From Yersinia intermedia (lineage in GTDB: Bacteria > Pseudomonadota > Gammaproteobacteria > Enterobacterales > Enterobacteriaceae), in NCBI RefSeq assembly GCF_900635455.1, contig NZ_LR134116.1, positions 2,728,001-2,792,000 on the forward strand: 64,000 nucleotides of DNA, in the 5' to 3' direction. Every line of letters starts with the position of its first letter. Positions within the stretch are counted from its first letter, which is position 1. The position numbers and the translations under genes are program-made. The notes under the pieces are model-generated. The model searched no databases and was not told the origin of the DNA. It was given only the letters and a program-made list of their open reading frames with translations. Positions 1 to 64,000 of the stretch are shown one piece after another.

Positions 1-135
1 GCTGTTACTCGTGATGTAGCCATTTTGGAAAAGGCCGGTTTAGTCACGGTTGAACAAAAAGTATTACCGGGCCATGGGCAGATGAAAGAGGTTAAAGCCA
101 CCGCGCTCCGCCTTAAGTTGGAGGCTTTTTTGTAG
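1..135 (+). CDS. C-terminal end of a small HTH transcriptional regulator (partial)
   Basis: Frame 1 is open from the window edge to a TAG at 133-135, giving 44 residues. The segment contains TRDVAILEKAGLV, which has the look of a recognition helix followed by the wing turn of a winged-helix protein (ArsR/MarR-like; the COG4190 type is possible). The rest of the gene lies outside the window, so the family is not certain. It converges on tcyN, with a shared hairpin between them. Confidence 0.5.
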   Translation, partial: AVTRDVAILEKAGLVTVEQKVLPGHGQMKEVKATALRLKLEAFL

Positions 136-151
136 CATTGCTTGATAAAAT

Positions 152-170
152 TGGGGGCAAAATGCCCCCA
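152..170 (-). terminator. Hairpin terminator after tcyN
   Basis: TGGGGGCA and TGCCCCCA form a perfect 8-bp stem with a 3-nt loop. Read leftward it is followed by ATTTTAT, so it best fits the end of the tcyJLN transcript. It may also stop the regulator transcript from the other side, though no T-run follows on that strand. Confidence 0.65.
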
Positions 171-210
171 TACTTCAATAGGTTTGGTTATAACGTCGCA
201 AGAAAACTGC

Positions 211-966
211 TCAGTGATTATTCAGAAACTTATCAAGGAATAACCGAGTACGCTCATGTTGCGGGTGGGCGAACAACTCTTTCGCTGGGCCTTGTTCAAC
301 AATCCGCCCATGGTCCATAAAAATCGCCCTATCAGCCACATCTCTGGCAAAGCTCATTTCATGCGTCACAATAACCATGGTGCGTTTTTCCTCAGCCAGT
401 GCGCGGATAGTGTTGAGAACCTCCCCCACCAGTTCAGGGTCCAACGCTGACGTCGGCTCATCAAACAGAATAACCTGTGGTTGCATGGCCAATGCTCGTG
501 CTATGGCAACCCGCTGTTGCTGACCACCGGATAAACGGCGTGGATAAGCATCTTCCTTGCCACTTAGCCCTACTTTTGCCAGCAGTTCACGAGCGCGTTT
601 CTCCGCAGAAGCTCGTTTTTCGCCTTTAACAATAACCGGCCCTTCAATAATATTCTCCAGCACCGAACGGTGTGGAAACAAATTGAAGCTCTGAAACACA
701 AACCCGACTTGTTGGCGCAGCGCTCGCACCTGACGTTGCTGCTTGCTGATAGGTATGCTGCCATCAATCTCAATATCACCAACACGAATAATCCCTGAAT
801 CAGGGACCTCCAGCAGATTAATACTGCGCAATAAAGTCGTTTTACCTGAGCCACTCGGCCCGATGATCGCCACCACTTCACCGCTATTTACTTCAAGTGA
901 GATACCGTGCAGCACCTGCTGACCTTTAAACTGTTTAGTCAGTTGTTTAATGTCTATGGCACTCAT
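211..966 (-). CDS. tcyN: L-cystine ABC transporter, ATP-binding protein TcyN
   Basis: This is the ATPase of the FliY/TcyJ-TcyL-TcyN L-cystine importer, at the inner face of the cytoplasmic membrane. The 251-residue protein has Walker A GPSGSGKT at about residue 37, a Q-loop region, signature LSGGQQQR near 144, Walker B VILFDEPTSALD near 164 and the switch His in IVTHE. Length matches the family. It starts two bases after tcyL ends, in the operon tcyJ-tcyL-tcyN next to dcyD, the same order as in E. coli and Salmonella beside fliAZ. The polar amino acid importer family is clear; the cystine assignment rests on gene context and TcyJ similarity. Confidence 0.93.
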   Translation of the reverse strand: MSAIDIKQLTKQFKGQQVLHGISLEVNSGEVVAIIGPSGSGKTTLLRSINLLEVPDSGIIRVGDIEIDGSIPISKQQRQVRALRQQVGFVFQSFNLFPHRSVLENIIEGPVIVKGEKRASAEKRARELLAKVGLSGKEDAYPRRLSGGQQQRVAIARALAMQPQVILFDEPTSALDPELVGEVLNTIRALAEEKRTMVIVTHEMSFARDVADRAIFMDHGRIVEQGPAKELFAHPQHERTRLFLDKFLNNH

Positions 967-968
967 GG

Positions 969-1631
969 CTACTCCTGATCCTGACGATTAACATGGGCTT
1001 CCAGCCGATTTTGTAATGCTGACAATAACGTCGCCATAATCCAATAAATCAACGAAGCCGCCAGATACATAGTGAAAACTTCCAATGTACGGGAAGTGAC
1101 CAATTGTGCCTGCCGGAAAAGTTCAGGAACCTGGATCGTTGCCGCCAAAGAGGTATCTTTGACCAGACCGATAAAACTGTTACCTAGCGGGGGTAATGCG
1201 GTGCGCCCGGCTTGCGGTAATATCACCCGATAAAGAGTCTGCCAACGCGTCATACCGATACTGGCGGCGGCTTCCCACTGCCCTTTTTCAATTGACGAAA
1301 TAGCGGCACGCAATGTCTCTGATGTATAAGCGGCAGTATTAAGTGACAAGCCGATCAATGCAGCAGGCATAGGATCCAGTTCAATGCCGAACTGTGGCAG
1401 ACCATAATAGATCATAAACAGTTGGGCAATTAATGGGGTGCCACGGAAAATGGAGACATAGAAACGAGAAAGGAGTGATAACGGCAAGAAACGAGATAAC
1501 CGCATCATGGCCAACATAAAACCTAATGCCAGACCAAAAAACATCCCCCCCAGACTGAGCTGGAGGGTAAACCAGGCACCTTTCAATAAAAATGGTGCTG
1601 AATCCAGCACCAATTGAATACTTTCTTGCAT
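969..1631 (-). CDS. tcyL: L-cystine ABC transporter, permease TcyL
   Basis: Inner-membrane permease of the L-cystine importer. The 220-residue protein is hydrophobic, with several predicted membrane helices and the EAA-type loop (EAAASIGMTRWQTLYRVILPQA) that contacts the ATPase. Polar amino acid permeases of the HisM/QM family have this length. The ATG shares its first base with the tcyJ stop (TAATG), so translation is probably coupled. Identity is supported by position between the binding protein and the ATPase. Confidence 0.92.
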   Translation of the reverse strand: MQESIQLVLDSAPFLLKGAWFTLQLSLGGMFFGLALGFMLAMMRLSRFLPLSLLSRFYVSIFRGTPLIAQLFMIYYGLPQFGIELDPMPAALIGLSLNTAAYTSETLRAAISSIEKGQWEAAASIGMTRWQTLYRVILPQAGRTALPPLGNSFIGLVKDTSLAATIQVPELFRQAQLVTSRTLEVFTMYLAASLIYWIMATLLSALQNRLEAHVNRQDQE

Positions 1632-2431
1632 TATTTAGTTACGTCCGCACCAAAATATTTCTCAGAGATTTTGGCCAACGTGCCATCTTTTTGCATCTCA
1701 GTGATTGCCTGATTGATTGCCGCTAACAACTCAGGGTTGTTTTTACGCAATGCCACACCGGACTCTTGACGAGCGAACGCCGAGCCAGCAACAGCAAGAG
1801 TACCGCCGGTTTTCTTCACCAGATCCAATGCAGCTAAACGGTCAACCAAAATGGCATCAGTACGGCCTACACGCAGATCCTGATATTTAGTTGGGTCATC
1901 ATCATAGGTACGAATATCAACACCTTTCAGGTTGTCACGTAACCACTGCTCATAGTTGCTGCCCAAACCAACACCGACTTTTTTGCCTTCCAAATCTTCA
2001 GGCTTGGTGAAGTTGCCTTCATTGCCTTTTTTAGTCAATACCTGAATGCCAGAGATGGTATAAGGCGTTGAGAAATCATATTTTTTCTTACGTTCTTCAG
2101 AAATGGTGACTTGGTTAATCGCCACATCAATACGCTTGGATTCCAATGAAGCCAACATGCCATCCCATTTAGTCGGGGTGATTTTGGCCTTAACGCCCAT
2201 GTGTTCTGCCAATGCATTGGCAAAATCCACTTCAAACCCAGTGAGTTTTCCATCTTCACCTTGGAAACTGAATGGCGGATAAGTGCCCTCCAGCCCAACA
2301 ATCAGGGTTCCTCGATCCTTGACCTGACTCAGCAAATCGCCTGCAGCATAAGACTTCACATTCAAGCCTGTTGCCAGTGCGACTGCCACCATGCCCAGAA
2401 CTACCCGGCGACGAACCATTGAAAAACCCAT
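1631..2431 (-). CDS. tcyJ: L-cystine-binding periplasmic protein TcyJ (FliY)
   Basis: Solute-binding protein (SBP family 3) that captures L-cystine in the periplasm. An N-terminal signal peptide (MVRRRVVLGMVAVALATGL, cleavage near SYA-A) is followed by VGLEGTYPPFSF and KYDFSTPYTISG, both typical of FliY, and the C-terminal KYFGADVTK. I chose the start at 2431 because GGGG lies six bases upstream and this gives 266 residues as in E. coli; an upstream in-frame ATG at 2449 is possible. The gene begins the tcyJLN set and follows dcyD, whose product removes sulfur from D-cysteine, so the cluster is a sulfur-amino-acid unit linked to the flagellar locus only by position. Confidence 0.92.
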   Translation of the reverse strand: MGFSMVRRRVVLGMVAVALATGLNVKSYAAGDLLSQVKDRGTLIVGLEGTYPPFSFQGEDGKLTGFEVDFANALAEHMGVKAKITPTKWDGMLASLESKRIDVAINQVTISEERKKKYDFSTPYTISGIQVLTKKGNEGNFTKPEDLEGKKVGVGLGSNYEQWLRDNLKGVDIRTYDDDPTKYQDLRVGRTDAILVDRLAALDLVKKTGGTLAVAGSAFARQESGVALRKNNPELLAAINQAITEMQKDGTLAKISEKYFGADVTK

Positions 2432-2550
2432 AAATACCCCGACTGTCATGTTTATTTTTTGATATTCAACACTTTATCAGTGCTGTTAATGGAATAAAGG
2501 AATATAAACTAATAACGATAGCTATAAACGGAATAAGCCATAACCAAAGG

Positions 2551-3543
2551 TTACACCCGTGGATGGTAAGCAAACAATGCTGGCGCACCACCGGTGTGGA
2601 TAAACAGAATTGGACCATCATCAACAAACTTATTCTGCTCAATACCATCAAGTAAGCCTGCCATCGCTTTACCGGTATACACCGGATCGAGCAATATACC
2701 CTCAAGCCTTGCCAGCAACCCAATAGCCGCCAGCCCTTCTTCGTTCGGCATGCCATACTGCGGGGCGAAATAATCATCCCACAAGATAATTTCTGCCTGC
2801 TCTCCTGTAATCCCCAGAGACACAGCTAACTCTTGCTGAATATGCGCCACTTTAGGGCGTTGCTCAGCCGCTTTACGCGATACCGTTACCCCAATCAGTT
2901 TCGTATCCGGCAATAACTGTTGTAACCCTACCGCCAAACCTGCATGGGTACCTGCACTGCCCGATGCCACAACCACCGAGCTAAAGGCAACATTCCCGGC
3001 CGACTGAGCCGCAATTTCTAATGCACATTGCACGTAACCCAAAGCGCCTAAGGCATTAGAACCGCCAACTGGCACCACGTATGGCCGAAAGCCCTGAGCC
3101 TCCAGACGAGTTGCCAACTCTGCTAGTTGTTGGTTCGGGTCATGTAACCCGTCGCACATCACCACATCAACGTTAAATAAATCCAACAGCAACCGATTGC
3201 CGTTGGTCAGATAATTTTCCTGAGTCGTGCCAATTGGATTCTCAAGCAATGCGACACAGCGCAGCCCTAATTTCGCCGCGACTGCCGCCGTTTGGCGAAC
3301 GTGATTAGACTGAATAGCGCCTGCGGTAACCAGTGTATCCGCCCCCTGACTCAACGCATCTGCGGCCAAAAACTCTAACTTACGTAATTTGTTCCCCCCT
3401 AATGCCAGAGGTGTTACATCATCACGCTTGATATAAATTTCGCGCCCCAGATAATCGGAGAGTCGAGATAGTTTTTCCAATGGCGTCGCGTTACCGACCA
3501 GATCCAGACGCGGAAATTGCGCCAGTTTGTGTTGAAACGTCAC
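2551..3543 (-). CDS. dcyD: D-cysteine desulfhydrase
   Basis: PLP enzyme that splits D-cysteine into pyruvate, hydrogen sulfide and ammonia; related to ACC deaminase. At 330 residues it matches E. coli DcyD (328). The PLP lysine lies in [12 protein letters not shown] (about residue 51), and the phosphate-binding GSAGTHAG loop is near residue 194. A ribosome site (GGGGGAAACG) precedes the ATG. It lies upstream of tcyJLN with a gap of about 120 bases, and downstream of fliZ with a 461-base gap, so it is probably transcribed separately from fliAZ. Confidence 0.9.
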
Positions 3544-3604
3544 GTTTCCCCCTGGGGAATTAATAAGTCAACTGTTGCCCAAAGAACTTGGCGTACTGGT
3601 AGGT

Positions 3605-3659
3605 AGCAAACGAATGATTCGGATAAGTCAACGTAACTAGCCACCCTACGGCTACAAGC
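3605..3659. repeat. Degenerate copy of the Yersinia-type intergenic repeat
   Basis: AAACGAAT joined to GATTCGGATAAG here corresponds to the flanks of the core in the cheB-cheY copy (AAACGAAT...GATTCGGGTGAG), as if the 24-bp centre had been lost. It is followed by CCACCCTACGG, which is also present in the copy between the two chemoreceptor genes. Assignment is by eye. Confidence 0.4.
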
Positions 3660-3887
3660 ACCAAGGGGAAATATAGATTTATCAGATGTAACACGAATAA
3701 TCACTTATTTTTATTATAGATGTCGTTGACGATAACACAGGGGAATAACGTAAGATGCGGGATAAATAGACGATACTCATCGATTGCGAGCGGCAGAAGG
3801 CAGCATTGATAATGCTTAACTCAGAAAGTCACTTACGTGAGCAAGGGTTGCTAACCCTCCTACAGCGTACAGAGTGAAGGGTATTAA

Positions 3888-3911
3888 CCCGGCACGGGGA
3901 ACCTTGCCGGG
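3888..3911. terminator. GC-rich hairpin downstream of fliZ
   Basis: CCCGGCA (3888-3894) and TGCCGGG (3905-3911) pair perfectly around a 10-nt loop. It is about 95 bases past the fliZ stop. Read leftward it is followed by TTAATACCC rather than a T-run, so it may be an RNA-stabilising hairpin or a weak terminator. Confidence 0.35.
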
Positions 3912-4004
3912 CGTAAAATAATGACTGGAGGGTTTTGCATTGCACACAAGGTGTCGTTAATAAAAATACAGAGTTTTCTCAACTACCTGAATGCCCCGCA
4001 AGTC

Positions 4005-4514
4005 TCAGTAATTCTTTTGCCATTCCAAATACTGATCATATTTACGCAAAGCAATACGATAATTGTTATGCGCCGCATTAGGCAATTCATCAATAATGCG
4101 CTGATGCATAGTTTCACTAGCAAACTTTTCTGCCGGATAATTAGTGGCAACCAACATTTCATCCAGGCGACGTAAGCGCACAACATATTCGCGCACTGTA
4201 CTATGGCTCATCTCAGTTTGTTCAAATAAATACTGCTTGAACGCCATAATATCAAAATAACCTGGGGTGCTATTACAATATATTTCGCTGCAAAAACGAC
4301 ATAATGCGGTCAACTCATGCTGAAGCTTTGACCAGACTTGATCGTCAATGGGCTGATCCATACCGGAGATAGCTTCTTTATTAATGATTTGTCCACGGAA
4401 AACCAACGCCATACGGTCAAGTTCTTTATGACAATGTGAACAATGGGTTTGGCCGTGCTTATAATCTTTTAAATAACGGCTCAGTGGCCGTTTTTTTAAC
4501 TGAAGTCCTGGCAT
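4005..4514 (-). CDS. fliZ: Flagellar regulator FliZ
   Basis: FliZ is a small DNA-binding protein. In Salmonella it boosts class 2 flagellar expression by repressing ydiV, and in E. coli it competes with sigma-S at promoters. This 169-residue protein has the family signature region (VREYVVRLRRLDEMLVATNY, resembling a core-binding recombinase/SAM-like fold) and an N-terminal CSHCHKEL pair of cysteines. It is slightly shorter than E. coli FliZ (183) and lies 54 bases after fliA, so it is expected to be co-transcribed from the fliA promoter. Confidence 0.9.
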   Translation of the reverse strand: MPGLQLKKRPLSRYLKDYKHGQTHCSHCHKELDRMALVFRGQIINKEAISGMDQPIDDQVWSKLQHELTALCRFCSEIYCNSTPGYFDIMAFKQYLFEQTEMSHSTVREYVVRLRRLDEMLVATNYPAEKFASETMHQRIIDELPNAAHNNYRIALRKYDQYLEWQKNY

Positions 4515-4568
4515 AAGAAGACCTACATTAATAAAATAGAAACGGTGATATCAGTGAGCGGAAGTGAA

Positions 4569-5291
4569 TTAAGAGTCGTTATTCAAGCGGGCGCGTAAGC
4601 GTTTTATCGCCTGGCTATGAAGCTGACTGACACGGGATTCCCCGACTTCAAGCACGGCTCCGATTTCTTTCAGGTTCAGCTCTTCCTGGTAATACAACGT
4701 CAGCACCATCTTTTCACGCTCCGGCAATGCCTCGATCGCTTCAATCACGCGTTGACGCAGATTTCCTTCCAACAAATGTTGCAATGGATTGGCATCCTCA
4801 TGCCCTTCCAGCAAGGGTTCGACACTTTCACCATGCTCTTCCCGCCATTCGTCATAGGAGAAAAGCTGGCTATTGTTGGTATCCAACAAAATCTGGCGGT
4901 ATTCCGCCAAATCAATATCAAGAATTTGCGCGACTTCCTGCTCAGTTGCAGGGCGCCCCACCCGTTGTTCAACCTTTTGCATGGCACTGGCAACTTCACG
5001 TGCATTACGCCGCACACTGCGTGGAGCCCAATCTCGGCTACGCAGTTCATCTAGCATGGCACCCCGTATACGCTGTACCGCATAAGTGGTAAACGCAGTC
5101 CCTTGCAAAGCGTCATAACGCTCGACAGCATTCAGCAGACCAATACCTCCGGCCTGCAACAAATCATCCAACTCCACGCTGGCCGGCAGGCGAACCTGCA
5201 AACGCAGTGCCTCATGGCGAACCAAAGGAACATAGCGTTGCCAGAGGGAATTTTTGTCCATCACGCCTTCGGCGGTATACAGATCGCTCAC
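4569..5291 (-). CDS. fliA: RNA polymerase sigma-28 factor FliA
   Basis: Sigma factor for class 3 flagellar, chemotaxis and motility genes, held inactive by FlgM until the hook is complete. At 240 residues it is nearly identical in length to E. coli FliA. The start MSDLYTAEGVMDKNSLWQRY matches the family; region 2 includes AFTTYAVQRIRGAMLDELR and region 4 has LNLKEIGAVLEVGESRVSQL, the -35 recognition helix-turn-helix. Its predicted targets are present in this window as TAAA-N15-GCCGATAA sites. A candidate FlhDC box lies at 5349-5392. Confidence 0.97.
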   Translation of the reverse strand: MSDLYTAEGVMDKNSLWQRYVPLVRHEALRLQVRLPASVELDDLLQAGGIGLLNAVERYDALQGTAFTTYAVQRIRGAMLDELRSRDWAPRSVRRNAREVASAMQKVEQRVGRPATEQEVAQILDIDLAEYRQILLDTNNSQLFSYDEWREEHGESVEPLLEGHEDANPLQHLLEGNLRQRVIEAIEALPEREKMVLTLYYQEELNLKEIGAVLEVGESRVSQLHSQAIKRLRARLNNDS

Positions 5292-5348
5292 TAGACAGGC
5301 ACCTAAGGGTAAGAGAGTCGTACCATTATCCTGTCAGGTCAGCCAGAC

Positions 5349-5392
5349 AATCGCTTGAATAGGCCTATAAAAGGGCGGCTATTTGGCTTATG
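5349..5392 (-). promoter_or_regulatory. Candidate FlhD4C2 box upstream of fliA
   Basis: Compared with the consensus AATGGCAGAAATAGCG-N10to12-CGCTATTTCTGCCATT as I remember it, the half-sites AATCGCTTGAATAGGC and GGCTATTTGGCTTATG match at about 10/16 and 9/16 with a 12-base spacer. It lies 58-101 bases before the fliA ATG, a sensible place for a class 2 activator site. Confidence 0.4.
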
Positions 5393-5540
5393 CCCATTAG
5401 TTTTACTGTTAACCTATTGCAGTCATTGAAAAAATAGAGCGATAAATAGAGATGAAAACCGTTAAAAATAAGCCATTAGCGCCTGGTTTAAACTTATTCC
5501 CACTGGAAAGAGCGCTCTTTTCTATTTCCAGTGAGTAATA

Positions 5541-5564
5541 TAAAAACCCCGCCGCAGCGGGGTT
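5541..5564 (-). terminator. Rho-independent terminator of fliC
   Basis: Read leftward the sequence is AACCCCGC-TGCG-GCGGGGTT followed by TTTA: an 8-bp GC-rich stem, a tetraloop and a T-run. It starts 26 bases after the fliC stop and separates fliC from fliA. Confidence 0.9.
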
Positions 5565-5589
5565 GACATAATGTGGTCTTTCTGGCGAA

Positions 5590-7089
5590 TTAACGCAGCA
5601 GAGACAGCACAGTTTGTGGTACTTGGTTTGCTTGTGCCAATACTGAAGTCCCTGCTTGTTGCAGGATTTGAGCACGGCTCATGTTAGAAACTTCAGTAGA
5701 GTAATCAGCATCCTGGATACGGCTACGAGCTGAAGTCAGGTTATTAATGGTGTTACCCAAGTTGGTGATAGCTGAGTCAAAACGGTTTTGTACCGCACCC
5801 AGGCCACTACGCAGCGCATCAACTTGTGCCAGCGCTTTATCAACAGTCGCCAGTTGGTTATCAGTTGATTTCTGAGATGCAGCAGCATCTTCATTGATCA
5901 GGGTGGTGTTGCCGTTAGCAGTACGTGACATGTACATTACTTTGCCACCGAGGGTGATTTCATCACCTTTGGCGTTAGCGGTGTATGCAGTACCGTTAAC
6001 AGTCAAAGTACTGCCAGTTTTGGTAGCACCTTTTAAATCCAGATCAGCTAAGGTTGCAGCACGGTTGGCTTCAGTAGCTTTTGTGGTTAAACCACCACCA
6101 ACAACAGAGGTGAATACAGCGCTAGAAGTTTTCACTTCAGCAGCGGTGCCGTCAGGTGCAGTACTGGCTGAAGTTGTGAAATCAACACTTTTACCATCAA
6201 CTGTAGCACTGAAAACACCGTTACCATTTGCGGTAGCCGCAGTCTTAACAGTAAATTCCATGCCTTGAGCAGTGAATTTATCACCTATTGCTTTACCAAC
6301 AGACGCAGCAGCGATAGAAGTCGCTTCTGCACCAGCGGTTGCTGTAGTTGTGTAGGCAGTTGGGCTGTTATTCGTAGTCGCAGTGCCGGAGAATAGACCG
6401 GTACCCGCATCAATATACTGCGCTACGCCGCCCAAGCCATCAGTCACTGCACCTGAGTTAATATCCACTTTATAAGCAACAGCAGGACTACCAACATTGT
6501 AGTTCGTGCTACCAGTAGCTTTGAACTGAGAAGTCAGATCATCAACAGAGGCTTGTTTTGCACCATCAACGTTGAAGCCTTGCAGACCCAAACTTTTTGA
6601 GTCGATTTTTTCCAGATTGATGCTGATAGTTTCGCCATCGTTAGCGCCAACCTGAACTTTCATGCTACTGTTGCCAGCCAGAACTTTCACGCCGTTGAAC
6701 TGAGTTTGGTCAGATACACGGTCGATTTCGTCCAGACGTTGTTTAATTTCGTCCTGGATTGATTTCAGGTCAGAAGATGAGTTAGAACCGGTAGCAGCCT
6801 GAACACTCAACTCACGCACACGTTGCAAGTTGTTGTTGATTTCGCCCAACGCACCTTCAGTGGTTTGTGCCAGAGAGATACCGTCGTTTGCGTTACGGGA
6901 AGCCTGAGTCAGACCTTTGATGTTAGAAGTGAAACGGTTAGCGATTGCCTGACCCGCAGCATCGTCTTTCGCACTGTTGATACGTTGACCAGAGGACAAA
7001 CGCTCAATGGCGGAACCTAAAGCTGACTGGGATTTGTTCATGTTGTTCTGAGTCGTCAGAGACAGAATGTTAGTGTTAATTACCGCCAT
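5590..7089 (-). CDS. fliC: Flagellin FliC
   Basis: Major filament subunit, exported through the flagellar type III system. The conserved N-terminal D0/D1 region (MAVINTNILSLTTQNN..., RINSAKDDAAGQAIANR, LQRVRELSVQAA, the TLR5-type segment) and C-terminal D1/D0 (SRIQDADYSTEVSNMSRAQILQQAG, ending VLSLLR) flank a variable Ala/Thr/Gly-rich centre, residues about 180-390. The 499-residue length is like E. coli/Salmonella flagellin and much longer than the roughly 370-residue flagellins I recall from Y. pseudotuberculosis. Only one flagellin gene is present, unlike the tandem fleABC of Y. enterocolitica. A sigma-28 promoter and a strong terminator make it monocistronic. Confidence 0.97.
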   Translation of the reverse strand: MAVINTNILSLTTQNNMNKSQSALGSAIERLSSGQRINSAKDDAAGQAIANRFTSNIKGLTQASRNANDGISLAQTTEGALGEINNNLQRVRELSVQAATGSNSSSDLKSIQDEIKQRLDEIDRVSDQTQFNGVKVLAGNSSMKVQVGANDGETISINLEKIDSKSLGLQGFNVDGAKQASVDDLTSQFKATGSTNYNVGSPAVAYKVDINSGAVTDGLGGVAQYIDAGTGLFSGTATTNNSPTAYTTTATAGAEATSIAAASVGKAIGDKFTAQGMEFTVKTAATANGNGVFSATVDGKSVDFTTSASTAPDGTAAEVKTSSAVFTSVVGGGLTTKATEANRAATLADLDLKGATKTGSTLTVNGTAYTANAKGDEITLGGKVMYMSRTANGNTTLINEDAAASQKSTDNQLATVDKALAQVDALRSGLGAVQNRFDSAITNLGNTINNLTSARSRIQDADYSTEVSNMSRAQILQQAGTSVLAQANQVPQTVLSLLR

Positions 7090-7161
7090 AATGTTATTCC
7101 TTAAATGCTGTTGGGTTATGGTTTGGGCTTACTGCCCACGGCTTCATCACCGTCACAACTT

Positions 7162-7188
7162 GTATCGGCGCTCTTTAAGGAACCTTTA
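7162..7188 (-). promoter_or_regulatory. Sigma-28 promoter of fliC
   Basis: Leftward TAAA-N15-GCCGATAC, one mismatch from the FliA consensus TAAA-N15-GCCGATAA with exact spacing. It sits 73-99 bases upstream of the fliC ATG, giving a 5' leader of roughly 65 bases. Confidence 0.9.
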
Positions 7189-7259
7189 GCCATTCTGTGA
7201 AATAATTTTAAATTTAGGTAAAATTATTTTTTCTCTCTTCTTTAATTATCACTCTATTC

Positions 7260-7304
7260 AATAGGGCAAATAGCGCCCTGTTATCCCCCGTTATTCCAGC
7301 CATC
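7260..7304 (+). promoter_or_regulatory. FlhD4C2 box upstream of fliD
   Basis: Half-sites AATAGGGCAAATAGCG and CGTTATTCCAGCCATC each match about 12 of 16 positions of the FlhD4C2 consensus as I remember it, separated by 13 bases (usual 10-12). It lies just upstream of the fliD sigma-28 promoter, consistent with the dual class 2/class 3 control known for fliDST in Salmonella. Confidence 0.6.
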
Positions 7305-7323
7305 ATAAATTCCATTTTATGTG

Positions 7324-7350
7324 TAAACTTTTCAATTCTCTGGCCGATAA
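7324..7350 (+). promoter_or_regulatory. Sigma-28 promoter of fliDST
   Basis: TAAA at 7324-7327, 15 bases, then GCCGATAA at 7343-7350: an exact match to the FliA consensus. It lies 35 bases before the fliD ATG. Confidence 0.93.
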
Positions 7351-7384
7351 CCCTGTAACGACACTTGAATATTAAGGATTAGAC

Positions 7385-8791
7385 ATGGCAAGTATCAGTT
7401 CTCTGGGTATCGGTTCAAATTTAGAGCTAGGCACTTTACTGGATAAATTAAGTGCCGGGGAACAAACCCGCTTAACTCCGCTAACCAACCAGCAGACCAG
7501 TTATAAAGGCAAGCTTACTGCCTATGGTGTATTACAAAGTGCCCTGGCTAAAGTCGAAACGGCATCTGCAGCACTAAAAAAAGCCGATACCCTAGCCTCG
7601 ACATCTGTTAACAGCACCAATACCGCTTTCGCTGCCACTACCAGTAGTGGTGCTACAGCAGGAAATTATACGGTTGAAGTGACTAATCTGGCTAAAGCGC
7701 AATCATTACTCTCTTCTGATGTGCCGAATGCCACAGATAAACTGGGTAATAGTAACGACAGCCGGACAATTACTATCACTCAACCCGGTCAAACAAAACC
7801 ACTGGAAGTAAAACTGACCAGTGAGCAGACCTCGTTGACCGGTATTCGTGATGCGATTAATAAACAAGAAGGTAGTGTCAGCGCCAGTATCATGAAAGCG
7901 GATGATGATACTTACTACCTCGCATTAACCTCCAAGGAAACAGGGACTAAGTCAGAAATGACAGTCAGTGTTTCTGGTGATGATACCTTAAACAACTTTT
8001 TGAACTACACACCAAGCACTACCGGTGGTAGTGGCGCTTTAACGCAAAAAGTAAAAGCTGAAGATGCAACACTAACAGTAAATGGCGTATCCATTACCCG
8101 CCAAAGCAATACCATTACTGATGCACCGCAAGGCGTTACACTCAGCCTGAAAGCCTTAACCAAAAAAGATGAACCTGAGCAACTGACAATTACGCGTGAC
8201 TCTTCCGCAACCAAAGCGGCGATTCAATCATTTGTCGATGCTTATAATTCATTACAAACCACGTTTGCTTCTTTAACCAAATATACTGCGGTTGAACCGG
8301 GTAAGGATCAATCAACCAGTAATGGCGCGTTAGTTGGCGATGGGACCTTGCGTAGTATTCAGACACAGCTAAAAAGTCAATTGGCCTCAGCGCAGGGAGG
8401 AGATGTAAAAACTCTGGCTGCCATGGGTATTACTCAAGATCTTTCTGGAAAATTAGTCATCGACTCCAAAAAGCTTGATAAGGCGTTGACTGACCAACCT
8501 AATAGTGTAACCACATTTTTTGTCGGTGACGGTAAAACCACCGGTTTCGCCACCCAGATGGATAACCTGCTAAATACTGCATTAGATTCCACCAAAGGCT
8601 CATTAAAAACAGCCACTGATGGTATCAACAAGACCTTAAAATCATTAGAAAAACAGGTTACCTCAACCACTGATAGCATTAATGCTACTATTGAACGCTA
8701 TAAGGCACAATTTACCCAGTTGGACAAATTGGTGAGTTCATTAACCAATACCGGCAATTTCTTAACTCAACAATTCTCTTCAAAAGGATAG
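7385..8791 (+). CDS. fliD: Filament cap protein FliD (HAP2)
   Basis: FliD forms the pentameric cap at the filament tip and promotes flagellin folding and polymerisation after export. The 468-residue protein has the same length as the E. coli one, begins MASISSLGIGSNLELGTLLDKL, a typical FliD N-terminus, and ends in the heptad-rich coiled-coil tail (about residues 410-465, ERYKAQFTQLDKLVSSL). AAGGAT lies nine bases before the ATG. It diverges from fliC and leads fliD-fliS-fliT. Confidence 0.96.
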   Translation: MASISSLGIGSNLELGTLLDKLSAGEQTRLTPLTNQQTSYKGKLTAYGVLQSALAKVETASAALKKADTLASTSVNSTNTAFAATTSSGATAGNYTVEVTNLAKAQSLLSSDVPNATDKLGNSNDSRTITITQPGQTKPLEVKLTSEQTSLTGIRDAINKQEGSVSASIMKADDDTYYLALTSKETGTKSEMTVSVSGDDTLNNFLNYTPSTTGGSGALTQKVKAEDATLTVNGVSITRQSNTITDAPQGVTLSLKALTKKDEPEQLTITRDSSATKAAIQSFVDAYNSLQTTFASLTKYTAVEPGKDQSTSNGALVGDGTLRSIQTQLKSQLASAQGGDVKTLAAMGITQDLSGKLVIDSKKLDKALTDQPNSVTTFFVGDGKTTGFATQMDNLLNTALDSTKGSLKTATDGINKTLKSLEKQVTSTTDSINATIERYKAQFTQLDKLVSSLTNTGNFLTQQFSSKG

Positions 8792-8794
8792 AGC

Positions 8795-9193
8795 ATGTAC
8801 AGCCGATCAGGGGTTCAAGCTTACGCAACCGTAGGGATCGAAAGTGGTGTAATGAGTGCCAGCCCTCATCAATTGATCGTGATGCTCTTCGACGGGGCGC
8901 AAAGCGCCCTGGTTCGTGCTCGCATCTTGATGAGTCAGGGAGATATTCCGGCCAAAGGTGCTGCGTTGTCAAAAGCCATTAATATTATTGATAATGGGCT
9001 GAGTGCAGGACTGGATATGGAAAAAGGCGGTGAGCTGGCACAGAATTTGTCAGCTTTATATGACTATATGTCGCGGCGCTTGCTGCATGCCAATTTGCAT
9101 AATGACGAACAGGCAATTAATGAAGTGTCTGCTTTGCTCGAAAATATTGCAGACGCCTGGCGGCAGATCGGCCCCAATTATCAACCTGATTAG
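8795..9193 (+). CDS. fliS: Flagellin export chaperone FliS
   Basis: FliS binds the C-terminus of newly made flagellin in the cytoplasm and prevents premature polymerisation. The 132-residue helical protein has the family start [27 protein letters not shown] and the LIVMLFDGA segment. The gap to fliD is three bases, so the two are co-translated. Confidence 0.95.
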
Positions 9194-9204
9194 GACCCCA
9201 TTTA

Positions 9205-9567
9205 ATGGAACGTCACCAGCACCTTTTGTCCGAATATCAACAAATCCTGACACTCAGTGAGCAAATGCTTGCATTAGCCATTGAGGGGAATTGGGATGCG
9301 CTGGTTGATCTCGAAATGACTTACCTTAAAGCGGTAGAAAGCACGGCAAATGTCACTATATCCTCATGCTCATCTCAGGTGTTGCAAGAGCTGTTACGTG
9401 AGAAATTGAGAGCTATATTGGAAAATGAAATAGAAATTAAACGTCTATTACAGTTACGCCTGGATGCACTCAGTGAATTAGTCGGGCAATCAACCCGGCA
9501 GCAAGCTGTTAATAATACTTATGGTCAATTCCCTGATCATGCATTGCTGCTGGGTGAAACACAGTAG
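9205..9567 (+). CDS. fliT: FliD export chaperone and FlhDC antagonist FliT
   Basis: FliT is the FliD-specific chaperone; in Salmonella it also binds FlhC and blocks FlhDC action once FliD has been exported. The 120-residue helical protein ([20 protein letters not shown] near the N-terminus is family-typical) is normal length and ends the fliDST operon. It is the last flagellar gene before the AraC/HD-GYP/AlkA insert. Confidence 0.92.
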
Positions 9568-9682
9568 CGGCCAGTTGCCGAAAACGATTACACCTTTTGT
9601 TGTAAAGCAATTACATGTCACTGCAATTATTAACATGCCAATTAATTTTTATTGTCATTGTTTTTAACATGGGATTATATTG

Positions 9683-9758
9683 ACAGTAACAATCACTCAT
9701 ATCGAGCTGGCTATTATTCTCACCATTAATCTTTTTCGCTAAAATAGCCAGTTACTGT
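9683..9758 (+). repeat. Nested inverted repeats upstream of the AraC-type gene
   Basis: Two perfect dyads overlap: ACAGTAAC (9683-9690) with GTTACTGT (9751-9758), and inside it CTGGCTATT (9707-9715) with AATAGCCAG (9743-9751). They share a base on the right arm, so the two stems could be alternatives in RNA, or they may be protein binding sites in DNA. They lie 83-158 bases before the regulator gene and 116 bases past fliT. Confidence 0.5.
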
Positions 9759-9840
9759 AAATTTTCTATTAAAATGAGTTGCTACTCTGCCACTCAAAGC
9801 GTAAAGATATTCTCAGGCTAAAATTGTGAAATGAATATCG

Positions 9841-10731
9841 ATGGAACGTACAATTAATTTTTGCCCCGGTGTGGGTAGCTCGGCACATGTTATTCAACAC
9901 ACAGAGCTACTACTCACCTCAGTCTATATTGAGCACCCCTTGCTCATTATGGTTAATCGTGGACACAAGATCATTCGCTGGGATAATCAGGAATGTATTA
10001 TTCAAGCCGGTGAAATAGTTGCGGTGAGCAGTGGCCAAACAGTTGATGTAATTAATGGTTTATCTGACGACGGGCTATTTTTTAGCCACCAACTTCGCTG
10101 TGATCCTCGCTTGATTGCAACCTTTGCCAGTCATCCAGCATCGGCTGGTCTTGGGTATGTTACCGGCGTTATGCCCGTGCGTAATTTGGCACCTGAATTC
10201 ATTAATACTTTTAGCAATACATTTAAAGCAATATCTGATACCGGTGATATTCCACCGACTATCGTCAGGCACCGTATGCTTGAATTGTTGCTTTGGTTGG
10301 CTCAGCGTGGCGTTAAATTCATATTAAATGAAAGTGACTCGTTAAGTGAGCGAGTGCGCCGTTGCCTGGCGGTTGACCCGCACAAAATATGGTCAGCATC
10401 AGAGGTGGCAGATCATATGGCGATGAGTGAAGTTGTATTACGGCGTAAGTTAGCCGCCGAAAAAATATTATTACGTGATTTGATGATTGATGTTCGCATG
10501 ACCAGTGCATTGCGTTTATTGCAAGGTACTGATTGGCCAATTTCATTAATCGCCAGCCAGGTGGGTTACGAAAGTGCATCACGTTTTGCTGAACGTTTCC
10601 GCAAACGTTTTGGCTTTGCTCCTACCGCCATCCGTGGGCATCATCGCTTACATGCAGCAGATATTGACCCACCACCTGAAAGCTATCATCGCTATTTAGG
10701 CCTTCATACGCCTGATTTAGGTTCAATATAA
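9841..10731 (+). CDS. AraC-family transcriptional regulator
   Basis: The C-terminal 100 residues of this 296-residue protein form an AraC/XylS double helix-turn-helix: a first HTH around residues 182-205 (IWSASEVADHMAMSEVVLRR) and a second around 228-262 ending in the family consensus SRFAERFRKRFGFAPTAIR. The N-terminal part looks like a cupin-type sensing domain (IIQAGEIVAVSSGQTVDVI) but no ligand can be inferred. The ATG has only a weak ribosome site. It lies in the same orientation as, and 323 bases ahead of, the HD-GYP gene, so that gene or the neighbouring flagellar genes are plausible targets. I do not recognise a named orthologue. Confidence 0.85.
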   Translation: MERTINFCPGVGSSAHVIQHTELLLTSVYIEHPLLIMVNRGHKIIRWDNQECIIQAGEIVAVSSGQTVDVINGLSDDGLFFSHQLRCDPRLIATFASHPASAGLGYVTGVMPVRNLAPEFINTFSNTFKAISDTGDIPPTIVRHRMLELLLWLAQRGVKFILNESDSLSERVRRCLAVDPHKIWSASEVADHMAMSEVVLRRKLAAEKILLRDLMIDVRMTSALRLLQGTDWPISLIASQVGYESASRFAERFRKRFGFAPTAIRGHHRLHAADIDPPPESYHRYLGLHTPDLGSI

Positions 10732-11054
10732 CCCTTTTTGAGATGATCATTTTGATAATTTCCGATATAGCTTTTTTAACACCTGTCAGTAAAAACCGTA
10801 GCATCCCATTCAAACTCATCCAAGTCCTTTTGACAGTCTAAAACTGGACTGCTAAATACTGCTTTTAGATATTCTGCACGTTAAAACTATTTTTTTCTGA
10901 CTGTGATTAGTTTTTTCATCCAAAATCCTGATGAAAGTTAAAATAAATTATTTAAAATCATACTGTTATGGTAAATACACCCAAAAAGAGGAGAATATGC
11001 TGATTATGTCAGTGCATTCTATGATTATAAGTAATTAAATAATAAACTTCCGGG
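10732..11054. other. AT-rich gap before the HD-GYP gene
   Basis: Contains a 7-bp dyad TTTCATC/GATGAAA (10914-10920 and 10930-10936, 9-nt loop) and the 13-codon ORF at 10997. I found no clear sigma-70 or sigma-28 promoter, although the region is AT-rich enough to hold one. Confidence 0.5.
10997..11038 (+). CDS. Possible 13-residue leader peptide ahead of the HD-GYP gene
   Basis: AGAGGAG lies three bases before ATG CTG ATT ATG..., encoding MLIMSVHSMIISN and stopping 16 bases before the HD-GYP start. The ribosome site is stronger than that of the downstream gene but its spacing is short. It could allow translational coupling or attenuation, or be chance. Confidence 0.3.
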   Translation: MLIMSVHSMIISN

Positions 11055-14024
11055 ATGGCTACGATGCTAAGTAATCTGTTCGGGCTAAAAAACCGCTATC
11101 CTTTACATATTCAAATTGCAGCGCTCTTTACCTTGCTGATCGTCTCAATAGGCACCGTCATTATTATTTTCGGTCATAGCCAACTGACTAAATTGACTGA
11201 AATCAGCACTAATCGTCAGTATCAAAAAACCGGTGAGGCAATTGCTGCAGAATTGGATGCCGTAACGCGGCCAATGATCATGTCGGTTAATATTCTGGCA
11301 AGCATGCAAATCACCGAATTGGCGACCCTTGAACAGCGAATGGCCTTTGTCGGTAAATTTATTGAAATTCTGAATCAGAATAGTTATGCCAGTGCCGTCT
11401 ATAGTGCTTATGCTAACGGTGATTTCTTTATGTTACGGCGTTTGACGGACGCTAACAGGGCATTATTCCATGCCCCTGAAGATGCCAAATGGGTGGTTCA
11501 AAGTAATCGTTTTCTCGATAGTTTACCGGAGAAACGTTTTATTTATTTGAATAAACAGCAGCAGGTCATCGCTGTTATGCCACGAGACAATGATAGCTAC
11601 GACCCACGGCACAGAGATTGGTTTATTCTGGCCGCCGCAAGTCCTACTCTGATTACCTCCCCTATTTATATTTTTAAAGGCACCGGAGAAGTCGGTTTTA
11701 CTTATAGCCGTCAGGCTGAGAATAAACAAGCAATCATTGGATTGGATGTTTCTTTGGCCTCACTTTCGCAATTTTTAATAAAACAAAATCTGCCACCCGG
11801 TAGCCAGGCCATTATTACTAACACTCAGGGTGAAGTTATCGCTAGCCTGCCGAAACCTAAAAATAAGGTGGCAGATAGCACCAATCCAGATCGGCAAATC
11901 CCTGTATTGCAAGCTTTGCTCAATGCTCAAAAAAACAACCAGGCGGGCAGCAAGTTACCAGCAAACAATACTAATCGTAGTATCATGTTTGAAGCACAAA
12001 ATCAGCATTGGTTCGGCTCAGTTGTTGAGATTAATAGCAACGGTAATACCTATCAGTTGATTATTGCCACACCGGCAAGCTATCTGACAGCCGATGCAAA
12101 TTCTATCCGTAATCACTCAACCTTTATCGCATTTATCCTGTTAATGCTCAGTTTGCCATTAGTGTGGTATTTCTCTCGAAAAATATCCAAGCCCCTTATT
12201 CGTCTACGCCAAGACGCTGATTCCATCAGTAACCTCTATTTTGAAGAGCGTGCATTAGAACACTCCATTATTGAGGAAGTTGATGAGCTCCACAAATCAA
12301 TGTCAAAAATGAAGTCAACACTGAAGCAGTTTATTTCGATGGGCAATATGCTGACAGCAGAAAGTAATTTCTCCCGTCAAATGCAAGGGCTACTAAATGA
12401 AACCACGGACATTGCAGCCATGACTGGTGGGATTATTTTCTTGTCAGATAAAGATGAGGGAACCTTTACACCGACGGCATTTCGCTGGGATGGTGAAAAT
12501 ATCCCGGTAGCAGAAATGTCTTCATTACAGATCAAAGAAGATAATCTCGCTACCTTCCTACCCGTACTCGAAGGGAAAACCATTGTAGGAACACTCAATA
12601 AAGATAATTTTTTCAGCCAACTACATGATTTTCTACAGCCTTATCTGCCGCTGCGTTTTATTGCCGTACCCATGAAAACACATGATGATCAATTGCTCGG
12701 ATTCCTGCTGCTATTTAATCCTTATGAGCTGAATGCTGAACGTGAACGCTCAAAAATTCAATTGGTTAATGCCCTCGTGGGCAGTTTATCTGTTTCAGTA
12801 GAAACACAGCGATTATTGCAAGAGCAGAAAAACCTGCTCAACGCCTTTATTGAGCTTATTGCTGGAGCCATCGATGCCAAAAGTGCCTATACCGGTGGAC
12901 ACTGCCAGCGGGTGCCTGAAATAACCAAAATGCTCGCCCGTGCCGCAGTCAATAGTAAAGAGGGGCCTTTCGCCAACTTTACGTTATCAGAAAATGAGTG
13001 GGAAGAGTTACATACAGCCTGCTGGCTACATGATTGTGGCAAAATCACCACGCCAGAGTTTGTGGTCGATAAATCAACAAAATTGGAGCTGATTTATGAT
13101 CGCATCCACGAAATACGCATGCGGTTTGAAGTATTAAAACGTGAGAAAGAAATCGCTTTCTTACGCCAATATGGTGCGGTGAGCGCCAGTGAAGCCGATC
13201 AACGGTTGTTAGCTGATGAATTGCACCAATTAGATGAAGATTTTTACTTTATTGCCAACTGCAATGTCGGTGGCGAGTTTATGTCTGATGAAGCCATTGC
13301 GCGTATTCAGCAAATCGCCGGTTACCGTTGGACTCGCACCTTAGATGATAATGCGGGTATCTCCCATGAAGAGCGAGAACGCAAAGCCAGACAACCCGCT
13401 ACTCCACTGCCAGTACAAGAACCGATGCTGGCGGACAAAGAAGAACATATTATTTACCGCGATAATAAAAATAAACACCCAGAATATTATGACTTTAAAG
13501 TACAGGAACCCGCGTTCCTCTATAACCGAGGTGAAATTTATAACCTCAGTATCCGTCGTGGCACGCTAACCGACGAGGACCGCTATAAAATAAATGAGCA
13601 TATTATGCAGACCATAGTGATGTTAAATAAACTTCCTTTCCCGCGCACCATGGCGAATGTCCCGGTTATTGCCGGTGGGCATCATGAGCGCATGGACGGC
13701 AAAGGATACCCCTATCAGCTCACCTATAAACAAATGAGTATTCCGGTGAGGATGATGGCTATAGCCGATGTATTTGAAGCCCTGACAGCCGCCGACCGCC
13801 CTTATAAACCGGGGAAATTATTATCTGAAGCACTCAATATCATGGTCAATATGGTGAATGAAAATCACCTGGATCGCGAACTGTTCATCTTGTTCCTGCA
13901 ATCAGGTATCTGGCATGAATATGCCGTTGTTCATCTGCAAGCAGATAAAATTGATCCAATTGATATACCTGTATTATTGCAACGAATTGGTCACCAGGAT
14001 ATATCATTGGCGCAGACAGCGTAG
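11055..14024 (+). CDS. Membrane HD-GYP c-di-GMP phosphodiesterase with Cache-type sensor
   Basis: The 989-residue protein probably hydrolyses cyclic di-GMP, which in enterics favours swimming. Visible order: membrane helix about 19-41, periplasmic dCache-like domain (PRHRDWFILAAASPTLITSP near 180), second helix about 355-373, HAMP-like linker about 374-425, GAF-like segment about 440-590, then the HD-GYP domain. The metal pair is H659-D660 (WLHDCGK) and the signature HHERMDGKGYP occupies 876-886, followed by IADVFEALTAADRPYKP. Catalytic residues look intact. HD and HHE are about 216 residues apart, far more than in compact HD-GYP domains, so a large insert lies between. The start could be 11064 (MLSN), which has GGGATGG upstream. 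Confidence 0.88.
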   Translation: MATMLSNLFGLKNRYPLHIQIAALFTLLIVSIGTVIIIFGHSQLTKLTEISTNRQYQKTGEAIAAELDAVTRPMIMSVNILASMQITELATLEQRMAFVGKFIEILNQNSYASAVYSAYANGDFFMLRRLTDANRALFHAPEDAKWVVQSNRFLDSLPEKRFIYLNKQQQVIAVMPRDNDSYDPRHRDWFILAAASPTLITSPIYIFKGTGEVGFTYSRQAENKQAIIGLDVSLASLSQFLIKQNLPPGSQAIITNTQGEVIASLPKPKNKVADSTNPDRQIPVLQALLNAQKNNQAGSKLPANNTNRSIMFEAQNQHWFGSVVEINSNGNTYQLIIATPASYLTADANSIRNHSTFIAFILLMLSLPLVWYFSRKISKPLIRLRQDADSISNLYFEERALEHSIIEEVDELHKSMSKMKSTLKQFISMGNMLTAESNFSRQMQGLLNETTDIAAMTGGIIFLSDKDEGTFTPTAFRWDGENIPVAEMSSLQIKEDNLATFLPVLEGKTIVGTLNKDNFFSQLHDFLQPYLPLRFIAVPMKTHDDQLLGFLLLFNPYELNAERERSKIQLVNALVGSLSVSVETQRLLQEQKNLLNAFIELIAGAIDAKSAYTGGHCQRVPEITKMLARAAVNSKEGPFANFTLSENEWEELHTACWLHDCGKITTPEFVVDKSTKLELIYDRIHEIRMRFEVLKREKEIAFLRQYGAVSASEADQRLLADELHQLDEDFYFIANCNVGGEFMSDEAIARIQQIAGYRWTRTLDDNAGISHEERERKARQPATPLPVQEPMLADKEEHIIYRDNKNKHPEYYDFKVQEPAFLYNRGEIYNLSIRRGTLTDEDRYKINEHIMQTIVMLNKLPFPRTMANVPVIAGGHHERMDGKGYPYQLTYKQMSIPVRMMAIADVFEALTAADRPYKPGKLLSEALNIMVNMVNENHLDRELFILFLQSGIWHEYAVVHLQADKIDPIDIPVLLQRIGHQDISLAQTA

Positions 14025-14154
14025 CCGCAAGGCACGTTATTTATCTGAATGGTATTGCAAAAAACATCGGCAACAAACAGAGTGTGCCACATCAAGAATT
14101 AACGTTATGCTGTTCAGTCGTACATTTTCTCAGCTATATAACAGGGGATCTGGC

Positions 14155-14760
14155 ATGTTCTATCGTTACGGTGAAACAGAAATTAACCATCTCAAACGGC
14201 GCGATAAAAAGATGGCGGCAGCCATCGAGCGATTAGGGATGATAACTCGCCCGCTATCCCCTGATTTGTTTGCTGCATTGATCAGAAATATCGTCGACCA
14301 ACAGATTTCGGTCAAGGCGGCACTAACAGTCAACGCACGGCTGCTCACATTACTGGGCGCAGTGACGCCAATAACTGTTGCCGCTGCCTCTGTAGAGGCG
14401 ATTCAAGGATGCGGTATGACAATGAAGAAAGCGGGATATATTAAAGGCGCTGCGGATGCTGCACTTAATGGCTCGCTGGATTTATCTGCTATATCCCTGC
14501 TGCCCGATAACGACGTTATTGCGCAGCTATCAAACCTCAGTGGTGTCGGCATCTGGACCGCAGAGATGTTATTGATCTCCTCACTTGCCCGACCTGATGT
14601 TGTCAGTTGGGGAGATCTAGCCATCCGGCGCGGCATGATGAATTTATATGGTCATAAAACGCTGCCACGAGAACGTTTTGAACGCTACCGCCGCCGTTAC
14701 ACCCCCTATGGAACAACCGCATCCCTCTATCTATGGGCACTGTCACATGAGACGGTATAA
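14155..14760 (+). CDS. AlkA-like DNA-3-methyladenine glycosylase (HhH-GPD family)
   Basis: Predicted base-excision repair enzyme that removes alkylated bases. The 201-residue product has the helix-hairpin-helix LSGVGIWTAEMLL (about 125-137) and a downstream SWGDLAIRRG whose Asp is the likely catalytic residue, as in AlkA. It lacks the N-terminal domain of E. coli AlkA, so it resembles the short HhH-GPD glycosylases, and no Fe-S cysteine cluster is seen. I chose 14155 because AGGGGA lies eight bases upstream; an in-frame ATG exists at 14107, and the longer open frame overlapping the HD-GYP gene is not needed. It is convergent with fliE (six bases apart) and unrelated to motility by function. 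Confidence 0.82.
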   Translation: MFYRYGETEINHLKRRDKKMAAAIERLGMITRPLSPDLFAALIRNIVDQQISVKAALTVNARLLTLLGAVTPITVAAASVEAIQGCGMTMKKAGYIKGAADAALNGSLDLSAISLLPDNDVIAQLSNLSGVGIWTAEMLLISSLARPDVVSWGDLAIRRGMMNLYGHKTLPRERFERYRRRYTPYGTTASLYLWALSHETV

Positions 14761-14766
14761 GCCGCC

Positions 14767-15078
14767 TTACACCCCCATATTCATTACATCCTGATAAGCC
14801 GCAACCAACTTATTACGAACCTGAATGCCCAGCTGTAAAGATACTGATGACTTTTGCATATCTACCATCACATCATTTAGGCCAACACCGGGGACACCCA
14901 ATTCAAAATTCTGCGCCTGAGTGCGGGCATGCTGCTGGTTTTCACTGATTTTGCCGATGGCCGCTTTCAACTCACTGGCAAAACCGGCCTCTGCTGGCAA
15001 CATTTTTGCCGAACCTGATGCCTGCAACGCAGTGACCTGCAACTGCTGTAAAACCCCTTCAATACCTTGAACAGACAT
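14767..15078 (-). CDS. fliE: Flagellar MS ring-rod junction protein FliE
   Basis: FliE joins the MS ring to the proximal rod and is among the first substrates exported. The start MSVQGIEGVLQQLQVTALQ gives 103 residues, the family length; upstream in-frame starts lack family similarity. The C-terminus (SVSLQLGIQVRNKLVAAYQDVMNM) is diagnostic. It is monocistronic and divergent from fliF. Confidence 0.95.
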   Translation of the reverse strand: MSVQGIEGVLQQLQVTALQASGSAKMLPAEAGFASELKAAIGKISENQQHARTQAQNFELGVPGVGLNDVMVDMQKSSVSLQLGIQVRNKLVAAYQDVMNMGV

Positions 15079-15407
15079 GCTCATCCTCAGACGACGTAGT
15101 GAGTCAAATAACAACATGGAAAGTGAGTACGCTAATGCGGTTATTCGCCACTCGCCACGTATCACTATTTTCAGGATGACACCCTAACACATCATTTTTG
15201 GACTAAAGCCGCTAATTAGATACAAAAATACCGGCTTATTGAGCCATCGAATTCATCACTTACAGCAAATAATGGCATGCCCATAAAAGGGGAGATCAGC
15301 TATTGATGCTTTATCGCTCACAGCACTTGGGAGTCTGTTTTGTTTCGACACATTTTTTACATAAAAAATACTAACTCAAACGTTGTTCAGCTTGGCCAAG
15401 GACGTGT
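15079..15407. other. Divergent promoter region fliE / fliF
   Basis: Gap of 329 bases, moderately AT-rich, holding the candidate FlhDC box at 15271-15313. No sigma-28 site was found, as expected for class 2 operons. AAAAAATACT-type tracts before fliF may contain the -10. Confidence 0.5.
15271..15313 (+). promoter_or_regulatory. Candidate FlhD4C2 box between fliE and fliF
   Basis: Half-sites AATGGCATGCCCATAA (its first seven bases match consensus exactly) and AGCTATTGATGCTTTA (about 10/16) are separated by 11 bases. It lies about 95 bases before fliF and 193 before fliE, and could serve both. Confidence 0.42.
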
Positions 15408-17126
15408 ATGAATGCCTCGATAACTGGCGGTGAAAATCGTGAAAATGTTTTTACGACAACACTGGCACGCCTACGCGCGAATCCAAAAATTCCATTGCTG
15501 ATTGCTGCGGCTGCGGCCGTCGCTATTATTGTCGCGCTGATGTTATGGGCTAAAAGCCCGGATTATCGCGTCCTTTATAGCAACCTGAATGATCGTGACG
15601 GTGGTGATATCGTTACGCAACTGACACAACTGAATATCCCTTACCGCTTCGCTGATAATGGTGGCGCGTTGTTGATCCCGGCAGATAAGGTGCATGAAAC
15701 CCGTCTGCGTCTGGCACAACAAGGCTTACCGAAAGGTGGGGCGGTAGGTTTTGAACTGCTGGACCAGGAAAAATTTGGCATCAGCCAGTTCAGTGAACAA
15801 GTTAACTATCAACGGGCATTGGAAGGTGAGCTGTCCAGAACTATCAGCACCCTTGGGCCAGTGATGAATGTCCGAGTTCACTTGGCAATGCCGAAACCCT
15901 CACTTTTTGTCCGCGAACAAAAATCCCCAACCGCATCTGTAACACTCGCGTTGCAACCAGGCCGCGCTCTTGATGATGGGCAAATTAACGCCATTGTGTA
16001 CATGGTTTCCAGCAGTGTGGCCGGTTTACCACCGGGTAACGTGACTGTCGTTGACCAGACCGGTCGTTTGTTGACGCAATCAGACAGTGCGGGTCGTGAT
16101 TTAAACGCCGCACAACTCAAATTTACTAACGAAGTTGAAAACCGCTTCCAACGCCGTATTGAAACCATACTCGCCCCGATGGTTGGTAACGGTAATGTGC
16201 ATGCGCAGGTCACGGCACAAGTTGATTTTGCCAGCCGTGAACAGACCGATGAAGAGTACAAGCCTAACCAGGCTGCCGATAAAGGCGCGGTCCGCTCACA
16301 GCAAGTTAGTACCAGTGAACAACTGGGGGGAACCAATGTCGGCGGTGTACCGGGAGCATTATCCAATCAGCCATCTGCCACACCGGTCGCACCCATTGAA
16401 ACCCCACAAGCGACGCCTGCTGCTGGTGCTGCTGGTGCCACAGCGAACAATGCCAACGCGGCGAATCGCCCGGCCACCACCACCGCTGCTAAATCGACAG
16501 CGACATCAAGCAATAGCCGCCATGACCAAACCACTAACTTTGAAGTTGACCGCACAATCCGCCATACCCAGCAACAAGCTGGCATGGTGCAGCGCCTCTC
16601 TGTTGCCGTCGTCGTTAATTACGGCAGTGATAAGGCAGGCAAGCCGGTTGCGCTGACGAAAGATCAATTGGCGCAAGTGGAATCCCTGACGCGCGAAGCG
16701 ATGGGCTTCTCGACTGATCGTGGCGATACATTAAATGTGGTGAATACGCCATTTAGCGCCACCGACGATGCTAGCGGTAACACACTGCCATTCTGGCAGC
16801 AGCAGTCGTTCTTTGATCAGATGCTAAACGCTGGCCGTTATCTGCTTATCTTGCTGGTGGCCTGGATCTTATGGCGCAAATTAGTGCGCCCTATGATGGC
16901 CAAGAAACAAGTTGCTGATAAAGCTGCGGCATCAATCAATAACATTGTCCAGACTGCGGTAGCGTCTGAAAATGCGAAACAGAGTAAAGAAGAGCTGGCC
17001 TTGCGTAAGAAAAATCAGCAGCGGGTGAGTGCTGAAGTTCAGGCCCAGCGTATACGCGAACTTGCGGATAAAGACCCACGTGTTGTTGCGCTGGTTATCC
17101 GTCAATGGATGAGTAATGACCAATGA
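15408..17126 (+). CDS. fliF: Flagellar MS-ring protein FliF
   Basis: FliF builds the inner-membrane MS ring on which rod, switch and export gate assemble. The 572-residue protein has two membrane helices (about 27-47 and about 460-480), the conserved [17 protein letters not shown] and [32 protein letters not shown] segment, and a cytoplasmic C-tail that binds FliG. The periplasmic stretch about 300-375 is low-complexity Ala/Thr/Pro. It is slightly longer than E. coli FliF (552). It leads fliFGHIJK and overlaps fliG by four bases. Confidence 0.96.
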
Positions 17127-18115
17127 GCCTGACCGGAACTGAAAAAAGCGCCATCATGCTGATGACTCTGGGTGAAGACCACGCCGCCGAGGTGTTTAAA
17201 CACCTCTCCTCGCGCGAAGTGCAGCAACTCAGTACCACCATGGCCAGTATGCGTCAGGTTTCTCACCAGCAACTGATTGATGTATTGGCTGAATTTGAAG
17301 ACGATGCTGAACAATATGCCGCACTGAGCGTGAACGCCAGTGATTACCTGCGCAGTGTGCTGATAAAAGCCTTGGGGGAAGAGCGCGCATCCAGCTTGTT
17401 GGAAGATATTCTGGAGTCACGCGAAACGACCAGCGGGATGGAAACCCTCAACTTTATGGAACCGCAGATGGCGGCCGACCTGATCCGCGACGAACATCCG
17501 CAGATTATCGCCACCATCCTGGTCCACCTGAAACGCGCTCAGGCCGCCGATATTCTGGCGCTGTTCGACGAGCGCCTGCGCAACGATGTGATGTTACGTA
17601 TCGCCACCTTTGGTGGTGTCCAGCCAGCCGCCTTGGCTGAATTGACTGAAGTATTGAACAACCTGCTCGATGGCCAGAACCTCAAACGCAGCAAAATGGG
17701 CGGGATCCGCACAGCGGCCGAGATTATCAACCTGATGAAAACACAACAGGAAGAGACGGTCATGGACGCGGTGCGCGAATACGACGGCGAATTGGCTCAA
17801 AAAATTATCGACGAAATGTTCCTGTTCGAGAATTTGGTCAGTGTCGACGACCGCAGCATTCAGCGTTTACTGCAAGAGATCGACAACGAATCACTATTGA
17901 TCGCTCTGAAAGGCGCCGACCAAGCATTGCGCGAACGTTTCCTCAGCAACATGTCATTGCGTGCAGCAGAAATCTTGCGCGACGATCTGGCAACCCGTGG
18001 GCCGGTACGTATGTCACTGGTGGAAAACGAACAGAAAGCCATCTTGCTTATCGTCCGTCGTCTGGCGGAAAGCGGCGAGGTAGTCATTGGCGGTGGCGAG
18101 GATATCTATGTCTGA
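17123..18115 (+). CDS. fliG: Flagellar motor switch protein FliG
   Basis: FliG couples the C-ring to FliF and is the rotor partner of MotA. The 330-residue protein is standard length. The EHPQ motif of the middle domain ([15 protein letters not shown], near 125) and the charged C-terminal torque helix (about 270-300: [20 protein letters not shown]) are present. It overlaps fliF and fliH by a few bases, so translation is coupled. Confidence 0.97.
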
Positions 18116-18836
18116 CAGGATAAATGCCCTGCCCTGGCAACCTTGGTCACTCAACGACTTTGCCAGTACATCAGATACCACGCCGGCAGCGGCAGCGCCG
18201 GATCTCAGTATGCTGTTTACTGATGAACCGGATACGGGTAGCGATAGCGAGTCAACCACGGTTAATGAGCAACAAACATTAGCCAATCTGCAACTCGAAG
18301 CTGAGAAACTGGGGCGCCAACAAGGATTCGCCAAAGGGTTACAAGAAGGGTTGGATAAAGGCTACCAGACAGGTCTGGAGGAAGGTCATCAGCAAGCACT
18401 GGCCGATGCTCAAAAGCAATTGGACCCGATGACCGCCCACTGGCAACTGATGGTAAACGACTTCCAAAGTACCCTTGATGCACTCGACAGCGTGATTGCC
18501 TCACGGTTGATGCAAATGGCCTTGGCCGCCGCCAAACAAATTCTGGGCCAACCCGCAATCTGCGATGGCACAGCGTTATTGGCCCAAATACAGCAACTGA
18601 TCCAGCAGGAACCCATGTTTACCGGTAAGCCACAATTACGGGTTAATCCTAATGATCTGGCTGTCGTCGAGCAACGCTTAGGCAGCACCTTAAGCCTGCA
18701 TGGCTGGCGCTTGCTGGGTGATAGTCAAATTCATCCGGGTGGCTGCAAAGTCAGTGCTGAAGAGGGTGATCTGGATGCCAGCTTGGCTACCCGCTGGCAT
18801 GAGTTATGCCGCCTGGCTGCGCCGGGAGAATTATGA
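18108..18836 (+). CDS. fliH: Flagellar export ATPase regulator FliH
   Basis: FliH binds and restrains the FliI ATPase and links it to the C-ring. The start at 18108 ([15 protein letters not shown]) overlaps the fliG stop and matches the family, giving 242 residues versus 228 in E. coli. A glycine-spaced helical stretch is visible ([20 protein letters not shown], residues about 87-106), the GxxxG repeats typical of FliH. Confidence 0.94.
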
Positions 18837-20200
18837 TGACCGCGCGCCTTGGCCGTTGGCTCGCCTCTTTAGATAAATTCGAAGAGCGCATCAGTCAGTC
18901 AACCACTATCCGCCGCTACGGACGGTTGACTCGCGCCACCGGTTTAGTCCTGGAAGCCACAGGGTTACAACTGCCATTGGGCGCAACTTGCCTGATTGAA
19001 CGCCACGATAACGGCACAGTGCAGGAAGTTGAAAGTGAAGTGGTCGGTTTTAACGGCCAACGCCTGTTTCTGATGCCGTTGGAAGAAGTCGAAGGCATTG
19101 TGCCAGGAGCCAGAGTTTATGCTCGCGTGACCACTGGCGGTGCTTCAGCCAGTAAACAACTGCCGCTCGGCCCGGAACTTTTAGGCAGGGTATTAGATGG
19201 CAGTGCCAAACCCCTTGATGGCCTACCCGCACCTGAAACCAGTTATCGCGCCCCATTGATCACCCCGCCGATTAACCCGCTGCAACGTACCGCGATTGAG
19301 CAGGTTTTGGATGTGGGGGTGAGAACGATTAATGCCCTACTCACCGTGGGTCGAGGGCAGCGTATGGGCCTGTTCGCCGGTTCGGGGGTGGGTAAAAGTG
19401 TGCTACTTGGCATGATGGCGCGCTATACCCAAGCAGATGTGATTGTGGTGGGTCTGATTGGTGAACGTGGCCGTGAAGTAAAAGACTTTATCGAGAATAT
19501 TTTGGGGCCGGAAGGCCGTGCCCGTTCGGTAGTAATAGCTGCCCCTGCCGACGTGTCGCCATTACTGCGTATGCAAGGTGCTGCTTATGCAACTCGCATT
19601 GCAGAGGATTTCCGTGACCGTGGCCAGCACGTATTGCTGATTATGGATTCCCTGACCCGCTATGCCATGGCGCAACGTGAAATTGCACTGGCTATCGGCG
19701 AACCACCGGCAACGAAAGGTTATCCGCCCTCCGTATTTGCCAAATTACCGGCGCTGGTGGAACGTGCGGGTAATGGTGTCACCGGAGGTGGCTCGATTAC
19801 TGCATTTTATACCGTATTAACCGAAGGTGATGACCAGCAAGACCCGATTGCCGACTCAGCACGCGCCATTCTCGATGGGCATGTGGTGTTATCACGCCGT
19901 TTGGCTGAATCCGGCCATTATCCGGCCATTGATATTGAAGCATCGATCAGCCGTGCCATGACATCGCTGATCGATGAGAACCATTACAGTCAAGTTCGCC
20001 AGTTTAAACAGCTCCTTGCCAGTTATCAGCGTAACCGTGATTTGGTCAGTGTGGGTGCCTATGCCGCCGGTAGTGATCCGCTACTGGATAAGGCCATCGC
20101 CCTTTACCCGCAAATGGAAATCTTCTTACAGCAAGGCATGTTTGAACGCAGCAGTTACGAAGATGCATGTCAGCATTTGAAGAGTTTATTTCCGGGTTGA
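18833..20200 (+). CDS. fliI: Flagellum-specific ATPase FliI
   Basis: FliI is the F1-beta-like hexameric ATPase of the export apparatus. From the ATG that overlaps the fliH stop (ATGATG) it is 455 residues, close to E. coli FliI (457). Walker A GSGVGKS lies near residue 182 and Walker [17 protein letters not shown] near 270. It is followed by an unusually large gap before fliJ that holds a repeat fragment. Confidence 0.96.
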
Positions 20201-20362
20201 TAGCCAGTGACTCAAACCACAGCCCCTGTCGCCTATCCACAGAAATTGGCGTTGCAGGTAAGCGGTAAGTGGATAAAGCCAAATTAAACAGTTAAGTGAT
20301 TTTGGTAAGTGAACGTAGCCAACAACCCTGCAGCATCAAGTACGAAGGGTATAAGGAATACG
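20201..20362. repeat. fliI-fliJ gap with a fragment of the intergenic repeat
   Basis: A gap of 162 bases inside an otherwise tightly packed operon. Its right part (about 20316-20357: AGCCAAC..., TGCAGC, TCAAGTACGAAGGGTATA) matches the end of the repeat copy beside tsr (AGCCAAC-N2-TGCAGCTTGAAGTATA read in reverse). The left part (20201-20300) shows nothing I recognise. Confidence 0.5.
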
Positions 20363-20809
20363 ATGAAAAGTCAGTCACCTCTCATCACCCTGCGCGATCT
20401 GGCCCAAAAGGCCGTCGAACAGGCAAGTACGCAACTGGGTCAGGTTCGCCTGTCATATCAGAATGCTGAGCAGCAACTCACGATGTTGCTAACTTATCAG
20501 GATGAATACCGGGTGCGGTTGAATGACACGCTAAGTAACGGGATGGCCTCTTCCAGTTGGCAAAACTATCAGCAATTTATTCAAACTCTGGAACAAGCCA
20601 TTGACCAACATCGCCATCAATTGGCTCAGTGGAATGTCAAAGTTGAACAGGCAGTTAAGCATTGGCAAGAAAAGCAGCAACGGTTAAATGCATTTGAAAC
20701 CTTGAATGAGCGGGCTGAAACTACCCTGCGTCTGCAAGAAAGCCGTTTGGATCAAAAATTGATGGATGAGTTCGCACAGCGCGCCTCACAAAGGAGTCTT
20801 AATTCATGA
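20363..20809 (+). CDS. fliJ: Flagellar export chaperone FliJ
   Basis: FliJ is the central coiled-coil stalk of the export ATPase and escorts chaperones. The start at 20363 (MKSQSPLITLRDLAQKAVEQ) has AAGGAA seven bases upstream and yields 148 residues, family length. The whole protein is Gln-rich alpha-helical coiled coil. The stop overlaps the fliK ATG. Confidence 0.93.
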   Translation: MKSQSPLITLRDLAQKAVEQASTQLGQVRLSYQNAEQQLTMLLTYQDEYRVRLNDTLSNGMASSSWQNYQQFIQTLEQAIDQHRHQLAQWNVKVEQAVKHWQEKQQRLNAFETLNERAETTLRLQESRLDQKLMDEFAQRASQRSLNS

Positions 20810-22164
20810 ATCTGTCCCTATTGCCTGCCACTGCAACTGCCAGTGAAACTGAGGGCGCATCATCCTCTTCATCGATTGCTGCGTTATTTACTGATGCTGG
20901 GCTGCCGGCTGATTTTGCCAAATTATTGGGCGACCAACTGGGTAAAGAGCTGACTGCCCTGGATGCCTCGACATTGAAATCATCGCTGGCGGCGACCACT
21001 GATATCACTGCCGATGTAGACGGTGGAAAATCAATCGGCGGTAACAGTAAATTGAATCAGTTATTGGCCGCCTTAGGTGATATCAGTGCCACACTGCCAG
21101 CCGGCCTGACCCATGCAGGGCAGACTGGGGAAGCCAATAATGTGAAGAAAACCACGTTAGATGATAACGGCAAACTGGATAAAACGACTGAGCAAGTCGA
21201 CGTCAGTGCGTTACAGTCGTTATTAGCCATGTTACCTCACCAAGTTGCCACCACACTGGGCACCGCCAGCAACGGGCAAAAACCATTGCTAACCGACAAC
21301 AATGGCCTGACAAGTGGCAAAACCAGTAGTAAGCAGGACTTAGCCACGCTGACCAGTCTAACCTCACAAGATAAAGGTCTGGCGGCATTGATCGGCAGCA
21401 CTGTCGGCAATGCGAAAAGCGACAATGCCACCAACAACGCACTGCTACCGGCCACCCCCGGTAAGGCTAAAACCACCACAGCCCAAGATAAATTAGTGCG
21501 CCTAACAGCAGCACAGGATGCAGATAGCAACCTCAGTGCGAAAGCCGTTCCTGTAGCAGTACAGGCTGACAAAACTATTGCCACAGCCGCTGTGGATAAA
21601 ATAGCAGTGAGTTCAGCCACCGTGACACCATCACTCCCCCCGGTTTCCAGCCCTGTTCTGCCAGCGGCAGCCAGTGGCCCGGTTAGCGTGCCAGTCAGTG
21701 GTCATTTAAGCGCTCAGTTGGGTAGCCAAGAATGGCAGCAATCACTGGGGCAACAAGTGGTGATGTTTAGCCGTAACGGCCAGCAAAATGCCGAACTGCG
21801 GCTACATCCACAAGAATTAGGCGCATTGCAAATCAGCCTGAAAATGGAAGATAACCAGGCCCAATTGCACTTTGCTTCAGCACACAGCCAGGTTCGGGCA
21901 GCCATTGAAGCAGCGATGCCAAGTTTACGCTCGGCATTGGCTGAAAGTGGTATCCAGTTGGGCCAAAGCAGTGTCGGCAGTGAAGGACAGTGGCAGCAGG
22001 CGCAACAGCAAAGCCAACAAAACCAGCAAGGTTTCGCATCACGCGGCCAACCTGCATACGGTAGCACCGCATCTACAGATGCCCCGACCAGCACACCGTT
22101 GGTGACACCAGCGGCATTGCAGTCATTGGCTAATGGCAATGGTGGTGTTGATATTTTCGCCTAA
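20806..22164 (+). CDS. fliK: Hook-length control protein FliK
   Basis: FliK measures the hook and switches export from hook to filament substrates via FlhB. The 452-residue protein (E. coli 375) has a long Thr/Ala/Ser-rich ruler region and the conserved C-terminal T3S4 domain (about 310-395) with NAELRLHPQELGALQISLKM and a VRAAIEAAMPSLRSALAESG segment. The tail after 395 is Gln-rich. Ends the fliFGHIJK operon. Confidence 0.94.
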   Translation: MNLSLLPATATASETEGASSSSSIAALFTDAGLPADFAKLLGDQLGKELTALDASTLKSSLAATTDITADVDGGKSIGGNSKLNQLLAALGDISATLPAGLTHAGQTGEANNVKKTTLDDNGKLDKTTEQVDVSALQSLLAMLPHQVATTLGTASNGQKPLLTDNNGLTSGKTSSKQDLATLTSLTSQDKGLAALIGSTVGNAKSDNATNNALLPATPGKAKTTTAQDKLVRLTAAQDADSNLSAKAVPVAVQADKTIATAAVDKIAVSSATVTPSLPPVSSPVLPAAASGPVSVPVSGHLSAQLGSQEWQQSLGQQVVMFSRNGQQNAELRLHPQELGALQISLKMEDNQAQLHFASAHSQVRAAIEAAMPSLRSALAESGIQLGQSSVGSEGQWQQAQQQSQQNQQGFASRGQPAYGSTASTDAPTSTPLVTPAALQSLANGNGGVDIFA

Positions 22165-22194
22165 AGTTGCTGTTAGTTTCAGCAAAAGGTGACA

Positions 22195-22237
22195 AACGGG
22201 CAAGTTAGGCCGTTTTTCCCCATCTATTCTGCCTATT
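22195..22237 (+). promoter_or_regulatory. Candidate FlhD4C2 box upstream of fliL
   Basis: AACGGGCAAGTTAGGC and ATCTATTCTGCCTATT, 11 bases apart, match the two halves of the consensus at roughly 8 and 9 of 16 positions; single-base shifts would improve both. It lies about 160 bases before fliL in a 232-base gap. Confidence 0.33.
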
Positions 22238-22396
22238 GGCATTATGGATACGCGGGATAATCATCAGTAATAATTCGGATAGCGTGGGCTTATTTGTCGG
22301 TGGTCAGCGGTTTGTTTGTGCTACCCACCAATGATATACCTCAGGTTATTGTCGTGATTCACCGGTTTGATACCGAAACAGGAATTTGTCTTCTCC

Positions 22397-22867
22397 ATGT
22401 CTGATAATAACTTCCCGGCCAAGCGTAAGAGTTCGATCTGGGTGATCCTGCTAGTGCTGATTGCTGTGGCAGCATCTGCAGGTGGCGGTTATAGCTGGTG
22501 GGTACTCCATAAGAGTAAACCTACCACTGCGAAAGCCGTTCCGGTTATTCCGGTGTTTATGCCGCTTGAGACCTTTACGGTCAATCTGATCACGCCAGAT
22601 AACAATCTGGACCGTGTGCTTTATATCGGATTAACGTTAAGACTGCCTGACGATGCCACCCGTGCAAAACTCAACGACTATCTGCCGGAAGTTCGTAGCC
22701 GCTTGCTGTTGCTGCTGTCTCGTCAGTCCGCCGATAGCTTGTCGAATGAAGAAGGCAAACAACGTTTAGTGGGTGAAATTAAAAACGTACTTAGCCCGCC
22801 AATGGTTAAAGGCCAACCTAATCAGGTAGTCAGCGATGTGCTGTTTACCGCATTTATATTGCGATAA
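22397..22867 (+). CDS. fliL: Flagellar basal-body-associated protein FliL
   Basis: Inner-membrane protein around the rod that supports stator function and swarming. From the ATG at 22397 ([13 protein letters not shown]) it is 156 residues, family length, with one membrane helix (about 17-37) and a periplasmic SPFH-like domain containing LETFTVNLI. The in-frame upstream ATG at 22367 adds ten unconserved residues. First gene of fliLMNOPQR. Confidence 0.93.
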
Positions 22868-22872
22868 TCATT

Positions 22873-23877
22873 ATGGGCGATAGCATTCTTTCACAAGCAG
22901 AGATTGACGCACTGTTAAACGGTGACAGCGGTGGCGATGAGCCAGTTGCGGTTACCGGTAATGAAACAGACGTTAAACCTTACGATCCGACGACCCAGCG
23001 ACGTGTGGTGCGTGAACGCCTGCAAGCGCTGGAGATCATCAATGAACGTTTTGCCCGTCAGTTCCGCATGGGGCTGTTTAACCTATTACGCCGCAGCCCT
23101 GATATCACTGTCGGCCCGATCAAAATTCAGCCATATCACGATTTTGCCCGTAATCTGCCAGTACCAACCAATCTCAACCTGATTCATCTCAAACCGCTAC
23201 GTGGTACCGCGCTATTCGTTTTTGCCCCGAGTCTGGTTTTTATTGCGGTTGATAACTTATTTGGTGGTGATGGTCGTTTCCCAACCAAAGTAGAAGGTCG
23301 CGAGTTTACCCACACCGAACAACGTGTGATTAACCGCATGTTACGGCTGGCGCTGGATGCCTATCGTGATGCCTGGGCGCCTATCTATAAAATTGATGTG
23401 GAATATGTCCGTTCTGAAATACAGGTGAAATTCACCAATATCACCACCTCCCCCAACGATATCGTGGTCACCACCCCTTTCCATGTGGAGATCGGGGCGC
23501 TGAGTGGTGAGTTTAATATCTGTATTCCCTTCGCCATGATTGAGCCGTTGCGTGAGCTGCTAACCAATCCACCGTTGGAAAATTCCCGTCAGGAAGATAG
23601 CCATTGGCGTGAGACGCTGGTGAAGCAAGTGCAACACTCCGAGCTGGAGCTGGTGGCTAATTTTGTCGATATCCCGCTGAGACTGTCGCAGATACTCAAG
23701 CTGCAACCGGGGGATGTATTACCCATAGATAAACCGGATCGACTGATTGCGCATGTCGACGGCGTACCGGTACTGACCAGTCAGTACGGGACATTAAACG
23801 GGCAATATGCCCTACGTGTTGAACATTTGATTAACCCTATTTTGAATGCTCTGAATGAGGAACAGCCCAATGAGTGA
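22873..23877 (+). CDS. fliM: Flagellar motor switch protein FliM
   Basis: C-ring protein that receives CheY-P and sets rotation direction. The 334-residue protein equals E. coli in length. The N-terminal CheY-binding peptide ILSQAEIDALLNG is intact (residues 4-16), followed by the CheC-like middle domain and the C-terminal SpoA domain (LELVANFVDIPLRLSQILKL). The stop overlaps the fliN start. Confidence 0.97.
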   Translation: MGDSILSQAEIDALLNGDSGGDEPVAVTGNETDVKPYDPTTQRRVVRERLQALEIINERFARQFRMGLFNLLRRSPDITVGPIKIQPYHDFARNLPVPTNLNLIHLKPLRGTALFVFAPSLVFIAVDNLFGGDGRFPTKVEGREFTHTEQRVINRMLRLALDAYRDAWAPIYKIDVEYVRSEIQVKFTNITTSPNDIVVTTPFHVEIGALSGEFNICIPFAMIEPLRELLTNPPLENSRQEDSHWRETLVKQVQHSELELVANFVDIPLRLSQILKLQPGDVLPIDKPDRLIAHVDGVPVLTSQYGTLNGQYALRVEHLINPILNALNEEQPNE

Positions 23878-24286
23878 CCCTAAGCTTCCGTCTGACGATG
23901 GAAAGGAATCCGTGGACGATCTGTGGGCTGATGCGTTTAATGAGCAGCAGGCAGCGGATAAACCAACGGCCACCACCGAGGGCGTATTTAAATCACTGGA
24001 AGCACCGGATGCGATGGGTAACCTACAGGATATCGATTTAATTCTGGATATCCCGGTAAAGCTGACCGTTGAGTTAGGCCGCACCAAAATGACTATCAAA
24101 GAGTTACTGCGCTTGTCTCAAGGCTCGGTGGTCTCCCTTGATGGCCTGGCCGGTGAACCATTGGATATTTTGATTAACGGCTATCTAATTGCGCAGGGTG
24201 AAGTCGTGGTGGTCGCTGATAAATACGGCGTACGTATCACTGACATCATTACCCCGTCAGAACGTATGCGCCGTCTGAGCCGCTAA
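23870..24286 (+). CDS. fliN: Flagellar motor switch protein FliN
   Basis: C-ring base protein and docking site for FliH. The start at 23870 (MSDPKLPSDDG, preceded by GAGGAA) gives 138 residues. The SpoA domain is evident in the C-terminal half (DLILDIPVKLTVELGRTKMT, LDGLAGEPLDILING, RITDIITPSERMRRL). Its stop shares a base with the fliO ATG. Confidence 0.96.
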   Translation: MSDPKLPSDDGKESVDDLWADAFNEQQAADKPTATTEGVFKSLEAPDAMGNLQDIDLILDIPVKLTVELGRTKMTIKELLRLSQGSVVSLDGLAGEPLDILINGYLIAQGEVVVVADKYGVRITDIITPSERMRRLSR

Positions 24287-24864
24287 TGACCGTAGCGCAA
24301 GTTGATACTGCCACGTCCACGGTTACAGCACCCGTTGTTACGACACAGGTGACTGCGCCAGCGGATGCTGCCATTGCGGTGGTGACACACGCCCCTACAG
24401 CCGATGTCGCAGTGCCCACCCCGCAAACCCCCGTTACTGGCTTTGCGGCCAGCCACCCCGGCACTACGGCGCAGCAGGCAGCACCCGCCATGCCCGCAGG
24501 ATCGGTGTTAACTCAGGTTGGCAGCGTGCTAGGGGGTATTTTACTGCTGATTTTATGTGGTGCCTGGCTGGTGCGGCGTTTAGGTTTTGCCCCACAGGCC
24601 CGTAACAACAAATTATTGAATGTGAAGGCCAGTTGTCAGGTAGGTCAGCGCGAACGGGTGGTCATTGTTGAAGTCGACAATACCTGGTTAGTGTTAGGCG
24701 TAACCGCACAACAGGTAACACAACTCCACACTCTGACACGCCCTGTGGTTGATGAAGCCACCGCGGCTTCGTCGTCCGACAATGTGAAACCGGCCGATTT
24801 TCGCCAGCTACTGAACAACCATTTGTTTAACAAAAAATTGAAACATCCGGGAAAATCGGCATGA
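24286..24864 (+). CDS. fliO: Flagellar export assembly factor FliO
   Basis: FliO helps FliP assemble into the export gate. The 192-residue protein has one membrane helix (about 80-99, [21 protein letters not shown]) and a cytoplasmic domain with the family [12 protein letters not shown] and TWLVLGVT segments. The N-terminal about 75 residues are a Thr/Ala/Val/Pro-rich low-complexity extension absent from E. coli FliO (121). The start follows from overlap with fliN. Confidence 0.88.
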
Positions 24865-25700
24865 TGTCTCTTCGCCCCGTGGCTGCCTCAGCAAATATCG
24901 TAGCAATCGCTACGCACAACACTGATTTTAATTATCAGTTGCTGCTTCGTCGTTTTCTGAAGGTACTCACCAATAAAACCACCCTGCTGCTATTGAGCTT
25001 ACTCTGCTCTCCGGCGGTATTTGCTCAACTGCCGGGCATCATCAGCCAACCCTTGGCTAATGGTGGACAGAGTTGGTCTTTACCGGTGCAAACACTGGTT
25101 TTTATCACCACGCTGAGTTTCTTGCCCGCCGCCTTACTGATGATGACCAGTTTTACCCGTATCATTATTGTACTCGGGTTGCTGCGCAACGCATTGGGCA
25201 CCCCCTCGGCACCACCCAATCAGGTGATGTTGGGCCTGGCGCTGTTTCTGACTTTCTTTATTATGTCGCCGGTATTTGACAAGGTGTATCAGGATGCTTA
25301 TCTGCCTTTCAGTCAGGACAAGATAAGCATGGAAGTGGCAATAGATAAAGGCGCGCAACCCTTGCGTGAATTTATGTTGCGCCAAACCCGCGAATCGGAT
25401 CTTGCCCTGTACGCACGGTTGGCAAATCTGCCACCATTGGAAGGCCCGGAAGTGGTCCCGATGCGGATACTGCTACCCGCTTATGTCACCAGTGAGCTAA
25501 AAACGGCCTTTCAAATCGGTTTTACCGTATTTATTCCGTTCCTGATTATCGATCTGGTGGTAGCCAGCGTACTGATGGCCCTGGGGATGATGATGGTCCC
25601 CCCCGCCAGTATCTCACTGCCCTTCAAACTGATGCTATTTGTCTTGGTTGATGGTTGGCAGCTACTACTGGGTTCCCTGGCACAGAGTTTTTATAGCTAA
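24861..25700 (+). CDS. fliP: Flagellar export gate protein FliP
   Basis: FliP forms the core pentamer of the FliPQR gate. Family features: a cleavable signal sequence ([14 protein letters not shown], near residues 43-56), [23 protein letters not shown] and [14 protein letters not shown]. Four membrane helices are expected. The reading frame from the ATG overlapping fliO gives 279 residues, with about 36 extra N-terminal residues before the signal sequence compared with E. coli FliP (245); an internal start might be used, but no better ribosome site was obvious. Confidence 0.92.
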
Positions 25701-25712
25701 GGTAGGCTCATC

Positions 25713-25982
25713 ATGACCCCTGAATCGGTAATGGCCCTCGGCGTTGAGGCAATGAAAATTGCGCTTGCACTGGCCGCCCCCTTGCTATTAGCCGCCCTGA
25801 TAAGCGGCCTGATTGTTAGTCTGTTGCAGGCAGCAACGCAGATTAACGAAATGACATTGTCATTCATTCCAAAAATACTGGCGGTGTTCACCACTATGGT
25901 GATTGCAGGCCCATGGATGCTAAATCTGATACTGGATTATATGCGTAATTTATTCACCAGCCTGCCCACGTTGATTGGCTAA
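25713..25982 (+). CDS. fliQ: Flagellar export gate protein FliQ
   Basis: Small two-helix membrane component of the FliPQR gate. The 89-residue protein is the same length as in E. coli and contains [20 protein letters not shown] and SFIPKI, family hallmarks. AAGGTAGG precedes the ATG. It lies 12 bases after fliP and two before fliR. Confidence 0.96.
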
Positions 25983-25984
25983 CG

Positions 25985-26767
25985 GTGCTTTCCCTCGATA
26001 CCACTCAACTTAGCGTCTGGGTCAGCCAGTACTTCTGGCCGCTAATTCGTGTGCTGGCGCTAATCACCACCGCGCCAGTGTTAAGCGAAAAGCAGATCAA
26101 CCGTAAAGTCAAAGTTGGTTTAGCGTTATTAATTACCTTTCTGATTGCCCCTTCGCTGCCCCCGGTCAACATTCCTTTAGTCTCAACCGGTGCTGTCTGG
26201 GTCGCCGCCCAGCAGGTGTTAATTGGCGTCGCTATTGGCTTGACCATGCAGTTTGCTTTTGCCGCTATCCGGCTGGCTGGTGAAGTAATTGGTTTACAGA
26301 TGGGGCTATCGTTCGCCACCTTCTTTGACCCGTCAGGTGGGCCGAACATGCCAGTTTTAGCCCGGTTACTTAACTTGCTCGCCCTGCTGTTATTCCTCAC
26401 TTTTGATGGCCATTTATGGCTAATCTCATTGTTGGCCGACAGTTTTCATACCTTACCCATTCAGTTCGAACCGCTCAATGGTAATGGTTTTCTGGCCTTG
26501 ACTCAGGCTGGCTCATTAATCTTTATGAATGGGTTGATGCTGGCATTACCGCTGATCACGCTGTTGTTAACCCTGAATATGGCGTTAGGTATGCTTAACC
26601 GCATGACCCCACAGCTTTCGGTGTTCGTTATCGGTTTTCCACTGACCTTGACCGTCGGGATCATCTCAATCGGACTGATAATGCCATTGCTGCCCCCCTT
26701 TGCAGAGCACCTGTTCGGTGAGGTATTTGACCGGTTAGCAGGCGTATTGAGCGGAATGGCGAGCTAA
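25985..26767 (+). CDS. fliR: Flagellar export gate protein FliR
   Basis: Gate-closing component of FliPQR, with about six membrane helices. The 260-residue protein (E. coli 261) starts with GTG two bases after fliQ. Conserved segments include [42 protein letters not shown] and [20 protein letters not shown]. Last gene of the fliLMNOPQR operon; convergent with flgL. Confidence 0.95.
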
Positions 26768-26814
26768 GTTTTCCAGCTTGGGGCGGGAGTGATAGAACAA
26801 AGTTGACTGGTAAC

Positions 26815-26863
26815 AAAAAAAAGGTATGTCACCCCAAACCTTAGTGGAAGAAGATGACATACC
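26815..26863 (-). terminator. Rho-independent terminator of flgKL
   Basis: Leftward GGTATGTCA and TGACATACC form a perfect 9-bp stem around a 23-base loop, followed immediately by eight T. It is 70 bases past the flgL stop and lies between convergent fliR and flgL. Confidence 0.82.
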
Positions 26864-26900
26864 AAAAAGTGCACCCGGTTTAAGTACACTTAATAGGGGA

Positions 26901-26921
26901 CCTGTGGGGTAAGCCCACAGG
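26901..26921. terminator. Second hairpin between fliR and flgL
   Basis: CCTGTGGG and CCCACAGG pair perfectly with a 5-nt loop, 11 bases after the flgL stop. No T-run follows on either strand, so it may be a 3' protective hairpin rather than a terminator. Confidence 0.45.
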
Positions 26922-26932
26922 CAGAAGACGGA

Positions 26933-27913
26933 TTACTTATTCAGCTGGAACAGGGACAAACCCTGCATATCGGTAAATGTGGTATAAGAGGCCTGTAGTG
27001 CTGCCTGTTGCATCACATAGGAAGAGATAGCAGCAGTCCAATCCACATCCTGCAAATCACTCAAACGCTGTTTATTAATCAAACTACGATCACTGCCCAA
27101 ACTGTCCAGGTTGTCTAGCTCTTGCAGTTGGGTACCGATTTCGGCTTGAACCGACAACACATTATTCAATGAGTTGGACAGCCCACGGATACCTTTATCC
27201 ATATCGGCAGTGGCTTGATCTTTAACCGCATCAGTCGCCCCTTGTAACGGGACTTTCAGCGACTTGAGTACGGTATCGATGGTATTGAAAATATTGCTTT
27301 CTGACGCAACCGGCTTACCACCGGCATCATCAGGTTCGGGTTTCGCATTACTGGTCAATGCCATAAAGACACTGGAGCCGGTGTGCCCAACAGTAATCGA
27401 GCGGTTAGCATCGACTTTCTGTTCAATGGCAACATTGCCCCCCTGATAAGTCACATCACCGGTCGCACTGACCGCAAACGGCGGTTTGTCACTTTTAAAG
27501 CCAGCAAAGATGTAACGGCCGTTGCCATCAGTGGTGTTGGCCTGGTTGACCAGTTGGTCTTTCAAACCCTGTAACTGAGTCGCATAAGAGGCACGGTCAT
27601 CGTCACTCAATATGTCGCTTTTGGCACTGATCACTAATGTCTGAATTGACTGAATAGTGCTGGTAGCCTGCGCCAGAACCGTGGTTTCCAGCGATGAACT
27701 CTGGCGAGCAAAACTACGTGCCAAGGTATATTGGCTATTTTCCGATTGAGCTTGTGACACCATCACCGCTTGAGATGCTGCCATCGGGTCATCGGAGGGG
27801 TTAACGACTCGCTTGCCGGAAGAGAGTTGTTGGCCCGACTGCATCCACAGTGACTGGGCGTTAGTCACGCCCTGCATATTTTGCTGATACAGCATGCTGG
27901 TACTTAAGCGCAT
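26933..27913 (-). CDS. flgL: Hook-filament junction protein FlgL (HAP3)
   Basis: FlgL joins the hook-filament junction to flagellin. The start at 27913 (MRLSTSMLYQQNMQG) has AGGAAC eight bases upstream and gives 326 residues (E. coli 317); the longer frame adds 18 unconserved residues. Flagellin-like N- and C-terminal helices are evident (SGKRVVNPSDDPMAASQAV and AAISSYVMQQAALQASYTTF). It follows flgK after 130 bases. Confidence 0.94.
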   Translation of the reverse strand: MRLSTSMLYQQNMQGVTNAQSLWMQSGQQLSSGKRVVNPSDDPMAASQAVMVSQAQSENSQYTLARSFARQSSSLETTVLAQATSTIQSIQTLVISAKSDILSDDDRASYATQLQGLKDQLVNQANTTDGNGRYIFAGFKSDKPPFAVSATGDVTYQGGNVAIEQKVDANRSITVGHTGSSVFMALTSNAKPEPDDAGGKPVASESNIFNTIDTVLKSLKVPLQGATDAVKDQATADMDKGIRGLSNSLNNVLSVQAEIGTQLQELDNLDSLGSDRSLINKQRLSDLQDVDWTAAISSYVMQQAALQASYTTFTDMQGLSLFQLNK

Positions 27914-28043
27914 GATGCCAGTTCCTTTTAGTAATCGTTCAGCCCGCAACCCTATCGCAACAATCAATCTGTCTAAACAGTGATGCTAACTAACCGCTAG
28001 ATAAGATAAGTAGCGGCAGGTACTCTCTGCCGCTGACAAAAAA

Positions 28044-29711
28044 TTAACCGCGCAGGCTCAGCAACGCATTAAACAGCGTCGAAGCCGTCTGAATGACCTG
28101 GGCATTCGCCAAATAATATTGCTGGAAACGCTGTAAATCGCCGTACTCTTCATCCAGGTTCACACCGGAAATAGACTGCTGCTCGGCGGTCAATTGTTTG
28201 ACGATATTGGCTTGTGCTGTGCTGTTGGTTTTCGCGGTGCTGGTTTGGTTACCCACATTACTGACCAAACCGGCATAAGCACCAGACAGCGTGGCTTTGC
28301 CATCAACCAGTTTTTTGGTTTGCAGACTTAACAATGCCTGTGCATTAACGTTGTCACTCGCGCCACCATCAGCGGTACCGGCAGCCGCAATTTTACTTGA
28401 GTCGGTAATCTCGACCTGTAAATTAGCAGCCACGCTAGAGACCGTTTTGACGATAAACTTATCTCTGGCTTGCGCACCGGTAGTGCCGTTATCAACACTG
28501 ACGGCGACACCATCAAAGCTCAACCCCGTCGTGTTACCGCTGCCGTCTTTCACTGGGTTAGCGGGCACTTTGGTGTTATCCGACAGGCGCGTTACCTGCC
28601 AGTCAGTTCCATCAAACTCTACGCTATAATCACTGGCTTTGACTTTTGAAGTATCGGTATAAGACACAGTCAAGCTGGCATCACCCTGATTTCTGGCGTT
28701 TTTTAGCACATTAGGTTGTGCAAAGCTGAAGAAATCTGTACCCGGCTCACCACTGGTATCAAACCCGGCTTTATGCTGAGTATTGAAGCTATCCGCCATG
28801 ACCAATGCCAATTGGCCCAGTTGGTTACGAGCACTGTCGAGTGCTTCACTGCGGAATTTCAGCGTCCCGCCCAAGGTGCCCGTCGTCAGGCGGCTTTCGT
28901 CCACTTCAAGCACATCACCACTGCCATATTTATAGCCAATGGTTAATCGAGTGGCATCACTACTGGAAGGTATTGCTTGAACTTTATAAGAGTCCGGCCC
29001 TTGCACCAATGGCAAACCATTGGCAAAAGAAACGTTGTAAGCATCGCCATCTTGCTGGGTCACTGTTACGCCAACAATCTGGTTCAATTCGGTGACCAGT
29101 TGGTCACGCTGATCGAGTAACGCATTTGGCTCACTGCCACTGCTGCCGCGCAAACGGGTAATTTGATCGTTTAACTTGGCAATTTGGTCAGCATAGTTAT
29201 TTATTTGCGTAACGCTTTCGGTGATCTTCTGGTTTACGCCGGTATCCATATCACGCAGATATTTATCCGCGTTCTGGAACTGATTAACCAACCCTTCAGC
29301 CTTGCCCAATACCGTTTTACGTGCCGCATCATCACCGGAGTTACTCACCAAATTTTGTAAGTTACTGAAAAAATCCTGCATGGTGCTGGAGAGGTTATTG
29401 GACGAATTAGAGAGCAAATTATCGATTTGCGAAATTTGCTGATAATAGGTGGTTAACCCGCTGCTCTGGGTTTGTGAAGACCGTAATTGGTTGGTAATAA
29501 AGGAGTTATATTCACGGTTAACACCGGTTACCGCAACGCCATTACCAATAAAACCGGCGGGACTTAGGGTTCCACCGTTTTGTGCAAAAATAGTATTCTG
29601 GCGATTATAACCAGCCACTTGGAAATTGGTGATGTTATTACTGACGGTGCTCAGGGCATATTGCGCTGCGCTCAGACCACTCATCGCAGTATTCATTAAA
29701 CTGTTGGACAT
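28044..29711 (-). CDS. flgK: Hook-filament junction protein FlgK (HAP1)
   Basis: First junction protein, added to the completed hook. The 555-residue protein is close to E. coli (547). It begins MSNSLMNTAMSGLSAAQYAL with the NNITNFQVAGYNRQ rod/hook motif and ends with GVNLDEEYGDLQRFQQYYLANAQVIQTA, both diagnostic. It has its own sigma-28 promoter, as expected for a late gene whose product is used after the hook. Confidence 0.96.
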   Translation of the reverse strand: MSNSLMNTAMSGLSAAQYALSTVSNNITNFQVAGYNRQNTIFAQNGGTLSPAGFIGNGVAVTGVNREYNSFITNQLRSSQTQSSGLTTYYQQISQIDNLLSNSSNNLSSTMQDFFSNLQNLVSNSGDDAARKTVLGKAEGLVNQFQNADKYLRDMDTGVNQKITESVTQINNYADQIAKLNDQITRLRGSSGSEPNALLDQRDQLVTELNQIVGVTVTQQDGDAYNVSFANGLPLVQGPDSYKVQAIPSSSDATRLTIGYKYGSGDVLEVDESRLTTGTLGGTLKFRSEALDSARNQLGQLALVMADSFNTQHKAGFDTSGEPGTDFFSFAQPNVLKNARNQGDASLTVSYTDTSKVKASDYSVEFDGTDWQVTRLSDNTKVPANPVKDGSGNTTGLSFDGVAVSVDNGTTGAQARDKFIVKTVSSVAANLQVEITDSSKIAAAGTADGGASDNVNAQALLSLQTKKLVDGKATLSGAYAGLVSNVGNQTSTAKTNSTAQANIVKQLTAEQQSISGVNLDEEYGDLQRFQQYYLANAQVIQTASTLFNALLSLRG

Positions 29712-30016
29712 GAAGAAATCCTTTTACCACAGACGACGAGCATCGCAGCGCCTGCATTAATTAATATTGGGATACTGCCTGAGGAGACCTTAGCCTCCGC
29801 ACAGCCTGTGATTATTATCGGCTCGACTTTGGAAAACTTGAGTCAAAATATGGGTGTAAATCTCGATCCTCACCAATCCAATAGGCGTATTGTCGCGGAC
29901 AGTTTGGGTGCGCCAGCGCACAGGCAACGGTGCGTACACCATGACTTGGTAAATTATGGCTACGTGACGGCACCAAGCACTGTCCAATCCCAAAAATGAC
30001 AAATAAAATAGCCTAT
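29712..30016. other. flgJ-flgK gap
   Basis: Gap of 305 bases with the flgKL sigma-28 promoter (29815-29841) and a GGAGGCTAAGGTCTCC imperfect dyad near 29782-29797. No gene seen. Confidence 0.6.
29815..29841 (-). promoter_or_regulatory. Sigma-28 promoter of flgKL
   Basis: Leftward TCAA-N15-GCCGATAA: perfect -10 and spacing, one mismatch in the -35 (TAAA). It sits about 105-130 bases before the flgK ATG. Confidence 0.85.
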
Positions 30017-30958
30017 TTAGAACAACTGGCTTAGGTCACTGCTATAAGCTTTCACTGCTTGTTCGCCAGTATTTTTCATTTGCTGGATCACACTGACTAA
30101 TTTTTGCGCATACTGCGGATCGGTGGCGTAACCAGCTTGTTGCAGCGCATGTGCCCCCTGCTCAGGGCTGCGTGCTGCGGCAACGTTGGCATAGCGCGGG
30201 TTTTGCGTCAGTAATTTGACATAATCAGTGACAGCCTCGACATAGGAGCCATATACCCGGAAGCGAGCTTTGGTTTTCTTCGCCACACCTTGCTCATATT
30301 CGGTAGTAGTAATCTCACTGACTGGGCCATCCCAGTTACTGCCCGCTTTGATGCCAAACACGTTGTAACTGGTTTTGCCATCTGCCGTCGGAATTTCGCG
30401 CTGACCCCAACCTGATTCCAATGCTGCCTGAGCCACAATAAGCTGATGGGGAATACCACTTTGCTGACTGGCAATTTGTGCTGGAATAGACATCCGCGCC
30501 ACGAAATTACCGGTACCTTGTGGCAATGGCGCGGAGTTGTTGGTGGGCGGTGTTGGCATGGCGCGACGCACCATTTGTGCCAATGCCTGTGCCGGTAATG
30601 TTTGCAGGACTTCATTATCCAGCATCATTGGCACCGTCCCTGCCGTTTCACTTGGCGAGGTAGAACCTGAAAGCTGCTCCACCATCATATCGGCCAGCCC
30701 CAACCCCTTGGCCGACATTTGCTGAGCGACTTGTTGATCATACATAGAGGTATAAAGCCGGGTCTGATCACTGTTCATCACGCCATCTTGCGGTAAGGCA
30801 GAACGCATGCTTTTCAGCATCATCTGCACAAACATCCCCTCGACCTGCTGGGCAACCTGCCGCAAGTTGCCTTGTGGATCTCTGGCCGCATCACGCTTTA
30901 AGGTATTCAGTGATTGGGCGTCATAGGCCGCCCCAGACATTGCCATCAGATCACTCAT
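30017..30958 (-). CDS. flgJ: Peptidoglycan hydrolase / rod cap FlgJ
   Basis: Bifunctional protein: N-terminal rod-capping domain (about 1-110, GMFVQMMLKSMRSALPQDG) and C-terminal beta-N-acetylglucosaminidase (about 150-313) that opens the cell wall for the rod. The catalytic Glu lies in AQAALESGWGQREI (near 183). The 313-residue length equals E. coli. It starts at the last base of flgI. Confidence 0.95.
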   Translation of the reverse strand: MSDLMAMSGAAYDAQSLNTLKRDAARDPQGNLRQVAQQVEGMFVQMMLKSMRSALPQDGVMNSDQTRLYTSMYDQQVAQQMSAKGLGLADMMVEQLSGSTSPSETAGTVPMMLDNEVLQTLPAQALAQMVRRAMPTPPTNNSAPLPQGTGNFVARMSIPAQIASQQSGIPHQLIVAQAALESGWGQREIPTADGKTSYNVFGIKAGSNWDGPVSEITTTEYEQGVAKKTKARFRVYGSYVEAVTDYVKLLTQNPRYANVAAARSPEQGAHALQQAGYATDPQYAQKLVSVIQQMKNTGEQAVKAYSSDLSQLF

Positions 30959-32079
30959 CAGATAATTTCCAATTTAGCCCGCAAGCAGCCAGCGCTTTGC
31001 ATTGCCTGCAAAATAGACATCAAATCGATTGGAGTTGCCCCTAGCGAGTTCAGAGCACGAACCACATTATTCAGATTTGGGCTGGCATTGACGCGTTGCA
31101 ATACCCCACCTTGCTGCTGAACGGAGATCTGAGTATTCGGGGTGACTACGGTCTGCCCGCCGCCCAACGGGGTATCTGGCTGGCTGACGGTATTTTGTTT
31201 ATCAATCACCACCGATAGGTTCCCTTGCGCTACGGCACAAGAATCCAGCATCACATTGCGGTTCATCACTACCGAGCCGGTACGAGAGTTGATAATCACC
31301 TTGGCATCACCCGCATCGACATTCACCGGGATATTCTGAATATCTGCCAGGAAACGCACCTGCGAGCTGTTGCCACGCGGAACCAAAACCTGAATGGTGC
31401 GAGCATCAATCGCTGTCGCAGAACCAAAACCGCGCTGGCGGTTAATGGCATCACTGACCTGCTGTGCCATGGTGAAATCTTCGGTATTCAATTGAAGATT
31501 AATCACACCATCAGTGCCAAAGGTAGTGGGCAACTCACGTTCGATAGTGGCCCCATTGCTGATACGCCCGCCGGTCAGTTGGTTAACCTGTACACTACTG
31601 CCCCCCGATGACGCACCTGCACCGCCCACCAGCACGTTACCTTGCGCCAGAGCATAAACTTGGTTATCCACCCCTTTCAATGGGGTCATCAGTAGGGTAC
31701 CACCACGAATACTTTTGGCATTACCCATTGAAGAAACCACAATATCAATGGTTTGCCCGGCACGGGAGAATGCCGGCAACTTGGCCGTGACCATCACCGC
31801 AGCCACGTTTTTGAGCTGCATATTGGTACCTGGCGGTACGGTAATGCCCAACTGTGACAACATGTTACTCAGACTTTGCGTGGTAAACGGCGTTTGCATA
31901 GTCTGGTCACCAGAACCATCCAGGCCGACCACCAGGCCATAACCGATTAATGCGTTATCACGCACTCCCTGAACGGTCACCAAATCGCGGATACGCTCTG
32001 CCGTTGCAGGTAAGGACACCAGCGTGAGCAGCGCAATAAGCTGTATAACAAATAGAGTGACAAGTGACTGTTTACGCAT
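30958..32079 (-). CDS. flgI: Flagellar P-ring protein FlgI
   Basis: Periplasmic P ring around the rod. The start at 32079 ([20 protein letters not shown]) has GAGG upstream and a signal peptide cleaved after LPATA, giving 373 residues. Conserved [28 protein letters not shown] and the C-terminal [18 protein letters not shown] are clear. The open frame continues upstream inside flgH, which is not meaningful. The ATG lies 10 bases after flgH ends. Confidence 0.95.
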
Positions 32080-32089
32080 CGACGGCCTC

Positions 32090-32803
32090 TTAGTACGGTG
32101 AGATATTAAGGAAGAACCGCTGCAACCAGCCCATGGTCTGCGCTTCATTGATATAACCATTACCCACATACTCGATGCGCGCATCTGCAACCTGCGTTGA
32201 GGTCACGGTGTTGCTGCCGCTGATGGTGCGTGGGTTCACTACCCCAGAGAAGCGGATAAATTCGGTCCCCTGGTTGATTGCAATCTGTTTTTCACCGACC
32301 ACATGCAGGTTGCCGTTAGCCAGCACGCGATCGACGGTAACGGTGATCGTGCCACTGAAGGTGTTGTTGGCATTCGCCCCCCCCTTACCGCCAAAGGTAT
32401 TATCACCCGAGATATCCATATCAGCCCGCGCATTACCCAATAATCCTTCCAGATAACGCGGCGAAGTTGCCACACCAAATTTGCTTGCACCATTGCGGCT
32501 GGCATTGGCAGAGGAGCTTTTGCTGGCGCTGACATTTTCCTGCAAAGTAATCGTGAGTGTGTCACCGACATTACGCGGGCGACGGTCTTCGAACAAAGGC
32601 TGATAACCATAGTTCATCGGCTGAGCCGCCTGGAAAATAGAGCCATTTGGCAACGGCGCACTGGCCGGTGCCGGCTGTGCCGAGGTGGTGCCATCTACCA
32701 GTGATTTATGCGGAATATACGCGCAGCCATTGAGTAGCATCGCCGTCAACGGCATACAAACCCATTTCAATCCACCTGATGTGCGCAGCGGCTTTTTGTC
32801 CAT
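32090..32803 (-). CDS. flgH: Flagellar L-ring lipoprotein FlgH
   Basis: Outer-membrane L ring. The lipobox LLNGC (Cys27) follows a signal sequence, so it is lipid-anchored. The 237-residue protein (E. coli 232) has the family [16 protein letters not shown] and [20 protein letters not shown], and ends NISPY. It lies 103 bases after flgG. Confidence 0.95.
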
Positions 32804-32906
32804 CTCTGATTATCAGTCCTGTAACCGGTAAGAGGCCACACAGTCGGCCTCAGATACTCATTATTCTGTTGCAGTCAGGGGGCTAAATTGCCCCCTGAAA
32901 GCGGAT

Positions 32907-33689
32907 TTACAGTTGGGTCAGTTTTTGCAACATCTGGTCTGAAGTTGAAACCGCTTTACTGTTGATTTCATAGGCCCGTTGCGTCTGGATCATATTGACT
33001 AGCTCTTCCGCCACATTGACGTTAGAGGTCTCAACATACCCCTGATACAGCAAGCCACCGCCGTTCAGACCTGGCGTGGTTTCGTTTGGTGCACCAGAAC
33101 TGGCGGTTTCCTGATACAGGTTTTCGCCAATACTTTCCAGGCCACTGTTATTGATAAATGTGGTCAGGGTCAGTTGCCCAACTTGCTGCGTGGCGGTTTG
33201 CCCCTGCAAGGTGACACTGACTATCCCATCGCGCCCCACCGTCATGCTCAAGGCATTGGCCGGAATGGTAATCGCCGGTTGAACCTGAAAACCGCCGGAT
33301 GTCACCAACTGGCCGTTTTGGTCCACCTGAAAAGACCCGTCGCGAGTATAAGCATTAGTGCCATCAGGCATTTGCACCTGAAAGAACCCTTCTCCTTTGA
33401 TGGCAATATCTTTGGTATTGTCAGTCTTGGACAAGTTGCCCTGGCTGTGCAAACGCTCAGTCGCTACCGGGCGAACACCGGTACCAATCTGTAAACCAGA
33501 AGGTAGGGTCGTCTGCTCGGAGGATTGTGCCCCCGGCTGGCGCATAGTCTGGTAAAGCAAATCTTCAAATACCGCCCGTTGGCGTTTAAAGCCATTGGTG
33601 CTGACGTTCGCCAGGTTGTTGGCGATAACATCCATATTGGTCTGCTGTGCATCCAAACCGGTTTTGGCAATCCATAATGATCGGATCAT
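32907..33689 (-). CDS. flgG: Distal rod protein FlgG
   Basis: FlgG forms the distal rod. The 260-residue length is identical to E. coli. N-terminal rod motif [19 protein letters not shown] and C-terminal [27 protein letters not shown] are diagnostic. Twenty-six bases after flgF. Confidence 0.97.
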
Positions 33690-33715
33690 CAGTTTATTCC
33701 TCTGCGCCTGCGCGC

Positions 33716-34471
33716 TTAGCCCATTGCTAACAACTGATTAGCACGCTGTTCGTTTTCATCCACACTGTGGATGACTTTCATCTGCATTTCGAAACTGCGG
33801 GCATTGGCAATCATGTCTGTCATGGCTTCAACCGCTTTCACGTTGCTGCCCTCCAGTACGCCCGGCATAATTTTAATCAACGGGTCATTGGCCAACTGAG
33901 CACCACGCGCCTGTTGTGTTGCCGGGGTGAGATGGAATAAACCGTCATCACCGTGCATCACTTCACCGGCATTGGCCCTAACGCGTTTGATTTGACCGAG
34001 TTGAGCAATCGTATTCGGTGAGTCACCCGCATTCAGCGCCGAAATAGTACCGTCGGCGGCAATGGTCACTGCGGCCTGCGGTGGCACTTCAATCGGGCCG
34101 TTATCCCCCATCAGTGGGTAGCCCTGCACGGTCATTTGACCGTTAGCCGCAACCTGAATATTCCCGTTACGGGTATAAGCCTCAGTGCCATCAGGCAGTT
34201 GCACTGCCAGATAGCCATCTTGCTGCAAAGCCACATCCAACGGGCGACCGCTATAGTTCATTGTCCCCTGGCTAATATCCACACCGGGGGTCGATGCCGT
34301 CACCATAGTGCGGGTTGCCATGCTCGGCCCGTCGATAGGTACGGCACGCATCGCTGACAACTGCGCACGGAAACCCGGCGTCGAGGCGTTAGCCAGATTG
34401 TTAGCCGTAACCGCTTGCTGCTCCAGCGACTGCCTGGCAGCCCCCATCGCGGTATATATTGCGTGATCCAT
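33716..34471 (-). CDS. flgF: Proximal rod protein FlgF
   Basis: Proximal rod component. At 251 residues it equals E. coli FlgF and starts [20 protein letters not shown] with [17 protein letters not shown]. The C-terminus has the [20 protein letters not shown] helix. Sits 21 bases after flgE. Confidence 0.96.
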
Positions 34472-34492
34472 GAGCTTATCCCGTCAGTTCGA

Positions 34493-35770
34493 TTAACGCA
34501 GGTTAACCAGTGTTTGTAAGATTTGATCCTGGGTTTTGATGGTTTGCGCATTGGACTGATAGTTACGTTGCGCCACGATCATATTCACCAGTTCCTTACT
34601 CAAATCCACGTTAGAAGACTCCAACGCGCCACTGGTCAGGGTGCCGAAACCGCCGCCGCCTGCAGTACCGAGGATCGGGTTACCGGAAGACTTGGTTTCT
34701 TTCCAGACGTTATCGCCCTCAGGAGACAAACCTTCAGGGTTAGAGAAGTTAACCAGCACAATTTGTCCGAGCAGTTGGGTCTGCTGGTTTGAATAGGTAC
34801 CTACAACCGAGCCGTCGTTGTTGATCTGGAAGCCAGTGAACTCACCTGCGGCATAGCCCGTTTGATTCTGTGTCACGATACCGTCAGTACCGGTATTTTG
34901 CTGCTTGCTGCCCGCCACATTCAGCGCGAAAGTTTGCGCCGGAGCACCGTTTACCACCGCCATAGGGACGGTCAAATTGAAATCGGTAGTACCCGCGCCA
35001 TTTTTCACGCTTTTCAGTGCGCCATTGGTATCAAATACCATCGTTCCGCGCAGAGAGGCGGCAGCGGGGTCAGCAGGGTCAAACGGTTTGGTCGCATCGG
35101 CCAGTGTCCCGCTGCTGTCCTTGGTATAGACATTCCAGCTATTACCATTTACTGCATCTTCAGCGGTTTTCACATAGTACACATTGATAACGTGGCGGTT
35201 ACCCAAGCTATCGTAGGTGGTCATGTTATTCACAAAGCTGTAAGTGTCTGGCTTTTGCGGGTCAAAGGTTGCGGTAATAACATCATGGGTTGAGGTCAGG
35301 TTAGCGACCATGTTGCCTGAGGTGGTCGCTTTCGCGGCAATCATATCCTGAGGAATAGACAGGGGTACCGGGTTTGCCCCTTGCTGCACGGTAGGAGGAG
35401 TGCCAGTTGCCGGATAGCCGGTCAGGCTCAGCCCTTGCATGTTAACGATATTGCGGTTTTCATCGAGTTTGAACTGACCGTTACGGGCAAAGAACACACC
35501 GCCGCTGCTGTCTTGCATGCGGAAGAAACCACTCTGGCTGATAGCCAAATCCAAACGGCGGTTGGTGGTCGTTGGCGTGCCATCGTTAAAGTCCTGAGTA
35601 ATCCCGGCAACTTTAACCCCCATACCGGTCTGAGAGCCTGCGAACATATCGGCAAAAGAAACTGAGCCGGCTTTAAAACCTGATGTCGCCGAGTTGGCGA
35701 TATTGTTACCGATCACATCCAGATTGCTGGATGCTGCGTTCAAACCGCTGACTGCTTGAGAAAAGCCCAT
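34493..35770 (-). CDS. flgE: Flagellar hook protein FlgE
   Basis: Hook subunit, polymerised under the FlgD cap. The 425-residue protein (E. coli 402) has MGFSQAVSGLNAASSNLDVIG plus NSATSGFKAGSVSFADMF at the N-terminus and KELVNMIVAQRNYQSNAQTIKTQDQ at the C-terminus. It follows flgD after a rather long 146-base gap. Confidence 0.97.
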   Translation of the reverse strand: MGFSQAVSGLNAASSNLDVIGNNIANSATSGFKAGSVSFADMFAGSQTGMGVKVAGITQDFNDGTPTTTNRRLDLAISQSGFFRMQDSSGGVFFARNGQFKLDENRNIVNMQGLSLTGYPATGTPPTVQQGANPVPLSIPQDMIAAKATTSGNMVANLTSTHDVITATFDPQKPDTYSFVNNMTTYDSLGNRHVINVYYVKTAEDAVNGNSWNVYTKDSSGTLADATKPFDPADPAAASLRGTMVFDTNGALKSVKNGAGTTDFNLTVPMAVVNGAPAQTFALNVAGSKQQNTGTDGIVTQNQTGYAAGEFTGFQINNDGSVVGTYSNQQTQLLGQIVLVNFSNPEGLSPEGDNVWKETKSSGNPILGTAGGGGFGTLTSGALESSNVDLSKELVNMIVAQRNYQSNAQTIKTQDQILQTLVNLR

Positions 35771-35916
35771 TTTCTTCTCCGTTAGATTCGTGGTCCATTA
35801 AAGACCTTAAGCATTGATGGTATATCAATCGCTATCTTTAAAAATTAAAGTGAGTATTTTCAATACATTAACTCACCATGCATATATTTAATTACTGCTG
35901 CAAACTGCAAGCTGAC

Positions 35917-36609
35917 CTATAAAATCTGGCGGACTTTATCCAGGGTAATGGTCCCCGCCAGACCCAGATCCAGTTTGGAACCATCGTTGCCACGGGTCAC
36001 ACCATTAACAACGGCGTAGCTCAGTGGAGTGGCAACCAGTGACTCGTTACCACTGCTGGCGGTAATCGTCACGGTGTAAGCACCATCTGGCGCATTGCCG
36101 CCAGCATCCAGTGAACCATCCCAGGTAAAGGAGTGGACACCTGCTGACAAGCCACCAATCTCAATAGTTCGTACTGCCAGACCATCTTTGTTGCTGATTG
36201 TTGCCGTCACTTTGTCTGCGGAACGTTCTAACTCAACACCAAATGGCGTGGTGGTGACGGTGCCATCTTTGCTGCCTGCCAACACCGTAGTGCCGGGGAT
36301 CATCACGCCGTGACCAATCAGGCTACTGGCTTGCAGTGACTGACTGCTATCAATCTGTCCAGAAATGGAACCTAGTGTGGTATTCAACTTTTCAATACCA
36401 CTCACGGTGTTGATTTGCGCCAACTGCGTTGTCAACTCGTTGTTTTGCATTGGGTTAGTCGGGTCCTGGTTCTTTAACTGGGCAACCAGCAACGTCAGGA
36501 AACTGTTCTGCAAATCCTGACTGGTGCTACCGCTACCGGTGGTGGAATTAGCCCCGGTTGCGTTGGTAATACCGTAATCGCTCTCAGTCAGAGAATTGGT
36601 AATGGCCAT
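35917..36609 (-). CDS. flgD: Hook cap protein FlgD
   Basis: Scaffold that caps the growing hook. The 230-residue protein has the conserved N-terminal LQNSFLTLLVAQLKNQDPTNP (about 31-51) and C-terminal FlgD Tudor/FLN-like domains (GGLSAGVHSFTWDGSLDAGG). Length matches E. coli (231). Confidence 0.95.
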   Translation of the reverse strand: MAITNSLTESDYGITNATGANSTTGSGSTSQDLQNSFLTLLVAQLKNQDPTNPMQNNELTTQLAQINTVSGIEKLNTTLGSISGQIDSSQSLQASSLIGHGVMIPGTTVLAGSKDGTVTTTPFGVELERSADKVTATISNKDGLAVRTIEIGGLSAGVHSFTWDGSLDAGGNAPDGAYTVTITASSGNESLVATPLSYAVVNGVTRGNDGSKLDLGLAGTITLDKVRQIL

Positions 36610-36624
36610 ATATGCAAGCTCCTG

Positions 36625-37029
36625 TTATTGACCTAGTGTCAGCGTCTTGAGCATTAGAGATTTAGTGGTATTAAGCACTTCAACGTTGGCTTGATAGCTA
36701 CGCGAGGCCGAAATGGTGTTAATCATTTCCCCTGTCACATCAACGTTAGGCATGCGGACATAGCCCTTGGCATCGGCCAGTGGGTTACCCGGCTGATACA
36801 CCAAGCGATCTGGTGCGGGGTCGTCAACGATTTGGGATACACGTACACCACCGGTTTCCTGCCCTGGTTGAGCCGCTACCTGAAACACCACTTGCTTGGC
36901 ACGATAAGGCTGACCATCCGGGCCGGTAACGCTATCGGCGTTGGCCATGTTACTGGCGCTGACGTTCAACCGTTGCGATTGGGCTGATAATGCCGAACCG
37001 GCAATATCAAAAATATTCAGTAAAGACAT
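36625..37029 (-). CDS. flgC: Proximal rod protein FlgC
   Basis: Proximal rod component. The 134-residue protein equals E. coli FlgC, with [36 protein letters not shown] and the C-terminal [23 protein letters not shown]. Five bases after flgB. Confidence 0.96.
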
Positions 37030-37034
37030 GCGTC

Positions 37035-37448
37035 TTATCCTTGTTGTAACACTGACATCATCCCTTTGATTTGGCCGCCAAGAACGGTTAGATCGGTCTG
37101 ATATTTCAGGCTGTTATCGGCAAAATTAGTACGCTCACGATCCATATCGACCGTGTTACCGTCCATCGCTGGCTGATCTGGCACGCGGAATAAGAGGTCA
37201 AGGTCAGGCGGTTGAACCGTACTTGCCGGGATATGACGGGCTGACGTTAAACTGAGCGACACCCCTGTACCATTGGCACGCCCTTGCTCCATCACTTTTT
37301 TCAGTTGGCTGGAGAAATCGATATCACGCGCCTGAAAGCCAGGTGTATCCGCATTTGCAATATTGGACGACAGGATCTCCTGCCGTTGCGCGCGTAAATT
37401 AAGCGCCTCTTGTTGAAAACGCAGAGCACCGTCCAGTTTGTCGAGCAT
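37035..37448 (-). CDS. flgB: Proximal rod protein FlgB
   Basis: First gene of flgBCDEFGHIJ and a proximal rod component. The 137-residue protein has [20 protein letters not shown] and a C-terminal [18 protein letters not shown]. Divergent from flgA with an FlhDC box between. Confidence 0.96.
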
Positions 37449-37507
37449 AGTCCCCCCGCAAGGTTAGAATTTGGAGTCGACAGCATAAACGCCGTATAGG
37501 AAAGCCT

Positions 37508-37549
37508 ATCGCCAGAATAAGAGCAAAATGCGTCGCTATTTGTCCCCTT
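37508..37549. promoter_or_regulatory. FlhD4C2 box between flgA and flgB
   Basis: ATCGCCAGAATAAGAG and CGCTATTTGTCCCCTT match the two consensus halves at about 10/16 and 13/16 with a 10-base spacer. It lies about 60 bases before flgB and 83 before flgA, the position of the shared class 2 activator site known in E. coli and Salmonella. Confidence 0.62.
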
Positions 37550-37631
37550 AACCTTATCGAGGTACGGGTACACTAGATGCAAAAGGGGTTCGCCCTTGTA
37601 TTACCTGGTTGCACAGGCGGAGAGGAAATTG

Positions 37632-38312
37632 ATGGCAATGAAAAAAAATGACGTCATAAAGTTGGCGTGGGGGGTGCTGTTGCTGAGTCAGACCGCCACT
37701 CATCCAGCAATGGCGGCAGATTTATCAACGCAGGTAAATCAATTCTTCCAACAGCAATATCCTGATAAAGAGAGTCAGGTTAAGGTGGTTATCAAAACGC
37801 CACAGAGTCAATGGCCACAATGTGAATTGCCAGACATCACCCTGCCTGCCAATGCCCGCCCGTGGGGCAATATCAGTTTGTCCGTGCGCTGCGAAGGGGT
37901 ACGGCGGTTTATTCAGACACAAGTGCAGGTCAGTGGGCATTACGCGGTAGCTGGCCGCCAACTGGCTGTTGGCGAGAAGATTGCCGCATCTGATATCCAG
38001 ATGAAACAAGGCCGGTTGGATACCCTCCCCCCAGGGGCTTTACTGGAACCTCATTTTGCCCAGGGCGCGGTGAGTTTGCGGCGTATCAATGCCGGTCAGC
38101 CTCTGACGCGCAATATGTTACGGCGATTGTGGGTCATTAAAGCAGGGCAAGAAGTGCAAGTCTTAGCGCAGGGAGAAGGGTTTAATGTTAACAGTAATGG
38201 TAAAGCGATGAACAACGCCGCCATACAAGATAACGTTCGGGTGCGCATGGCATCAGGCCAAATCGTCAGTGGTACCGTAGGCGAAGATGGCACAATCCGG
38301 ATTATGCTATAG
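37632..38312 (+). CDS. flgA: P-ring assembly chaperone FlgA
   Basis: Periplasmic chaperone for FlgI. The start at 37632 has GAGGAAA upstream and precedes a signal peptide (cleavage near HPAMA-A), giving 226 residues (E. coli 219). The C-terminal SAF-like domain shows GQPLTRNMLRRLWVIKAGQE and RMASGQIVSGTVGEDGTIRI. Divergent from flgB and followed by the sigma-28 promoter of flgM. Confidence 0.94.
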   Translation: MAMKKNDVIKLAWGVLLLSQTATHPAMAADLSTQVNQFFQQQYPDKESQVKVVIKTPQSQWPQCELPDITLPANARPWGNISLSVRCEGVRRFIQTQVQVSGHYAVAGRQLAVGEKIAASDIQMKQGRLDTLPPGALLEPHFAQGAVSLRRINAGQPLTRNMLRRLWVIKAGQEVQVLAQGEGFNVNSNGKAMNNAAIQDNVRVRMASGQIVSGTVGEDGTIRIML

Positions 38313-38316
38313 TGAT

Positions 38317-38343
38317 TAAAGTTTTTTTAACCTTTGCCGATAA
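38317..38343 (+). promoter_or_regulatory. Sigma-28 promoter of flgMN
   Basis: TAAA-N15-GCCGATAA, an exact consensus match beginning five bases after the flgA stop and 118 bases before the flgM ATG. It lets FliA raise synthesis of its own inhibitor, as known in Salmonella. Confidence 0.93.
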
Positions 38344-38460
38344 CTCTGATATGCAGTTATCTGCGGGTGAAACATCGGCTATCCCGCCCTTCTTTTGTTA
38401 AAAGATAAAAGTCTCGCGGGTCGATAAACGTCAATCCCGCTATCAAGGGAGCAACACAAC

Positions 38461-38760
38461 ATGAGTATTGATCGCACTCAGCCGTTATTACCGGTAACAC
38501 AAGTGCAGCCACGGGAAACCAGTGACATTGCGCAACAAATGCGTAAGTCTTCTGCCCAGACAAAAGCGCAGGTAAGTGGCACTGAGGTTAAATTGAGTGA
38601 TGCGCAGGCAAAACTGATGCAACCGGGCAGCCAGGACATCAATGTAGAACGTGTAGAAACGTTAAAACAGGCAATCCGCTCAGGCCAACTGACGATGGAC
38701 ACCGGTAAAATTGCCGATGCCTTGCTCAAGAATGTCGCGGATGATTTGAAAAATAACTAA
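38461..38760 (+). CDS. flgM: Anti-sigma-28 factor FlgM
   Basis: FlgM binds FliA until exported through the finished hook-basal body. The 99-residue protein (E. coli 97) begins [19 protein letters not shown] and ends with the helical FliA-binding half ([33 protein letters not shown]). GGGAG lies upstream of the ATG. Confidence 0.95.
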
Positions 38761-38811
38761 ACGTAACAATAATCGTTAACCCTAGAACAATCGTTAACCG
38801 TAAAAGGATAC

Positions 38812-39255
38812 GTGGTGGTGGAAAGATTACAGACCAACCTGGACCAGCAACTGGAACTTCTCGCGTCACTGACGACTGTTGTAGCGCAAGAGCAGCAATT
38901 ACTCTGCTCCGGTCGGATTCAAGGTGTCGTCTTGCAAGGTGTGACTGAACAAAAAAGTTCAATACTGGCTACGTTGGCTTATCTGGATCAAACCCGGCTC
39001 ACCACTGAAATTGCGGCCAATCTCCAGGCGCCTTATCATGAGGTTCCAGAGTTGGCGATGCGTTGGCAACGTATCTTGCAGTTGGCTGAGAACCTTCAGT
39101 ACAGCAATTTGCACAATGGATTATTGTTACAACAGCATATTGAGCATAATACTCAGGCGCTGGCAGTATTGAATACCCGCCACGGGCAGTCACTGTATGG
39201 GCCTGATGGTCATTCTAAAGGTGCCAGTCTACTGGGGCGCAAGATCGGGATTTAA
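38812..39255 (+). CDS. flgN: FlgK/FlgL export chaperone FlgN
   Basis: Cytoplasmic chaperone for the hook-filament junction proteins. The 147-residue helical protein starts with GTG (three consecutive GTGs) about eight bases after AAAGGAT; the first or second could be used. RLQTNLDQQLELLASLTTVV at the N-terminus is family-like. The flgM-flgN gap has the 11-mer AATCGTTAACC twice, 18 bases apart. Confidence 0.9.
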   Translation: MVVERLQTNLDQQLELLASLTTVVAQEQQLLCSGRIQGVVLQGVTEQKSSILATLAYLDQTRLTTEIAANLQAPYHEVPELAMRWQRILQLAENLQYSNLHNGLLLQQHIEHNTQALAVLNTRHGQSLYGPDGHSKGASLLGRKIGI

Positions 39256-39266
39256 GATCCCATGTC

Positions 39267-39307
39267 TACGGATATAACCCATCGCACAGCCGAGGCTTAT
39301 ATCCGTA
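39267..39307 (+). terminator. Hairpin after flgN
   Basis: TACGGATATAA (39267-39277) pairs perfectly with TTATATCCGTA (39297-39307) around 19 bases, then TGGTTTTCCC. It starts 12 bases after the flgN stop. The stem is long but AT-rich and the T-run is only four, so termination is likely but unproven. Confidence 0.45.
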
Positions 39308-39437
39308 TGGTTTTCCCATGTCCATTCAGCCGTAATTCCAATGCTTATTACCTACTCAAAAAATGGGTTTTCCTGCTTTTCTCCGATGCATTAATCTGCT
39401 GAAACTGAGCAAATGTGCTTAGTTTAAAGGAGGAGAT

Positions 39438-39596
39438 ATGAAAAAACGGCATCTAAGTCTGTTATTGGGGTGGGTTTTCTGTGGTGCGGCAGCACTAACT
39501 ATGAGTCAAACGGTGCAAGCCGTTGAGGTCTACAATCAGTTAGAGCATCCGGTCTATTTCTGTGTGAGTTGCTATTACCCCTTAGTCTGGTTTTAA
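39438..39596 (+). CDS. 52-residue secreted-looking small protein between flgN and flhE
   Basis: A strong ribosome site (AAAGGAGGAGAT) precedes an ATG at 39438. The 52-residue product starts MKKRHLSLLLGWVFCGAAAL and has a plausible signal peptide with cleavage after VQA (residues 26-28), leaving about 24 residues (VEVYNQLEHPVYFCVSCYYP plus LVWF) with two cysteines and many aromatics. The stop overlaps the end of convergent flhE by four bases. I do not recognise it. Either it is a small exported protein, or the 5' end of a longer gene cut when this junction was remodelled. In pathogenic Yersinia this junction carries inv, but the sequence here does not look like invasin. Confidence 0.5.
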   Translation: MKKRHLSLLLGWVFCGAAALTMSQTVQAVEVYNQLEHPVYFCVSCYYPLVWF

Positions 39597-40018
39597 CGAT
39601 AATTGACCAGCACCTGATTGCTGATCACTTGCAACGGCGGGTTCACACGGCCTTTACCGGCAATAAAGTAAACAAACGTCAGTTGAGTTGCCGCAGCCTC
39701 CCCCGCCAGCCCTCGGCTCTGCCCGCTGCCCCCCTCAAGTGGCATACAGCGGTTCGGGGTGCATAATTTAACCTGTAAACCCTCTGGCGCTGTTGACATC
39801 AATTGGTAGCGCCAGCCAACAGACACGATACGCGCATTTTCCGACGCCAACGCCACCGGTGGTTTTAGTACCGCCGAAGAGGTGGCGACCCCGCACAAAC
39901 CCTGTGTAACCCCGATATCGTCCGCGACCCAAGTGCCTGAAGCGACAGCATTCAACGGCAATACACTCACCGCAAGCAGCGTAGCCAACATTATCTGGGA
40001 GAGACGAATCAGCATCAA
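39593..40018 (-). CDS. flhE: Flagellar protein FlhE
   Basis: Periplasmic protein that, in Salmonella, limits proton leak through the export gate and affects swarming. The 141-residue product (E. coli 130) has a signal peptide (MLATLLAVSVLPLNAVA) and the family segment SGTWVADDIGVTQGLCGVA with conserved cysteines. The start overlaps the flhA stop by four bases. Confidence 0.9.
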   Translation of the reverse strand: MMLIRLSQIMLATLLAVSVLPLNAVASGTWVADDIGVTQGLCGVATSSAVLKPPVALASENARIVSVGWRYQLMSTAPEGLQVKLCTPNRCMPLEGGSGQSRGLAGEAAATQLTFVYFIAGKGRVNPPLQVISNQVLVNYR

Positions 40019-42093
40019 GCAGCTCCTATCGTAGATGTCATACGGATCTGGCGATTATCGCCAATTTCCAGATTAGATAGCACCACCATCTGTGGCAAAC
40101 TACGGCGCAAGAAACGGGCTAAAAGTGCGCGCAGTGCATGGTTAACCAGCAACACCGGCGGTGCACCCAGCATTTCCTGACGTTGTAGCGCTTGTTTGGA
40201 TTGATCCAACAGGCGGTCAGCCAACCCCGGTTCCAGACCACCACCGCCTTGCAGTGCTTGTAACAGCAAACGCTCTAATGCTGCATCCAGCCCAATGACC
40301 TGAATCTCGCCGGTTCCAGGGAACCATTGTTGTGCGATGGAACGCCCTAATGCGACTCGGACTACCGCCGTTAATTCGTAAGGGTCAGTCTGATTTGGTG
40401 CATGTTCAGCCAGCGTCTCAATAATGGTACGCATATCGCGAATTGATACCCGCTCCACTAACAGATTTTGCAGTACCTTATGCAGCGTGGTTAAGGTGAC
40501 AACACCGGGAATAAAGTCTTCCGTCAGCTTCGGCATCTCTTGCGCAACCCGGTCCAGCAATTGCTGGGTTTCCTGACGGCCAAACAGTTCGCTGGCATAT
40601 TGGCTGATCAAATGGTTTAGATGGGTCGCCACTACGGTGCTGGCCTCAACCACGGTAAAGCCTTGGATCTGCGCCTGCTCACGCAATGCACTTTCAATCC
40701 AAACCGCCGCTAATCCAAAGGCGGGGTCATGAGTGGCCTCACCCGGTAACGAGCCGACCGCATTGCCGGGGTTAATTGCTAACCAACGGCCAGGATGAGC
40801 TTCACCACTGCCAATCTCTACCCCTTTCATTAATATCCGATAGTTTGCTGGCGGCAGTTCCAGATTATCTCTGATATGCACCACGGGTGGCAGGTAGCCC
40901 ATCTCTTGAGCAAACTTTTTACGAATACTGCGAATTCGACCCAGCAACTCGCCATTTTGCTGGAAATCCACCATCGGAATGAGGCGATACCCCACTTCCA
41001 TCCCCAGCGGATCTTCCAGTTGGACATCAGACCACGTTGCTTCAGCGGCTTGTTGCTGGTCCTGCACCACCGGTGATTCCGCCACCACGGGTTGCTGCAT
41101 TTGTTTGCCACGTAAACGCCAGGCTAATGCCAACAGCGCGCCGGTGAACAGCAGGAAGACAAAGTTCGGCATGCCAGGCACCATCCCCAGTAACCCTAGC
41201 ACACTGGCACTTAGCACCATCACGCGTGGGTTATTAAACAACTGGGTGACCATTTGCTGACCAACATCCTGGTCGGTACTGACGCGAGTTACGATAACGC
41301 CCGCTGCCGTCGAGATAACCAATGCTGGGATTTGTGCCACCAGGCCATCACCGATCGTCAGCAATGTATAGGTTTCTGCTGCGTGCCCCACGCCCATATC
41401 GTGCTGAAGCACACCCACCAGTAATCCGCCGACCACGTTAATCACCATGATCAGTAACCCGGCAACCGCATCACCACGAACAAATTTACTGGCCCCGTCC
41501 ATAGAACCGTAGAAATCAGCTTCTTGCGTAACATCGGAACGGCGTTTTTTTGCTTCATCTTCGCCAATCAAGCCAGCATTTAAGTCGGCATCGATCGCCA
41601 TCTGCTTACCGGGCATACCATCCAAAACAAAGCGTGCCCCCACTTCAGCAATACGCCCCGCCCCTTTGGTAATAACCATAAAGTTAATTATGACCAAAAT
41701 AACAAAGACCACGATGCCGATGGCAAAGTTGCCGCCAACCAGAAAGTGACCAAATGCCTCCACCACGCGGCCCGCAGCCGCCGCACCGGTATGCCCATCC
41801 ATCAGAATGATACGGGTGGAGGCTACGTTTAGGGATAGACGCAGCAGTGTTGAAAACAGCAGAATGGTTGGGAATGCGGCAAAATCCAGCGTGCGTTGGG
41901 TAAACATGGCAACCAACAGCACCATAATGGACAGCGCGATATTAAAGGTAAACAGTAAATCAAGGATGAAGGGCGGCAGCGGCAGCACCATCATCGACAA
42001 GATCATCAGGATCAGAATTGGCCCGGCAAGGATTTGCCACTGCGTATCTTTAAAATTGCCCGGTAAACGTAGCAGGGCGGCCAAATTAGCCAT
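40015..42093 (-). CDS. flhA: Flagellar export gate protein FlhA
   Basis: Large export-gate ring protein. The 692-residue length is identical to E. coli. Eight N-terminal membrane helices (about 15-320) include the FHIPEP-family segment RIAEVGARFVLDGMPGKQMA, followed by the cytoplasmic nonameric chaperone-docking domain (about 360-692). The ATG shares one base with the flhB stop. Confidence 0.97.
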   Translation of the reverse strand: MANLAALLRLPGNFKDTQWQILAGPILILMILSMMVLPLPPFILDLLFTFNIALSIMVLLVAMFTQRTLDFAAFPTILLFSTLLRLSLNVASTRIILMDGHTGAAAAGRVVEAFGHFLVGGNFAIGIVVFVILVIINFMVITKGAGRIAEVGARFVLDGMPGKQMAIDADLNAGLIGEDEAKKRRSDVTQEADFYGSMDGASKFVRGDAVAGLLIMVINVVGGLLVGVLQHDMGVGHAAETYTLLTIGDGLVAQIPALVISTAAGVIVTRVSTDQDVGQQMVTQLFNNPRVMVLSASVLGLLGMVPGMPNFVFLLFTGALLALAWRLRGKQMQQPVVAESPVVQDQQQAAEATWSDVQLEDPLGMEVGYRLIPMVDFQQNGELLGRIRSIRKKFAQEMGYLPPVVHIRDNLELPPANYRILMKGVEIGSGEAHPGRWLAINPGNAVGSLPGEATHDPAFGLAAVWIESALREQAQIQGFTVVEASTVVATHLNHLISQYASELFGRQETQQLLDRVAQEMPKLTEDFIPGVVTLTTLHKVLQNLLVERVSIRDMRTIIETLAEHAPNQTDPYELTAVVRVALGRSIAQQWFPGTGEIQVIGLDAALERLLLQALQGGGGLEPGLADRLLDQSKQALQRQEMLGAPPVLLVNHALRALLARFLRRSLPQMVVLSNLEIGDNRQIRMTSTIGAA

Positions 42094-43241
42094 TAGTCAG
42101 TCTCACTCTCTGTTGCAAAATCCAGCGCTTCCGGCACTGGCAGATGTTCAGGTTTTTTCGGGATTAGCCCGCCTTCCCGTTTCCAACGTTTCAATTGGTA
42201 TACCCAGGCAAGGACTTCTGCCACCGCAGCATACAGGGTGGCGGGAATATGTTGGCCCACCTCGCTGTGCCGGAACAATGCCCTGGCCAGCGGCGGCGCT
42301 TCTAATAACGGAATGCGGTGCTCTGCACCTAACTCACGGATACGCAGTGCCACCGCACCAGCCCCTTTCGCCAGTACCTTAGGCGCACTCATTTTTGCTT
42401 CGTTGTATTGCAAGGCAACAGCATAGTGGGTTGGGTTGGTCACAATCACATCAGCTTTAGGGACATCAGCCATCATCCGGCGGCGAGCCATCGCCCGTTG
42501 CTGCTGACGAATGCGCCCTTTCACATGCGGATCACCTTCTTGATCTTTAAATTCATCACGTATTTCCTGTTTGGTCATACGTAATTTTTTAATGTGGCTG
42601 GTTATTTGGAAGAACACGTCGAATCCAACCATCGGAGTCAGGCCCAATACCACCACCAGTCCACAGAAAATAATCAAGTGGACAGCGTCACCCAAAGCAG
42701 CCACCGGGGGGGCGGCCATCAAGCGCATCATATCTGGCCAGTTATGCCAGAGGAATATACCGGTGACCCAACCGACCAGCGTGGCTTTGAGGATAGCCTT
42801 CAGCAGTTCAGCCAATGCCTGCGAGGAAAACATACGCTTTAAACCCGCAATCAGGCTCATCCGCTGCAAATCAAACTTGATGGATTCGCCGCTGAACAGC
42901 ACGCCACCCAACAGCATCGGCACCGCCAACGCCACGATCACCAATCCGGCAAAAATGGGTAGCAATGCCATGATCGTTTGGCTCAGCAGCATCCCTATCT
43001 GGCGCAACATCTGTTTATCATCGCTGATAATGCCATGATCGAAATGCAGCCCTTGTGAAATCATAGCCGCCAGTTGGCGAGCCATCGACTCACCAGACAC
43101 CCACAGGATCGCCAAACCGGCCCCGAGCATCAGCATCGAGGTCAGTTCGCGCGAACGCGGTATTTGGCCTTTTTCGCGAGCCTTCTCCAGCTTGTGGGCT
43201 GTGGGTTCCTCGCTCTTTTCCGCGTCGCTATCTTCAGCCAC
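42093..43241 (-). CDS. flhB: Flagellar export switch protein FlhB
   Basis: Export-gate protein that changes substrate specificity after self-cleavage. The 382-residue length equals E. coli. Four membrane helices are followed by the cytoplasmic domain with the autocleavage motif NPTH in DVIVTNPTHYAVAL (near 269). First gene of flhBAE. Confidence 0.97.
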   Translation of the reverse strand: MAEDSDAEKSEEPTAHKLEKAREKGQIPRSRELTSMLMLGAGLAILWVSGESMARQLAAMISQGLHFDHGIISDDKQMLRQIGMLLSQTIMALLPIFAGLVIVALAVPMLLGGVLFSGESIKFDLQRMSLIAGLKRMFSSQALAELLKAILKATLVGWVTGIFLWHNWPDMMRLMAAPPVAALGDAVHLIIFCGLVVVLGLTPMVGFDVFFQITSHIKKLRMTKQEIRDEFKDQEGDPHVKGRIRQQQRAMARRRMMADVPKADVIVTNPTHYAVALQYNEAKMSAPKVLAKGAGAVALRIRELGAEHRIPLLEAPPLARALFRHSEVGQHIPATLYAAVAEVLAWVYQLKRWKREGGLIPKKPEHLPVPEALDFATESETD

Positions 43242-43596
43242 AGCAGGTTTTCCTGTTCAGCGTAAGCGTTCCCATGTCAAATAATGAGGAAATGAAAAAT
43301 TGCTGTATAGCATGACAAATATTCAGCAAGGTTATGGATGGAACAAAGCAGCAATTAGGGGGTTATTTCTCGGATGAGTACGTCGTGTCAACTTCAGTTG
43401 CCTGTAGGGTGCTAGCTGTCGTCAAATTCTGCTAGCCAAGAACACACAACCAGTGATAGAGGATGAAGGGGGGATACTACCAGCCACAACGCCTGAAATA
43501 GGCTGTTTCAAATGAAATTATCGCGAGAACAATGCAGCGAGAAATAACGGCAGATGAGAGATCCCCCTCACCTGCCAATTATGACCCACAGCCGGC
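43242..43596. other. cheZ-flhB gap
   Basis: Gap of 355 bases with no gene. It holds a candidate FlhDC box (43333-43376), a half-site-like CTGAAATAGGC at 43492-43502, and GCTAGC dyads around 43411-43436. The flhBAE promoter should lie here. Confidence 0.5.
43333..43376 (-). promoter_or_regulatory. Candidate FlhD4C2 box upstream of flhB
   Basis: TATGGATGGAACAAAG and GGTTATTTCTCGGATG match the consensus halves at about 9 and 10 of 16 positions, 12 bases apart, and lie 92-135 bases before flhB. Weak by itself; supported only by position. Confidence 0.3.
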
Positions 43597-44241
43597 TTAA
43601 AAGCCTAAGCTGTCCAACAGGTCATCAACCTGATCCTGGTTGGCAATAACACCAGCACCATTCTTATCCAATTGTGGCCCGTTAAGTAGACTGTCAGCAG
43701 GTTTTTGCGGTTTAGAGGGCATATCTGGAATATTTTCCATCAGTACCATTAACAGTTGCTTCTCAATCTCTTGCACCACATCCATCATGCGTTTGATAAC
43801 CTGACCGGTAAGGTCCTGGAAATCCTGCGCCATCATGATTTCCAACAATTGTGCGTTGGTAAATGAGGTATGTTGCGGCACAACATCCAAATATTCACGG
43901 GTATCAGCAACCAGAGCACGTGCATCTGATAACTCGACAGGGTTAGCAAACCATTCGTCCCAGCGAATTTTAAGCGCCTTCGCCGATGACTCCAGCTCAT
44001 TTTGGCGCGGCTGTGCTGCCTCAACACAGTTCAGTGCTCTTTCTGCGGCTTGAGCCGTCATATGAACGACGTAATCCAGTCGATCACGGGCATCTGGAAT
44101 GGCTTCCGCAGCCTGTGCAATCGCCTGATCAAGACCTAATTCGCGTAGGCTGTCGCGTAACATCCGCGTCAATTGGCCAATGCGACTTATTATATCACTG
44201 GCTGATGCCGCATCTGTTGCGGGCATTTGATGGTTACTCAT
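43597..44241 (-). CDS. cheZ: CheY-P phosphatase CheZ
   Basis: Dephosphorylates CheY-P at the receptor pole. The 214-residue length equals E. coli CheZ. The catalytic Gln lies in [20 protein letters not shown] (near 147) and the C-terminal CheY-binding peptide ends [14 protein letters not shown]. Nine bases after cheY. Confidence 0.96.
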
Positions 44242-44250
44242 CTCGCCTCC

Positions 44251-44676
<426 letters not shown>

Positions 44677-44724
44677 TTAAAAACACACGCCCGAAAAATT
44701 TCACCCCAACGTCATTGGCGTTAC

Positions 44725-44815
44725 AGTACACCAGCAAGTAAACGAATCCCGATGAGCTGACACAAGTCAGTGATTCGGGTGAGCACACACTGCTGCAACG
44801 TCAAGGACGAAGGGA
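44725..44815. repeat. Intergenic repeat copy between cheB and cheY
   Basis: Contains GAGCTGACACAAGTCAGTGA (44754-44773), identical in inverted orientation to 48500-48519, within a longer dyad (CGAATCCCGATGAGC / GATTCGGGTGAGC), and ends with GTCAAGGACGAAGGG, the family's usual border. It is inserted between co-transcribed genes and could form an RNA stem-loop (CTGACACAAGTCAG at its centre). Confidence 0.65.
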
Positions 44816-44816
44816 A

Positions 44817-45869
44817 CTAGATCCGCAAGGCTTGACCACTGCTAATCTGCGCCAACATACGCTGGCTTATCTGGTTCAAATCCAGAACTTCATTAACGCC
44901 CCCCATACCAATCGCCTCACGCGGCATGCCGAATACCACACAACTGGCCTCGTTTTGCGCGATGGTATAAGCACCGGCGCGATGCATCTCCAATAATCCG
45001 GCTGCACCATCATTGCCCATCCCCGTCAAGATAACCCCCACGGCATTACGCCCGGCATATTGCGCCACTGAGCGAAACAGAACGTCAACCGAGGGACGAT
45101 GGCGATTAACCGCAGGCCCATCATGAATGCGAACCTGATAGTTAGCCCCACTACGCGCCAGCTCCATATGCCGATCACCGGGCGCAATATAGGCATGCCC
45201 CGGTAATACCCGTTCACCGTCTTCTGCTTCCTTCACGGTGATTTGGCACAGTTTATTCAGCCGCTCAGCAAATGAACGGGTAAAACCCGGCGGCATATGT
45301 TGAGTAATTAATAGTGCCGGGCTGGTTGGTGGTAACGGTTGCAATACCATTCGGATAGCTTCCGTCCCCCCGGTAGAGGCACCAATTGCAATTAACTTCT
45401 CACTACTAAGCAGCGGCGTATGCGTAAGCATAACCGGGGCATTTTCCGGTCCGCGCTGTGGCAGGCGGGCTTTAGCGGCGGTACGGATTTTCTCCGCAAT
45501 CAACTCGCTGTAAGCCAGCATTCCCTCTCTGATACCTAGCTGAGGTTTGGTGACAAAATCAATCGCCCCCAATTCCAGCGCACGCATGGTTATCTCGGAG
45601 TTCTTACCGGTTAGTGATGACACCATCACTACCGGCATCGGCCGCAACCGCATCAATTTTTCAAGAAAATCCAAACCATCCATCCGCGGCATTTCAACAT
45701 CGAGCGTCAAAACTTGCGGATTAAATTTTTTGATCAAATCACGGGCAACCAACGGATCGGGAGCCGCTGCAACCATTTCCATGTCTGGGTGACTGTTTAT
45801 AATCTCTGTCATTAGCTGGCGCATCAATGCAGAATCATCAACGCACAATACTCTGATTTTACTCATCAC
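44817..45869 (-). CDS. cheB: Receptor methylesterase / glutamine deamidase CheB
   Basis: Demethylates receptors when phosphorylated by CheA. The 350-residue protein has an N-terminal receiver ([12 protein letters not shown], phospho-Asp near 57) and a C-terminal esterase with the triad Ser in GASTGGTEA, His in ITQHMPPGF and Asp in GMGNDGAAG. The start overlaps the cheR stop by four bases (ATGATG; the second ATG is possible). Confidence 0.96.
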
Positions 45870-46744
45870 CTCTCCTTGGTCAGTCCATAAACGGTCTGCC
45901 CGCGCAAATAGAATTCCCGACTAATTTGACTGAAATTCTCCGAGTGACCTGCAAACATCAGGCCGCCGGGTTTTAGCAAAGGGACAAAGCGACGCAGAAT
46001 GCGCTCCTGCGTTTCTTTATCAAAATAAATCATCACGTTACGACAAAAAATTGCATCAAATTGTCCAGGCAATGCCCACTCAGGCGCCAACAGATTGAGT
46101 TGCTGGAAATGGATCATATTGGCCAATTCCGGGCGCACTCGCACCATGCCTTGATGTGGACCAGTACCACGCAAGAAATAGCGCTGCATCTGCTGTGCCG
46201 ACAATGAACGCAATTCATCCTGTCGGTATATGCCACTGGTCGCTTTTTCCAGTACTTGGGTATCAATATCACTGGCTAGCACCTGGCACGAACCCGCACG
46301 ATTTCCCAACACATCAGAAAGTGTCATCGCGATAGAATAAGGCTCTTCACCCGTCGATGCTGCCGTACTCCACACCGAATAACTCCCCGGCCGCTGACGA
46401 ACATGCTCAGCCAGAATCGGAAAATGGTGCGCCTCACGGAAAAATGCCGTCAAGTTAGTGGTCAAGGCATTAACAAATGCTTGCCACTCTGCGCTGTTCG
46501 GGTCGGACTCCAGCAAAGCAAGGTATTGACCAAAGTCATTAATTCCCAGCAATCTTAGTCGCCTGACCAGGCGGTTGTAGACCATTTCCCGTTTGTGATC
46601 GGCCAGTACGATCCCGGCTCGTTGATAAATAAGTTGGCATATGCGTCGGAAGTGAACATCCGACAGCGGGAGCCGTTGAATCATCTGAGTCAGGATCGAC
46701 CCAGACTCTTGGGGTAATGGCTGTTTCATCGATGATGGTTTCAT
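45866..46744 (-). CDS. cheR: Receptor methyltransferase CheR
   Basis: Methylates receptor glutamates using SAM. The 292-residue protein (E. coli 286) shows [14 protein letters not shown] N-terminal helices (here [20 protein letters not shown]), [15 protein letters not shown], the SAM site [13 protein letters not shown] and [14 protein letters not shown] is about six bases before the ATG at 46744. It lies 29 bases after the second receptor gene. Confidence 0.95.
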
Positions 46745-46772
46745 CCGGCCTCACCCCACAACAAAGTCTTCG

Positions 46773-48410
46773 TTACGCCGTTTGACAATCTGGAATTTCC
46801 TTAACAGCCGGTTGCTTACCACTGCCGTCTGCTGCCTGCCCCTCCCCGCTGTCGCTATCCTGCTCCAAACGAAAGACAGACACTGCATCGGAGAGCCTAC
46901 TTGCCTGCTCTTCCAGTGCGTTGGCCGCAGCCGCAGCCTCTTCCACTAATGCGGCGTTTTGCTGAGTGACCTGATCCATCTGTGTTACTGCAAGTGAAAC
47001 CTGCTCAATACCTCGGCTTTGTTCATCCGAGGCGGAAGCGATTTCACCCATAATGTCGGTAACCCGAGTCACTGAGCGAACAATCTCTTCCATGGTAGTA
47101 CCCGCATTTTCGACCAGAGTGGATCCCTGTCGAACACGGCTGACCGACTCATCAATCAACCCTTTAATCTCTTTTGCTGCTTGTGCACTGCGCTGGGCCA
47201 GATTACGGACTTCACCGGCGACGACAGCAAAACCGCGCCCCTGCTCACCGGCGCGAGCTGCCTCAACAGCAGCATTTAACGCCAGGATATTGGTTTGGAA
47301 GGCAATACCGTCGATAACACTGGTTATGGCACCGATCTTCTGTGAACTGGTGGCAATATCATGCATGGTTGTCACCACACTGCCTGCCAACTCGCCCCCT
47401 TTGGCGGCGGTCCCTGATGCGTCTTTTGCCAGTAATGTTGCCTGACGTGCATTATCTGCATTCTGTTTCACTGTGGCGGTCAGTTGTTCCATACTGGCTG
47501 CTGTTTGTTCCAACGATGCCGCTTGTTGCTCGGTTCTTGCCGACAAATCATTGTTACCCGCAGAAATTTCCTGAATCCCCGTCAGCATGGCTTCAGTACC
47601 ATCTCGGACATGGCTAACGGTGGTGATCAACGACTGCTGCATGATGCGTAAACTGGCAAACATCTCGCTAATTTCATTGCGCCCAGAGACATAAATCTGC
47701 GCCGATAAATCCCCCCGCGCGATGCGGTCAAAATGCGCGCGCATAATTTTCAGCGGCGTGACAAACATGGTGCGCAGCCAAACAAGCGACGAAATCGCCA
47801 TGGCGATTACCATGACAATCGCAGCACCAAATATCCACATGGAGAGATGATACGCCTGCTGGTTTTGGGTACCGGCCTCAGCAATCACTTCATTGGCGTA
47901 CTGCAAATACTGTAAAAAATCGGCTTCGAACAAATCTTGTGTTTTCTGGGTGGGTTGATCCATAAAGCCTTGTAAATTACCGGCTTCCAGAAAATCGATT
48001 AGTTGTCGTAACGACGTCCGTAAGTTCTGATAACTGTTTTTGGTGGCATCCAACAATTCACTACCGTTATCACTCTCATCAAGGCGTGGCACAGCAATAA
48101 ACTGATTGAAGTAGAGGTCAGCTTTCTGTAATGAGCTGCGCGCATTGCCCATTAATGCGTTGACTTGCTCCTGAGGTACTTTGAGAGCCGAGCGCGTCCC
48201 CGCCCGGTTTAAGGTATTACGCGCCTGAAGCAAGGATACCCAACTGAGGCTTAATGCATCCCGTTGCTGACTACTGAGATCCACCCGGTTCAAATTTTGG
48301 TAGTCTGAGCGAAAAGCAGTAAATGACAGACCACTTGAAATTAACTGTATCGAGCAAATCAATATCAGTAACAGGAAAAAGCTGGTAGAAATCCGAATTC
48401 GGCCAAACAT
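46773..48410 (-). CDS. Methyl-accepting chemotaxis protein in the tap position
   Basis: The 545-residue receptor has two membrane helices (about 7-30 and 190-212), a four-helix periplasmic Tar/Tsr-type domain with [23 protein letters not shown] (about 213-265), methylation helices with [20 protein letters not shown], and the invariant hairpin tip [20 protein letters not shown]. It ends CQTA and lacks the NWETF tail that tethers CheR and CheB, like E. coli Tap and unlike tsr next door. The ligand cannot be read from sequence: the pocket sequence resembles Tsr but differs after RAG (TRSALK instead of IRYMMD). Confidence 0.9.
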
Positions 48411-48456
48411 CGTAACCTCTTCTCAGCCAGCTCATTGGCCGGCTTTATCTATTCCC

Positions 48457-48643
48457 GTTATACTTCAAGCTGCACGTTGGCTGCGCTCAATCACCCCAGT
48501 CACTGACTTGTGTCAGCTCTTGGGGATTAAGAGCCTCATCAGAGGCCCACCCTACGGGCCAGCGCTGGCGCTGTTCAAAATGGTTTACAACCAATTTGTC
48601 ACTCACTTGCCGCCTTCCTGCAACTCGAATTATTTAGGGTATA
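48457..48643. repeat. Long copy of the intergenic repeat between the two receptor genes
   Basis: About 187 bases bounded by imperfect inverted ends: TTATACTTCAAGCTGCA at the left and, reading inward from the right, TATACCCTAAATAATTCGAGTTGCA. The core TCACTGACTTGTGTCAGCTC (48500-48519) is the reverse complement of the cheB-cheY copy. The structure is that of a non-coding MITE-like element, a type I recall as frequent in Yersinia genomes. Confidence 0.7.
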
Positions 48644-48659
48644 TTTTTTTGTGTAGGGT

Positions 48660-50333
48660 CTAGAAAGTTTCCCAATTGTCTTGCAGGTCACTTCCCAGTG
48701 TTTTTTTAGCCGTGATGCTCAAATCCTGTGCCGGCTGTTTTATTTTTCTAGCATCTCGTGTAGTACTACCGTTATCCATACGCAGAACGAATACAGACAT
48801 GGATTGGGTTAACATACTGGCTTGTTCTTCCAGTGCGGCGGCGGCAGAGGCTGACTCTTCCACCAAAGAGGCGTTTTGCTGGGTGACACGGTCCATTTCA
48901 GTGACCGCTTGACCCACTTGATCGATACCGCGACTTTGTTCATCAGAAGCAGAAGCGATTTCCCCCATGATGTCGGTGACGCGTGTTACCGCATTAACGA
49001 TATCCCCCATGGTTTCACCCGCACTTTCAACCAGTACTGACCCCATATCGACACGGCTAACCGAGTCTTCAATAAGGCCCTTAATCTCTTTTGCAGCTTG
49101 CGCACTGCGTTGTGCCAGATTACGAACTTCACCTGCCACCACAGCAAAACCACGGCCCTGTTCACCCGCTCGCGCAGCTTCAACGGCGGCGTTCAGTGCC
49201 AGGATATTGGTCTGGAAAGCGATACCATCGATAACGCTGGTGATATCAGCAATCTTCTGCGAACTGCCGGCAATTTCATGCATGGTTTGCACCACATTCG
49301 CCACCACTTTGCCACCTTTCTGTGCCGTTTCCGACGCACTCAAGGCCAGTTGGCTAGCTTGACGGGCATTCTCAGCATTCTGTTTCACGGTGGCAGTTAA
49401 CTGCTCCATGCTGGCGGCGGTTTCTTCCAGTGAGGCGGCTTGTTGTTCTGTACGCGCCGACAGATCGTTGTTGCCGGCGGAAATTTCTGAGGCACCGCTA
49501 TAAATGGCATCGGCACCTAAACGCACATCACTGACGGTAGTAATCAATTCCGTTTGCATGTGTTTCAGGCTGGCTGCCAATGTGCCCATTTCGTTGCGAC
49601 TATGCACTTCGATAGTCTGGGTTAAGTCACCGTTAGCGATATGTTTAATATGCTCGATCAAGTGCTTAAGCGGATTAATCAAGATGTGTTGCATACCAAG
49701 CCAAACAACAATAATCACCGCACATACCACAATCAGTACGGTAATAATCACACCCATCGCGAAGCTAAATGATTGGTTGCTGTCTTCCACTGCGGCGGCA
49801 TACAAGCGATCATTTTGTGTCAGGTAAGTGTTGTAGTCCTGCTCAAAAGCATTTTGGAAGCTAGAGGTGGGTTGATCGAAGAACTCATTGATCTTGCCAG
49901 CTTCCATCAATTGGATCAGTTCGGTCAAAGCACCAAAGTATTGGTCATAAGTCTGTTTTAATTTTTTAGCTGACTCAGCATCTTGTTGGCTATCCAACGG
50001 GATCTGTTCGTAACTTTTAAAACGCTCCGCCGCCACACCCAATGTCCCTTTGGCTGAAGCCAACAGGTCATTCACCGTAGGGCCACTACCGGTGTGATTC
50101 ACATCCATCATGTAACGGATGCCTGCGCGGTTCAGCGTATTACGGGTTTGCAGCAGATTTACCCAACTTTCATTCAACACCGACTGTTGCTGACGAATAA
50201 CTTGTAAGACCGCGAAGTTCTCTTTGTCATTTTTCAGGGAATTGAAGAAAAGCCCGCCGGAAACGAGCTGCAAGGCACCAAATAGCACTAACACCAACAG
50301 GAGGCTGGTGACCACTCTCATACGCTTAAACAT
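48660..50333 (-). CDS. tsr: Serine-type chemoreceptor Tsr
   Basis: The 557-residue receptor matches E. coli Tsr closely: [18 protein letters not shown] in the ligand pocket (Arg64/Asn68 equivalents), [42 protein letters not shown], the invariant tip [14 protein letters not shown] and the C-terminal NWETF pentapeptide that binds CheR and CheB. Serine sensing is inferred from the conserved pocket. It has a perfect sigma-28 promoter of its own and lies where tar sits in E. coli. Confidence 0.92.
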
Positions 50334-50640
50334 GTTATCCCTTCATAAGTACGTCAAAACACGGGTACGCCAAAACATAGGACGTCTAATTAACTGTGTT
50401 ATCGGCACTGGGAGGGGGAACTTTACCGGAGAGAGACATTATTTTAACGAGATGGGTGTGAGTGTTAGCCGTTTGTTATTATCGATGTAGAAACCGAGCT
50501 AATCAGGCTTGATCGGCTAAAAGCGGCCCGCTGTTTCGGCGAAGAACGCGATGGTGATTGGTTCGGTTGATATGAGACATGTGATCACCTGATCACTGAA
50601 CGAATATCAACCGAAACCTTCTGGGCAGACTAACTTAAAC
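50334..50640. other. cheW-tsr gap
   Basis: Gap of 307 bases containing the sigma-28 promoter at 50399-50425 and, around 50553-50625, a quasi-dyad (GGTGATTGGTTCGGTTGATAT / ATATCAACCGAAACC, with TTCGGTTGATAT and ATATCAACCGAA as exact 12-bp arms) that may end the motA-cheW transcript or form a stem-loop. No gene seen. Confidence 0.55.
50399..50425 (-). promoter_or_regulatory. Sigma-28 promoter of tsr
   Basis: Leftward TAAA-N15-GCCGATAA, an exact consensus match 66-92 bases before the tsr ATG. It makes the receptor-cheRBYZ block independent of the upstream motA-cheW transcript. Confidence 0.93.
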
Positions 50641-51138
50641 TTACCCTTTAATGACAGAGTCAATCAACGACATCTCTTCACTGCTTAACAACTTTTCAAT
50701 ATCAACCAAAATCAGCATTCTTTCCCCGAGTGAACCTAAACCTGTTAGATACTCAGTTGCCAAAGTGACGGCAAATTCTGGTGCTGGGCGTATCTGTTCA
50801 GTGGTTAATGACAGCACATCAGACACCCCATCAACAACAATACCAACCACGCGCTGATCAAAATTCAGCACGATCACCACGGTATTTTCGTTATAACTCA
50901 CGCCGCTTTGTGCAAACTTAACCCGTAAATCAATAATGGGGACAATGACACCACGTAAGTTAGTGACACCTTTAATAAACGTTGGGGTGTTAGCGATACG
51001 GGTCACCTGATCGTAACCACGGATCTCTTGTACTTTCAGAATATCAATTCCGTACTCTTCATCGCCCAGCGTAAAAATCAGGAACTCTTGTCCTACCGTT
51101 TCGCCAGCCAGCTTCGTGACGGTTGCTAGTCCTGCCAT
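50641..51138 (-). CDS. cheW: Chemotaxis coupling protein CheW
   Basis: Links receptors to CheA. The start at 51138 ([20 protein letters not shown]) has AGGGTG seven bases upstream, giving 165 residues (E. coli 167). SH3-like domain segments include [18 protein letters not shown] and [15 protein letters not shown]. It lies 117 bases after cheA. Confidence 0.96.
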
Positions 51139-51255
51139 GTTTTCACCCTTCAATCAATAGGTTGAGTTTATGTTTGTTTTCAGGACCGGAATAAATTCCG
51201 CGCCCTATACCTGTTTTCATACGGGTTTAATACAGGCTTCATAGAGGTCCACCTG

Positions 51256-53322
51256 TTAGGCAGCGACCACATCATCAGCCGTTACGCGCTTTTCCCGGTT
51301 TAATGCCTGCAAAGCCGACACATCAACAATTAATGCTACGCTGCCATCACCCAATATGGTTGCGGCAGAAATACCTGGCACCTTGCGATAGTTACTCTCA
51401 AGGTTTTTCACCACCACCTGATGCTGACCAATCAATTGATCAACCAAGAGTGCATAGCGACGCCCGGCACTTTGCAGAATCACAACAATGCCCTGAGTCG
51501 CTTCAGTTTTGGCATTTTCAACATCAAATACCCGGTATAACTCAACCAAAGGTAAGTATTCACCGCGCACTTGCAATACCCGCTCACCGCCGGCTAACGG
51601 ATGCAAATCTTCAGCCAAAGGTTGCAGCGATTCCATTACCGCATTCAATGGCAAAATGAAGACTTCATCACTGACTTTTACTGACATTCCATCAAGAATA
51701 GCCAGCGTCAATGGCAATAGAATACGGATTGACGTGCCAAGACCGGCCTGGAAACTGACTTGCACATGGCCGCCCATTTCCTGAATATTTCGCTTAACCA
51801 CATCCATACCGACACCACGGCCGGAAACATCAGTGACTTGCTCGGCGGTGGAGAATCCGGGGGCAAAAATCAGCATCCCCACATCTTCATCGCTCATATG
51901 TTCATTAACAGCCATGCCTTGAGATTGGGCTTTTGCCAGAATCTTCTGCCGGTTTAGTCCTGCACCATCATCCAAGACTTCAATGCAGATATTCCCGCCC
52001 TGATGCTCTGCGGAGAGTGTCAGATTCCCGACCGGCTGTTTACCCGCAGCAATACGGGTTGCCGCATCTTCAATACCGTGGTCTAAACTGTTACGAACCA
52101 GATGGGTTAGAGGGTCAATAATGCGTTCAATCAGGCTCTTATCCAGCTCCGTTGAGCTGCCAAGCAGCGTCAGCTCGACTTGCTTATTGAGCTTGCTGGC
52201 TAAATCGCGCACCAAGCGAGGGAAGCGGCTGAACACATACTCCATCGGCATCATACGGATAGACATCACCGACTCTTGCAAGTCGCGCGCATTGCGTTCC
52301 AACTGCCCCATGCTATTGAGCAGATCACCGTTGATAACAGGGTCCAGAGTACTGGAGCGCTGTGCCAGCATCGATTGAGTGATAACTAACTCGCCTACCA
52401 GGTTAATCAACTGGTCAACTTTCTCAACCGCCACTCGGATACTGGTCGACTCGCTAGCCTTCGCTTTTGGTCTGACATGTTCCGGGCTGGTCGGTGCAGC
52501 AATAACCGCCGTTTTAGGCGTACTGTTGATGTCTGCAACCGGCGCGGCTACGGTTTGCGGTGATTCGGCGAGAACCGGTGCAACCACAGCAATTTCAGCC
52601 TCTGATTCTGGTTGCAACTCAGCTTGAACAAAACTGATCTGTTCTGGTTCCAGCACAAAACAGAGCACCGCGCTGATATCATCTTCACTGACAGATGTAA
52701 TCAAGGTAGCTTCCAGGCTATCAGCACTTTGATGCGGATCTTTCACTTCACCCAGATTGCCCAGTTCTTCCAACATCAGCGGGATTTCTTGTTCTTTCAG
52801 GCCAGACAAGCGAATACGCATGCCCCCCTGAACCAGCGCCGGTGACTTACCGCCAACTTTGGTTTCGGTCGCTACCGCGCCACCGCTCCCTTGAGCTACA
52901 GGCACGCTGCTACTCGGGTTTTGTTGTTCTAAAGCCTCTAAGGCCAGTTGGCGCAATGCGTGGCAAATATACTCATAGCTTTCCGCATTAGGTTCCTGTG
53001 AGGTTTTATAAGCGTCCAACTGTTCCTGCATAATATCTTTCGTTTCCAAAAACAGGTTGATGATATCAGTACTCAACCGCATTTCGTCGCGGCGGGCACC
53101 ATCCAACAGGTTTTCCAACAGATGAGTTGTCCCTTGTAATACCGTAAAGCCAAACGTCGCGGCACCACCTTTAATCGAGTGAGCTGCGCGGAAAATGGCA
53201 TTGAGTTGTTCTTTATCTGGTGCTAGCGGGTCCAGCAATAGCAAGTGCTGTTCCATATCTGCCAGTAATTCATCTGCTTCATCAAAGAAAGTCTGATAAA
53301 ACGCGGTAATATCCATGCTCAC
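51256..53322 (-). CDS. cheA: Chemotaxis histidine kinase CheA
   Basis: Kinase that phosphorylates CheY and CheB. I use the GTG at 53322 (VSMDITAFYQTFF), which has AGAGG about seven bases upstream, as in E. coli; this places the phospho-acceptor at His48 in FRAAHSIKGGAATFG. The domains P1 (1-135), P2 (about 180-255, DDISAVLCFVLEPEQISFVQ), P3 dimerisation, P4 ATPase (HLVRNSLDHGIE, DDGAGLN, GRGVGMDVV) and P5 CheW-like follow. At 688 residues it is longer than E. coli CheA (654) through an Ala/Pro/Thr-rich linker around 265-310. Ten bases after motB. Confidence 0.96.
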   Translation of the reverse strand: MSMDITAFYQTFFDEADELLADMEQHLLLLDPLAPDKEQLNAIFRAAHSIKGGAATFGFTVLQGTTHLLENLLDGARRDEMRLSTDIINLFLETKDIMQEQLDAYKTSQEPNAESYEYICHALRQLALEALEQQNPSSSVPVAQGSGGAVATETKVGGKSPALVQGGMRIRLSGLKEQEIPLMLEELGNLGEVKDPHQSADSLEATLITSVSEDDISAVLCFVLEPEQISFVQAELQPESEAEIAVVAPVLAESPQTVAAPVADINSTPKTAVIAAPTSPEHVRPKAKASESTSIRVAVEKVDQLINLVGELVITQSMLAQRSSTLDPVINGDLLNSMGQLERNARDLQESVMSIRMMPMEYVFSRFPRLVRDLASKLNKQVELTLLGSSTELDKSLIERIIDPLTHLVRNSLDHGIEDAATRIAAGKQPVGNLTLSAEHQGGNICIEVLDDGAGLNRQKILAKAQSQGMAVNEHMSDEDVGMLIFAPGFSTAEQVTDVSGRGVGMDVVKRNIQEMGGHVQVSFQAGLGTSIRILLPLTLAILDGMSVKVSDEVFILPLNAVMESLQPLAEDLHPLAGGERVLQVRGEYLPLVELYRVFDVENAKTEATQGIVVILQSAGRRYALLVDQLIGQHQVVVKNLESNYRKVPGISAATILGDGSVALIVDVSALQALNREKRVTADDVVAA

Positions 53323-53332
53323 GGTGTCACCT

Positions 53333-54526
53333 CTACTGTGCGTCGCGGCTTGTCGGAGAGACCGGTGCATTACTTGCAGGTGCCGCAGGCAACGATGTCG
53401 TTGGTCCAGTGGCAGCTCGAGTGATGTTCCCCGTGCTCGATTGTTGTGTTTGTGGTGCTGTTGCCGGCTGCGCTATCGTTTTTACCGGTGCTGCCGTTAC
53501 CGGTGCTGTTACCGCCGGTACTGTTGCCGCCCCAGTTGTTGACCCCGCAGCGACAGGTTGCTCAGTGGTCGTTGCCGTACCCGTCGCTGCTGGCGCTGTT
53601 GCATTCGCAGCAGCGGGAGTAGCGGTTGGCGCAGTACCGCTGGTCTCAAGCTGCTTTAAGCTCGCGGCTTTTTCTATATCCAGCGCTTTGTTATCTAAAT
53701 TCTCATGCTCAATATCATGTTGCGTCTGTTTGTTCAGCACTAAAATACTGATACGACGGTTAACCGGATCATCCCCTGGTTGCTCTTTCAAGCGCATCGT
53801 CGAGGCCATGCCCACTACCCGCAGCACTTTTCCCTCATCCAAACCACCGACGAGTAATTCACGCCGTGAAGCATTAGCGCGATCAGCCGACAATTCCCAG
53901 TTGCTGTAACCTCGTTCGCCATTGGCATACGGCAAATCATCGGTATGCCCAGACAAACTGATTTTGTTTGGTATGTCATTCAAAATAGGCGCGATCGCAC
54001 GTAAAATATCGCGCATATACGGCTCTACCTGCGCACTGCCCATCTTAAACATTGGCCGATTCTGGCTATCAATAATCTGAATTCTTAGCCCTTCTTCCAT
54101 CATGTTGATCAGAAGATGTGGCCGTAATGCTCTCAGTCGCGGGTCGGATTCGATTAATTGATCCAATTTTTCCCGCAACTTATTAAGTCGATACTCTTCT
54201 TTGCGGCTTTCTTCCGAATCGATGTGCTTGCGTACCTCACCCACTTGCTGAGTTGGGTCATCACCGCCCCCCGGAATCGGGCTACTACTGGAACTGCTCT
54301 TATCACCACTGGTTAATGCTACTTTCAATGGGGTACGAAAATATTCCGCAATTTGTGTCAGTTGTTGCGGGCTGGAAACCGATAGCAACCACATCACCAG
54401 AAAGAAGGCCATCATCGCTGTCATAAAGTCAGCGTAAGCAATTTTCCATGACCCACCATGATGACCGCCACCATGCTTGGCTTTTCGCTTTCTGACCACA
54501 ATAACGGGGTGGTTCTGATGCTTCAT
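53333..54526 (-). CDS. motB: Flagellar stator protein MotB
   Basis: Stator subunit anchored to peptidoglycan. The single membrane helix carries the essential Asp33 ([20 protein letters not shown], equivalent to E. coli Asp32). The OmpA-like domain (about 165-265) has [20 protein letters not shown] and [17 protein letters not shown]. The 397-residue length exceeds E. coli MotB (308) because the last 95 or so residues are a Thr/Ala/Pro-rich low-complexity tail. Overlaps motA by four bases. Confidence 0.95.
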
Positions 54527-55410
54527 GCGTCCTCTTCTGTCGCTTGCGGTGCCGGAGCTTTCACTCTGCGCACATGCTCTTCCAGCTCAATGAACGATGG
54601 ACGCTCAGTGGTGTATAGCGTTTTGCGGCCAAACTCTACGGCAATTTGTGGCGCATATCCGTTCAGACTGGAAAGCAGTGTCACCTTGATGCACTGCATC
54701 ATCTTGGTGGTTTCTGCACTCTGTTGACGCAACAAGGTGGCCAAGGGTGAAATAAATCCGTATGCCAGCAAAATACCCAAGAACGTCCCCACCATTGCAT
54801 GGGCAATTAGCGCCCCAAGTTCTGCAGCTGGCCGGTCGGCGGAAGCCAGGGCATGCACCACCCCCATAACCGCAGCAACAATACCGAATGCGGGTAACGA
54901 ATCCCCCACCATCGCCAGGCTACCTGCGGGAACTTCACATTCTTGCTCGTGAGTTTCGATCTCTTCATCCATCAGAGCTTCAATTTCAAAAGCATTCATA
55001 TTTCCGCTGACAATTAACCGTAAATAATCGGTAATAAATTCCACTAATAGCTTATCGGCCAAGATCCGAGGATAATTAGAGAAAATTTCACTTTCACGCG
55101 GACTTTCTATATCCCGTTCTAGTGACAGCATCCCCTGTTGGCGGGATTTAGCTAATAAACGGTAAAGCAACGCCATTAAGTCCATATACAGGACTTTGTT
55201 ATATTTAGAACGGCGCATCAATTTTGGCATGGCCTTTATTGTGGCTTTTATGGCTTTACCGTTGTTACCCACGATAAATGCACCAACACCCGCACCGCCG
55301 ATAATTAAAAATTCGGCTGGCTGATACAGTGCGCCAAGGTTGCCACCAACAATCATGTAGCCACCGAAGACCGCACCTAAGACCACGATATAACCCAAAA
55401 TAACTAACAC
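54523..55410 (-). CDS. motA: Flagellar stator protein MotA
   Basis: Proton-channel stator partner of MotB. At 295 residues it equals E. coli MotA. Four membrane helices are visible, plus the charged cytoplasmic loop that contacts FliG ([20 protein letters not shown]) and [20 protein letters not shown]. Its sigma-28 promoter lies 181-207 bases upstream inside flhC. Confidence 0.97.
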
Positions 55411-55547
55411 GCGACATCCTTAGCAAAGTGTATGGGTGGAAGGTGAGGCGTTAGCACTCTTTGAGTACGATGAATTGCCATTAGCTGGCTACAGGAACGG
55501 TATCCATACCGCTGCTGCAACCAAAAACTCTGACAACTCAAAGAAAC

Positions 55548-56129
55548 TCAAACTGCGCGTCTAACCTGCTCATCCAGCAGTTGTGAAGTAATATCGGCAG
55601 ATGGCGGAGAAAGTTTACGTTTTTTTACTGCGCGGGAAGGTGGCTGGCAGAGACTGCAAACAAAGCTGTTTCGTGGTTGATGCGCATGGGTGATAAAAGT
55701 CCCACCACAGCAATTGCAACCAGAGAGTTGCAACATACCACTGTCAACGAATCGGACCAGAGTCCAGGCGCGAGTTAACGCCAGTAATGGCGGCACTCCA
55801 GACTGGTCAGGACACTGTTCCAGATAAAGACGATAGGCCTTAATAACGGCCTCGACACCGGTGCATTGCCCGCTTTTCAGCAAGAAGCTGTAAGCGTTAT
55901 AAAACATCGATGAATGAATATTCTGTTCCCAGGTCATAAACCAATCAGTCGAAAATGGCAACATTCCTTTAGGCGGCGGACTGCCTCTTAGCTCCTTGTA
56001 GAGCTTAATTAAACGCCCTCGGCTAAGTTGCGTTTCGCTTTCAAGCATCTGCAAACGCGCACCTAAAGTGATTAACTCCATTGCCAAATGAATATCTTTG
56101 GCTTCCTGGACAATACTTTTCTCAACCAT
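55548..56129 (-). CDS. flhC: Flagellar master regulator subunit FlhC
   Basis: With FlhD forms the FlhD4C2 activator of class 2 genes. The 193-residue protein has the DNA-binding, zinc-containing C-terminal region with cysteines in [11 protein letters not shown] and [10 protein letters not shown], the four Zn ligands. It begins three bases after flhD. The 3' end of the gene also contains the motA promoter. Confidence 0.97.
55591..55617 (-). promoter_or_regulatory. Sigma-28 promoter of motAB-cheAW inside flhC
   Basis: Leftward TAAA-N15-GCCGATAT, seven of eight -10 positions with exact -35 and spacing, lying within codons near the flhC C-terminus. It starts the class 3 motA-motB-cheA-cheW operon. 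Confidence 0.85.
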
Positions 56130-56132
56130 CAG

Positions 56133-56492
56133 TCATGCTCTTTTTTTAGGCGCACTACCGTTTTGTAACGATAGCTCGTGGAGTAAATGACTCGACAAAA
56201 GGATCCCTGTATGGATTTGCTGCAAGTCATCTACACGAGACTCTTTCGTCAGATGATGAATAGTGTTGTGATCACTAAAACGGAAATGGCAGACTAACTG
56301 GTTAGTCTCAGCTAATTTAACCATTTGTGGCAAAGTTAACTGCGCTAATGCGTCGGCCATAGTATCTGTAATACCCAGACGAAACATCGCTGAAGCTTTC
56401 TCATCATTAATTAGCCGTTGAGCTAAAAGCAAGTAAGACAAATTAATATCATAAATATGTTTGAGTAATTCAGACGTACTCATTTTATACAT
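56133..56492 (-). CDS. flhD: Flagellar master regulator subunit FlhD
   Basis: Partner of FlhC in the class 1 activator; the target of FliT, YdiV-type and ClpXP control in enterics. The 119-residue protein has [20 protein letters not shown] and [18 protein letters not shown], matching the family. Translation may begin at 56492 (MYK) or 56483 (MSTSELL); neither has a strong ribosome site, which fits the known post-transcriptional control of flhD. Confidence 0.97.
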
Positions 56493-56727
56493 CCCGACTG
56501 ATTATGTTTTAAAACATAAGTTGGATGATAGTATTTTTCACCCAAGACCTGGGATCCTTCCCGATAGACAGTTAATTAAGCCCTTTAGAACTAAAAGTAA
56601 TTAAAACCTACTGGTGTTACATTACAAAAATACCATTTTGGTATGAAATAACATGTCGTAAACTTGGCAGCTTTATTGAACGCTGCTCTGATAGTGCATC
56701 TTGCTGTGAAACTTTTCTTACAAAATA

Positions 56728-56743
56728 TTAGGATTATTCCTAA
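56728..56743 (-). promoter_or_regulatory. RcsAB box in the flhDC leader
   Basis: TTAGGATTATTCCTAA, an almost perfect palindrome, fits the RcsAB consensus (TAAGAATATTCCTA-like). It lies just downstream of the inferred transcription start, where RcsB represses flhDC in E. coli. Confidence 0.65.
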
Positions 56744-56752
56744 AGAGGCCCA

Positions 56753-56758
56753 ACTCTA
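56753..56758 (-). promoter_or_regulatory. Probable -10 element of flhDC
   Basis: Leftward TAGAGT, four of six matches to TATAAT. Placing the start about 56747 puts the CRP centre at -71.5 and the Rcs box near +11, the E. coli arrangement. The 5' leader would be about 255 bases. The hexamer itself is weak, as in activator-dependent promoters. Confidence 0.4.
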
Positions 56759-56810
56759 CTCCCGAATCGTTAGCACATACAACGTGACTGGTGATTCATT
56801 TTAAATGTAA

Positions 56811-56826
56811 TGTGATATGCATCACA
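56811..56826 (-). promoter_or_regulatory. CRP-cAMP site of flhDC
   Basis: TGTGATATGCATCACA is a perfect TGTGA-N6-TCACA palindrome. CRP-cAMP activation of flhDC is known in E. coli and Yersinia. Confidence 0.85.
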
Positions 56827-57424
56827 AAAATAAAATATAAAGTCATTTTTTACCCCCAAAATCGTTCATTTTTCACCCACCACACTGGTTAAAAAACACT
56901 CACAAGTCAGAAAAGAGCTAAAAAACTAGATATATAGGCCAAATTCTTAGCGTTTTTAGATCATTTCGAACAAAAGTATTCCCAAAGCAAAATAGCAGCA
57001 CATAAATCTGTCATAACCCGAAATTTGTAGTGGTAAGATCTAATTGAGCCCGTTATAGCTCGGTTATCCTGTCAGTAACAATCCGAAACTATTTTGCTTT
57101 AACGAATATTTATGCGATTTCAAAAAAAACGTTTATCGCTTATTTATTAACCCACTCAACTTTTAACGTTAATAAACCTGACAACACGTATTAAAAAAGG
57201 CAACAGAAGTAACTGCATGTTTCAGACCAACGCTAGCGTATACATTTCATTTAGGCACATTTTAAATTTTGGTCCATAGATGCATCTTTGATAATTAATT
57301 GTAAATAAATTGTTATAGTGCTTAATTAATAATGTTTGAAGCATAAGTTACAAAATGCGTTAAATTGCCATTATTTTAATTAAGTTCCTATCACAATTCA
57401 TATTATTGCTACCTCGTAACCAAA

Positions 57425-57440
57425 TGTGACTGACATCTCA
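57425..57440 (+). promoter_or_regulatory. CRP-like site upstream of uspC
   Basis: TGTGACTGACATCTCA differs from TGTGA-N6-TCACA at one position. It lies 58-73 bases before the uspC ATG, so it could activate uspC. Confidence 0.45.
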
Positions 57441-57497
57441 TTTATCAAATGTGTATTCCCCTAACCTTTAATCTGTAGCCGTGCTTATGGGAGCTTA

Positions 57498-57920
57498 ATG
57501 ATGGGATACAGGAATGTACTGGTCGCAGTTGCTCTTTCACCCGATAGTCAGCAGTTGGTTAATAAAGCCGTTTCTATCGTACGGCCCTATAATGGGAAGG
57601 TTTCGTTAATTACCCTGACTACCGAACCGGAAATGTACAGCAGTTACGCCGCTCCCATGTTGGGTGATTTGCGATCTGTGTTACAAGAAGAAGCGCAGCT
57701 ATTTATGGAAGAATTGGCGATTAATGCTGATTATCCCATAACGGATAGATCCATTGTGCATGGTGAGTTCGCTGGTAGCATGGCGTATGTTTGCCAGCAA
57801 CAGCACATTGATTTGGTTATCTGCGGTAATCACAGTACCCGGCTGATGAATAAATTCTCCTGCTCTGCTGCCAAGCTGATTAATACCAGTACTGTTGATG
57901 TGTTGATTGTCCCACTTTGA
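57498..57920 (+). CDS. uspC: Universal stress protein UspC
   Basis: UspA-family nucleotide-fold protein; in E. coli UspC aids stress tolerance and motility and lies next to flhDC as here. The 140-residue product starts MMGYRNVLVAVALSPDSQQL and has the CGNHSTRLMNKF loop. GGGAG precedes two adjacent ATGs, so the first residue is uncertain by one. It diverges from flhDC across 1 kb. Confidence 0.9.
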   Translation: MMGYRNVLVAVALSPDSQQLVNKAVSIVRPYNGKVSLITLTTEPEMYSSYAAPMLGDLRSVLQEEAQLFMEELAINADYPITDRSIVHGEFAGSMAYVCQQQHIDLVICGNHSTRLMNKFSCSAAKLINTSTVDVLIVPL

Positions 57921-58022
57921 TTGACCCATAGTTGCACATGCGATAACCATGCGATTAACACAGCGATACCTTTCGCTGTCTTGTCGCACTATTAGCTGAA
58001 ACCATCCCGCCAAGTTCTACTA

Positions 58023-58086
58023 TTATTTTCAACACACGTTATTTTCAACATTCGCTATGTTCACTATTTGCTATGTTCACTACCTA
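58023..58086 (+). repeat. Four 16-bp tandem units upstream of curA
   Basis: TTATTTTCAACACACG, TTATTTTCAACATTCG, CTATGTTCACTATTTG and CTATGTTCACTACCTA follow each other without gaps. Units 1-2 and 3-4 are near-identical pairs; units 2 and 3 share 11 of 16 bases. The array ends 31 bases before the curA ATG, within its likely promoter. Confidence 0.75.
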
Positions 58087-58117
58087 CCTTTTTACTACGT
58101 CCAAGTAAGGGAATCTG

Positions 58118-59152
58118 ATGCCTCAAGATAAAATCAATAACCGCCGTATTCTGCTGGCTTCTCGACCGCATGGTACGCCTAGCAGTGAAAATTTCGCATT
58201 AGATATTCAACCTATTGCGCAACCCGCAGCAGGTCAGGTGCTGTTTCGCACTCGCTATTTGTCTCTTGACCCTTATATGCGTGGCCGCATGAGCGATGCC
58301 CCCTCTTATGCTGCGCCGGTGGAAATTGGCGATGTCATGGTAGGTGGGGCCGTTTCACGCGTTGAAGCCTCTAATCACCCAGAGTTTCAAGTGGGGGATT
58401 GGGTTTTGGCCAACAGTGGCTGGCAAGACTACACGCTATCGGATGGTTCTGGTGTCCGCAACTTGGGGCCACAGCTCTCCCATCCTTCACGCGCTCTGGG
58501 CGTTTTGGGCATGCCTGGTTTCACCGCTTACATGGGGCTATTAGATATTGGTCAGCCCAAAGCAGGCGAAACTCTGGTCGTTGCCGCAGCCAGCGGTGCG
58601 GTTGGCTCCGTTGTCGGACAAATTGGTAAACTAAAAGGATGCAAAGTTATCGGCATAGCCGGAGGGTTGGAGAAATGCCGCTATGTGGTGGAAGAACTAG
58701 GTTTCGACGCATGTATTGACCACAAGGCAACCGACTTTGCGCAACAATTGGAGAAGGTATGTGTTGAAGGTATTGATATTTATTATGAAAATGTAGGTGG
58801 CGCAGTATTTGACGCTGTATTGCCATTGTTGAACCCACGCGCCCGTATCCCGGTATGTGGATTGATAGCACGCTATAATGACACGGAATTACCGGATGGC
58901 CCGGATCGTTTGCCGCTGTTGCAAAGTATCATTTTGCGCAAGCGGATTAGAATGCAAGGGTTCATCATCTTTGATGACTACGGCCATCTTTTTGGTGATT
59001 TTTTACAGCAAATGACGCAATGGGTTGATCAAGGCAAAATCAAGTTCCGTGAAGACCTGGTCGATGGACTAGAAAATGCGCCACAAGCCTTTATCGGCCT
59101 ACTGGAAGGCAAGAACTTTGGCAAGCTGGTGATTCGCGTCAGTAACGAATAG
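58118..59152 (+). CDS. curA: NADPH-dependent curcumin / alkenal reductase CurA
   Basis: Zinc-independent medium-chain dehydrogenase that reduces alpha,beta-unsaturated ketones and aldehydes with NADPH. The 344-residue protein (E. coli 345) has the N-terminal GroES-like fold with SLDPYMRGRMSD, the nucleotide-binding VAAASGAVGSVVGQIGKLKG (about 149-168) and GIDIYYENVGG, hallmarks of the leukotriene B4 12-hydroxydehydrogenase group. AAGGGA precedes the ATG. Unrelated to motility; natural substrates are uncertain. Confidence 0.9.
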   Translation: MPQDKINNRRILLASRPHGTPSSENFALDIQPIAQPAAGQVLFRTRYLSLDPYMRGRMSDAPSYAAPVEIGDVMVGGAVSRVEASNHPEFQVGDWVLANSGWQDYTLSDGSGVRNLGPQLSHPSRALGVLGMPGFTAYMGLLDIGQPKAGETLVVAAASGAVGSVVGQIGKLKGCKVIGIAGGLEKCRYVVEELGFDACIDHKATDFAQQLEKVCVEGIDIYYENVGGAVFDAVLPLLNPRARIPVCGLIARYNDTELPDGPDRLPLLQSIILRKRIRMQGFIIFDDYGHLFGDFLQQMTQWVDQGKIKFREDLVDGLENAPQAFIGLLEGKNFGKLVIRVSNE

Positions 59153-59161
59153 TCGAAATAA

Positions 59162-59185
59162 TTCCGGGGCCAACTCGCCCCGGAA
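59162..59185. terminator. Hairpin between convergent curA and mgtB
   Basis: TTCCGGGGC and GCCCCGGAA form a perfect 9-bp stem with a 6-nt loop, nine bases after the curA stop. No long T-run on either side; probably a shared terminator. Confidence 0.55.
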
Positions 59186-59257
59186 ACTGTTATATCAATA
59201 CCCTAATAGCAACAAATAGCCTTGCCGGATATAAAACCTAAACATTAATCGAAGCAA

Positions 59258-61957
59258 TTACAGCCACTCGCCGAACCGGCGGATATAGAACTGCTTCATC
59301 ATTTGCGCAACAACGCAGTAGCTTATCAATGTACCCGCTAACCATGGGAAATATTGCCACGGCAATGGTTGTAATCCGACTAATGCTCCTAATGGTGAGA
59401 ACGGAATATAGATACCAATAGCCATGACCAATCCGGTCGTCAAGAGCACCGGCAAGGCGGCTGTACTTTGGATAAACGGTATTTTTTGCGTGCGCAACAT
59501 ATGGACAACCAACGTCTGCGATAACAGACCTTCAATAAACCAACCTGATTGGAATAAAGCCTGATGCTCAACGCTGTTCGCAGCAAAAACAAACCACATC
59601 AGTGCATAAGTTGTAATATCAAAAATTGAGGAGGTCGGCCCAATCCATAGCATAAAGCGGCCAATATTCTTAGCATCCCACTTACGTGGTTTACGTAAAA
59701 ATTCTTTGTCCATTTTATCCCACGGTAAAGAGAGCTGGGAGATGTCATACATCAGGTTTTGTAACAGCAGGTGGATAGCTAACATCGGTAAAAAAGGAAT
59801 AAAGGCACTGGCAACCAATACTGAGAACACATTGCCGAAATTCGAGCTGGCCGTCATATTCAGGTATTTGATAATATTGCCGAAGGTCTCACGCCCTATA
59901 ATAACCCCCTCTTCCAGCACCATCAGATTCTTTTCTAACAGAATAATATCAGCCGACTCTTTAGCGATATCGGTGCCGGTATCAACCGATATCCCCACAT
60001 CAGCATCGCGTAATGCCGGTGCATCATTAATGCCATCGCCAAGAAAACCAACGGTATGCCCATTGCTTTGCAGCATTTTTAGCACCCGTGATTTTTGCAA
60101 AGGGGTGAGCTTGGTAAACACCGTGCGCAACTCCACTTCACGCGCGAGTGTTTCATCATCCATACCTTCAATGTCACGACCACTCAGCGGCTCCCCCGGT
60201 TCCAAACCAACATCGCGGCAAATTTTTGCCGTAATAATCGGGTTATCGCCAGTTAAGACTTTAACTGCAACACCATTTTCACGTAGTGCGGTAATAGCAG
60301 CCTCGGCGCTCTCTTTTGGCGGATCGAGGAAAGTCAGTAGCCCTTGAACAACCAAATCACATTCATCAGCAATATTTAACGGTAATTCGCTAATCTGAGT
60401 CCCTAACTCACGGGTTGCCAGTAACAAAACACGAAAACCGTCTTCATTATATTGTGTAGCTAACGCCAGTAATTTGGCTCTGCGGGCGTCATCCAGTGGG
60501 TATATCTTATCCCCCTCGCGAACTTGGGTGCAGATACTCAGCATCTCTTCCACCGCGCCTTTGCAGATTAAACGCTGATGCTGTTGCTCATCTTTTACCA
60601 CAATTGACAAACGGCGACGGATAAAATCAAACGGTAACTCATCCACTTTGTTAAAGCTGCGCAAAGCATCGATTTCTGGTTTACCACGGCTAAATTTCAT
60701 CACCGCCTGATCCATCAGATTTCGCATACCACTTTGATGGAAACTGTTAAGCCATGCCAATTGCAGTACTTTACTGTCATTGCTGCCACTGGCATCCAGA
60801 TGGTGTTCAAGAATGATGCGGTCTTGGGTTAATGTGCCGGTTTTATCCGTGCACAATACATCCATAGCACCAAAGTTCTGTATTGCATTCAATCGCTTAA
60901 CCACAACTTTACGCCGCGACATAGCAATGGCGCCTTTTGCCAGGTTAGAACTGACAATCATCGGCAACATTTCAGGGGTTAACCCAACCGCCACTGCCAG
61001 TGCAAATAGTGCCGCTTCAGTCCAATCACCTTTTGTAAAACCATTAATCAGCAATACTATTGGTACCATTACCAGCATAAAGCGGATCAATAACCAACTG
61101 ACACTGTTGACGCCACGATCAAATGCCGTCTGCGCACGCGTACCAACAATCGACTTAGCAAGCGAGCCGAAATAAGTATGCCCGCCAGTAGCCACAACCA
61201 CGGCCATTGCCGTTCCACTGGCAACATTCGTTCCCATCAGACAGATATTGGATAGCTCAAGTAACTCACTCTCACTATTGACCTCCGCATCGACTGACTT
61301 CGAACTGATGGTCCCCATTGCGTCATACTTTTCAATAGGGATAGCCTCTCCAGTTAGAATCGCTTGGCTGATAAACAAATCTTTGGATTTAATCAGCCGT
61401 AAATCCGCTGGAATCATATCTCCGGCTGATAATAGAATAATATCGCCGGGCACTAACTGCTTAATCGCAATTTCTTGCTTTGCCGGTTGGGCGCTATGGC
61501 TACTACGACGTAATACTGTGGCGGTGGTTCGCACCATCGATTTCAGAGCTTCAGCCGCTTTATTGGTCCGGTACTCCTGCCAAAAACGCAGTAACCCACT
61601 GATCAATACCATTGTCACAATAATACTGGCACCAACCAGATCAGTTTCCTCTCCGTGTTGTAATGGCAGCCAATAATCAGTAAAGAAACTGATTGCCGCC
61701 AATATCATCAAAACAAAAATAAAGGGGTTATTAAATGCCGCCAGTAACTGAACCAATGCTGGGGGCGCTTTCTCATGCGCAACCTGATTAATACCGTATA
61801 ATTCCAGCCGCTCCCTGGCATCCTCTTCTGTCAGACCATTTAAATTAGCATTCAACTTGGATAATGTTTGATCCAGACTGTTTTTGGCTTCCTGCGCAAT
61901 AGCAAAAGGTTTTCTATTATTGCTACGGCCAGTGGCTGTTTTTTTGAATTGGGTCAT
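59258..61957 (-). CDS. mgtB: P-type Mg2+ importer MgtB
   Basis: P3B-type ATPase that imports magnesium under limitation. The 899-residue protein (Salmonella MgtB 908) has the phosphorylation motif CTDKTGTLTQD (near 370), TGES-like LTGEAIP, the hinge VKVLTGDNP and GDGINDAPALRDADVG, with about ten membrane helices; the C-terminus WFIEGLLSQTLVVHMLRTQK is MgtA/MgtB-specific. Linkage to mgtC supports MgtB rather than MgtA. It follows mgtC after 226 bases and a possible 13-codon ORF. Confidence 0.94.
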   Translation of the reverse strand: MTQFKKTATGRSNNRKPFAIAQEAKNSLDQTLSKLNANLNGLTEEDARERLELYGINQVAHEKAPPALVQLLAAFNNPFIFVLMILAAISFFTDYWLPLQHGEETDLVGASIIVTMVLISGLLRFWQEYRTNKAAEALKSMVRTTATVLRRSSHSAQPAKQEIAIKQLVPGDIILLSAGDMIPADLRLIKSKDLFISQAILTGEAIPIEKYDAMGTISSKSVDAEVNSESELLELSNICLMGTNVASGTAMAVVVATGGHTYFGSLAKSIVGTRAQTAFDRGVNSVSWLLIRFMLVMVPIVLLINGFTKGDWTEAALFALAVAVGLTPEMLPMIVSSNLAKGAIAMSRRKVVVKRLNAIQNFGAMDVLCTDKTGTLTQDRIILEHHLDASGSNDSKVLQLAWLNSFHQSGMRNLMDQAVMKFSRGKPEIDALRSFNKVDELPFDFIRRRLSIVVKDEQQHQRLICKGAVEEMLSICTQVREGDKIYPLDDARRAKLLALATQYNEDGFRVLLLATRELGTQISELPLNIADECDLVVQGLLTFLDPPKESAEAAITALRENGVAVKVLTGDNPIITAKICRDVGLEPGEPLSGRDIEGMDDETLAREVELRTVFTKLTPLQKSRVLKMLQSNGHTVGFLGDGINDAPALRDADVGISVDTGTDIAKESADIILLEKNLMVLEEGVIIGRETFGNIIKYLNMTASSNFGNVFSVLVASAFIPFLPMLAIHLLLQNLMYDISQLSLPWDKMDKEFLRKPRKWDAKNIGRFMLWIGPTSSIFDITTYALMWFVFAANSVEHQALFQSGWFIEGLLSQTLVVHMLRTQKIPFIQSTAALPVLLTTGLVMAIGIYIPFSPLGALVGLQPLPWQYFPWLAGTLISYCVVAQMMKQFYIRRFGEWL

Positions 61958-62056
61958 AACGCTTCTCTTTTAATTCTAAACGCACAGGGCTTATCCGCTC
62001 AATTGCCGAGAGATAAATGTGCTGAACTATTATTGCGCTGCCAATTTTATATTTAA

Positions 62057-62098
62057 TTAGCAGCAGCTAATTTGGTTAACTCCGGGGTGATCGTCCAT
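62057..62098 (-). CDS. Possible 13-residue peptide ORF between mgtC and mgtB
   Basis: A textbook ribosome site AAGGAG, five bases before ATG, opens MDDHPGVNQISCC and stop, 100 bases before mgtB. It shares the M-D start and QIS with the mgtC leader ORF. It may tune mgtB translation or RNA stability. No known homologue comes to mind; it is not the transmembrane MgtR peptide. Confidence 0.4.
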   Translation of the reverse strand: MDDHPGVNQISCC

Positions 62099-62183
62099 AA
62101 CAACTCCTTACTACCACATGGGTCAGCATTTAATTATTTACTGCGAATTTAAGTCACTTATTAGTGAGTAAACTACTTTACAA

Positions 62184-62882
62184 TTAAACCGGTAATTCAG
62201 ATGCAATGCGCCAATGAACTGCACTGACGCTCCGCTCCAGACTGACACGGCAAACAATACCTTCAATTTCTTTTTGCGCTGCGGGTGTCGCCATTATTTC
62301 TGCGCACACTTCCAATTGGCCGGGTTTAGCAATATCTGCACTACAAAGCGACTGTAACCGTAATGCGACGCCATTTAACGCCTGCAAAATAAGGGTGCGA
62401 ACCAATATCTCATCTTCCGCACCACAAGTGACCTGAATCCGGTAACGAACCTCTAAATCTATAGCTTGTTGCTGAGGCTGCATATTAATCCGTTGCGCCG
62501 CCTCACGTAATAATATATTGGCACACAGAATAACCGCAGTGGCAGCTACCGCATTCCAATATAATCCCAGGCCACAAAGCACACCGATCCCCGCCGAGCA
62601 CCAGAGCGTTGCGGCGGTATTCAAGCCACGAATATTCATGCCTTCACGCATAATGACACCCGCGCCCAGAAAACCAATTCCAGAGACAACTTGAGCGGCA
62701 ATACGGCCAGGACTATCAGGGGATGTAGCATAAGAGCTGAGAATAAATACTGCGGCACCGGTCGCAACCAATGCATTAGTACGTAAACCCGCCATACGCT
62801 GACGCCATTGTCTTTCTGCGCCAATTAATGCGCCCAAGCACATCGCCAGTAATAAATTTACGACAAAAGGAGTTAATGCCAT
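62184..62882 (-). CDS. mgtC: MgtC virulence / magnesium-starvation protein
   Basis: Inner-membrane protein that in Salmonella inhibits the F1Fo ATP synthase and supports growth at low Mg2+ and in macrophages. The conserved N-terminal half (LLLAMCLGALIGAERQWRQR, GLRTNALVATGAAVF, SGIGFLGAGVIMREG, NTAATLWCSAGIGVLCG) gives four to five membrane helices; the C-terminal ACT-like domain follows residue about 145. I chose the ATG at 62882 because GGAGAG is five bases upstream; an in-frame ATG at 62894 would add MERI. Length 232 matches Salmonella (231). Confidence 0.93.
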   Translation of the reverse strand: MALTPFVVNLLLAMCLGALIGAERQWRQRMAGLRTNALVATGAAVFILSSYATSPDSPGRIAAQVVSGIGFLGAGVIMREGMNIRGLNTAATLWCSAGIGVLCGLGLYWNAVAATAVILCANILLREAAQRINMQPQQQAIDLEVRYRIQVTCGAEDEILVRTLILQALNGVALRLQSLCSADIAKPGQLEVCAEIMATPAAQKEIEGIVCRVSLERSVSAVHWRIASELPV

Positions 62883-63397
62883 GATTCTCTCCATGAATTA
62901 ATCATTGGTAGAATAATCATGTGCTAGTTAGCACACAGGTAATTGTGCTGAAACATATAACCTAAAGTTATGAATCAGCAATAGCCTGTATTTATGCCCG
63001 GAGGGAATAGTGCGTGGTTGTTAAATACCATAATAGAAACCCGAAACAATACCCTCGATGATTAAACATCGAGTTATATATCAAACCCACAGTAATTGAA
63101 GTTATAACCAGACCACAAACGAATAAATCTCGACGGCTGGCTCAAGTTTGTGTTTTAAGTGAATAAACACCATCAACACCACTATAACTTCAACTAATTA
63201 GGATCTACTTGGGTATGCACAACTCAGGATATAAGAGAGGGTGCTGCCCGCCATTTTCGGCAAGCAACAAATCAGTAGAGAGATAGGTTAGCTTGCCTTG
63301 CTTATTTGACTACTACTTTGCGTATCCATTAATTTCTCCACCTAAATTTTCCAAGAGTATAGTTGCGTGTGATAATTATGTAAAGCCTATATTTCTA
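62883..63397 (-). ncRNA. Structured 5' leader of mgtCB
   Basis: About 490 bases lie between the PhoP-type promoter and mgtC. Dyads: TATAACTTCAA/TTGAAGTTATA (63183-63193 with 63096-63106) enclosing a GTGTTT/AAACAC stem (63150-63170); CTCGATG/CATCGAG (63054-63073, 6-nt loop); and TGTGCTA/TAGCACA (62920-62935) just before the start. No T-run follows these stems, so Rho-dependent or translational control is more likely than intrinsic termination. Salmonella mgtC also has a long regulatory leader, but the sequence differs. Confidence 0.55.
63288..63329 (-). CDS. Possible 13-residue leader peptide of mgtC
   Basis: AGGTGGAG, six bases before ATG, opens MDTQSSSQISKAS then TAA. It starts about 50 bases after the inferred transcription start, the position of mgtM in Salmonella. 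It has no proline codons and three consecutive AGT serine codons. A stem (TGCT...AGCA, 63242-63266) follows the stop. Confidence 0.5.
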   Translation of the reverse strand: MDTQSSSQISKAS

Positions 63398-63414
63398 AAC
63401 AAAACCTAAACCAG
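63398..63414 (-). promoter_or_regulatory. PhoP box of mgtCB
   Basis: Leftward GGTTTA-GGTTT-TGTTTA, a perfect fit to the PhoP direct repeat (T/G)GTTTA-N5-(T/G)GTTTA. An AT-rich -10 (TTTACA/TACATAAT, about 63377-63386) follows 11-13 bases downstream, as in PhoP-activated promoters. Confidence 0.88.
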
Positions 63415-63949
63415 CTCCAGTGAATTAAATAATAAACTTAATATTTATAATATATCGATTATTTGTGTCGCACCATCATCAAGCCGTTGAGCCTATATTA
63501 AGTATGCATAAGAATGAAAGCAGGGATGCGAGAATCAATTTGAGCACTCTCACCCGCCGTTACTCACGCCGATATCCTTCTCGCCTCGCTCAATGACCTT
63601 AACGTAAAGGTCGCTGAGGCATAACGTCTATAGCCCCTCATCCAGCCAGCACCGCCTATTCCGGTGATCTCCCCATCAAGTCATTGACGCAATTACAAAA
63701 ATATAATGAGTCTTTAATCCAAATTGCGATCGTGATCTCATTTATAACCCTAACTATTTTAGGACCGTTGCCGATAGGTTCTTAAAGGACTGTTGAGATT
63801 TTTTTTACATATAGGGGTGGATTAACTTTAAGTAGCGATGCCTATACCCGCAGTAATCGGTGTTACAGCGCACAAGGCTATAGCATCAGATATACCGGGT
63901 ACATCAGGCCAGGACCTTTCCTCGAGCGACTATAGAAACGGAACTAACA
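63415..63949. other. Gap between the mgtC promoter and the last gene
   Basis: No supported gene. It contains a sigma-28-like motif at 63751-63777, an eight-T run near 63800-63808 and AT-rich tracts. GCGAC/GTCGC-type dyads around 63592-63621 (GACCTTAACG...AAGGTC) may be a terminator-like stem. Confidence 0.45.
63751..63777 (+). promoter_or_regulatory. Weak sigma-28-like promoter
   Basis: TAAC-N15-GCCGATAG has exact spacing and one mismatch in each element. It points at the partial gene starting at 63950, with a leader of about 165 bases. Confidence 0.3.
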
Positions 63950-64000
63950 ATGAAACGTGGAAGTACGCATCAGCCATTGGATATAAAAATAGCGCCAGAA
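63950..64000 (+). CDS. Start of an unrecognised gene (partial)
   Basis: ATG at 63950 with ACGGAAC upstream opens MKRGSTHQPLDIKIAPE and runs off the window without a stop. Too short to identify. There is no signal peptide in the visible part. Confidence 0.35.
   Translation, partial: MKRGSTHQPLDIKIAPE

Follow-up and report, generated by a model that had tools for sequence, protein, structure and literature searches.

The flagellar phosphodiesterase PdeH (YhjH) of enterobacteria, an enzyme of the EAL fold, lowers c-di-GMP for swimming. An HD-GYP enzyme would lower c-di-GMP likewise with a different fold. Three HD-GYP proteins, PmGH (which we take to be 4mcw), PA4781 (4r8z) and V-cGAP3 (which we take to be 5z7c), share the HD, HH and GYP motifs and the fold with a Yersinia protein encoded in the interval between fliT and fliE. 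Unlike these three, the Yersinia protein carries a dCache-HAMP-GAF front end and an insert of ~155 aa between the HD and GYP halves. Its dCache domain has the fold and the YDPR.R.W motif of the dCache_1 chemoreceptors PctA, Mlp24 and PscC, and the AraC-family regulator encoded next to it has the C-terminal double HTH of Rns, CsvR and HilD-type regulators.

The available passages of a V. cholerae study (PMC4212101) describe single and combined HD-GYP deletions that left motility and biofilm unaltered, expression of four HD-GYP genes that raised motility, and two proteins without an intact HD motif, VC1087 and VCA0895, that had no effect. For Y. pestis and Y. pseudotuberculosis, the one HD-GYP entry in Table 1 of PMC3084805, as far as the accessible part of that paper extends, is y2472 / YPTB1709, and because it is the only such entry there it is very probably the orthologue of the gene described here. 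Deletion or overexpression of y2472 in Y. pestis left pigmentation and biofilm unchanged according to the same portion of the paper, whose sections 5 and 9 and accessible passages contain no motility assay of y2472. As described there, the Y. pestis protein is N-terminally truncated and has HI in place of HD, unlike its counterpart here; this truncated HI-GYP enzyme is probably dead, and the negative result is therefore weak evidence. A count of 22 GGDEF/EAL proteins in Y. enterocolitica does not use the term HD-GYP (PMC2266911), and the accessible text of PMC4773443 and PMC4891359 mentions HD-GYP in general terms only. Among top-ranked open-licence papers searched by title and abstract, we found no study treating the AraC gene on the fliT side and none on a motility role of the Yersinia fliT-fliE HD-GYP gene.

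The window, the whole stretch of 64,000 nucleotides that we analysed, is part of a 4.76 Mb Yersinia genome and, judged by eye from its ORFs, holds most of the flagellar and chemotaxis cluster. Its features between fliT and fliE are as follows.

9205..9567, + strand: fliT, the last gene of fliD-fliS-fliT (PF05400, E 2.4e-17; NF007836 over its cut-off)
9780..9840, + strand: conserved non-coding element directly 5' of araC (alignment of 27 sequences)
9841..10731, + strand: AraC-family regulator of 296 aa (HTH_18, E 1.8e-13)
10732..11063, + strand: spacer 5' of the HD-GYP gene, including a conserved block of its own at ~10848-10897 (alignment of 25 sequences)
11064..14024, + strand: membrane dCache-HAMP-GAF-HD-GYP protein of 986 aa, a predicted phosphodiesterase (PF13487, E 2.7e-41)
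13089..13550, + strand: insert of ~155 aa within the HD-GYP domain, residues ~679-832 (gap against 5z7c and 4mcw)
14155..14760, + strand: HhH-GPD DNA glycosylase of 201 aa, an apparent passenger (PF00730, E 1.6e-12; conserved ATG)
14767..15078, - strand: fliE, convergent, the far border of the slot (TIGR00205 over its cut-off)

A sequence-only reading of this stretch had placed an AraC regulator, a membrane HD-GYP protein and a glycosylase between fliT and fliE, the first two in the orientation of fliDST, and the ORFs and family matches agree. The gene order holds and two start sites move: the HD-GYP ORF opens at 11055, and the ATG common to 22 aligned main-clade sequences lies at 11064; the glycosylase starts at 14155 rather than at 13858, the open frame from which overlaps the HD-GYP gene. 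It had also said that E. coli carries different genes here, which is so in the one genome compared (fliT-amyA-yedD-yedE-yedF-yedK-yedL-fliE). Against five other Yersinia, dN/dS is ~0.03-0.09 for araC, the HD-GYP gene and the glycosylase, like that of fliD and fliF, and all three genes are under purifying selection. The araC/HD-GYP pair is kept in all 25 Yersinia genomes searched, on the same strand and with 256-366 bp between the matches, and fliT precedes araC in each of the 16 longer Yersinia loci. The arrangement is real and conserved, and is composed of known kinds of parts.

The regulator occurs in every one of the 25 Yersinia genomes searched. Its protein here shares 88% identity with the Y. 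enterocolitica protein and 78% with the Y. similis one, so the genome belongs to neither species and, Y. similis being close to Y. pestis, presumably not to Y. pestis. Of 392 sampled genomes of the family, 33 gave AraC matches at E 1e-40 or better, six of them Yersinia and 27 others, with named relatives that include Serratia, Rahnella, Ewingella, Rouxiella and Chimaeribacter. Neighbourhoods were fetched for 20 of the 27, among them a Serratia (G032) and a Chimaeribacter (G103), and in 19 of these 20 araC lies directly 3' of fliT on the same strand, with fliE downstream within the stretch in 17 of the 19. The exception (G064) has an AraC protein of 41% identity and no other matched window gene. 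None of the 19 has an HD-GYP gene at the place after araC. The sequence-only reading had called the regulator inserted and had proposed comparing fliT-fliE content across Yersinia and its relatives; that comparison shows a gene resident elsewhere, and so "inserted" is wrong for araC. Its proteins are 52-60% identical between the Yersinia and Serratia-type groups, and the araC tree holds Yersinia together with middling support (76/98). Presence and gene order indicate that araC is conserved and long established at the fliDST end of the cluster.

The regulator clears the cut-offs of both HTH profiles of a two-HTH C-terminal domain (HTH_18, 51 bits against 33.6; HTH_AraC, 31.2 against 26.6). Its matches to Rns, CsvR and HilD-type regulators cover the HTH half only, and it belongs to none of the NCBIfam equivalog subfamilies listed (QhpR, HilD, HilC and others), its scores being far below their cut-offs at 63 bits against 250 for QhpR and lower for the rest. 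It also falls short of the ExsA_N cut-off (25.8 against 27). Outside the window, the genome encodes an AraC-family paralogue of 30% identity (L199, 3416-4225, minus strand), ~3 kb from a GGDEF gene; similar matches (28-30%, at roughly E 5e-20 or better) occur in nine of the 25 Yersinia genomes, the window's own included.

The DNA in front of araC is itself conserved. When 17 Yersinia and 10 Serratia-type sequences are aligned (some of the latter nearly identical), 28 of the 45 positions 5' of the araC ATG agree in at least 90% of the 27 rows. The element at 9780-9840 is made of two conserved blocks around a variable middle, and the blocks make a dyad, GATATTC-N20-GAATATC, that ends one base 5' of the araC ATG; the element was not seen in nine other genomes with shorter spacers (L182-L190). 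An RNA hairpin 5' of araC was considered and rejected, the fold energies of three sequences being no better than those of shuffles, and a candidate operator, perhaps for autoregulation, is for that reason the likelier guess. A separate inverted repeat lies between fliT and araC at 9707-9751 (CTGGCTATT ... AATAGCCAG). Several other Yersinia change both of its arms together (GACTATT ... AATAGTC), which fits a stem or a dyad site, and some rows change a single arm.

In the spacer before the HD-GYP gene, the block at ~10848-10897 is common to main-clade Yersinia in the alignment of 25 sequences and was not seen there in the entomophaga/nurmii branch. Judging from this block, the HD-GYP gene is probably transcribed from a promoter of its own and not as an obligate part of fliDST. 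A hand-weighted scan gave a best sigma28-like score in either spacer of 9.5 out of 14.4, read-through from fliDST being possible, and the clear sigma28 sites of the window score 12.9-14.4; no site 5' of araC or of the HD-GYP gene came near them. The FlhDC box is degenerate. The pattern GCNTNNAGATATTCT has three exact matches in the genome, two of them within the araC and HD-GYP spacers, from which two sites the pattern had itself been read off. A short leader ORF at 10997-11035 was discarded; it is not conserved in the alignment.

The HD-GYP protein scores 141.6 bits against PF13487 (HD_5/HD; curated cut-off 27.2) and matches 5z7c and 4mcw by sequence in the PDB. Its predicted model matches dCache, GAF and HD-GYP structures, the HD-GYP fold itself being recovered in the prediction. 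The residues that we take to be the metal ligands, from recall and from alignment to 5z7c and 4mcw, are invariant with the GYP motif in 88 of 88 aligned rows. Residues 679-840 have no counterpart in the alignment to 5z7c, nor residues 679-832 in that to 4mcw, and many positions of this insert do not vary across 28 aligned sequences. At the place of Tyr612 of the Yersinia protein, PmGH has its third-metal Glu, presumably E185, so a two-metal site is expected. By sequence, the best match in the PDB is 5z7c, which bears the name of a 3'3'-cGAMP-specific enzyme, so that c-di-GMP is the predicted rather than the settled substrate. In the dCache domain, the acidic residue that follows 'PYV' in PctA is replaced by Phe207, invariant in 28 of 28 aligned sequences, and what we take to be the amino-acid motif is therefore incomplete. 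The best reading of this architecture is a membrane HD-GYP phosphodiesterase, predicted to be ligand-gated.

The enzyme and the regulator are distributed differently. A membrane HD-GYP protein with the recognised ligands sits in the flagellar locus of all 25 Yersinia genomes searched, which agrees with the place that the sequence-only reading gave it. In a Y. aldovae draft the gene is split over two frames (L046 / L109, L113), by sequencing error or real decay. We had also suspected a broken copy in G168, presumed to be Y. ruckeri; its TGA fits a normal stop, and its ORF of 962 aa is as in Y. entomophaga. Outside the genus, an HD-GYP match reaches E 1e-60 or better in 14 of the 392 sampled genomes; three of these matches cover just the C-terminal part, and one is fragmented. 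Loci were fetched for 12 of these 14, some of them cut by contig ends, and a single one has its copy beside flagellar structural genes: the reduced 1.6 Mb genome G080 (L125), which reads fliA-fliC-fliD-fliS-fliT-HD-GYP, without araC. G357 carries araC in the flagellar locus, with its HD-GYP gene ~157 kb away. Across 57 loci outside Yersinia and G080, a set that includes Pseudomonas relatives of ~40% identity, flagellar structural genes (fli, flg, flh) were not found near the HD-GYP gene; the neighbours matched transporters, receiver domains and chemoreceptors, and in one weak case a sigma factor. The enzyme therefore needs no flagellar address.

Trees of the HD-GYP protein depend on the model. 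In a quick tree and in an LG+G4 tree of 27 rows, the non-flagellar copies nest inside the flagellar ones, and the latter tree rejects both a Yersinia clade and a Yersinia-plus-G080 clade (p-AU 0.007 for each). A mixture model on 22 rows, without G080 and other long branches, did not reject the Yersinia clade (p-AU 0.46). Since the two models disagree, we set aside the notion that the flagellar slot is the proven ancestral address of the enterobacterial HD-GYP gene. Distribution and neighbourhoods indicate that the HD-GYP gene and araC have different histories, the enzyme having settled beside an older regulator in Yersinia.

The third gene of the interval matches the HhH-GPD profile at 48.2 bits against a cut-off of 26.2 when scanned as a longer 300-aa frame, and is not the AlkA equivalog itself (NF007641, 40.5 bits against 229). 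It occupies the slot in all but three of the 25 Yersinia genomes (22 of 25), the exceptions being G156 (Y. entomophaga), G163 (Y. nurmii) and G168; G163 has a relative of 70% identity on another contig, and G168 has none. The glycosylase looks like a later passenger, but a well-kept one, in line with the earlier description of it as a passenger. In other genera, the araC-fliE interval (L172-L190) holds genus-specific cargo, named by eye from ORFs: glycosyltransferase-like and acyltransferase-like proteins, a LysR-type regulator, lipoproteins and a large surface protein. The glycosyltransferase-like and acyltransferase-like genes are candidates for surface or flagellin modification.

The genome also encodes a PdeH-type protein (410.8 bits against a cut-off of 190 for NF008617, which we take to be the PdeH model), a YcgR-type (PilZN) protein, and 19 GGDEF and 13 EAL matches. 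With PdeH- and YcgR-type proteins also present, the HD-GYP enzyme is an added input, and the local c-di-GMP switch that the sequence-only reading had suggested stays a conjecture; that the enzyme replaces PdeH was considered and dropped, a PdeH-family protein being there. Two EAL-only proteins (L196 and L197; 233 and 232 aa) resemble PdeH below that cut-off, at 134 and 138 bits.

We favour, at a probability of roughly 0.55, a reading in which an old araC stands at the fliDST end and, behind it, Yersinia carries a ligand-gated phosphodiesterase whose removal of c-di-GMP would favour motility. Judging from the domain architecture, the periplasmic dCache domain would bind a small, perhaps amino-acid-like ligand, and the signal would run via HAMP and GAF to the HD-GYP domain, which, given its intact ligands and fold, is predicted to hydrolyse c-di-GMP. 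By known biology and the position of the gene, lower c-di-GMP may then free the cell from YcgR-type braking and favour swimming over biofilm. That the enzyme would control motility is a fair guess, based on its position, on its being fixed in Yersinia and on the parallel case of G080. What speaks against such a tie is that no clear sigma28-like site was seen and that a PdeH-family protein is encoded as well, together with the published negatives.

Real, if lesser, weight goes to the reading that the slot is simply variable and the HD-GYP gene part of its usual cargo, coding for a general c-di-GMP phosphodiesterase with no special flagellar tie. Unrelated cargo fills the araC-fliE interval of other genera, the orthologues elsewhere are non-flagellar, and the hand-weighted scan found no clear flagellar-class promoter. 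Yet the HD-GYP gene is fixed in 25 of 25 Yersinia while the cargo next to it varies, and it also stands directly behind fliT in G080; the same neighbour in two lineages is more than a random slot would give, although one shared ancestor would explain both. That the protein is no enzyme but a c-di-GMP sensor or scaffold is very improbable. In favour of it, some HD-GYP proteins without an intact HD motif have no effect, as with the two V. cholerae proteins in the accessible passages cited above, and the large insert is absent from the two aligned solved structures; against it, neither the recognised metal ligands nor the GYP loop varies.

The place of the regulator in this scheme is a separate matter. 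The sequence-only reading had offered the AraC protein as a possible controller of the phosphodiesterase, and direct activation of the HD-GYP gene, making a regulator-enzyme switch, would suit two adjacent genes on the same strand with conserved spacing throughout the 25 Yersinia and conserved blocks in both spacers. We consider it unlikely. Long resident behind fliT in genomes with no phosphodiesterase there (19 of the 20 fetched), araC did not arrive as the enzyme's controller, and the HD-GYP spacer block was not seen in the entomophaga/nurmii branch. A shared operator was looked for and rejected, the best common 15-mer (12/15) being equalled or beaten in 237 of 500 shuffles, so that the similarity of the spacers is at chance. 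More tentatively than our favoured reading, and on balance doubtful, we entertain a dedicated, undescribed flagellar AraC regulator behind fliT in Yersinia and its relatives, under the control of a conserved element that would reach to araC's own start codon; in Yersinia a ligand-gated HD-GYP enzyme would have been recruited beside it, and through it a periplasmic nutrient signal would set the c-di-GMP level to which the flagellum responds, alongside PdeH.

Of regulator and enzyme, it is the AraC regulator that has been the more neglected. Should araC prove to regulate the flagellum, a control gene conserved at the fliDST end would have been overlooked: the main texts, so far as these are accessible, of two large surveys of flagellar loci in enterobacteria (PMC7526173, PMC6993521) do not contain the word AraC. 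An effect of the HD-GYP enzyme on motility would mean that Yersinia has, besides PdeH, a sensor phosphodiesterase at its flagellar locus.
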